DNA of 32,054 nt from positions 1-32,054 of the forward strand of contig CANIEU010000021.1 of the NCBI GenBank assembly GCA_947466585.1, in the 5' to 3' direction. This DNA comes from Fibrobacterota bacterium. GTDB lineage: Bacteria > Fibrobacterota > Fibrobacteria > UBA11236. The notes beneath the pieces were generated by a model. The model saw only the letters and a list, made by a program, of their open reading frames with translations, did no database searches and had not been told where the DNA came from. Below, piece after piece: positions 1 through 32,054 of this stretch; within the stretch, counting starts at the first letter, position 1, and each line of letters starts with the position of its first letter. The translations under genes were made by a program, and so were the position numbers.

Positions 1-140
1 GGAAACACCATCGCGATGGAAGCCAACACGGTTGCCGGGTCCTTGACGACCTGGTTGGCTTCGCCGCCGAGATAGCGCCCGGGATTTTTCACCTTGGGCA
101 GCAGGCGGGGGAGGGTCGAAAGAATCGCGTTAGGCGTCAT
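1..140 (-). CDS. B12-binding/radical SAM family protein, N-terminal fragment (cut by window edge)
   Basis: Only the first 46 codons are in the window. Reading from the ATG at 140 the protein contains the stretch LPKVKNPGRYLGGEANQVVK, followed by DPATVLASIAMVF at the edge. This resembles the conserved N-terminus of the large uncharacterised radical SAM proteins with a cobalamin-binding-like domain (TIGR03960 type), where a PARYxGGExNxVVKD block precedes a Rossmann strand ending in FPDxYE. The CxxxCxxC cluster motif would lie outside the window, so catalytic function cannot be confirmed. GGGAA about seven bases upstream could be its ribosome binding site. It is divergent from the ferredoxin gene at 359. 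The family assignment rests on a short motif. Confidence 0.65.
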   Translation of the reverse strand, partial: MTPNAILSTLPRLLPKVKNPGRYLGGEANQVVKDPATVLASIAMVF

Positions 141-358
141 GGGTAATTCCCGTTCAGGCAAGGGTTTAAGGCCCTTCGAAAGGTGGACGGGGAAAGGTAG
201 CCACTTGTGGGGGAGCCGAAGCGACGCGGGATGGCGTTTTTCGAGGGTTTGAGCGGATCGAGGTGCGTCGAAGGCTTCAGATGATTTGGGAGGCGTTGGA
301 GAACGATTCCCTGTTTCATTGCGCTCCAAATGCGGTCATGTGTTAAATTACCGAACCG
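141..358. other. Divergent intergenic region, no gene seen
   Basis: This is the spacer between the leftward radical SAM gene and the rightward ferredoxin gene. No convincing open frame or RNA gene was seen. A weak promoter-like pair (TTGCGC near 320 and TAAATT near 345) sits just ahead of the ferredoxin ATG, which would leave a very short 5' leader. No Shine-Dalgarno sequence is evident before 359. Confidence 0.35.
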
Positions 359-751
359 ATGTCCGATCCTACCGCACCTGCGTCCGCCCCCGCGCACGCG
401 AAAACCTACAAGCGTCCCAACAAAACCCTTCTCCTCAATCGGGAGACGTGCATCTCGTGCGCCGGGTGTGTGGGTACCTGTCCCGAAGTCGCCCTCGACA
501 TGTTCGGGCTCGACTTGCAGGTGTTCCAGGACAAATGCACCTACTGCACGCTCTGTGTGCGCTTCTGCCCCGTGGGCGCGCTCTCCATCGAAAAACACGC
601 CCCCGCAGGCGGTGAAAACGCCTTGGCCGCGCCCAAGGCCCCCGAAGATTTCGGCTGGCCCACCGGGATTGCCGCTCCTGCCACCCACGCCGACCTGTAT
701 GGTGCCGGCGGTTCCGGGCACTTCAAATCCCACGTCGGCGGTGCGCAGTGA
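359..751 (+). CDS. 2x[4Fe-4S] ferredoxin, electron donor partner of the downstream reductase
   Basis: A 130-residue protein with two canonical cluster-binding motifs, CISCAGCVGTCP (C31, C34, C37, C41) and CTYCTLCVRFCP (C60, C63, C66, C70). This is the pattern of a bacterial-type 2[4Fe-4S] ferredoxin. It lacks a signal peptide and should be a soluble cytoplasmic electron carrier. About 30 residues precede the first cluster, and a roughly 55-residue Ala/Gly/Pro-rich tail without further cysteines follows the second. Its stop codon overlaps the GTG start of the geranylgeranyl-reductase-family gene, so the two are co-transcribed and probably translationally coupled. That arrangement suggests it supplies electrons to that flavoprotein. 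The cluster motifs are certain; the partnership is inferred from context. Confidence 0.9.
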   Translation: MSDPTAPASAPAHAKTYKRPNKTLLLNRETCISCAGCVGTCPEVALDMFGLDLQVFQDKCTYCTLCVRFCPVGALSIEKHAPAGGENALAAPKAPEDFGWPTGIAAPATHADLYGAGGSGHFKSHVGGAQ

Positions 752-1944
752 AGTCGAAGCATTACGACGTCGTCGTCGTCGGCGCCGGTCCTTCGGGCAG
801 CCTCTGCGCCCGCAACCTCGCGCGCGCCGGCTATCAGGTTCTACTGTGTGAAAAGCGTCCCGTTGTCGGGTTCCCCGTGCGCTGCGGCGAGGCCACCGGC
901 CCGCGCAAACGCCTCTCCGACTTCATGACGGTGAACGAGGACTACCTCGAGACCATCATCACCGGCGCGATCATGCACGCGCCCGGCGGTACCACCATTC
1001 GGTACGACGCGGGCCGCGAACTTGGCACCATGCTCGACCGCGTCCTCTTCGATCAAGACCTCGCGAACCAAGCCGTGCGTGAAGGTGCCGAATTGCAGAC
1101 CAACGCACGCGTGGTCGAAGTTTCCGGCGTGGTCGACAACAAGCGTACGCTTACGATCGAGCTCGACGGACAAGCCCACGCGATCACCGCTTCCATGGTG
1201 GTGGGTGCCGACGGCGCCGAGTCGCTCATCGGTCGCAAGGCCGGGTTCAAAACGCGGAACCTGCCGCCGGGCACATGCACCGCCATCGAATTACGCGTGC
1301 GTGTGATGGATCCCAACCCGAACCACCTCACCTTTTGGAGCGGGCAAGACACCATCAACAACGGCTATGTGTGGGTGTTCCCCAAGGTCAAGTCGGGCGT
1401 GGTCAACCTGGGTTGCGGCGAAAAGATTCCGAAGCTGGGTTCCAAAACCATGCTCGAGATCGCCATGGAGTTCAAGGAGCGTTTGTATCCGGGCGCTGAA
1501 ATCGAAGCCGTGCACGGCGGTTGCGTTCCTGTCAGCGGAAATCTCGAAGAATATTCCACGGATCGTTTGTTGCTCTGCGGCGATGCGGCCCACCACACCA
1601 ACCCGCTCACAGGCGGCGGCATCATGTCGGGTATTGTCGCCGGTGAAACCGCAGCGATCTGGATCGACAAGGGCTTTAAGTCGGGTGACCTTTCGGGCAC
1701 CTTCCTCAAGCAATACGAGGCCCAGTGCTGGGAGCGTTTCGGGCGTACCCACCGGCGCGAAATGGCGATCGGCACCTTCGTCACCGGTTTGCCCGCAAAA
1801 GATCAGATCCAGTTTTACCGCGTGTTCCAGGACATGGTCCATTCCCACCTTTCGCTCGCCTCCAAAGTCCGCACCTTTCCGCAACTCGGAATGCTCGCCA
1901 CCAAAAACTTCGGACTCGTCAAAAAGTCGTTTTGGGGGAAATAG
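748..1944 (+). CDS. Geranylgeranyl reductase family FAD-dependent oxidoreductase
   Basis: A 398-residue flavoprotein. An N-terminal dinucleotide-binding fold shows VVVVGAGPSG (GxGxxG at 12-17) and an acidic residue at E35. It is followed by RCGEATG near 45-51, the YVWVFPK motif typical of the geranylgeranyl reductase family around 210, and a second FAD motif GDAAHHTNPLTGGGI near 278. Family members saturate isoprenoid double bonds: archaeal lipids, chlorophyll phytyl chains, or the menaquinone side chain (MenJ). The substrate here cannot be read from sequence; in a bacterium, menaquinone or polyprenyl phosphate are the likeliest choices. The start is GTG, overlapping the ferredoxin stop, with no independent strong ribosome binding site. 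No lipid or quinone biosynthesis gene adjoins to narrow the role. Confidence 0.85.
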   Translation: MKSKHYDVVVVGAGPSGSLCARNLARAGYQVLLCEKRPVVGFPVRCGEATGPRKRLSDFMTVNEDYLETIITGAIMHAPGGTTIRYDAGRELGTMLDRVLFDQDLANQAVREGAELQTNARVVEVSGVVDNKRTLTIELDGQAHAITASMVVGADGAESLIGRKAGFKTRNLPPGTCTAIELRVRVMDPNPNHLTFWSGQDTINNGYVWVFPKVKSGVVNLGCGEKIPKLGSKTMLEIAMEFKERLYPGAEIEAVHGGCVPVSGNLEEYSTDRLLLCGDAAHHTNPLTGGGIMSGIVAGETAAIWIDKGFKSGDLSGTFLKQYEAQCWERFGRTHRREMAIGTFVTGLPAKDQIQFYRVFQDMVHSHLSLASKVRTFPQLGMLATKNFGLVKKSFWGK

Positions 1945-1954
1945 GTCGGGACTG

Positions 1955-1981
1955 CCCGGCCCGCTCCGTGTTCGGGCCGGG
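1955..1981 (+). terminator. GC-rich hairpin after the ferredoxin-reductase operon
   Basis: A perfect inverted repeat, CCCGGCCCG at 1955-1963 and CGGGCCGGG at 1973-1981, leaves a nine-base loop. It begins eleven bases after the reductase stop. There is no T-tract behind it, so it may be an mRNA 3' stabiliser or a weak terminator rather than a classical intrinsic one. Confidence 0.45.
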
Positions 1982-2071
1982 GGAGGACCCCGCAGGATAC
2001 CGGAGGCAGCTTTGTCGGGGCAAAATTCCCGATCCGTACAACTTTCGCGCGCTTTCCCTCGCGTTTTCCCA

Positions 2072-2095
2072 ATAAAACCGTGATAAAACCGGTTT
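2072..2095. promoter_or_regulatory. Candidate operator upstream of xylA
   Basis: The nonamer ATAAAACCG occurs twice (2072-2080 and 2083-2091), eleven bases apart. The second copy runs into the palindrome AAACCGGTTT (2086-2095). It lies 66-90 bases ahead of the xylose isomerase start, just upstream of a possible -35/-10 pair (TTTCGC at 2093-2098, 17 bases, TAAATT at 2116-2121). One-turn direct repeats plus a palindrome could bind a sugar-responsive regulator. No regulator gene is nearby, so this is inference. Confidence 0.3.
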
Positions 2096-2160
2096 CGCAT
2101 AGGGCCAAAACAAGCTAAATTGAGAAACCCACCTTTATAGAGAAAACAAGGGAGCTCGTC

Positions 2161-3468
2161 ATGTCTGAATTTTTCCCCGGCATCGGCAAAATCAAGTACG
2201 AAGGCCCGGATTCCAAGAATTTCTTCGCGTTCAAGTACTACGACGCGGACAAGATCGTCGGCGGCAAGACCATGCGCGACTGGCTCAAGTTTGCGGTGTG
2301 CTACTGGCACACGTTCCGCGGCGTGGGCTCCGATCCGTTCGGCCCCGGCACCATCAAGCGCCCCTGGGAAGACGGCACGCAGTCCATCGACAACGCCAAG
2401 CGCCGCATGGACGTGGCGTTTGAGTTCTTCCAAAAGCTCGGCAACCCGTACTGGTGCTTCCACGACCGCGACATCGCTCCCGAGGGCGCGACGCTGGCCG
2501 AAAGCAACAAGAACCTCGATGCCATCGTGGCCCACGCCAAGCAGTGGCAGGCTTCCACGGGCGTGAAGCTCCTCTGGGGCACCACCAATCTGTTCTCCAA
2601 TCCGCGTTTCATGAATGGCGGCGCCACCAACCCCGACGCAGCCGTTGTTGCGTATGCGGCGGCCCAGGTGAAGAAGGCCATGGAAGTGACCAAGGAACTC
2701 GGCGGCGAAGGCTACGTGTTCTGGGGCGGTCGCGAAGGCTACATGTCGCTGCTCAACACCGACATGAAGCGCGAGCTCGACCACTTCGGCCGCTTCTTGC
2801 AGCTGGCCGTCGACTACAAGAAGGAAATCGGCTTCACGGGCACCCTGCTCATCGAACCGAAGCCGAAGGAACCCACCAAGCACCAGTACGACTTCGACTC
2901 GGCCACGGTGATGGGCTTCCTCCGCACCTACGGTCTCGAGAAGGAATACCAGATCAACGTCGAGGCGAACCACGCGACCCTCGCAGGCCACACCTTCGAA
3001 CACGATCTCGAAATCTCCTCGCGCTACGGTCAGCTCGGCTCCATCGACGCCAACGTCGGTGACGCGCAGCTCGGCTGGGACACCGATCAATTCAACATGG
3101 ACATCCACAGCACCACGCTGGCGATGCTCGTGGTCATGAACCAGGGCGGCCTGCCCGTGGGCATCAACTTCGACGCCAAGGTGCGCCGCGAGTCGACCGA
3201 CGTCGAAGACATGTTCATCGCCCACATCGGCGGCATGGACTCCTTCGCGCGCGGCCTGCTCAACGCCGACAAGATCCGCCAGGACGGCACCAAGGCCGAG
3301 TGGATTGCGAAGCGCTACTCCTCGTTCGACTCCGGCATCGGCGCCGATTTCGAAAAGGGCAAGGCGGACTTCAAGGCTCTCGAAAAGTTCGCTCTCGAGA
3401 GCGGCGAACCGAAGCAGATGTCGGGTCAGCAGGAGAAGTACGAAGTTCTCCTGAACCAGTACATTTAG
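2161..3468 (+). CDS. xylA: Xylose isomerase
   Basis: A 435-residue class II (long-form) xylose isomerase, which interconverts D-xylose and D-xylulose (and D-glucose/D-fructose) in the cytoplasm. The catalytic FHDRD motif gives H101 and D104. Metal ligands are visible as E232 ([13 protein letters not shown]), E268 and H271 ([11 protein letters not shown]), D296, D307 and D309 ([18 protein letters not shown]) and D338 (GINFDAK). The substrate-site WGGREGY is at 188-194. All key residues are intact and the length is normal. GGGAG lies about seven bases before the ATG. It stands alone: no xylulokinase, xylose transporter or repressor is adjacent, so the rest of the pathway must be elsewhere. A strong terminator follows. 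Confidence 0.98.
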
Positions 3469-3487
3469 TCGCGGACTTGTTCTTTAG

Positions 3488-3526
3488 GCCCCGTCCTGCC
3501 AACCTTTGGCGGGGTGGGGCTTTTTT
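3488..3526 (+). terminator. Intrinsic terminator of xylA
   Basis: A 13-pair stem (3488-3500 with 3508-3520, three of the pairs G-U) closes a seven-base loop, AACCTTT, and is followed directly by six T residues. It begins twenty bases after the xylA stop codon. Confidence 0.9.
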
Positions 3527-3571
3527 ATGCCCTGCTTCGATCTCTTTTCAGGGCGGATCCCCGGTCTAGCT

Positions 3572-3585
3572 GGGGTAATAACCCC
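3572..3585. other. Small perfect hairpin GGGGT-AATA-ACCCC
   Basis: A five-pair perfect inverted repeat with an AATA loop in the spacer between xylA and the TonB operon. It lies just upstream of a possible promoter: TTGACT near 3612, 17 bases, then TGTTTA. It could be an operator or an RNA structure. No further support is visible. Confidence 0.3.
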
Positions 3586-3658
3586 TCACGGGCAAGGTAA
3601 AGTGCATGGTTTGACTTTGTACTTTGTCTGCCCTGTTTAGACAATTTGACCGCTTTCG

Positions 3659-3703
3659 ATGTTCGCATTGATGTTCGCATCAATGTTCGCATATGGGGTT
3701 CGC
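3659..3703 (+). repeat. Twelve-base tandem repeat with several in-frame ATGs
   Basis: ATGTTCGCAT-like units recur at 12-base spacing (3659, 3671, 3683), with a degenerate fourth copy ending in TTCGCATG at 3699-3706. Each complete unit begins with an ATG in frame with the DUF3450 gene. The true start could therefore lie at 3659, 3671, 3683 or 3704. I prefer 3704 because GGGG precedes it by five bases and a normal signal peptide begins there. Confidence 0.6.
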
Positions 3704-4513
3704 ATGACCTACTCCCGTTCCACACTCTGTGCAGCCTTGCTGGTGGCCATGGTGTTTCATCCCGTGGCGGTTCGCGCCCAAGAAACACTTAGCTCGGTGC
3801 AACGCGAGCTCGACCGGGTCGAGCGCGAAACCGAGCGCGAAAAAGAATTGCACAAGCAGGAGCGCGCGCGCGCGGCGGAGTTCGATAAGCAGAAGGCTGC
3901 GCGCCTGGCCGCGCTTCAAGAACAGATCGTCGCGGCCGACGCGCGCATCGACAGCCTCAAGCAGCGCACCGAGGTGGAGCGCCAGCGCCGCGCCTCGCAG
4001 CGCGCGATCGCTACGCAGTTCCAGAACCGGCAAAAAGCCTTTCGCGCCAACCTCGATCGCGAGATCAAGGCCATGGCGGCCTGGACCGAATCCGATTTCC
4101 CCTATCAGCGCGATCGCCGCGTTTCGGAATGGAAAGAGCTGGCCGAAAGCAATCACGAAGAAACCCTTCCGGTGGAAGAAGTACTCGTACGCGTGTTCGG
4201 ATTGCTGCAGGGATCGCTCGACATCGGGTTCGATTCGGAAACCTATCCGGGCACCTACTCTACAACCAAGGGCGGCCAGTACGAGGGCGTGTACGTGCGT
4301 CTCGGCGCCGTCATGATGGCCTTCGCCTCCACCGACAACAAGGTGCAGGCGTACCTTGCGAAAACCCCGCAGGGTTACGTGTGGCGCGACACCGATCTTC
4401 CGTCGGGAGTTCAAAAAGCCATTTTCGAAGCCGTGCGTGTGGCCGAAGGCAAGGAGGCGCCGCGTTTGATTCCCCTTCCGGTCGAAGTGGCGTCGAAGGG
4501 AGGTGCGAAATGA
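3704..4513 (+). CDS. DUF3450 family periplasmic coiled-coil protein of a TonB-type system
   Basis: A 269-residue exported protein. The N-terminal signal peptide is MTYSRSTLCAALLVAMVFHP followed by VAVRA-QE. Next comes a long charged coiled coil (roughly residues 25-110, rich in E, R, K and Q in heptad-like spacing). The compact C-terminal domain contains SDFPYQRDRR and the Gly/Tyr-rich segment GTYSTTKGGQYEGVYVRLG, typical of DUF3450. Proteins of this family are encoded immediately ahead of TtpC/ExbB/ExbD/TonB genes and are thought to work in the periplasm with the energy-transducing complex; the mechanism is not established. It overlaps the next gene by ATGA and is the first gene of the operon. 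The start is uncertain because of a short tandem repeat carrying three extra in-frame ATGs. Confidence 0.85.
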   Translation: MTYSRSTLCAALLVAMVFHPVAVRAQETLSSVQRELDRVERETEREKELHKQERARAAEFDKQKAARLAALQEQIVAADARIDSLKQRTEVERQRRASQRAIATQFQNRQKAFRANLDREIKAMAAWTESDFPYQRDRRVSEWKELAESNHEETLPVEEVLVRVFGLLQGSLDIGFDSETYPGTYSTTKGGQYEGVYVRLGAVMMAFASTDNKVQAYLAKTPQGYVWRDTDLPSGVQKAIFEAVRVAEGKEAPRLIPLPVEVASKGGAK

Positions 4514-6129
4514 ATACGCCCTCCGCAAACCTTTTCTTCGGCAGACGGTTGACGGCAGACGGTAGATGGTTGAAAACGCAAACCGTTACGGATTCTTCAT
4601 CGTCTTCTCTACCGTCTACCGTCTACCGTCTACCGTCCCGTTCCTTCAGTGCAGCCCGCACGCTTCTCCTGTCGACGCTTCTCGTTGCGATCACCTTCGC
4701 CCCTTCGTTCGCGCAGGTCAAGGTCGACGATAAGGCCGATCAGGTCGAAGCGCTCAAGATCGAACTCGAACAGGCACGCCAGAACCGCGACCGCGCGCTC
4801 GCGCGGCGTTGGGAAGACAAACAGCGCGACACCGAGGCGCGCGAAAAGTTTAACCGCGATTACGACGAAGTCAAGAACAAGCTCGAACTGAAAAATCAGG
4901 AAGCGGATCGTCTGCACGCGGAGATCCAGCACTTCCTGAGCGATGCCGAAGAAGCGCAAGCCCGTGCCGAAGAAGAGCGCGTGCGTTTTCTGTCGCTGGC
5001 CTCCGCGCTGCGCGACAAGGCGCGCGACATCGCCGATCCGCTGCAGAAGTCTTTTCCCGCGCGGATTCCCGAACGCATCGCGGCGCTCAACAAGGTGCTC
5101 AAGTCCGCCGACGTGCGCCGCGACGCGCCGGGTGAAATCCTCGCCGACCTGATGAACTTCGAGCGTTCCGAGCTCGGGCTCACCCGCGAAATCTCCGTGG
5201 AGCGGCGCGGGTTTTTGCGCGCCAACAAGGAGCCGGGTGAAGGATTGTTCCTGCGTCTGGGCACGGTCAGCGCAGCCTATCAAGACACTTCCGGCCACGT
5301 CGGATTGTTGCTGAAGAATCCGCCGGAACAGTCGTTCACGGCGTTTGACTGGAAAGAGGAAATTCCCCTCAAGGCCTCGCGCGCACTTTCCGACGCCATG
5401 ACCACGCTCGACAAGGAGTCGGGAACGGTGGTGCTGGTGCCCGTGGACGTTCTGCTCACGCAAAACCTGGGCAAGGCCTACACGCAGGCAACCGACAAGG
5501 GATTCTTCGCCAAGGTGTGGGAGACGATCGTCGTCGGCGGCGTCTTCCTGATTCCGCTCGGCTTGATCCTCATCGCATTGCTCATCATCTTCTCGCGCAA
5601 GTTCTCGCAGCTCCGCCGTGTCAGCAAGGGCTCCGAGCTCTACGATGCCGCCTCCGCGAAGGTGGATGCGGGCGATATGGCGGGCGTGAGCGCGCTGCAC
5701 CGGAGATACCCGAAGAACTTCGTGCTGCGCATTTTCGATTCCATCGCCGCCCACCGTAATGGGGGTGATGCCGGCCGCACCGAGGCGGAAAAGTCCGCAA
5801 AGGAACTGCTCATCCGCGAGGTGCCGCGTCTGGAGGCTGGATTGACCACCTTGGCCGTGCTTGCCGCGGCAGCGCCCATGCTCGGCCTGCTGGGCACCAT
5901 TTCGGGCCTCGTGTCGATGTTCCAGGTCATCACCGAAATGGGCGTGAACGACCCCAAAATGCTCGCAGGGGGCATCGGCGAAGCGCTGGTCAGCACCGAG
6001 ACGGGTCTGCTCATCGCCATACCGGCGCTGCTCTGCCACAACTACCTCGCCAATCGGGTCGACGATCTCGTCGCCGAAGCCGAATACCGCGCCACGAAAA
6101 CCCTGAACACGCTCTGGCCCAAGGGGTAA
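4510..6129 (+). CDS. TtpC-like MotA/TolQ/ExbB proton channel protein with periplasmic coiled-coil domain
   Basis: A 539-residue protein if translated from the ATG that overlaps the previous stop. A signal peptide core (ARTLLLSTLLVAITFAPSFA, residues about 49-68) leads into a coiled coil (about 72-175) and a periplasmic domain. A first membrane helix follows near 337-363. The MotA/TolQ/ExbB domain spans about 440-517, with LAAAAPMLGLLGTISGLVSM and a final helix LLIAIPALLCHNYLANRV. This is the TtpC architecture, which in the Vibrio TonB2 system joins ExbB, ExbD and TonB for iron-complex uptake. Residues about 11-45 are encoded by a palindromic heptamer repeat, giving an unusually long segment before the signal peptide. 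After the repeat no ATG, GTG or TTG start exists before the hydrophobic core. Confidence 0.87.
   Translation: MNTPSANLFFGRRLTADGRWLKTQTVTDSSSSSLPSTVYRLPSRSFSAARTLLLSTLLVAITFAPSFAQVKVDDKADQVEALKIELEQARQNRDRALARRWEDKQRDTEAREKFNRDYDEVKNKLELKNQEADRLHAEIQHFLSDAEEAQARAEEERVRFLSLASALRDKARDIADPLQKSFPARIPERIAALNKVLKSADVRRDAPGEILADLMNFERSELGLTREISVERRGFLRANKEPGEGLFLRLGTVSAAYQDTSGHVGLLLKNPPEQSFTAFDWKEEIPLKASRALSDAMTTLDKESGTVVLVPVDVLLTQNLGKAYTQATDKGFFAKVWETIVVGGVFLIPLGLILIALLIIFSRKFSQLRRVSKGSELYDAASAKVDAGDMAGVSALHRRYPKNFVLRIFDSIAAHRNGGDAGRTEAEKSAKELLIREVPRLEAGLTTLAVLAAAAPMLGLLGTISGLVSMFQVITEMGVNDPKMLAGGIGEALVSTETGLLIAIPALLCHNYLANRVDDLVAEAEYRATKTLNTLWPKG
4540..4640 (+). repeat. Palindromic heptamer-repeat element inserted in frame at the 5' end of the TtpC-like gene
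   Basis: The left arm (4540-4569) holds four units of consensus GGTAGAC: GGCAGAC, GGTTGAC, GGCAGAC, GGTAGAT. The right arm (4608-4640) carries four units in the opposite orientation, as CTACCGT repeats. The arms are complementary over about 28 bases with few mismatches and enclose a 38-base A/T-richer loop. The whole element stays in frame. Tandem heptamers arranged as an inverted repeat look like a mobile or amplified REP/MITE-type element, or a folded mRNA control structure. It is not a CRISPR array: units are seven bases and there are no spacers. Confidence 0.8.
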
Positions 6130-6138
6130 GGGGAAGTC

Positions 6139-6861
6139 ATGGCGAACCCCGTCGCAATCGCGGAACAAGTGGCCTACCTGTTGAAGCAGGGTGGATGGGT
6201 CATGTTGGCCATTTTTCTGCTCGGGCAGGCGGGCTGGTTCCTCGTGGTCGAGCGTTGGTGGACGTACCGCAACCAGACCCAGGGCGTGCTCAATCTGCTC
6301 GACGCCGATCAGGTGGTGGGGCGCGATCCGGAGGAACTGGCGAAACTGGAAACCCGCCTACTCTCCGATGCGCGCGTACGCGGCATGTTTGCCGAGATCC
6401 TACGCGGACTCATTCAGACCCGGCATGACGGCGAGGCCGCCATGGTTCGCAAGACCCGGGAAATCATTCAGCGGGGCGGGCACAACGTGCACCGTCATTT
6501 GGGAACGATCGCCGCCGTGGCCTCCGCCGCACCCATGCTGGGCCTCGCGGGAACCGTGGGCGGCGTAATGGTCACCTTCGAAGTGATCACGCTGTACGGC
6601 ATCGGCAACCCGGCCATGATGGCCGGCGGCATCGCCGAAGCGCTGATGGTCACCGAGGCGGCCTTGGTGGTGGCGTTACCCCTGATGATCCTACATGACC
6701 GCCTGCACTCCCGCGCCGAGCAGATCGAAGCCGAATGCGTGGCGGGTGCGAGCCGTCTGATCCGCGCGTTCTCCCCCGGCGCTTCAGGGTCTGGCGCACC
6801 CTCGCTTTCCATCGCGCTCGAAGGCGGCATGGGCAATCACGGAAATGCGGTGAAGATATGA
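6139..6861 (+). CDS. exbB: ExbB-type MotA/TolQ/ExbB proton channel protein
   Basis: A 240-residue inner-membrane protein with the three-helix ExbB/TolQ layout. The first helix is near residues 16-37 (GGWVMLAIFLLGQAGWFLVV), followed by a cytoplasmic loop. The second helix carries APMLGLAGTVGGVMVTFEVI (about 131-150) and the third MVTEAALVVALPLMILHD (about 169-186). It forms the proton-conducting pentamer that energises TonB together with ExbD. It is the second channel-family gene of the operon, nine bases after the TtpC-like gene, with AGGGG as ribosome binding site. It overlaps exbD by ATGA. The symbol is given by family and position; a TolQ-like role is excluded mainly by the adjacent tonB. 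Confidence 0.92.
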   Translation: MANPVAIAEQVAYLLKQGGWVMLAIFLLGQAGWFLVVERWWTYRNQTQGVLNLLDADQVVGRDPEELAKLETRLLSDARVRGMFAEILRGLIQTRHDGEAAMVRKTREIIQRGGHNVHRHLGTIAAVASAAPMLGLAGTVGGVMVTFEVITLYGIGNPAMMAGGIAEALMVTEAALVVALPLMILHDRLHSRAEQIEAECVAGASRLIRAFSPGASGSGAPSLSIALEGGMGNHGNAVKI

Positions 6862-7274
6862 GTTTCGAAGACGATTTCGGATTGAAGCGTAAACCGCGGC
6901 GCATCGCGGAGATCAACCTGATCAACATGATCGACATGTTGTTCTTTCTGATCGTGTTCTTTGTGCTCACCAGCAGCTTCACCAGCGAGACGGGCATCGA
7001 CATCTCGAAGCCCAAGGCGCAGAGTTCCAAGAACCTGCCCAAGCAACCGCTGCTGATCGGCATCACCAAGGATGGCAACATCCACGTCAATGAGAGCCCG
7101 GTGAGCCCGAAAGCCTTGGGCGGCGTGCTCCGACACTACATGGCGATCGATCCCGACCGCGCGGTGGTGATCGTGGCCGATCGCGATGCGCTCATATCCA
7201 ACGCGGTGGACGTGCTCGACGAATGCAATCTCGCCAACGTGAAAAAGGTGTCGATTTCGACGCTGCGGGAATGA
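6858..7274 (+). CDS. exbD: ExbD biopolymer transport protein
   Basis: A 138-residue protein with a short cytoplasmic N-terminus (about 19 residues) and one membrane helix, INLINMIDMLFFLIVFFVLT. The essential intramembrane aspartate is D26 (equivalent to D25 of E. coli ExbD). A periplasmic ExbD/TolR domain follows, ending in VDVLDECNLANVKKVSISTL. It couples proton flow through ExbB to TonB. The start at 6858 overlaps the exbB stop and puts D26 at its usual distance; a longer reading frame upstream would only overlap exbB. The gene overlaps tonB by ATGA. Confidence 0.95.
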   Translation: MSFEDDFGLKRKPRRIAEINLINMIDMLFFLIVFFVLTSSFTSETGIDISKPKAQSSKNLPKQPLLIGITKDGNIHVNESPVSPKALGGVLRHYMAIDPDRAVVIVADRDALISNAVDVLDECNLANVKKVSISTLRE

Positions 7275-7951
7275 AGCGTCTTGCGTTCATTCCTCTTTTT
7301 TTTGCGGCACTCGTTTTCAACGCGGTGTTGTTTTTGGTCGTGCCCACCTTGCAGGCGGCCTTCCGCTCGCCTCCTCCCGCCAAGACGGCGCAGGACTCGC
7401 TGGTACAGCGTGAAGTTGTGACGGAGCTCACGCGGCCCGAGCCGCCGCCGCCGCGCGAAATCCACGAGATCAAGTTGGAGCAAACTTCTCCGCAACCGGT
7501 GACCGAAAGCCGCCCCTCGCTGCCCGGCGGTGGCCTCAAACTCGATCTGAGCGCCGTCGGCGGAGCCGGCAGCATGGCACTGGTGTCGGGTGGAGATCGG
7601 ACCGGGCCCTTGGGTTCCGGTGCGGGCGGTGGCTCGGGTTCGGGCTCCGGTTCCATGGTGTATGAACCGGGCCAAACCGATGCCGACGCGCGCATCTCCG
7701 GCTCCGACCAACCTCCCCGTTACCCCCCGCGCGCCGAACGCGAGGGAGTTAACGGATATGTCGACCTTCTCTTCGTGGTCAACGAATCCGGATTCGCCAC
7801 GCAGATCCAGGTGCTGAAAGAAGAGCCGCCCGGTTACGGCTTCGCTGCGTCGGCTACCGAGGCCGTGCGCAAACTGCGTTTCTCACCCGCGATGTTGCAG
7901 AAAATCCCTGTCAAGCAAAAGGTCCGTCGCCGGATCAACTTCGAGCTATGA
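7271..7951 (+). CDS. tonB: TonB family energy transducer
   Basis: A 226-residue protein. An N-terminal membrane anchor (residues about 4-24, FIPLFFAALVFNAVLFLVV) is followed by a short proline-rich stretch (RPEPPPPREIHEIKLE, 55-70). A glycine/serine linker (112-128) then leads to a C-terminal TonB domain (about 145-226) with YPPRAEREGVNGYVDLLFVV and a conserved LRFSPA segment. It spans the periplasm and transmits proton-motive force to TonB-dependent outer-membrane receptors. No receptor gene is in the window. The periplasm-spanning section is shorter in proline and richer in Gly/Ser than E. coli TonB. The start overlaps exbD, and the stop overlaps the TPR gene by ATGA. Confidence 0.93.
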   Translation: MKRLAFIPLFFAALVFNAVLFLVVPTLQAAFRSPPPAKTAQDSLVQREVVTELTRPEPPPPREIHEIKLEQTSPQPVTESRPSLPGGGLKLDLSAVGGAGSMALVSGGDRTGPLGSGAGGGSGSGSGSMVYEPGQTDADARISGSDQPPRYPPRAEREGVNGYVDLLFVVNESGFATQIQVLKEEPPGYGFAASATEAVRKLRFSPAMLQKIPVKQKVRRRINFEL

Positions 7952-8985
7952 ACCGCGCGCATCTTCTCCACACCGCCCTCGCCGCCGCGCTGCTCGCGTT
8001 TGCGGCCATGGCCGCACCCGCATCGGCCCAGACACGGAATCCGATCGACACGGCGACCGCACCGGATCCGCTCGTTCTTGGCAACACGTTCTACGACAAG
8101 GGCGATTATGCGCGGGCGGCCCAGCAATATCTGATGGTGACGCGCGACACAACTTCCTCGTTGCGCCGGGCCTACGCATGGTTCAATCTTGGAAATTGCC
8201 ACGCGCAGACGGCGGCCTATCACAAGGCCGTGGTGGCGTACCGCCGCTCGGTGGAAGAAGCGCCGAACTTTTCGCGCGGATACCAACTACTCGGCGACGT
8301 GTATTACACGATTGGAGCGACGGGCGAAGCGGTGGCCGCCTACACGCGGTTGCTCGAGATCGAAGACGGCTCGGTGCGCGCGCGGCAGATGCTGGGTGAA
8401 TGCGCACTCAAGGGCGGCGACGTGACCGAAGCGCTCCGACAGTTCGAGGCGGCGCTCAAGCTCGATGCCGACATGCCCGAGATCTACCTCGCGCAGGCCG
8501 AAGCCTATGCGCGCATCCGCGATTATTCCTCCGCCGAAAAGGTGTTGGAAGAAGCGCTGCTGCGCCTGCCCAAACCCGTGGCCGCGGGATACTTCTATCT
8601 CGGACGCCTCTACGAGCTCGACGAGAACACGCGCAAGGCGGTGCGGGCTTATGAAGAAGGGCTGCTCCTTGAGCCCAAACACGCGGAGTACTACCTACGC
8701 ATCGCCGGCATCCACGAACAGGCGGGTGACGATTTTCTCGCACTGCTGATTTTGGAGCAGGGCATCGGTGCGGGTATCGATCGTCCCGAGTTCCGGGTGC
8801 GCCGCGGTGGAATCTTCTTTCGCCAGGGCCGCTACGACAACGCGTTGAAGGAATATCAGGCCGCGTACGCACAAGGCAGCCCGCAGGGGCGCACGGGCAT
8901 TGAGAACGTGGCGGCGGTGTGGTTCAATGCCGGCAAGAAGAAGGAGGCGGATGCCGTCATGGCTTCGCTGCGCGGGGCGGAATGA
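7948..8985 (+). CDS. Periplasmic tetratricopeptide-repeat protein of the TonB operon
   Basis: A 345-residue exported protein. A signal peptide (MNRAHLLHTALAAALLAFAA, then MAAPASA-QT) is followed by tandem TPR helices over about residues 48-335. Recognisable repeats include ARAAQQYLMVTRDTTSSL, AWFNLGNCHAQTAAYHKAVV, GYQLLGDVYYTIGATGEAV and GYFYLGRLYELDENTRKAVR. TPR proteins hold partner proteins, and a TPR gene closes the equivalent Vibrio TonB2 operon, where it assists uptake. Here it is the last gene of the six-gene operon, joined to tonB by an ATGA overlap. No catalytic domain is seen. Confidence 0.9.
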   Translation: MNRAHLLHTALAAALLAFAAMAAPASAQTRNPIDTATAPDPLVLGNTFYDKGDYARAAQQYLMVTRDTTSSLRRAYAWFNLGNCHAQTAAYHKAVVAYRRSVEEAPNFSRGYQLLGDVYYTIGATGEAVAAYTRLLEIEDGSVRARQMLGECALKGGDVTEALRQFEAALKLDADMPEIYLAQAEAYARIRDYSSAEKVLEEALLRLPKPVAAGYFYLGRLYELDENTRKAVRAYEEGLLLEPKHAEYYLRIAGIHEQAGDDFLALLILEQGIGAGIDRPEFRVRRGGIFFRQGRYDNALKEYQAAYAQGSPQGRTGIENVAAVWFNAGKKKEADAVMASLRGAE

Positions 8986-9025
8986 CGCTCCGGATTTCTA
9001 GTTTGCCCGCGACTTACCTCCTTCT

Positions 9026-9047
9026 CCGATTAGACCGATTAGACCGA
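9026..9047. repeat. Nine-base tandem repeat CCGATTAGA, 2.4 copies
   Basis: CCGATTAGA at 9026-9034 and 9035-9043, followed by CCGA. It lies in the 76-base spacer between the TPR gene and the FkbM methyltransferase, 15 bases before the latter's ATG. It could affect spacing of a promoter or leader. No other copy was noticed in the window. Confidence 0.6.
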
Positions 9048-9061
9048 ACAGAGGCTCGCTC

Positions 9062-9970
9062 ATGAAAAGCTTGAACCGGTTGCTGCGAGCGTGGCCTTAT
9101 CTCCGCGGCGTAGCGCGCGGCGTGACCCGTCTGAATATGCGCGGCCTTTCGCGCCTCGCCACCCCAGCTGATGACGCCGTGGTGCGTCTTGCGGGGACCG
9201 ATCTCCGCCTCGTCGTAAACACCCGCGACGTGCTGATGTCCAAGAGCCTCCTCTGGACCGGAACTTACGAGCGTCACGTTTCCCGTCTTATTCTCGAGCG
9301 CCTGAAGCCCGGAGATCTTGCGGTGGATATCGGGGCCAACCTCGGTTATTTCACAACCGTGATGGGGGACCGCGTTCGTTCGGGAAACGGCAAGTTGTAC
9401 GCCTTCGAGCCCGATCCGGGAAACCTCCGCTTGCTGCGCACCAACGTGGCGATCAATGCATTGGAAAATGTCGTGGAGATTTTTCCTGTGGCGCTCGGCG
9501 AGACCGCTGCGCAGATTTATTTGACCAACCTCGACGATCCCAACGCCGGCGGACGTATGACCCTCGACAGCGAGGCGGAAGTGGACGGACATTTTGGTAA
9601 GGATTTTTCGCGCACCGCGGTGGCTTCGATCGCGTGGGACGAACAGTTTCCCGATCCGGCGCCGGTCGCTTTGATCAAGATCGATGTGGAAGGCTACGAG
9701 CCGCGGGTCTTTCGCGGAATGGAGAAGACCCTCCGTGCGCATCACCCGGTGATCTTGATGGAGTTTTCGCCCGAGAACATCACCCGGTCTGGCAAAACCG
9801 ATCCGGGAGAGTTCATGCAGTGGTTGTTCGATCTGGGTTATAAGGCCTCGGGCATTGATTTCCGCACCGGTGGCCTGTATCCGCTGGGGTCGAGTTGGGA
9901 TGCGCTCTGGAAGTTCTTCAACGAGCACGGTTCGGGCGATCACGCGGACTTGTTGCTAGAAGCCCGGTAA
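9062..9970 (+). CDS. FkbM family SAM-dependent methyltransferase
   Basis: A 302-residue protein with the FkbM Rossmann methyltransferase core. AVDIGANLGYFTTVMGDRV (about 97-115) is the SAM-binding glycine loop, YAFEPDPGNLRLLRTNV binds the ribose through its acidic residue, and LIKIDVEGYEPRVFRGM (about 203-219) is the family hallmark. About 75 residues precede the core. FkbM proteins O-methylate sugars or polyketides. Next to a GT9 gene and a glycan export locus, it most likely methylates a sugar of a surface polysaccharide. AGAGG precedes the ATG by about seven bases. Confidence 0.9.
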   Translation: MKSLNRLLRAWPYLRGVARGVTRLNMRGLSRLATPADDAVVRLAGTDLRLVVNTRDVLMSKSLLWTGTYERHVSRLILERLKPGDLAVDIGANLGYFTTVMGDRVRSGNGKLYAFEPDPGNLRLLRTNVAINALENVVEIFPVALGETAAQIYLTNLDDPNAGGRMTLDSEAEVDGHFGKDFSRTAVASIAWDEQFPDPAPVALIKIDVEGYEPRVFRGMEKTLRAHHPVILMEFSPENITRSGKTDPGEFMQWLFDLGYKASGIDFRTGGLYPLGSSWDALWKFFNEHGSGDHADLLLEAR

Positions 9971-9993
9971 AACAAAGTCGCGTTTTCAGTTTC

Positions 9994-11079
9994 ATGATCA
10001 TCCTTCCTGCAAACGCCAACATTTTGGTCGTCAAATTCAACGCCATCGGCGATTTGGTGATGACCACGCCGACGCTACGGGATTTGCGGACGACCTACCC
10101 TTCGGCCCATCTTACCCTCATGGTGGGCTCCTGGTCGGCACCGGTGATCCGGAACGATCCTCATCTGGATGCCGTGCTCGAATTCGATCAGGATATTTTC
10201 TTGCGCAGGCGCTGGAGTGATTTGTTCCGATTGTTGCAGGAAGTGCGTCGCAGGCGTTTCGATGCAGTCGTGATTCTGCACGCCTTGATCCCGGTGCACC
10301 TCTTTTTCCTGCTTGCCGGCATTCCCCTGCGCTTTGGAATGGCGCGCAACGGACGGGATTTTTTCTTGACGCGTTCCGTTCCGGAAGAGTTCGAGCCGGG
10401 CCGCTATTACGGTGCGAAGTATCAACAAGTCGCCGCATTAGCGGGTGCCCGGATCGGTTCCGAGGTTCCCGAACTGCCGGTTTCCGCTGCGGATGAATCT
10501 TCGGCGCGCACGCTGTTGGCCGAAGGCGGGCTCCCCGCGGGCGCGGACTTTTTATTGGTGGCTCCCGGCGGAGGTCGAAATCCGCGCACCGACATGGAGG
10601 CCAAGCGCTGGCCGATCGCACACTTTGTTGGAGCCATTCGCCTTCTTTCGGCCCGTCATCCCGATCTCCGCATCGTGGTCGCAGGTGCGGAAAGCGACCG
10701 TGCCGAAACGGAAGCCGTGGCCCGGCAGATTCCCGAAGTGGTGGATCTCACCGGGCGGGTGACCTTGACGCAATTGGCGGCCGTGGCTCGTGCATCGCGG
10801 GCGGTACTATGCAATGACTCCTCGATGTTGCATCTGGGTGTCGCCGTAGACGTTCCGGTCGTCGTGCCTTTCGGTCCAACCAGTGCCCGCCAGTTGGTGC
10901 CAGAGAATGCTCGTGAATTCGTATGGCAAAGCGGTATCGCGTGCTCGCCCTGCTATCGGGTGGGGAGCGGCGTGCATTTCCCCGGATGTCCGATCAAGTA
11001 CCAATGCCAGCGGGACGCGGTTCCGGAACTGTTGTTGCCCCATCTTGAGCGTGCGCTTGGGCGCACGTCCGCCCGCTAA
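9994..11079 (+). CDS. Glycosyltransferase family 9 (heptosyltransferase-like)
   Basis: A 361-residue GT-B enzyme of the ADP-heptose:LPS heptosyltransferase family. The N-terminal NILVVKFNAIGDLVMTTPTL is the acceptor-side signature. A nucleotide-sugar-side domain follows with APGGGRNPRTDMEAKRWP and CNDSSMLHLGVAVDVPVVVP, ending in FGPT. It acts on the cytoplasmic face of the inner membrane and adds a sugar, often a heptose, to lipid A core or another glycan. The ATG at 9994 places the FNAIGD motif near residue 16 as usual; an earlier in-frame start would overlap the FkbM gene. It lies 23 bases after the FkbM gene and converges with a GT2 gene 19 bases downstream. Confidence 0.9.
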   Translation: MIILPANANILVVKFNAIGDLVMTTPTLRDLRTTYPSAHLTLMVGSWSAPVIRNDPHLDAVLEFDQDIFLRRRWSDLFRLLQEVRRRRFDAVVILHALIPVHLFFLLAGIPLRFGMARNGRDFFLTRSVPEEFEPGRYYGAKYQQVAALAGARIGSEVPELPVSAADESSARTLLAEGGLPAGADFLLVAPGGGRNPRTDMEAKRWPIAHFVGAIRLLSARHPDLRIVVAGAESDRAETEAVARQIPEVVDLTGRVTLTQLAAVARASRAVLCNDSSMLHLGVAVDVPVVVPFGPTSARQLVPENAREFVWQSGIACSPCYRVGSGVHFPGCPIKYQCQRDAVPELLLPHLERALGRTSAR

Positions 11080-11096
11080 GGTGCCCGAGAGGCGGG
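11051..11096 (+). terminator. Possible weak hairpins at the convergent GT9/GT2 boundary
   Basis: GTGCGC-TTGG-GCGCAC (11051-11066) forms a hairpin inside the last GT9 codons. CCCGC at 11073 can pair with GCGGG before TTT near 11092-11098. The convergent genes are only 19 bases apart and no classical T-tract terminator is present. Support is weak. Confidence 0.25.
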
Positions 11097-11098
11097 TT

Positions 11099-11980
11099 TC
11101 AGAGAGCAGTGTCGCGTTGACCCATGCGCCCCCGCCAAGCGTCCAGAAGGCCCGTCTTTACGCTCCGGAACACCTTCGGATGCCGGGCCTGATTAAGCAG
11201 CACAGCCGCCATGTAAAACGTGTAAACGATTTTTTGGACGAGCCTTCCCCGCGTCCACACCAGGTGGGTGTGGTTGCGGACGAGATAATATTGCTTGGGT
11301 GTTCCCGTGCGATCGGCCGATGTTCCAGGCCGGTGGGTGATCACAACGGTCGGACAAAACCGGATTGCATATCCGGCGGCCTTTAGGCGCAAGCACAACT
11401 CGGTATCCTCCGCATACAGGAAATAATCTTCCCGAAACAACCCTGCCGTGTTCAGGACGTCCGCAGGAAAAACCGCGAAGCAACCCGAAACGAAGTCGGG
11501 GTTTCCGGAGTATTTTCGATCGAGTAGATGTTCGACCTCCAATGTCCATCGATTCAGATTCCCGATATTAAACGACGGGTCGCGCGTGTCGGTGTCGAGA
11601 ATCAAACCGGCCAGGACTTCGTCGGGATGAAGGGTAGCCGCTTCCGCGAGGCGGGCGCCGAAACCCGGCTCCGCGAGCGTGTCGTTGTTCAGGGTGGCGA
11701 CATGGGTGAATCCGTCGCTCAAGGCGGCGCACATGCCCAGGTTCATTCCGCTGCCGAACCCCCCGTTTACGGGAGAGGGAAGATAACGATGCTCCCGTCC
11801 GGTGCGTGCGAGACCCTCGCGCAGGATTTTTTCTGACAGGTCGTCGGGCGAGTTGTCGACCAGATAAATCGCGAAGTCTGCGGGATTTCCCTCCGTCAGG
11901 GATTCGAGGCACCGCAGGGTCACTTCCGGAAAACGGAAATTGAGCACCACCACGGCGATGCGGGGCGTGGTGCCGTTCAC
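11099..11980 (-). CDS. Glycosyltransferase family 2 (rhamnosyltransferase-like)
   Basis: A 293-residue GT-A enzyme. RIAVVVLNFRFPEVTLRCLE at the N-terminus, YLVDNSPDD, the metal/nucleotide motif THVATLNNDT and the acceptor-side FLYAEDTELCLRLKAAGY are typical of the WbbL-like GT2 group, which adds rhamnose or similar sugars to glycans. It is cytoplasmic or membrane-associated. I chose the GTG at 11980, one base after the stop of the upstream gene, with GGAAG ahead of it. An ATG at 12028 is in frame but would overlap that gene by 47 bases and add an Arg-rich segment without family similarity. It is the last gene of a four-gene leftward run. Confidence 0.88.
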   Translation of the reverse strand: MNGTTPRIAVVVLNFRFPEVTLRCLESLTEGNPADFAIYLVDNSPDDLSEKILREGLARTGREHRYLPSPVNGGFGSGMNLGMCAALSDGFTHVATLNNDTLAEPGFGARLAEAATLHPDEVLAGLILDTDTRDPSFNIGNLNRWTLEVEHLLDRKYSGNPDFVSGCFAVFPADVLNTAGLFREDYFLYAEDTELCLRLKAAGYAIRFCPTVVITHRPGTSADRTGTPKQYYLVRNHTHLVWTRGRLVQKIVYTFYMAAVLLNQARHPKVFRSVKTGLLDAWRGRMGQRDTAL

Positions 11981-11981
11981 T

Positions 11982-13187
11982 TCAGGTCTTCCCCGAGGCG
12001 TTCCGGAGCGCGACCTCGAAATATTCACGATACCTGCGCTTCATGTTGGCGTCCGAAAAAATGTCGGCGCGCGCGACCGCACGCGCCCGCAGTGCCGCAC
12101 AAGCTTCCGGGTCCGCCAGTAGGCGCTTGAGCGTGCGGCCCCATTCGGCGAAATCGTTGTCCTCCGCCAGCACTGCCGCATTGCCCGCGACTTCAGGAAG
12201 GCTGGTGTTGCGGAACGCAAATACCACATGGCCCTGCATCATGCCCTCCGCGACGGGCAGACCGAAGCCTTCGCCAAGGCTGGGATACAAGGTGATGTCG
12301 CTCTGTTCCATAAGGGCCCGCAAGTCCGCTTCGCTCAACAACCCGCGCAGGGTCACGTTCCCAGCATAAGGAGATTCGGCTAGCAATGCGCGCGCGCGCG
12401 CGCCTTCTTGCTCGAAGTATTTGCCTACCAGGTCGAGTGTAAACGGAATTTCTCCGAACACCTCGCTCAGTCGTGCAACCAAATTGAAGATGTTCTTGCG
12501 GTCCTCGAGCGCGCCGACGTACACGCATCGGAGCGGGAGGCTCAGGGCGCCTGTGCGCGGCGGCGTGGCGGGCTTGAGATTGTTGCGTACGCCTAGCCAT
12601 AGGGGTGTGAGCCGTGTGGGATCGAGCCATGGAAACAGGCGGAGAGCCAGTCGCTTGGTGTGCTCGCTGATGGTGATGCCGGCGGCGCGACGCATCGCCA
12701 ACTCATACTTGTAACGCGTGTAGAGATAGCGCGAGGGTTTTTTCCAAGGCTTCCATTCCCCCGCGATTTGCAGGAAGTCATACCAGACCACGACCTGCGG
12801 AATCGACAGGCGGGTCATGGAGCGGGGTTCGGGATGCACCAGCAAGGCGGCGCCGCGCGTGGCGCGACGATAGCGCCAAGTGGAAAACATTCCTTGGAAG
12901 CGGTCGTAGTGCCCGAGCACGGGCACCTCGGGAACAAGCTCGATGCATTCGGGGGCGATGCCGCGGGGTAGCAAATGCTTTTCAGCCACATCCGGGTAGG
13001 CCAGGTACCGCACACGACCGCGGAAAACGGGCTCGGACAAGACCTCCAGCAGCATGAACACCACCTGCGGAATGCCGCGCATGTCACCCGCGAAGCGAAG
13101 CAAAGTGGTGTCGATGCAGAGAAGGCCCGGGGTGCCTGACACGGGCGTTGTCTCGCGGTCCGCAGAAGGTATTGCGTTCTGTTTCAT
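11982..13187 (-). CDS. Glycosyltransferase family 1 (GT4-like)
   Basis: A 401-residue GT-B enzyme. The N-terminal half includes CIDTTLLRFAGDMRGIPQVV and ITISEHTKRL. The C-terminal half has the donor-binding run CVYVGALEDRKNIFNLV, VTLRGLLSEADLRALMEQSD and LYPSLGEGFGLPVAEGMMQG. Its E-x7-E signature (EGFGLPVAE) is the mark of the GT4/family 1 glycosyltransferases that use UDP- or GDP-sugars. The start at 13187 (MKQNAIPS) is 41 bases past the stop of the upstream methyltransferase; a longer frame would overlap it. A 16-base GC dinucleotide run (12388-12403) encodes an Ala-Arg repeat. It belongs to the leftward glycan gene run. Confidence 0.9.
   Translation of the reverse strand: MKQNAIPSADRETTPVSGTPGLLCIDTTLLRFAGDMRGIPQVVFMLLEVLSEPVFRGRVRYLAYPDVAEKHLLPRGIAPECIELVPEVPVLGHYDRFQGMFSTWRYRRATRGAALLVHPEPRSMTRLSIPQVVVWYDFLQIAGEWKPWKKPSRYLYTRYKYELAMRRAAGITISEHTKRLALRLFPWLDPTRLTPLWLGVRNNLKPATPPRTGALSLPLRCVYVGALEDRKNIFNLVARLSEVFGEIPFTLDLVGKYFEQEGARARALLAESPYAGNVTLRGLLSEADLRALMEQSDITLYPSLGEGFGLPVAEGMMQGHVVFAFRNTSLPEVAGNAAVLAEDNDFAEWGRTLKRLLADPEACAALRARAVARADIFSDANMKRRYREYFEVALRNASGKT
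12388..12403. repeat. (GC)8 dinucleotide tract inside the GT1 gene
   Basis: Sixteen uninterrupted alternating G and C bases within the coding sequence, read on the minus strand as an Ala-Arg repeat (GARARAL). Such tracts can slip in replication and shift the frame. The present length keeps the gene open. Confidence 0.7.
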
Positions 13188-13228
13188 GACGCCATTTTTT
13201 TCGATGCCAGCCTTCGCGAGCCCGAAAC

Positions 13229-14098
13229 TCAGAGGGACTTTTCGAACACCAGGATATCCTGGTAGCTCAGAAACTTTTCGCGCCCGCACCACTTTCCATA
13301 ATGCACGGGTCCGATCACGGAGAAGCCGTTTTTACGGAAAACTTCTCGGACGTATTCTTCCGGGAAAGCGATCGCCGACTCCGGCATTTTCTCGTCGTTG
13401 GTGAGATAGCTGGGACCCTGGTGGTAAAAATCGAGAAATGGAATTTTCGCCTCGATTTTCGCACGCGATTCCGGATTGAGGAGAAAGAACGTGGAGAGGC
13501 AGCGTCCGCCCGTCTGAGTGACTCGTGCGATTTCGGAGACGTAGTTCTCGAAGTCTGCCGGAAGCATGTGCGTAAAAACGGAAGTCAGGAAGGTGAAATC
13601 GAAATGGGAGTCGGGAAACGGAAAGCGATAATCCGCAGCTTGGATCTTGCCCCCGGGGTTGTACTCGAGGTTGTAAACGTCGATCAGATGAAAGCGGAAA
13701 TTCGGGTGACGCGGCGTGATATTCTTGCGACACCACTCCACACCGGTCGGAACGATTTCCATTCCATCGTAGCGGCCCGTTCCGGAAAGAAAGGGGATGA
13801 GCGGAACCGCCATGCGACCGATTCCGCTTCCCACGTCGAGCACACGCTGCTGCGGAGATAGGCCTCCGAGCTTTGTGAAATGCCCGAGAAATTCGGCACC
13901 GGTTTTTTCGAAATCACCGTCGCCAATGAAAATCAATTTGCGGGGGGGGATCAAATGACCCTTTCCCGAAATCCAATCCACGGCATCCAGCACTCTCCAT
14001 GCCGCATGTTTCACGAAGCGACGCAAGGGCGAGGGGATGAGTTTACGTACCGACAAGGGAATGTTGTTCACCACGTGAAGTCCTTTTTTTCCGAGCAC
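13229..14098 (-). CDS. Class I SAM-dependent methyltransferase
   Basis: A 289-residue methyltransferase. Motif I is VLDVGSGIGRMAVPLIPFL (about 86-104), followed by YDGMEIVPTGVEWCRKNI as the acidic-loop strand. Motif IV-like FDFTFLTSVFTHMLPADFEN and motif VI-like RVTQTGGRCLSTFFLLNP complete the fold. The roughly 70-residue N-terminal extension (basic, VRKLIPSPLRRFVKHAAWRV) may lie on the membrane. Placed inside the glycosyltransferase run, it probably methylates a sugar of the polysaccharide. That is inferred from neighbours; the family also includes small-molecule methyltransferases. Confidence 0.88.
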   Translation of the reverse strand: MLGKKGLHVVNNIPLSVRKLIPSPLRRFVKHAAWRVLDAVDWISGKGHLIPPRKLIFIGDGDFEKTGAEFLGHFTKLGGLSPQQRVLDVGSGIGRMAVPLIPFLSGTGRYDGMEIVPTGVEWCRKNITPRHPNFRFHLIDVYNLEYNPGGKIQAADYRFPFPDSHFDFTFLTSVFTHMLPADFENYVSEIARVTQTGGRCLSTFFLLNPESRAKIEAKIPFLDFYHQGPSYLTNDEKMPESAIAFPEEYVREVFRKNGFSVIGPVHYGKWCGREKFLSYQDILVFEKSL

Positions 14099-14167
14099 GC
14101 AGCCTCTTGTCCGAGGGTTTTGCGGCCAAATCTTGATGGGGGAAAAGTTACAATCGAGGGGCTTGGC

Positions 14168-15229
14168 TCAGGGATTGAGATTGAAATTCCCGCGTTTCAA
14201 GGAACGCCATTCCCGGAACCAACCTGTGCGCAAAAGGCGGTCCAGATCCTTCGGGGAAAGTTTTGAATCGGCCAGAATCGCCCGCCTTTTTTCAAGCGAT
14301 CGAGGTACCATCCGGAGGCCGTCCACACATCCGTTGAGCAGGGCTCCGGCGCGTCCGGCCCGTGCGGCGTGTAAAAGGCGCAGCCCGAGATTGAGGAGCA
14401 TTCCGGGCGCGAATCCGAGAAGTGTGGTCACCGGGAAATTCTTCAGTAGCAAGGGAACGAGGTTGCGCGTGCAGTAATACAGTTTGCCCGTGCTGACCGC
14501 GTCCCCGATGGTGGCAGAGCCTTTGTGCAGAATACGCGCATCCGGGACAAAAAGAATTTTTGCCCCGAGATGTCGAGCTCGCATGGAAAGATCCATGTCC
14601 TCGAACAAGAGGAAAAAGTCGTCATCGAACCCGCCGAGGCGATTGAGCAATTCCCTTGGATAGGCAGCAGCGCCGGCACATGCCGAAAGCACTTCCCGCG
14701 GACGGGAAAAAGGGGCGGCCGGGCATCCGGCGAAGGTCATGAAGAAACCGGCTCTGTAAAGCGTGTCTCCCCCGGAATCCAAAAGGGTGGGGTTGGAATA
14801 TTTGAGCAACGCGCAGGCGAAGACGCGGTAGTCGGGATATTCCCGGATGGCCTTGGCCAGGCTCCCTATTGCCCCGGGTTCCACGCGGGTGTCGTTGTTC
14901 AGGAAAAGCACGAATTCACCGGTGCAATGGGCGATGCCGAGATTGTTCCCGCCCGTGAATCCGAGATTCGAGGTCGATAGCACGATCCGAACTTCTGGAA
15001 AATTTTGCCTGACGAACTCCACGGACTCGTCCCGGGAGGCGTTGTCCACCAAAACCACTTCAAAGTCGCGAAACTCCTGATCGCGCAAAGAGCCCAAGCA
15101 TTCCTGCAAGTGCTTAAGTCCGTTGTAGTTTACGGTGAGTACGCTGAAGAGGGGAATGGGATGCTCCCGGTAGGTAGGCGCGCGGCGCAAGGGTCGGGGG
15201 AAGCTACATTTTTCGAAAATTGGCGACAA
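14168..15229 (-). CDS. Glycosyltransferase family 2
   Basis: A 353-residue GT-A enzyme: FSVLTVNYNGLKHLQECLGS, VVLVDNASRDESVEFVRQNF, NLGFTGGNNLGIAHCTGEFV, FLNNDTRVEPGAIG and LLFEDMDLSMRARHLGAKIL are the ordered GT2 motifs of the rhamnosyltransferase-like group. A C-terminal hydrophobic segment near 250-275 (LVPLLLKNFPVTTLLGFAPG) may be membrane-attached. It is the first gene of the leftward run. The start is uncertain. No ATG precedes the catalytic domain; in-frame TTG codons occur at 15229 and 15190. The outer one overlaps the TTG start of the divergent flippase gene by ten bases, so at least one of the two genes probably starts further in. Confidence 0.85.
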   Translation of the reverse strand: MSPIFEKCSFPRPLRRAPTYREHPIPLFSVLTVNYNGLKHLQECLGSLRDQEFRDFEVVLVDNASRDESVEFVRQNFPEVRIVLSTSNLGFTGGNNLGIAHCTGEFVLFLNNDTRVEPGAIGSLAKAIREYPDYRVFACALLKYSNPTLLDSGGDTLYRAGFFMTFAGCPAAPFSRPREVLSACAGAAAYPRELLNRLGGFDDDFFLLFEDMDLSMRARHLGAKILFVPDARILHKGSATIGDAVSTGKLYYCTRNLVPLLLKNFPVTTLLGFAPGMLLNLGLRLLHAARAGRAGALLNGCVDGLRMVPRSLEKRRAILADSKLSPKDLDRLLRTGWFREWRSLKRGNFNLNP

Positions 15230-16596
15230 CCAACACCGTAACCGGGGATATTCCGACGTTGAAAATAGGTCCGGCCGGCTTTTTGAAAAGGCATGTTAAG
15301 GCCGGTGGCCTTTGGTTTCTGCTGGCGAACGCGATCCCGCCCGTCTCGATGATGATTTTGGGTCCGTTTTTGATCCGGAAAATCGGTCTAGAAGAGTACG
15401 CCGTTTTAAGCTTGGCGATCTACTTCTACAATCTCGCCCTCGGATATTCTGATTTCGCTGCCTATACGCATCTCCTGGTAAGCTTTTCGCGCAGTGCGCC
15501 CGAACGCCGCATCGATACGTCTACCGCCACCCTACTGAGAACGGCGATCCTGGGTCTGTTTTTTTGCGTACTCCTTGTTTTCGGCATTTATCTGCCCCGT
15601 CATGATGCCCTTTACCCACTGCTGGCGATTTTCATGCTCGGCATTCCGATATCGCCGATCAATTTCGAATGGTACTTCATCGCCAAAAAGGAATACGCCA
15701 GTCTCTTCGGCATTCGCATGCTTGCTTTGGGCGTTTTGGGTGGATTGCTGATCGTCTGGTTTACGACTAACCTGCGGCCGAGCCCGCTCTTTTTTCCGAT
15801 CGCAGGATTGGTATCCGCAGCGGCGAGCGCCGTACTGGCGGTCAGGTTGTTGGGCCTGCATCGCACGTCGGAATGGTTGACCGCATTCAAGGCCGTTTCG
15901 GTCCGTCGCCTGGTGTCGCTGTTCCTGAAGCTTTCACCCATGGCCTCCACTCTGTTGACGGCACCCTACTTTCTTGCTTTCGCATTGCCTTGGTACTCCA
16001 TGGCCTGTGCCGACAAGAAACTGGTGGGAGCTTTCAGCATCTCCTACCGCCTCGTCATGGGAATGTCCTCCCTGATGGCGCCGCTGGTCTTCTATCTGAT
16101 TCCGCGGGGAAATGACACAACGCATCGACCTTCATTGGGAAAAACGGTTTTGATGTCACTATTGATCACGGTCGGATTATGGTTTTTGGGACTTCCTATT
16201 CTTTGGGGGTACTTTCATTTTTCGGAAGCGAATCCTGCATTATTGCCGCATTCTTTTTCGGCGTATTCCGTTTTGATGGTTGGGTTTTTCTTTCTCTCTT
16301 TGCGCACACCGTATGTTGGCCATTGGTTGGTTTCGCGCAGGTATGGTCTTTATTTCTTTGGGCACTTCTTTAGTTGCCTTCCTGTTTTGCTCCTTTCTAC
16401 TTTGGCTAGTGGACGAATTCCCCCATATTGGGTGGTCTGGCTGGCATGCCTACCCGACGCACTTGCTTCGACTTTTTTCATCAGTTTCGACGTCCTCCGA
16501 TCCGGATCCGATAAGCGTGGAAAATGGAGCCGGTTTTTACCTTGGTTCAGCAATCGACCTTATTTCGGCACAAAATATTCTGGATCTGATCAATAA
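15220..16596 (+). CDS. Wzx-like oligosaccharide flippase (polytopic membrane protein)
   Basis: A 458-residue integral membrane protein with about 12 hydrophobic helices. The N-terminal helix GGLWFLLANAIPPVSMMILG is followed by PFLIRKIGLEEYAVLSLAIY, the characteristic start of MATE/Wzx-type polysaccharide transporters. It should move undecaprenyl-linked repeat units across the inner membrane. The start is uncertain: TTG at 15220 is the longest, TTG at 15259 has GGGG upstream and sits closer to the first helix. The next gene starts 21 bases after its stop. Base composition falls in A+T-rich direction through the second half, as often seen for wzx/wzy genes. Confidence 0.78.
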   Translation: MATTNTVTGDIPTLKIGPAGFLKRHVKAGGLWFLLANAIPPVSMMILGPFLIRKIGLEEYAVLSLAIYFYNLALGYSDFAAYTHLLVSFSRSAPERRIDTSTATLLRTAILGLFFCVLLVFGIYLPRHDALYPLLAIFMLGIPISPINFEWYFIAKKEYASLFGIRMLALGVLGGLLIVWFTTNLRPSPLFFPIAGLVSAAASAVLAVRLLGLHRTSEWLTAFKAVSVRRLVSLFLKLSPMASTLLTAPYFLAFALPWYSMACADKKLVGAFSISYRLVMGMSSLMAPLVFYLIPRGNDTTHRPSLGKTVLMSLLITVGLWFLGLPILWGYFHFSEANPALLPHSFSAYSVLMVGFFFLSLRTPYVGHWLVSRRYGLYFFGHFFSCLPVLLLSTLASGRIPPYWVVWLACLPDALASTFFISFDVLRSGSDKRGKWSRFLPWFSNRPYFGTKYSGSDQ

Positions 16597-16617
16597 ACCG
16601 ACAGGGGTAACTCAACC

Positions 16618-17925
16618 GTGATAGCTGTCAGTATTATGTGTCTGGGGATCGTCGTAGCCTTGGTGCTTGAGAACGTATTCCGAAAGTCCGATTTTTTTTC
16701 TCCGGTTCGGTTATACGTTTTTTTTCATGCGACAACCTTAGGAATTGCCTTTCTTGCTTTGGATCGGCTTATGACTCCCTTCCAACCTTTTACGTGGTTG
16801 GTATACCTCGGAAGCGGAGCCTGTTATATCACGGGTGTAGTATCAATGAACCTCTTGAGGGGGCTGCGGGGCTCACAAATTTCTCGGCCGATAGAATTAG
16901 CCGCCTACAATTGGAGACGACATTTTCTCTTTTCGTTCATTCTTTTCGCACTCTTCGTTTGGGGCATGTTTTATGCCTATCACGGAAGTGGTGGTTTTCC
17001 ATTAACATCCAAACACAAGCTCGTTGCCCTGAAACACTTTTTCGCCGTTAACTGGACCGCCAGCATGATGCTAAGTCAAGGCGGTGTGGTGATGGCCTTG
17101 TTTTTCATGGTTTTGTATCGCCCCGGCCGGCTTCCTAAACTTTTTCGGATAAGCTTTTGGCTCATGACGGCTGCTGGAGTGCTATTTGCCTATGCGCTCA
17201 GCCGTATCGGGTTCATGTTTTTCGCAATCTTTGCGTTGGTGTTTTATCATCAAGCGATCCGAAGAATCTCGATGATTAAAATGTCGAGCTTTTTCTTTCT
17301 TCTGATTACAGCCTTCCTCGTAACGACCTATCTCAAGATCGCCGAGATCGGAGACAAATATTCCTTAGACCTGACTTCCCCTAAGGCATTGAAAATTGCT
17401 CTCCGCATGCCGTATAATTATGTGGCGAACAATTACTGGAACCTTGATTTCGCGTTGAATCCTGAAAACTATAGGGATCGCCACCCCACCACCTATGGGT
17501 TTACCCAGGCCTCTGGACTTTTGGACATGATCGTTCTCCCTGGTGGGAATATCGGGCCTAGTCTGCGGGAGGGAGGGGGATATGAAGACCCATTTCATGT
17601 TCCATCAATTAAGAGGATGGGTCTAAATACCATGACATACCAATGGGGGCTTTACAAAGACTTCGGGTTGGTGGGCGTCTTTTTGCTCCCCTACCTGTTT
17701 GGTATGGCCTTCTCTTTCCTTTATTGGCGGGTGCGTGAAGCGCCGACATTGCTGAATGCCGCAGTTTATGCCTTTCTGGCCTTTGTTGTGTCTTTTAGTT
17801 GGTTCAGCGCCATGTGGGAGATCGCCAGCTTTGTTTTCGGTTTCCTTTACCTTGCGGGCTGCTGTTACCTGTGTCAGTGGGTATTTCCCCGGCCGCCCGG
17901 CGAGGGCTCCCAAGGCACCCTCTAA
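16618..17925 (+). CDS. Wzy-like oligosaccharide repeat-unit polymerase (polytopic membrane protein)
   Basis: A 435-residue integral membrane protein with about 10-12 hydrophobic helices. A large periplasmic loop (roughly residues 235-340) contains YNYVANNYWNLDFALNPENY and NTMTYQWGLYKDFGLVGVFL. The latter fits the loop-helix junction of O-antigen polymerase-like proteins, in which an N-T/S-x-T-Y/F segment precedes a DFG(L/I)xG helix. It probably joins flipped repeat units in the periplasm. It starts with GTG, with AGGGG at a good distance. The gene is clearly A+T richer than its surroundings. Sequence conservation in this family is low, so the call leans on topology and position between flippase and chain-length regulator. 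Confidence 0.72.
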   Translation: MIAVSIMCLGIVVALVLENVFRKSDFFSPVRLYVFFHATTLGIAFLALDRLMTPFQPFTWLVYLGSGACYITGVVSMNLLRGLRGSQISRPIELAAYNWRRHFLFSFILFALFVWGMFYAYHGSGGFPLTSKHKLVALKHFFAVNWTASMMLSQGGVVMALFFMVLYRPGRLPKLFRISFWLMTAAGVLFAYALSRIGFMFFAIFALVFYHQAIRRISMIKMSSFFFLLITAFLVTTYLKIAEIGDKYSLDLTSPKALKIALRMPYNYVANNYWNLDFALNPENYRDRHPTTYGFTQASGLLDMIVLPGGNIGPSLREGGGYEDPFHVPSIKRMGLNTMTYQWGLYKDFGLVGVFLLPYLFGMAFSFLYWRVREAPTLLNAAVYAFLAFVVSFSWFSAMWEIASFVFGFLYLAGCCYLCQWVFPRPPGEGSQGTL

Positions 17926-18002
17926 TCTCCTCCCCCGGAGGAACCAAGGGGAGCATCTTAATATATTAGGGTCTCGTTTTCTTTTTTCAGAATGGGAACA
18001 GC
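17926..18002 (+). promoter_or_regulatory. Spacer with hairpin and AT-rich -10-like box ahead of the Wzz-like gene
   Basis: TCCTCC-CCC-GGAGGA (17928-17942) forms a small hairpin directly after the polymerase stop. An isolated AT-rich palindrome, TTAATATATTA (17958-17968), could supply a -10 region for a separate promoter. GGGAAC about ten bases before the ATG at 18003 may serve as ribosome binding site. Confidence 0.3.
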
Positions 18003-19223
18003 ATGGGCAGCTCCGGTAGTTTTGATTTTGTGCTGAATTTTGTTCGGGCCCTGCTCGAAAAGAAAAAGCTGATCCTCATTGGAACCTTCGTTCCGACCTT
18101 CATAGCGATCATTATCGTGATGGTCATCGACAGCACCTATCGGTCTGAGGCCCTGGTCAATCCTCCCCAAAAAGACCAAGGCGCGTTGGGTGCTTTGCAG
18201 GAAGCCGGTGGTGGCATGGGCGGGCTGTTCGGATCCCTGTTGCAGGGAGAAACGGGTTTCGACGATTGCGTCAGCATTTTGAAATCCACACGGTTCGCCG
18301 ACCTCGTCATTCAGAAATTCGACCTTGAAACGGCGTATAAATTCAAGATTCCCGGAAAGCCCCCCAAGCACTATTATCACGCCGACGTGATCAAGGCCTT
18401 CCATCGCAATGCGGGATACGAGGAGACCGAGGAAGGCGCCATCCGGATTTTCATGCAGGACAGTTCGGCTGTGCGCGCCACCGAAATAGCCGGCTACATG
18501 ATCCATGCGCTCGACAGCCTGTATACCGACATTCAACGCACCTCGATCCGGCAACGCTTGCAATACATCGATGAGAGGTTGGCCTTGGCCGAAAGCGAAA
18601 TGAATACAGTTGAAGACGCCTTCGTCGCCTTCCAGAAACAGCACAATCTGCTCATTCCCGAGGCCCAGGTCAAAATGGTCCTTCAAAATGCGGCCCAAAC
18701 CGAAATCCGGCTTGAGACACTTAAAGAAGACATGGCCCTCGAATCGGAGCTCCGCGGATCCACGAGTTCGCGGTATCGCGATATGCAGATTGAGAAACGT
18801 CTGCTCGAAAAGAGTCTTCGGGGAAGGATGACCAATTCTTCGGATTCTAACAGCCTCATTTTTCCGACCCAAAGCGCCCCCGGCCTTGCATCAGAGTACT
18901 TCCATCTCGAACGCGCCTTCAGCATTCGTATGGGCGTGTACAAGTATTTGGTTCAGCAGGCCGAGTTCCTGAAACTGGATGCGAACAAGACCATTCAGGT
19001 CATCTCGGTCATCGATCCCCCCTGGGTGAACGACAAGCGCGTTTCTCCCCGTCGGAGAGTCATCGTAGAGGCCGTTTTCATTCTTTCCCTGCTCTTCTTC
19101 ACCACCTTGGCTCTTTTGTTCTCGGTCTGGGACAAGTACCGTGCCGAGAACCCTGAAAAGAGCGCGCACCTCTTGGGGGATATTCGGCGCGGCCTGTCTT
19201 TCTCAAAAAGAAAGCAACGGTAA
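18003..19223 (+). CDS. Wzz-type polysaccharide chain-length regulator
   Basis: A 406-residue polysaccharide co-polymerase. An N-terminal membrane helix (about 22-41, ILIGTFVPTFIAIIIVMVI) is followed by the Wzz domain (YRSEALVNPP and a Gly-rich loop). A long periplasmic coiled-coil region spans about 180-275, then a proline-containing segment (VIDPPWVNDKRVSPRRRVI) leads into a second helix (about 352-376). It sets the modal length of the polymerised glycan. It ends 29 residues after the second helix, with a basic tail and no Walker motifs, so it lacks the fused tyrosine kinase of Wzc-type proteins. A bidirectional terminator follows. Confidence 0.87.
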   Translation: MGSSGSFDFVLNFVRALLEKKKLILIGTFVPTFIAIIIVMVIDSTYRSEALVNPPQKDQGALGALQEAGGGMGGLFGSLLQGETGFDDCVSILKSTRFADLVIQKFDLETAYKFKIPGKPPKHYYHADVIKAFHRNAGYEETEEGAIRIFMQDSSAVRATEIAGYMIHALDSLYTDIQRTSIRQRLQYIDERLALAESEMNTVEDAFVAFQKQHNLLIPEAQVKMVLQNAAQTEIRLETLKEDMALESELRGSTSSRYRDMQIEKRLLEKSLRGRMTNSSDSNSLIFPTQSAPGLASEYFHLERAFSIRMGVYKYLVQQAEFLKLDANKTIQVISVIDPPWVNDKRVSPRRRVIVEAVFILSLLFFTTLALLFSVWDKYRAENPEKSAHLLGDIRRGLSFSKRKQR

Positions 19224-19244
19224 CCAGCAGCCTGAAATTTCAGA

Positions 19245-19287
19245 CATAAGAAAAGCCCGCTCCGATTCGGGGCGGGCTTTTCTTATG
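19245..19287. terminator. Bidirectional intrinsic terminator between convergent Wzz-like and Wza-like genes
   Basis: A 19-pair stem (19245-19263 with 19269-19287, one G-U pair) closes the five-base loop GATTC. The core GCCCGC/GCGGGC is flanked by AAGAAAA on the left and TTTTCTT on the right, giving U-rich tails in both directions. It lies 21 bases after the Wzz-like stop and 62 bases past the end of the opposing gene. Confidence 0.93.
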
Positions 19288-19349
19288 TGCGGGTCGGGGG
19301 TATCATCCGGATTATCGCACCTCGGGAACTGCCGAGTCAGCCCGTTCGA

Positions 19350-20576
19350 CTACAGCTGCAGAATGACCAATCCCAAGCTCACAATGCTGAGTAGAATCGG
19401 TGTATATAAGAGGATCTTTTGCTCGGTGTTCTGTTTTACAATCACGACATCGCCCGGTCGGAGGTCTGAGCTTTGAAGTGAAAGCGACCCGCGCTTTCCA
19501 TCCCGATGGATGACCAAAATTCTATTGGGAATCTTGCTTGTGGTGAGTATGCCCGAGCGCGAAATGTATTCCACGACCTTTCGGTCCGTTTGATAGGCTT
19601 GATAACCGGGAGTTTGCACCGCTCCGCCGACGAAGACATCGTTTCGAGTAAATGACATTTCAATTACAGCTTCAGATCCCGGCTTGTAGGATGAGACATC
19701 TGCAGGTAATAGGACTTGATTGCTCCCGTTTTTTTCTCTGACAAGAATCGAGGTAAAAACAGGGCTGGGATCATAGGAATAGGCCTTTCGAAGGATTTCT
19801 TGCGTCGACTCGCCCTCATTCAACTGGATGTACTGCGCCGTCGAATCGTGACGCAGAACCACCCACGGTTGATGAAAGTCCAAAAACGGAACCTGAACCA
19901 CACAACCTTGGCAGAGGTAAGGATTTGATTCGAGGTTACCTATCAACTTGAAATCGCGTATGTTGATTTTTTGAATGGTGTCTTTTCCGGAAACAATTAG
20001 GACAGAGCCTCTCTGAGCTTGGGCGGAGAAACCTCCGGCACGACGCAACAAATCAAGCAACCGGTCCGTTCCGGGGACTTCATACACGCCCGGCCCATTT
20101 ATGGCCCCGGTGGCATACACACGCATCATTTTAGGCCGCGACAAATTCACGAAGCAATTTGTGCGTTTGAAAGACGTCTCCAGCCTGTCGAGAAGAAGTT
20201 TTTTGGCTTCACCTAAGGATAGGCCTTCCACATGGACGCTCCCGATTCGGGGCATCAAAATGTTGCCTTCTGGGTTAACCCGACGCTCGAATGCGGAAGC
20301 TTCAATGAAAAACTGGAAGAGATCTCCGGGCCCAACTTTATAAGCGGTCTCAACAAGGGAAACATCTCCAACAAAGGTCTGTGCATCTGAGTAAAGGGTC
20401 CCAACTTCAGGACGACCCGCCTCTCTGCCAGACACGATGCCGTGTCCTTCCTCCTGTTGGTCCTTAGTAAAATCCAATGCGAATGGGCTTGTCGTCAGAG
20501 AAAGAAGCACGAGGAGGGTCGAGGCCCAGTACAGGCGGTTCATTCCGATTTGTAGTGAAAAGACGGAAAATTTCAT
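19350..20576 (-). CDS. Wza-like polysaccharide export protein with SLBB domains
   Basis: A 408-residue exported protein. A signal peptide is followed by the polysaccharide export domain (YKVGPGDLFQFFIEASAFER, about 79-98, then GNILMPRIGSVHVEGLSLGE). Two SLBB-type beta-grasp repeats follow (GAINGPGVYEVPGTDRLLDL and GGAVQTPGYQAYQTDRKVVE). It ends in a hydrophobic helix (ILLYTPILLSIVSLGLVILQ) that may form the outer-membrane pore, as in Wza. No lipobox cysteine is seen at the signal cleavage site, unlike E. coli Wza. Start: ATG at 20576 or 20543; the inner one gives a classical signal peptide (MNRLYWASTLLVLLSLTTSP). Neither has a strong ribosome binding site. It completes the glycan locus on the opposite strand. 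Confidence 0.87.
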   Translation of the reverse strand: MKFSVFSLQIGMNRLYWASTLLVLLSLTTSPFALDFTKDQQEEGHGIVSGREAGRPEVGTLYSDAQTFVGDVSLVETAYKVGPGDLFQFFIEASAFERRVNPEGNILMPRIGSVHVEGLSLGEAKKLLLDRLETSFKRTNCFVNLSRPKMMRVYATGAINGPGVYEVPGTDRLLDLLRRAGGFSAQAQRGSVLIVSGKDTIQKINIRDFKLIGNLESNPYLCQGCVVQVPFLDFHQPWVVLRHDSTAQYIQLNEGESTQEILRKAYSYDPSPVFTSILVREKNGSNQVLLPADVSSYKPGSEAVIEMSFTRNDVFVGGAVQTPGYQAYQTDRKVVEYISRSGILTTSKIPNRILVIHRDGKRGSLSLQSSDLRPGDVVIVKQNTEQKILLYTPILLSIVSLGLVILQL

Positions 20577-20724
20577 GGGGGACAAACTACATAACCCCCC
20601 CGTCATCTTCCATAGAGGCGCAGCGGTGCGCCGTATTACGTGCACGCGAGAAGTTGTTTGACAATCCCCGGGTTCGACCCGCATGGGGATGATCCGGACG
20701 CCTTCGGAAAAATGAGGGAAAAAA

Positions 20725-20800
20725 TGGAGCCGCTTACCGGAGTTGAACCGATGACCTACTCATTACGAATGAGTCGCTCTACCAACTGAGCTAAAGCGGC
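20725..20800 (-). tRNA. tRNA-Thr (anticodon CGU)
   Basis: Reading the minus strand from 20800, the acceptor stem GCCGCTT pairs perfectly with AAGCGGC. The D-arm is GCTC-AGTTGGTA-GAGC. The anticodon stem ACTCA/TGAGT encloses the loop TTCGTAA, giving anticodon CGT for the Thr codon ACG. The variable loop is AGGTC and the T-arm ATCGG-TTCAACT-CCGGT. The discriminator is T, and the CCA end is encoded (20725-20727). Total length is 76 bases. Six T residues follow directly and may aid termination. Confidence 0.97.
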
Positions 20801-20905
20801 GAAAAATCTGGCGAAGGGTCGCAAAAGTAGCCTGAGGGGCCCGGTTTGCCAACCTTTCCAGTAGCTCCGGTATGGTTACATTTCCGACCCTCCCAAGGAA
20901 GCAAA

Positions 20906-22060
20906 ATGGCCAATATCCAAGGTTTGCATGGTTTGCGTCCGGCGCCCGAAACGGCCGCCCGACTGGTGACACCCCCGTACGACGTCATCAAGGAAGGTTC
21001 CCCGCTGGAATCGTTCCTCAAAAAGAACCCCACCTCCTTTTACCACGTGACCCTCGGGTCCGGCCCCGCCGAGGCGCTCGCCCTGCTCCAGAAGCAGCGC
21101 GTGCTGATCCCCGACGAAGAGCCCTGCTTCTACGTGTACGAGCAGACCTGGAAGGACGGCGGACGCCTCGGCTTCTTCGCCGCCGTCGAGGTTTCCCCTT
21201 ACGCCGAGGGGCAGGTGATCCGTCACGAGAAGACCTTCGACGAGAAGGTCAAAGGCCGTCTGGCCGTGACGCGTGAGACCGGCTATACCCTCGAGCCCAT
21301 TTTTTTGCTGACCAAGTCGCCCATCGGCGTCACCTTGGGCAAGGTGCGGGACGCGGGCAAGCCACTATATGAGTTCTCGAGCGACTTCAAGGAACTCAAC
21401 GATCTGCACGGCCTCCATACCCGCGTGTGGCGCGTGTCCGAGGCCTCGGCCGAGGGTGAGGCGCTGAGAGCCGCGGTGGGAGAAAACCCGCTGTACATCG
21501 CCGACGGTCATCACCGCTATCATGCGGCCTTGCTGGGCGGTCAGACCCACGCCATGGCGTACATCGTCGAAGACGCTCGCATTCTCGCCTACAACCGCGT
21601 GATCAATGGGAAGGTGCCCTTTGCGCAGATCAAGTCGGCTTTCGACCTGATCCCGACGGACGATTTCGTCACCCCGCCCAAGCACCAGTTCTGCCTTTAC
21701 ACCAAGGAAGGTGCTTTCTTCCTCAAGGCGAAGAACGTTCCGTCCGATGTGGTGGGTGGCCTCGACTGCTCCATTCTCGAGCGCGAACTCTACCCGCATC
21801 TCGGTGTCGAGCACTCCATGATCCTTAAGCACGAGTTCTTCGACTACTACCCGGAGTGGGATCTCGCCACCATGAAAGAACTGGTAGATGCGGGCGAATA
21901 CGATCTCGCGGTGGCGCTGCATCCGGTTTCCATCGACGAGTTGATCGCCGTGGCGAATGCCGGCATGCACAATCCTGAGATCGTGATGCCCGAAAAGTCG
22001 ACCTTCTTTGCGCCCAAGATTCTGTCGGGCATTGTCTTGTATAAACACGCGTTGAAATAA
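20906..22060 (+). CDS. DUF1015 family protein
   Basis: A 384-residue cytoplasmic protein of the DUF1015 family. Family features are the N-terminal GLRPAPETAARLVTPPYDVI, the central YVYEQTW and RHEKTFDEKVKGRL segments, and the invariant IADGHHRYHAAL (about 198-209). The biochemical function is not established; the His-rich loop suggests metal or nucleotide binding. AAGGAAG lies before the ATG at 20906, which fixes the start better than an upstream in-frame TTG. The gene is monocistronic: tRNA-Thr diverges upstream and a terminator follows. Confidence 0.93.
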   Translation: MANIQGLHGLRPAPETAARLVTPPYDVIKEGSPLESFLKKNPTSFYHVTLGSGPAEALALLQKQRVLIPDEEPCFYVYEQTWKDGGRLGFFAAVEVSPYAEGQVIRHEKTFDEKVKGRLAVTRETGYTLEPIFLLTKSPIGVTLGKVRDAGKPLYEFSSDFKELNDLHGLHTRVWRVSEASAEGEALRAAVGENPLYIADGHHRYHAALLGGQTHAMAYIVEDARILAYNRVINGKVPFAQIKSAFDLIPTDDFVTPPKHQFCLYTKEGAFFLKAKNVPSDVVGGLDCSILERELYPHLGVEHSMILKHEFFDYYPEWDLATMKELVDAGEYDLAVALHPVSIDELIAVANAGMHNPEIVMPEKSTFFAPKILSGIVLYKHALK

Positions 22061-22100
22061 CGCGCCTGACATTCGTGGCCCTGACATTCAGGACTAATTG

Positions 22101-22129
22101 GGGGCGTGATCGCATCGCGCCCCTTTTTT
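22101..22129 (+). terminator. Intrinsic terminator of the DUF1015 gene
   Basis: A ten-pair stem GGGGCGTGAT/ATCGCGCCCC (22101-22110 with 22114-22123, one G-U pair) with loop CGC, followed by six T residues. Just upstream the decamer CCTGACATTC occurs twice (22064-22073 and 22080-22089). It lies between convergent genes. Confidence 0.92.
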
Positions 22130-22135
22130 ATGGGG

Positions 22136-22624
22136 TCACTTTTTCGGTATGCGCCACAGGTCGGGCGTTGCCAGCGTCGTGGCGCCCGCAGCCTTCAGAT
22201 ACAAGAACAGCTGCATACGGTATCCCGTAAGCCAACGGTACGGATAAGTCACCAAAGCCTCACCCTTACTCATTGTCTCGCCCCACGGGAACGCCATGGT
22301 TCCGTGCAAGAGGTCTTCGGGATTCGCGGTGCTCAGGGCGCGCGTGACTTCCTCGGCCTGCAGACGCATGTGTGCGACGAAATCGGAAGGGGGCATGTCT
22401 TTCGCCATTTCCATCGCCGGCGGCGTCGCGTTCCAGTCGCCCGCCAGCACGCGCAGCACGCCGTTGCGCGGGCCCTTCGACAGGTAACGCAGTAAATCCA
22501 TCATGTTGCGTTGTCCCGGGGTGGGGCGGTATTCTAGTCCGCCGGCCGGCATCTTCCCGAACAGTGCGATGCAAATTTCGGTTTCGGCATTCCAAGCGCG
22601 GATTAGGGATTCGGTCGAGAACAT
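22136..22624 (-). CDS. DinB-like four-helix protein lacking the usual metal-binding histidines
   Basis: A 162-residue protein. Its helical pattern and its C-terminal YRWLTGYRMQLFLYLKAAG resemble the end of DinB/YfiT-family four-helix bundles, where a HxxxHRGQL-type motif is usual. Here the two C-terminal histidines are replaced (only H85 and H107 occur in the protein), so the classic three-His metal site is missing. DinB-fold proteins include thiol-dependent transferases of unknown substrate. It starts at ATG 22624 and converges with the DUF1015 gene. Whether it is co-transcribed with dusA, whose stop lies 89 bases upstream, is unclear. Family assignment is tentative. Confidence 0.6.
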   Translation of the reverse strand: MFSTESLIRAWNAETEICIALFGKMPAGGLEYRPTPGQRNMMDLLRYLSKGPRNGVLRVLAGDWNATPPAMEMAKDMPPSDFVAHMRLQAEEVTRALSTANPEDLLHGTMAFPWGETMSKGEALVTYPYRWLTGYRMQLFLYLKAAGATTLATPDLWRIPKK

Positions 22625-22692
22625 GGCAGGGCCTCTTCGTGAATGGTGCGTTGATATCGGTGTTTGGGTTTTCTGTGCGGGTATTTCCGTGG

Positions 22693-22713
22693 AGGACGCC
22701 GCATGCGTCGTCC
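22693..22713 (-). other. Inverted repeat directly after the dusA stop
   Basis: AGGACGCCGCATGCGTCGTCC (one base longer with its partner) is an interrupted palindrome immediately behind the dusA stop codon. It could fold as an mRNA 3' hairpin. There is no T-tract in the direction of dusA, so a terminator role is doubtful. Confidence 0.3.
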
Positions 22714-23730
22714 TTACGGGTCGGTAAGGGTTTCCGTTTGGTGGTTGAGGCTATGCAGCATCACATCCAGCGCGCGCTCGATGACTTCCGCCCCGGCGCC
22801 GGGTTTGCCGGCGCCTTCGGCCAGGGTGGTCCGCCAGGCTTTCGCGCCCTTCACGCCGAGAAACAATCCATGCAGGTGGCGGGCGATGAAGTGCAGGCGC
22901 TCGCCTTCGGCGACGCGTGCGCGTGCGTAGGGAATGTAGGCGCGCACGAGTTCTTCTGTGGTCGGTGGCGTCTCCGTGGCGCCGTGAAAACGCCGGTCGA
23001 TTTCGGCCAGCATCATCGGATCACGATAAGCTTCGCGTCCGATCATCACACCCTGCAGGGCATGAAACCACGGTTCGGCTTGATCGAGCGACACGATGCC
23101 GCCGTTGATCACGAAGTGCAGTTCGGGAAAGTCTTCCGCAAGTTGCTGAATGATTTCGTAACGCAACGGCGGCTTCTCGCGATTTTCCTTGGGCGACAAA
23201 CCTTTGAGCCAGGCCTTGCGCGCGTGCACGGCGAACAGCGTGCAGCCGCCGTCGGCGACGGTGGAGACAAAGCGTTTCAGCTCGTCATAGGAGTCGTGAT
23301 TGTCGATGCCGATGCGATGCTTCACGGTGATGGGCACATTTGGCCCCGCGCCGCGGATCATGGCCTTCACGCAATCGCGCACCAGTTCGGGCTCGGCCAT
23401 TAGGCACGCGCCGAACTTGCCCGATTGTACGCGGTCGCTGGGGCAGCCGCAGTTCAGGTTGATTTCGTCGTAGCCCATCTGCGCGCCTAGTGCGGCACAT
23501 TGTTCCAATTCCGCGGGATCGCTGCCGCCCAGTTGCAGGGCCACGATGTGCTCTTCGGGGCTGTACGCGAGCAGATGCTCCTTCTTGCCGTGCACGATGG
23601 CGGGTGCGGTCACCATTTCGGTATACAGGCGCACGTTCTTCGAGATGAGCCGCGCCAAAAACCGAAAATGTCGGTCGGTGCACTCCATCATGGGTGCGAC
23701 CGAAATGTGTTTTGGAATCGCAGGGGCCAT
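22714..23730 (-). CDS. dusA: tRNA-dihydrouridine synthase A
   Basis: A 338-residue FMN-dependent TIM-barrel enzyme that reduces uridines in the D-loop of tRNA (U20/U20a for DusA). The N-terminal VAPMMECTDRHFRFLARL is the DusA-specific FMN-site start. LQLGGSDP, INLNCGCPSDRVQSGKFGAC (catalytic Cys near 96), TVKHRIGID, FAVHARKAWLKGLSPKENR and VINGGI follow in order. Length and motifs fit DusA rather than DusB or DusC. The ATG at 23730 is preceded by a hairpin that probably ends transcription from the MFS gene. Confidence 0.96.
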   Translation of the reverse strand: MAPAIPKHISVAPMMECTDRHFRFLARLISKNVRLYTEMVTAPAIVHGKKEHLLAYSPEEHIVALQLGGSDPAELEQCAALGAQMGYDEINLNCGCPSDRVQSGKFGACLMAEPELVRDCVKAMIRGAGPNVPITVKHRIGIDNHDSYDELKRFVSTVADGGCTLFAVHARKAWLKGLSPKENREKPPLRYEIIQQLAEDFPELHFVINGGIVSLDQAEPWFHALQGVMIGREAYRDPMMLAEIDRRFHGATETPPTTEELVRAYIPYARARVAEGERLHFIARHLHGLFLGVKGAKAWRTTLAEGAGKPGAGAEVIERALDVMLHSLNHQTETLTDP

Positions 23731-23742
23731 AGGGTAAAAGGT

Positions 23743-23764
23743 AGCCCTGTAAAGGGCTTTTTTT
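23743..23764. terminator. Hairpin between the MFS gene and dusA
   Basis: AGCCCT-GTAA-AGGGCT (23743-23758) is followed by TTTTTT on the plus strand and by ACCTTTT when read on the minus strand. It stands 13 bases upstream of the dusA start and after the end of the leftward MFS gene. It may stop MFS transcription imperfectly. Confidence 0.5.
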
Positions 23765-23786
23765 CATTGTCCTTCTCGTCCTTCCG

Positions 23787-25043
23787 CTAACTCGCGTCCT
23801 TGGTCATCAAGCCGGATCCGAGCCAAATGCTGACCAGCATCACCGCGCCGGAGATCCAGCCTACCGTTCCGTAGCCTTCGAATTTTCCGTTGCTTCCCTG
23901 AACAATCAGTGCTCCGCCCACGAGGCTGCCGACGCCCGAGGCGACCTGCTGGACCGCGGTATTGAGACTCATGAAACCGCCGCGCAGGCGCGGCTCCACC
24001 ACCGAGGTCACCAGCGCCATGCCCGGGGCGATGCGCCCGGAGATCAGCACCATGCCCAGCGCCGTCGCCGGCATGGCGGCCCAGATACCCCAGTGTCCAA
24101 AGTGCGTGATCAGCAGGATTGGAACCACCGAGGCGAGCGCGGTCCATCCGTAAACGCTGGCCAGACCGAAGCGGTCGCCCATGCGGCCGAATATCCGTGT
24201 GGTGAAAAAGGTCGCGAGGCCTCCCGCGAAAAAGACGAGCGGCATCTGTGTGTTCGACACGCCGCCGTTCGCGAAGTAGTAGGAACTGATGAAAGGGATC
24301 ATCAGGAATGGACCCATCATCGCGAAGGTGAAGCCGAAGGCGCGCCAGTGCAACGGAACGCTGAGAATCTTGACGAAGTCCGCCAAGGGGCTCGACATCC
24401 GCGTTCCGCTCCCGGGGCGGCGCAGCGAAGGCAAGAGGCGGAAGGCCGCGATCCACATCACCACCGAAAGTGCGGCGATGCCGTAAAACGGTGCCTGCCA
24501 GCCGAAGTGGTTCGAGATGAGAATGCCGAGCGGCACTCCCACAACCGACGCCACCGAAAAAGCGGTCATCACCAGTCCCATCGCCGCGCCGCGCCGGTTG
24601 AGCGGGATCACGTCGCCGATCATGGCGAATACCGTAGCCACCATCACACCGCCGAAGCCGCCTGTGAGAATGCGGGCGATCATCAACAGGTGTTCGTTGG
24701 GGGCGAGACCGCACAGCGTGGTGCTCACGATGAACCCGAAATAGACGAACAGCATGGTCTTGCGGGGGTCGACACGGTCGAGGAAAAGCGCCGCCAGCAC
24801 GCTGGCGATGCCCGCGCTGAAGGTGTATGCCGAAACGATCGAACCGAAGCGGCCCGGTGTCATTCCGAAGGCGTCCAGCAAACGCGGACCCAGCGGCATG
24901 AGAATCATGAAGTCCACCATGTGCGTGAACTGCATGCAGGCCAACAACAGCAGGAAGTTGCGCTCGCGTCTCGAGTCGGGAAAGATCGACGAGGGCTGAT
25001 CCATCGATGCGGCCGTCGGTGCGTGGGGGGATGATGCGTTCAT
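23787..25043 (-). CDS. Major facilitator superfamily transporter, drug/sugar efflux type
   Basis: A 418-residue inner-membrane protein with about 12 hydrophobic helices in two halves. Motif A is visible after helix 2 as ALFLDRVDPRKTMLFVYFG, with its second copy in the other half as FGRMGDRFGLASVYGW. RILTGGFGGVMVATVFAMIG is the helix-4 signature, and AFSVASVVGVPLGILISNHF matches the motif C region (GxxxGPxxG-like) of antiporters of the AraJ/YdhP type. Substrate is unknown. AGGA lies about seven bases before ATG 25043; an in-frame start farther upstream would overlap the YceI terminator. It is probably monocistronic. Confidence 0.9.
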   Translation of the reverse strand: MNASSPHAPTAASMDQPSSIFPDSRRERNFLLLLACMQFTHMVDFMILMPLGPRLLDAFGMTPGRFGSIVSAYTFSAGIASVLAALFLDRVDPRKTMLFVYFGFIVSTTLCGLAPNEHLLMIARILTGGFGGVMVATVFAMIGDVIPLNRRGAAMGLVMTAFSVASVVGVPLGILISNHFGWQAPFYGIAALSVVMWIAAFRLLPSLRRPGSGTRMSSPLADFVKILSVPLHWRAFGFTFAMMGPFLMIPFISSYYFANGGVSNTQMPLVFFAGGLATFFTTRIFGRMGDRFGLASVYGWTALASVVPILLITHFGHWGIWAAMPATALGMVLISGRIAPGMALVTSVVEPRLRGGFMSLNTAVQQVASGVGSLVGGALIVQGSNGKFEGYGTVGWISGAVMLVSIWLGSGLMTKDAS

Positions 25044-25088
25044 TGGAATCCTGGTTCTGCGGGACGAAATTCGGGGAGAGGGAAGGAT

Positions 25089-25125
25089 AAAAAAAGGGAG
25101 ACCGCAACGCATCGCGGGCTCCCTT
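25089..25125 (-). terminator. Intrinsic terminator of the YceI gene
   Basis: On the minus strand AAGGGAG pairs with CTCCCTT (25119-25125 with 25094-25100), extended after one mismatch by CCGC/GCGG, and is followed by a run of T residues. It begins about 20 bases after the yceI-like stop. Confidence 0.88.
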
Positions 25126-25146
25126 CGTAACACGCTTGTTGCGCGG

Positions 25147-25815
25147 TTACTTCTTTTTCACGGCTTTCACAGGAGCTGCGGGTGCGGCCGGAGCGCCGGC
25201 GGGACGAACGCCTTCGAACGAGAGCACGAGATCGACCTCGGGAGCGACGACAAAGCCGCCGCCCTCGAGCAGGCTGCTCCACTTCAGGTTGTAATCGAAG
25301 CGGTTGATGGTGCCCGAAGCGGTGAACGCGGCGCGCTCCATGCCCCAAGGATCCTTCGCGAGAATACCGGTACCCTTGACCTTGAGCACGATCTCCTTGG
25401 TAATGTCGCGGATGGTGAGATCGCCGACGAGATCGGCGGTGCTGTCGGAGAGCTTCACGTTGCGCACCGACTTGCTCACGAACTTGATCTCGGGATACTG
25501 TTCGGCGTTGAAGAAGTCGTCGCTCTTCAGGTGGCCGTCGCGCTTGACGTTGTTGGTGTTGACGCTCGCGACCTTGATCACTGCGGATCCTGTGGTTGCG
25601 GCCACATTTTTTGGATCGACGTTGAACGAACCGCTCACTTCGGCGAACGAACCGGTCACCGTGGAAATGCCCATGTGCCGGACTTTGAAGATCACGTCGC
25701 TGTGGGCGCCGTCGATGGTATAGTCGGCCGCATGAGACGTCAGAGCGCCCGCGAACACGATGGCGGAGAAGACGGAAGCGATCGCTGCGAAGCGCGATGT
25801 TTTATGGAAACGCAT
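25147..25815 (-). CDS. YceI family periplasmic protein
   Basis: A 222-residue exported protein. A signal peptide (MRFHKTSRFAAIASVFSAIV and onward, cleavage at SHA-AD) is followed by a complete YceI lipocalin-like beta-barrel: YTIDGAHSDVIFKVRHMGI, GSFAEVSGSFNVDPKN, RDGHLKSDDFFNAEQYPEIK and LTIRDITKEIVLKVKG. YceI domains bind polyisoprenoid chains in their cavity and often act with respiratory or stress functions. The tail is an Ala/Pro/Lys-rich extension (APAAPAAPVKAVKKK) not needed for the fold. AAGGAG precedes ATG 25815 by six bases. No cytochrome b561 partner gene is next to it. Confidence 0.95.
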   Translation of the reverse strand: MRFHKTSRFAAIASVFSAIVFAGALTSHAADYTIDGAHSDVIFKVRHMGISTVTGSFAEVSGSFNVDPKNVAATTGSAVIKVASVNTNNVKRDGHLKSDDFFNAEQYPEIKFVSKSVRNVKLSDSTADLVGDLTIRDITKEIVLKVKGTGILAKDPWGMERAAFTASGTINRFDYNLKWSSLLEGGGFVVAPEVDLVLSFEGVRPAGAPAAPAAPVKAVKKK

Positions 25816-26134
25816 GAGAACTCCTTTATAAAGTGGGACACAAGGCATGTCCCCGGTTTCGGACAGCGAACAGTAATCTACTAAATAGTCGTTGGAACAA
25901 ACAATGTTTCAACTTGTTACAATCCGTGGTGAATTTGAAGGAATTAAGCAGAAATGAGGATTTGGGCGCCTGTGGCCGTTCCGGGGGTTGCTCAGGGCGC
26001 CACCTTCGTCCTCACCCCCAACCCCTCTCCAACTTGTTGGAGAGGGGAGTACCACTTATAAGTTGGCGAAGTTCTTCGTTAACGCAGGTGGCGCGAAGGT
26101 TTCCCCCCGGCATTTCCACAAGCGCCCTGCAGCT
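25816..26134. other. 319-base non-coding region with a nested inverted-repeat element
   Basis: This stretch lies upstream of the YceI gene and behind the exonuclease gene. No gene is seen in it. The right part (25997-26100) holds the repeat element described separately. The left part is A+T-richer and includes ATCTACTAAATAGTCG and AACTTGTTACAAT near 25875-25922, where the YceI promoter should be, though no clear -35/-10 pair could be fixed. Confidence 0.5.
25997..26100. repeat. REP/MITE-like nested inverted repeat
   Basis: Outer arms GCGCCACCT (25997-26005) and AGGTGGCGC (26086-26094) are perfect complements; ACCTTCG (26002-26008) also matches CGAAGGT (26094-26100). Inside lies a perfect 11-pair hairpin CCCCTCTCCAA-CTTG-TTGGAGAGGGG (26022-26047), preceded by CCTCACCCCCAA, and then CGAAG-TT-CTTCG (26067-26078). 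The CTCACCCC...CCCTCTCC...GGAGAGGGG pattern is familiar from dispersed extragenic palindromes in many genomes. There is no coding capacity and no target-site duplication that I can identify. Confidence 0.72.
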
Positions 26135-26920
26135 TTAAACCACCAGATCGATACCCACGGGGCAGTGATCCGAACCCAACACTTCGGGCAGGATGTAGGC
26201 CTTCTTCACACGCGGCAAAAGCCCAGCGCTGACGAAGAAGTAGTCGATGCGCCAACCGACGTTGCGGTCGCGGGCGCGCGACACCTGATCCCACCACGTG
26301 TATTGATCCTTGAGATCGGGATTTTGTTCGCGGAACACGTCGTGAAAACCGGCCGCGAGAAAGCGGTCCATCCAGGCGCATTCTTCCGGGAGGAAGCCGG
26401 AGACCTTGCGATTCTCCTTGGGACGCGCGAGGTCGATTTCCCTGTGGGCGGTATTGACGTCGCCGCAAACGATGACGTTTTTGCCTTCGGCAACGAGCTT
26501 GACGCACATCGTCTGAAAGGCTTCGTAGAAGTTCATCTTGTACCGCAGGCGCTCCTCGCGCGATTTGCCGTTGGGGAAGTACACGTTGAACAAAATGAAA
26601 TCGGCGAAATCGGCGCGCACCACCCGGCCTTCACCGTCGGTTTCGGGCAAGCCGAGATCGCAGGCGGTTGAGACCGGCTTTTCGGGGCTGTATATCGCGG
26701 TGCCGGAGTAGCCCTTGCGCTCGCCCGAACAGAACGTCCAGTATCCGTCGGGGAGGTCTTTCAAGCTGGCGACCACCTGCTCCTCGTGCGCCTTGGTCTC
26801 TTGCAGGCCGAGGATGTCGGGCTTGTACTCCAACAGAAATTCGCGAAAGCCCTTTTTAATGACGGCGCGCAAACCGTTGACGTTCCAGGAGAGAATGCGG
26901 AGGGTTTTGTTGGCAGGCAT
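26135..26920 (-). CDS. xth: Exodeoxyribonuclease III
   Basis: A 261-residue ExoIII/AP-endonuclease of the EEP superfamily, which cuts at abasic sites and removes 3' blocking groups in base-excision repair. All catalytic residues are visible: N13 (SWNVNG), E41 (LQETK), Y114 (NVYFPNG), D154 and N156 (GDVNTAHREID), D226 (GWRIDYFF), and D251-H252 (GSDHCPVGI). The length and the WWDQVSRARDRNVGWRIDYF region fit the ExoA branch. The symbol is used for the family; whether the native name is exoA or xth cannot be told. The gene stands 27 bases after the acyltransferase gene and may be transcribed with it. Confidence 0.97.
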   Translation of the reverse strand: MPANKTLRILSWNVNGLRAVIKKGFREFLLEYKPDILGLQETKAHEEQVVASLKDLPDGYWTFCSGERKGYSGTAIYSPEKPVSTACDLGLPETDGEGRVVRADFADFILFNVYFPNGKSREERLRYKMNFYEAFQTMCVKLVAEGKNVIVCGDVNTAHREIDLARPKENRKVSGFLPEECAWMDRFLAAGFHDVFREQNPDLKDQYTWWDQVSRARDRNVGWRIDYFFVSAGLLPRVKKAYILPEVLGSDHCPVGIDLVV

Positions 26921-26947
26921 GTGGAAAAGATAATCGGCAGGGCCGGT

Positions 26948-28102
26948 TTATTTGGCGGCGGTGGGCGGGGCTTCGCGCGGCAGACCGAGGGCGTGACGCA
27001 GGCCTGGGAACGGCGCGAACAGGCGTTGCGAGACCCAGGCCAGGGCATAGCTTCCGATCAGCACCAGCGCGACGCGCAGCACGAACACGACCGGATGCAG
27101 GCCGTGCAGGAACAGTTCGACGAAGCGCAACACGTGGGTGTGCACGAGGTAGACGAAGAAGGAGAACGGCGTGACCCATTTGAAATACCACTGCCACCGG
27201 GCATTGAAATGCACGCGCGCCTTGAGGTAGTCGCGATACTTGAGCAAAAGAAGGAGGGACGCGCAACAATAGGCCAGTACCACCCAGCGGTTGAAGTGGT
27301 CCGCGAACATGAGCGGCTTTTTCAGCAGCGCGATGTTGACCCAAAACTCGGCAGAGACCATTCCCAAGGTTGCGAACCATAAAAACCAGATTTGCGGCAA
27401 GGTCATCCGCCCCACGATCCCGGAAACCCAGGTCGGGTTCCAGGCGGCGTGCACGCCTGCGACGCAGTAAAAGAGGAAGAAGAAGAGCAGGTAGGAATAG
27501 AGCGGGGGAAGCGCCAATCCAAACAGGCCGAGCCAGGCTTCGATCGGCGACATCAAGGCGATTTGGATCAGAAGCACCACCACGAGGAAGGAGCGGTGCC
27601 GCGCCCATTTGTAGAGGAACGGAAAGATCAGGTAGAACTGGAATATGACGATGAGGAAGTAATACTGATAGTCGAAACCTTTGAGAAAAATCAGGTCGAG
27701 CGAGTGCCCGAGCGCGCGTAACGGCGCACTTTTCCAAGGCAACTCGGCGAAGAAACCCCAGAAGCGGTACGAAGTAAGCGCAGACCAAAGCAGAAACGGA
27801 AGCAGAATCCGGGGCACTCGGCGCCGGTAAAACTGACCCAGCGGCAAAGGCGTGGAAATCTGTTGCATCGCGAGACCGTAACCGGAGAGCAGAAAAAAGG
27901 CCGGTACGGTAAAGCGCGAAAGCTGGTCGAGAAAGGTCGCCAGCGCGCCCATCGAAAGAAAGGCGTGACGATCGTAAAAATCGCGGACCCAGATGTTGAC
28001 GCAGTGGGTCATCACCACCACGGTGCTGGCTACGCTGCGTAAAAAATCACCGTCGCGACGGCTGAGAAAGGCGGCTGGTTTCGAACCGGTAATGTTGCTC
28101 AA
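26948..28102 (-). CDS. Acyltransferase family 3 membrane protein (OafA/WecH-like)
   Basis: A 384-residue polytopic protein with about ten hydrophobic helices. The N-terminal FLRSVASTVVVMTHCVNIWV carries the conserved LR and H of the acyltransferase-3 family. FTVPAFFLLSGYGLAM and FYRRRVPRILLPFLLWSAL follow, as do LIVIFQFYLIFPFLYKW and a terminal FFVYLVHTHVLRFVE. Such enzymes O-acetylate or acylate sugars of surface glycans at the inner membrane. The polysaccharide genes lie several kb away, so a link is possible but not shown. The start is TTG at 28102, with GGGA seven bases upstream; no ATG is available before the first helix. The tail after the last helix is short and charged. Confidence 0.87.
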   Translation of the reverse strand: MSNITGSKPAAFLSRRDGDFLRSVASTVVVMTHCVNIWVRDFYDRHAFLSMGALATFLDQLSRFTVPAFFLLSGYGLAMQQISTPLPLGQFYRRRVPRILLPFLLWSALTSYRFWGFFAELPWKSAPLRALGHSLDLIFLKGFDYQYYFLIVIFQFYLIFPFLYKWARHRSFLVVVLLIQIALMSPIEAWLGLFGLALPPLYSYLLFFFLFYCVAGVHAAWNPTWVSGIVGRMTLPQIWFLWFATLGMVSAEFWVNIALLKKPLMFADHFNRWVVLAYCCASLLLLLKYRDYLKARVHFNARWQWYFKWVTPFSFFVYLVHTHVLRFVELFLHGLHPVVFVLRVALVLIGSYALAWVSQRLFAPFPGLRHALGLPREAPPTAAK

Positions 28103-28148
28103 GCGGATTCCCGAAAATGGATCGGGAAATGTAGGTCAATCCCGCCGA

Positions 28149-30614
28149 TCAATCCGCAGGTGGGACCGTCGGTAGCAACCGATTATTGAGCCAAACTCGC
28201 AGACCCACGCCACCGATGCCTGAAACCCGGTATTCCGCGCGACGCGATCCCGGAGGCAGATCGAGTTCGCCGCGCAACGACTCCGTCGTTTGGCCGTCTG
28301 CTCCGTAAAACTCGACCCTCAGCCGGTTGTTGGGGTTGATAAAGGCCGCAGGCGGCAACAAAAAGGCGCGGTTGCCGATATGCAGCAAACTGGGCTCATC
28401 CGGCTTCGCCGCGCGGGCCGATACCGGTGCTGCCAACGAGAAACGCATCATTTTCCGCAGGACCAAAGGCCCTTTCGTCGCCTTGGCCCGCAAGGTGTAG
28501 GTGCCTTGAGGCGTGGTCCCGGTGATCCAGGTAAAGGCGCCGCCCACGGAGAGGTTGCTGCCTGCGGGCCTGGAAACAGCGTTGAAAGCGTATCCCGGGA
28601 GGGGCCCGGTGGAGTCGGACACTCCCAATACATATTCGACGGAGGTGCCCGTATTCCAACTGGTGTCGGTGGTATCGACAACCGTGATGTGCGGCAGGGT
28701 ACGCAGGTAGAAGTCGAGCCCCTTGGATACATCGAGGCGGCCACCGGTGATCACCTTGCCGGTCAGTGAATCCGCGGGCACGGTGCCGGCGAGCATCATT
28801 TGCCGTGTCAGGGGGATCCCCATGCGTTTGGCGGCGAGCTTCATCAATGCCGCATACCCTGCCACATACGGTGCCGCCAGCGAGGTACCCCCATCGTCGG
28901 GAACGTACACCGCTTGGTCCGCTGGATTCATGTCGGCGTATTTGATCCGCAAGTCGTCGATGCGTAACACGCGGCCGGCCGTAGATCCGTTGGTATTGCA
29001 GGTCGTGTTTGTACAGGTGCGAAAGCGGAGCCGGCACCACGCGCCGTCGCAGAGTCCTAGATCGTAAGCCAAGGTCGATGGACTGGAGATGTAGCCGTTG
29101 ACATACACGAGCGTATCCCATTTCGATGATCCGCGCACCTGGGCTTCCACGATCACGCGATCGTTTGCCCCCGCTTGCGAGAACTGCACCGCAAAACTCA
29201 TCTGCGCGCCTTCGTGGCCGCGAAGGTCGATGCTGTCGAGCAGGACCGTGTCGCGCGCACCGGTTTGCCAGCGCAGGCTTTTGACGGCTTCTATCGAGTC
29301 GGTTACTACCGAGAAGCCGTTTGCGGGCGAGAAAGTCCATCGGGCGCCGGTGAAGCTTTCGAAGGTTTCGCGCGACAGCATCAGCGGAGCCGGAATGGTG
29401 GTGGTGGCGATGTGTTCGCCGGGCGCGGCAAGATCCACGGTAGTGGCACCGTAGTTGGAGAACCCGGAGAGCCAGGCGAGTTGGTTGTGCGCTGCCACCA
29501 TGTAAACATTGCTGAGTTTGAACGAGGCAGGTTGTCTTGGGGTTGCATCTAGGTTCACGCGATCGTTGGCCGCTGCCGCCGCGATTAGGACGCCGCTGTC
29601 GCGCGCGATACTGAAGGCCGAACAGAGAGTTTGGCTCAGACACGATCCAGAAGGCGGGGTGCCGCTGACGCCAATGCTGAAGTTGATGGCATCGACCTTC
29701 ATGGCGGCGGCGTACTTGATGCCGTTGGCGATGTCCGTCGTGGAACCGTAACCCGTGGCGCCCAGCACGCGCACCGGTAAGATCTTCACGCGCGGCAGCA
29801 TGCCGGCGATGCCGATGCCGTTGTCGAAGGTGGCCGCGATCACGCCGCCGGTTTGCGAGCCGTGGCCGTGGTAGTCGTGCGGATTGTTGTCGCCGTCGAC
29901 GAAATCCCAGCCGCGCACGTCGTCTACGAATCCGTTGTGGTCGTCGTCCACTCCGGCCACGCCGTTCGCCTCGGCCTGATTCACGAACCAGGTATTCTGC
30001 AAATCGGGATGCAGAAAATTGTAGCCCGCATCGAGCACGGCGACCACCAAGGTGTCGCCCCCGTCGTAGCGCTCCCAGACTTTCGCCATGCCGATGTCCA
30101 CGCCGGCAACGGCGTCGCTCCACGTGCCGTCGTTCTTGAGCGGCCATTGCGGTACGGACTGCAACTTCATGTCGTCGGGAAGGTATTCCGCCGCGAAAGC
30201 CGCGCCGTCCACTTCCACACCTGCCCCCACTGCGCGCTCCAGACGCAGGCGCGCGCCTTGGCGATTTCGGTTCTGCGGGCTGCGGGCGTCACGTCTGCCG
30301 AGCGTGGCTGCGTTCGTGTCGGCTGCGGCGACACTGTCCTCTTCGCCCGCCAGGCGCTCCTCGAGCGCCGGGGAGAGTTTGAGCACGTTACCGATAAGCG
30401 AAAAGTTCTGCGCAGAATCCCGACCGATCCCTTCCAGATATTTGCGGACCCGAATGCGTTGTTCGGGATTGTCCACGATGTAACGGGACGGCAAAAAAGA
30501 CGCCGACAAGGCCAGATCGACGGGCGGCGGCTCGTGCGTGCGTGCCTGCATCGGCGAGGCAAAACCGCACAAGAGGGCTCCTGCAAGCCAGATTGAAATT
30601 AGAATGGGGCGCAC
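28149..30614 (-). CDS. Secreted subtilisin-like (S8) serine protease with an insert domain
   Basis: An 821-residue exported protease. Signal peptide 1-24 (MRPILISIWLAGALLCGFAS onward), then an Arg-rich propeptide-like region to about 150. The peptidase S8 domain shows catalytic D195 (VAVLDAGYNFLHPDL), H251 (HGSQTGGVIAA), the oxyanion-hole N350 (LIAAAAANDR) and S578 (GGTSLAAPYVAGYAAL). Between LAAPGEHIATT (about 395-405) and the serine motif, where most subtilases have 15-30 residues, about 165 residues are inserted. That block has a beta-sandwich look, with W/F-rich strands and four cysteines (C522, C527, C534, C539). After the catalytic domain come an Ig-like region (about 635-730) and a C-terminal beta-rich segment ending in GLRVWLNNRLLPTVPPAD. 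It is probably secreted and calcium-dependent. Confidence 0.93.
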   Translation of the reverse strand: MRPILISIWLAGALLCGFASPMQARTHEPPPVDLALSASFLPSRYIVDNPEQRIRVRKYLEGIGRDSAQNFSLIGNVLKLSPALEERLAGEEDSVAAADTNAATLGRRDARSPQNRNRQGARLRLERAVGAGVEVDGAAFAAEYLPDDMKLQSVPQWPLKNDGTWSDAVAGVDIGMAKVWERYDGGDTLVVAVLDAGYNFLHPDLQNTWFVNQAEANGVAGVDDDHNGFVDDVRGWDFVDGDNNPHDYHGHGSQTGGVIAATFDNGIGIAGMLPRVKILPVRVLGATGYGSTTDIANGIKYAAAMKVDAINFSIGVSGTPPSGSCLSQTLCSAFSIARDSGVLIAAAAANDRVNLDATPRQPASFKLSNVYMVAAHNQLAWLSGFSNYGATTVDLAAPGEHIATTTIPAPLMLSRETFESFTGARWTFSPANGFSVVTDSIEAVKSLRWQTGARDTVLLDSIDLRGHEGAQMSFAVQFSQAGANDRVIVEAQVRGSSKWDTLVYVNGYISSPSTLAYDLGLCDGAWCRLRFRTCTNTTCNTNGSTAGRVLRIDDLRIKYADMNPADQAVYVPDDGGTSLAAPYVAGYAALMKLAAKRMGIPLTRQMMLAGTVPADSLTGKVITGGRLDVSKGLDFYLRTLPHITVVDTTDTSWNTGTSVEYVLGVSDSTGPLPGYAFNAVSRPAGSNLSVGGAFTWITGTTPQGTYTLRAKATKGPLVLRKMMRFSLAAPVSARAAKPDEPSLLHIGNRAFLLPPAAFINPNNRLRVEFYGADGQTTESLRGELDLPPGSRRAEYRVSGIGGVGLRVWLNNRLLPTVPPAD

Positions 30615-30811
30615 AAGGACAATTTACGCCGATGGATCGATTTCGGGTCGGGGAAACTCCGTGTTTCGGGTACGTTTTGTGTCCACCCTCCCTTTCCTGC
30701 GGTTTCCCTCGGGGAATCCGGGCATTTGAGCGCTTTCGACCGCCGTTTTCGTGCGCGGTACCGCGTGCTTGTTTGCGGGGGTAGGGGCCGTCCGGTTATC
30801 TTTTCGATCCC
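30615..30811. promoter_or_regulatory. Divergent promoter region between the subtilase and hemH
   Basis: A 197-base spacer between two divergent genes. Ahead of hemH, TTGCGG near 30774 and TTATCT near 30797 stand 17 bases apart, giving a possible promoter with a short leader. No strong ribosome binding site precedes the hemH ATG. No gene is seen in the spacer. Confidence 0.35.
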
Positions 30812-31849
30812 ATGAAAACCGGCATCCTACTACTCAATCTCGGCAGTCCCGAGGCTCCCACCACGCCCGCGGTGCGCACGTACCTGCGGGAGTTTCTCAG
30901 CGATCCGCGCGTCATCGACATTCCCGCCGTAGGGCGTTGGTTGTTGCTCAATGCGGTGATCCTGCCGTTCCGTCCGCGCAAATCCGCCGAGGCGTACTCC
31001 AAGGTTTGGACGCCCGAAGGCTCGCCTCTGCTCGCACACAGCCGCGCTTTTACCGCGAAGCTCGCGGCGGAGCTCGGCGACGAGTATCGCGTGGTGCTCG
31101 GCATGCGTTACGGCAATCCGTCGATTCATTCCGCGGTGGAAGACATTCTGAGAGAACCTTTGAAGGAACTCGTGGTCGTGCCGCTCTATCCGCAATACGC
31201 CTCTTCCAGCACCGGCACGGCGCTTGAAGCGACGTTGCGCGCCATTGCGGGCAAGTGGAATATCCCCGCCCTGCGTACCGTTCCGGCGTTTTTCGACCAC
31301 CCGGAATATCTCGCCGCGATGGCCGAGAACGCCGCACCCAGACTCGCGGCCTTCCGTCCCGATCACGTTTTGTTCAGTTATCACGGTTTACCCGAAAGAC
31401 ATATCCGCAAGTCGGAAGATACGTCGGGGCATTGCCTGTCGGCCGACAACGCATGCTGCGCCACCTACGGCGCGCACAACGCCTTCTGCTATCGGGCCCA
31501 AAGCTACGCCACCACGCGCATGCTCACCGAGCGCCTGGGGCTCGATCCCGCGCGTGTGTCGACGGCTTTTCAGTCGCGCCTCGGGCGCACGCCGTGGATC
31601 AAGCCGTATTCCGACGAGGTGCTGGTGACCTTGGCGCGTTCCGGTGTGCGTCGGTTGGCGGTATTTTCGCCCTCCTTCGTAGCCGATTGTCTCGAGACGC
31701 TCGAAGAAATGACCATTCGGGGCACCGAAACCTTTGTTGCGGCCGGGGGTGAGGCGCTTGAATTGATCCCTGCGCTCAACTCGAACGACACTTGGGTGCG
31801 GTCGATGGCCTCGATTTTACGTGTTTCTGGCCAATCTCATCCGGGGTAA
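30812..31849 (+). CDS. hemH: Ferrochelatase
   Basis: A 345-residue enzyme that inserts Fe2+ into protoporphyrin IX (or coproporphyrin III) to make haem. LLLNLGSPEAPTTPAVRTYL at the start, LYPQYASSSTGTALEA, the catalytic LFSYHGLPERHIRKSEDT (H191) and the C-terminal SFVADCLETLEEM (about 288-300) are the ferrochelatase signatures in order. A cysteine-rich loop follows the catalytic His (C208, C215, C216, C226), also seen in many diderm bacterial ferrochelatases. No other haem gene is adjacent. The start is fixed by MKTGILLLNLGSP. Just behind it the window reaches the probable rRNA promoter. Confidence 0.97.
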   Translation: MKTGILLLNLGSPEAPTTPAVRTYLREFLSDPRVIDIPAVGRWLLLNAVILPFRPRKSAEAYSKVWTPEGSPLLAHSRAFTAKLAAELGDEYRVVLGMRYGNPSIHSAVEDILREPLKELVVVPLYPQYASSSTGTALEATLRAIAGKWNIPALRTVPAFFDHPEYLAAMAENAAPRLAAFRPDHVLFSYHGLPERHIRKSEDTSGHCLSADNACCATYGAHNAFCYRAQSYATTRMLTERLGLDPARVSTAFQSRLGRTPWIKPYSDEVLVTLARSGVRRLAVFSPSFVADCLETLEEMTIRGTETFVAAGGEALELIPALNSNDTWVRSMASILRVSGQSHPG

Positions 31850-31854
31850 CCCAC

Positions 31855-31911
31855 TTTTTTTCATTTTTTTGCAAACGAACCATTGACGGCCGCGTTCTTT
31901 GCTTTTAACTT
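31855..31911 (+). promoter_or_regulatory. Probable strong rRNA-type promoter with UP element
   Basis: TTGACG (31883-31888) is separated by exactly 17 bases from TAACTT (31906-31911). Upstream, two T-tracts (31855-31861 and 31864-31870) occupy the place of an UP element. This set-up is typical of rRNA promoters. The first tract also begins just after the hemH stop codon and could form part of its terminator. Confidence 0.55.
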
Positions 31912-32054
31912 TGCTCTCCCGTTTGAGACACGCCTAGCGCGACTCAAACAGGCGGTCGCCCTCGCGGTGATCGGCACCTTGACAGTAGAAGAGAGCAAGG
32001 AGAAGGCGGATAGGCCTTTTGCCAGCCGAGTTTACTCGGAGGGTTTATTAAGGA
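31912..32054 (+). ncRNA. Structured transcript leader, probably of an rRNA operon (16S gene would begin just past the window)
   Basis: The last 143 bases have no open reading frame but several hairpins: GTTTGAG/CTCAAAC (31921-31927 with 31943-31949), TTGCTCTC/GAGAGCAA (31911-31918 with 31991-31998) and CCGAG-TTTA-CTCGG (32026-32039). TTGCTCTC resembles the start of the boxA antitermination signal. The final TTATTAAGGA could lead into the AGAGTTTGATC start of 16S rRNA, which is not within the window. This reading is inference from the promoter and the structured leader. Confidence 0.4.

Follow-up and report, generated by a model that had tools for sequence, protein, structure and literature searches.

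An in-frame heptamer-array inverted repeat in a ttpC-like gene of a Fibrobacterota bacterium as a likely gene-less copy of a dispersed S23p-encoding element

Inverted heptamer arrays at the 5' end of ttpC

The window analysed here is a 32,054-nucleotide stretch of the forward strand of contig CANIEU010000021.1 (assembly GCA_947466585.1) from a Fibrobacterota bacterium. A TtpC-like gene (ttpC) occupies positions 4510–6129 on the plus strand, and by profile similarity its product consists of a DUF3450-like N-terminal part and a MotA/TolQ/ExbB C-terminal part. It is directly preceded by a DUF3450 gene, the stop codon of which overlaps the ttpC start in an ATGA (4510–4513, plus strand). The same overlap is present in three congeners, G001, G002 and G003, of which G003 is the closest to the window's own genome (G000, 2.24 Mb). 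A hydrophobic signal-peptide core (ARTLLLSTLLVAITFAPSFAQ) is encoded at about 4654–4716 on the plus strand, and upstream of it, in the ttpC frame, an inverted pair of GGTAGAC-type heptamer arrays is read directly from the sequence at 4540–4637.

The left arm (4540–4569, plus strand; GGCAGACGGTTGACGGCAGACGGTAGATGG) consists of the four GGTAGAC-type heptamers GGCAGAC, GGTTGAC, GGCAGAC and GGTAGAT followed by GG. The right arm (4605–4637, plus strand) consists of reverse-complement heptamers, in which CTACCGT is repeated, and ends with CTACCGTCTACCGTCTACCGTCTACCGTC at 4637. The plus-strand loop between the arrays (4570–4604) is unrelated to the loops of other copies and includes an inner A-rich box, GAAAACGCAAA (4572–4582, plus strand), which corresponds to the family feature AACRCAAA. 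The best inverted repeat pairs 4544–4576 with 4605–4637, giving arms of 33 nt and a loop of 28 nt, and the insert accordingly has no gene of its own. The RNA of positions 4490–4680 has a predicted folding energy of –79.2 kcal/mol (z –5.96), equalled by none of 200 shuffled sequences. The palindromic heptamer element that a preliminary description had placed in frame near the 5' end of the TtpC-like gene is thus confirmed by the sequence and by the inverted-repeat test.

The preliminary description had further stated that no ATG, GTG or TTG exists between the insert and the hydrophobic core and that the insert must therefore be translated unless the start is a non-standard codon. The first statement is true, but the insert itself holds two in-frame TTG codons, one in the left arm (4549–4551, plus strand) and one at 4570–4572. 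Because the frame is open and no usable start codon follows the insert, the insert is probably translated, and the corresponding insert of G003 is open as well. Alternatively, translation may start at an in-frame TTG inside the insert. Use of the TTG codons at 4549 and 4570 as starts could make the N-terminal extension shorter than the predicted one.

That the segment is an insertion is borne out by G001 and G002, in which ttpC begins at the same overlap and encodes a comparable hydrophobic core directly after the start, without the insert. In G003, ttpC carries an insert at the same position that is built of a different heptamer, GGGGGAC, and is also in frame. This unit pattern has 36 matches in G003 and none in G000–G002, and none of 40 relatives, G003 included, has the 16-mer GGTAGACGGTAGACGG. 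Orthologues with the N-terminal segment but without the repeats were sought and none was found. It can hardly be credited that the segment is ordinary ancestral TtpC coding sequence, repetitive by chance. The frame is open in both G000 and G003, as ancestral coding sequence would be, but the segment is absent from G001 and G002, its counterpart in G003 is made of another heptamer, and the array recurs at numerous sites between genes. The ttpC insert has no clear target site duplication, and its site is not at a stop codon.

Dispersed heptamer families in the genus

A reading of the insert as a lone curiosity is not borne out by a search of the genome. The sequence GGTAGNNGGTAGNNGG has 140 exact matches in G000 (control, 0) and GGTAGACGGTAGAC has 21 (reversed control, 0), so that the insert is one copy of a large dispersed family. 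What remains rare, as had been claimed of the insertion, is its position inside an open reading frame: of the 34 inverted repeats with period 7 that the first 432-kb sample contained, 1 is so placed. The GGTAGAC copies read are composed of an arm, an unrelated loop and a reverse arm, and are mostly intergenic. They lie between convergent, divergent and tandem genes with no strong preference. Gene calls in the sampled stretches were made by a simple codon-score script, and totals for genomes, which are mostly draft assemblies, are pattern counts or derive from samples of stretches.

A unit-blind scan detected further heptamer families with the same plan, including GAAATNN, GAATGAT, GATAGTG and ACAGTTN in G000 and GTTGTTG, GGGGGAC, ACAGC-type and GTTGGGG units in G003. 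Arrays of period 7 number 47 in G000 and 68 in G003, as against at most 13 and at most 5, respectively, for other periods from 3 to 13, and arrays of period 14, the double of 7, number 40 and 26. Tandem 7-nt units are therefore over-represented relative to other periods, which is what characterizes heptamer simple sequence repeats of the STRR/LSSR type. The sampled stretches of G001 and G002 contain no heptamer arrays. Elements are carried by 57 of 428 intergenic regions in G000 and 76 of 366 in G003, samples that were partly picked for containing elements, by none of 99 in G001 and G002 together, and by none of the shuffled sequences examined with the same detector. Element density is about 30 per Mb in G000, in stretches sampled without such choice, and about 100 per Mb in G003, in stretches mostly sampled without it.

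Individual copies differ in shape. One G000 locus (L022, contig C18, 952–1064) has a left array of about 15 units, GGTAGAC and AGTAGAC mixed, opposite a short right arm. The start of contig C1 (L009) and the end of contig C6 (L018) of G000 carry the same element (GGTAGAAAGGGGTGGCTAGTAGATAGTGG...), and these contigs therefore probably adjoin, with the assembly broken at the repeat.

A comparison of G000 with G003 covered 42 intergenic regions that are syntenic and no shorter than 40 bp; both genomes are occupied in 4, only G000 in 1, only G003 in 9 and neither in 28 (Fisher p 0.026). Further sites shared by the two species were seen in addition to these. At sites occupied in both, the heptamer units differ and the pairing of the arms is kept. 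At several sites occupied only in G003, about 95–160 bp, loop included, stand at positions where the genes of G000 overlap or almost abut. An origin of every loop from ancestral intergenic DNA would suit some sites, such as L262 (position 11694), where a terminator-like sequence is present in both species, but fails where the genes of the relative overlap.

S23p genes between heptamer arms

The A-rich box AACRCAAA lies just inside the arms and faces inward on 19 of 192 sides and outward on none, and the sequence that flanks the arms externally is rich in pyrimidines on either side. Arms stand at a median of 4 nt from the stop codon on the stop side, and are also found near start codons.

Long copies in G000 (L251) and G003 (L269) contain one ORF between arms of these heptamer families. 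The ORF of the G000 copy belongs to PF05635, the 23S rRNA-intervening sequence protein (S23p), with 122.7 bits against a cut-off of 33.8 (E 9.5e-36). PF05635 is matched four times in G000 and four times in G003, but not in G001 or G002; thus, among the four genomes compared, both with arrays have S23p and neither without arrays does. Six of the eight S23p genes of G000 and G003 lie between inverted heptamer arms, with a different unit in each. The window insert shares its GGTAGAC arms with an S23p copy of the same genome (C1:90670–91165) and consists of the arms and the inner box of the family, without the gene. Because the long copies read lie between protein genes and not in 23S rRNA, they are intervening sequence (IVS)-like rather than IVSs in the strict sense.

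S23p is a small four-helix bundle protein for which no catalytic domain is known. Among solved structures, the nearest is PDB 2GSC, of protein XCC0516, a tag that we take to belong to the Xanthomonas strain with GGGAATC repeats. The heptamer unit is not simply fixed by S23p clade: units are shared among near relatives, yet GGTAGAC recurs in distant clades and a single clade has three different units. S23p has no match in phage records, and a phage origin was set aside. TIGR02436, tried as a further S23p model, gave no match anywhere and was uninformative.

Inverted, intergenic, multi-copy sequences are also typical of REP/REPIN elements moved by a RAYT (Y1) transposase, and repeats may be written by a reverse transcriptase in the manner of DRT10 or telomerase; DRT10 makes tandem-repeat cDNA (PMC12632851). 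The S23p of G000 moreover resembles bAvd (PF22296), the accessory protein of diversity-generating retroelements, with an E value of 3.1e-9, just under the curated cut-off. However, Y1_Tnp (PF01797) and RVT_1 (PF00078) are both absent from G000–G003 in searches that match five and three control genomes, respectively, although these profiles would miss a divergent enzyme outside the two families. DRT10 was rejected as the source of the repeats, the likeness to the bAvd retroelements ends at the missing RVT_1 match, and an origin of either kind is very improbable.

Hairpins of this strength could instead be functional intergenic structures that act in mRNA stability, termination or translation control and are held by selection, so that the sequence turns over and the structure stays. 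The arms near stop and start codons, the strong predicted RNA fold and the pairing kept at shared sites while the unit changes are what such selection would produce. However, many sites occupied in one of two sister species are unoccupied in the other, the samples of G001 and G002 lack the system altogether, convergent, divergent and tandem contexts are all used with no strong preference, and the S23p gene in long copies is left unexplained. We therefore regard selected hairpins as a distinctly unlikely account of the arrays.

S23p and heptamer arms beyond the genus

PF05635 is present in 33 of 39 genomes from many phyla that were picked solely for GGTAGAC arrays, in up to 23 copies, and absent from the other 6. 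As background, the family occurs in 23 of the 41 genomes searched from the class to which the window belongs and in none of 14 named controls. Because PF05635 is common in the class, the co-distribution outside the genus is weak and should be read as suggestive. The flanks of the genes give a more direct view. Among 33 S23p loci from G000, G003 and other phyla, inverted flanks score at least 14 in 30, of which 22 have period 7, and shuffled flanks of these loci reached a score of 14 in 0 of 165 cases. In a plasmid collection, 29 records, mostly cyanobacterial, match S23p and are annotated as "four helix bundle protein" or "S23 ribosomal protein". Of the 16 plasmid genes examined, 15 are flanked by inverted arms with a score of 14 or more (shuffles, 0 of 160), and the best period is 7 in 12 and 8 in 3.

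Variants of this arrangement were also seen. In other phyla, S23p stands between inverted arrays of period 8, 10 or 11 (L368, L372, L380, L381). Genome G004 has heptamer inverted repeats (e.g. TGCAAATTGAAAAC, L325/L326) and no PF05635 match; its arrays may be orphans or have another driver. In Natronospirillum operosum (L054, L118, L119, L126), GGTAGAC arrays are followed by near-identical inner sequence, so that the loop looks conserved between copies, and this genome has no PF05635 match either. Plasmids of Picosynechococcus (L393) and of Pseudanabaena and Anabaena (L398, L399) carry S23p elements inside CRISPR operons, between cas10 and the Cmr3-family gene and between cas6 and cas4, and relatives have cas6 and cas4 without S23p.

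Filled and empty sites on plasmids

Near-identical plasmid junctions were found with and without an S23p element, and the two versions differ by the whole element. In the Trichormus family, the filled site reads AAAAAG-TAAT-element-TAAT-TAACAAAT and the empty site contains AAAAAGTAATTAACAAAT. TCTA stands on both sides of the S23p element at a Nostoc junction and TTAG at an nrd site; the picture at a second Nostoc junction (TAATG, TTATG) is less clear-cut. Every plasmid S23p site compared is at the stop codon of a neighbouring gene. These junctions suggest that about 4 bp are duplicated upon insertion, a provisional figure because few sites were compared, by visual reading, and some of their flanks differ. 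The sites read include none from the window's genus with identical flanks. Plasmid pC052_E of Nostoc sp. C052 (L413, 595–728) carries a broken copy, in which the left heptamer arm and the 5' portion of S23p are retained and the right arm is missing; other plasmids have this junction either empty or filled. Short elements could originate from broken copies of this sort.

These sites bear on whether the arrays are simple sequence repeats that grew in place by replication slippage, with arms matched by template switching and S23p as a bystander in repeat-prone genomes. Heptamers are known as over-represented bacterial repeats (PMC4692102, PMC4679880), and the units vary between copies and between species, as slippage would predict. 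However, slippage does not readily place one unit at dozens of unrelated loci, conserve the inner box, enclose S23p within the arms or produce whole inserts of about 95–160 bp, loop included, where the genes of a relative touch. Empty sites that differ by the whole element are likewise hard to reconcile with growth in place, and slippage is considered an improbable origin of these arrays.

Interpretation and relation to known systems

The arms, the dispersed family, the S23p gene in long copies, the co-distribution within the genus and the filled and empty plasmid sites were observed directly, and the ttpC insert is likely to be a short, MITE-like derivative, itself non-autonomous, of a dispersed mobile element that is IVS-like and encodes S23p. 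A full element of about 450–600 bp would comprise inverted tandem-heptamer arms, A-rich inner boxes and S23p (PF05635) as its one gene. Short copies would derive from long ones by loss of the S23p gene, keeping the arms and inner boxes. Judging from co-location and co-distribution, S23p would be needed in trans for their spread, and the arms may be cut by RNase III as in IVSs. Copies lie mainly between genes near stop codons, where an RNA hairpin between cistrons may be tolerated. The ttpC copy is proposed to survive inside an ORF because it keeps the frame, and it would be read as an N-terminal extension ahead of the signal peptide.

The Coxiella burnetii 23S rRNA IVS has a 28-bp terminal stem, is cleaved by RNase III in vitro, contains an S23p ORF and adjoins GACAGAT heptamers (PMC4990558). 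The elements described here resemble it in having an S23p-type ORF within complementary termini, tandem heptamers by the ORF and a paired stem. They differ from it in lying near protein genes, in having heptamer arrays on both sides, in being mostly gene-less and in occurring many times per genome. Like MITEs, the short copies are gene-less with inverted termini, and a short duplication is seen at related full elements. They depart from MITEs in that tandem heptamer arrays form the termini, that the gene of the full element is S23p and not a known transposase, and that different copies have unrelated loops.

Dispersed intergenic heptamer arrays, mostly of about four units, have been described in Xanthomonas (GGGAATC) and Nostoc (GGGGA(T/C)T), with 70–75 inverted heptamer pairs per Xanthomonas genome, and the present arrays are similar in both dispersal and inverted pairing. 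They were published as repeats that may form quadruplexes, generally with no association with mobile elements (Rehm 2015, PMC4692102). TAACTGA arrays in Beggiatoaceae and others are intergenic, lie near start codons, are patchy across phyla and have been proposed as translation control sites (MacGregor 2015, PMC4679880). In contrast to the inverted arms found here, they are direct for the most part, and the genome studied contained one inverted repeat (PMC4679880). No statement of a link between heptamers and S23p was found in the open-licence literature, although it may have been noted elsewhere.

A wider reading, to which we give about an even chance, is that S23p is the mobility protein of compact transposable elements that cross phyla, have inverted heptamer-array ends and integrate between genes, at stop codons. 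Copies of them that lack the gene would make up much of the so far unexplained bacterial heptamer repeats, and the rRNA IVS would be the case that landed in rRNA. If this is true, two old puzzles would be joined, namely the scattered heptanucleotide repeats, so far regarded as simple sequence repeats, and the S23p of rRNA IVSs. The element so described would be able to sit in operons at stop codons while leaving genes unbroken, and the ttpC copy would be an example of such an element becoming part of a protein N-terminus. Whether S23p mobilises its own arms would thereby become concretely testable.
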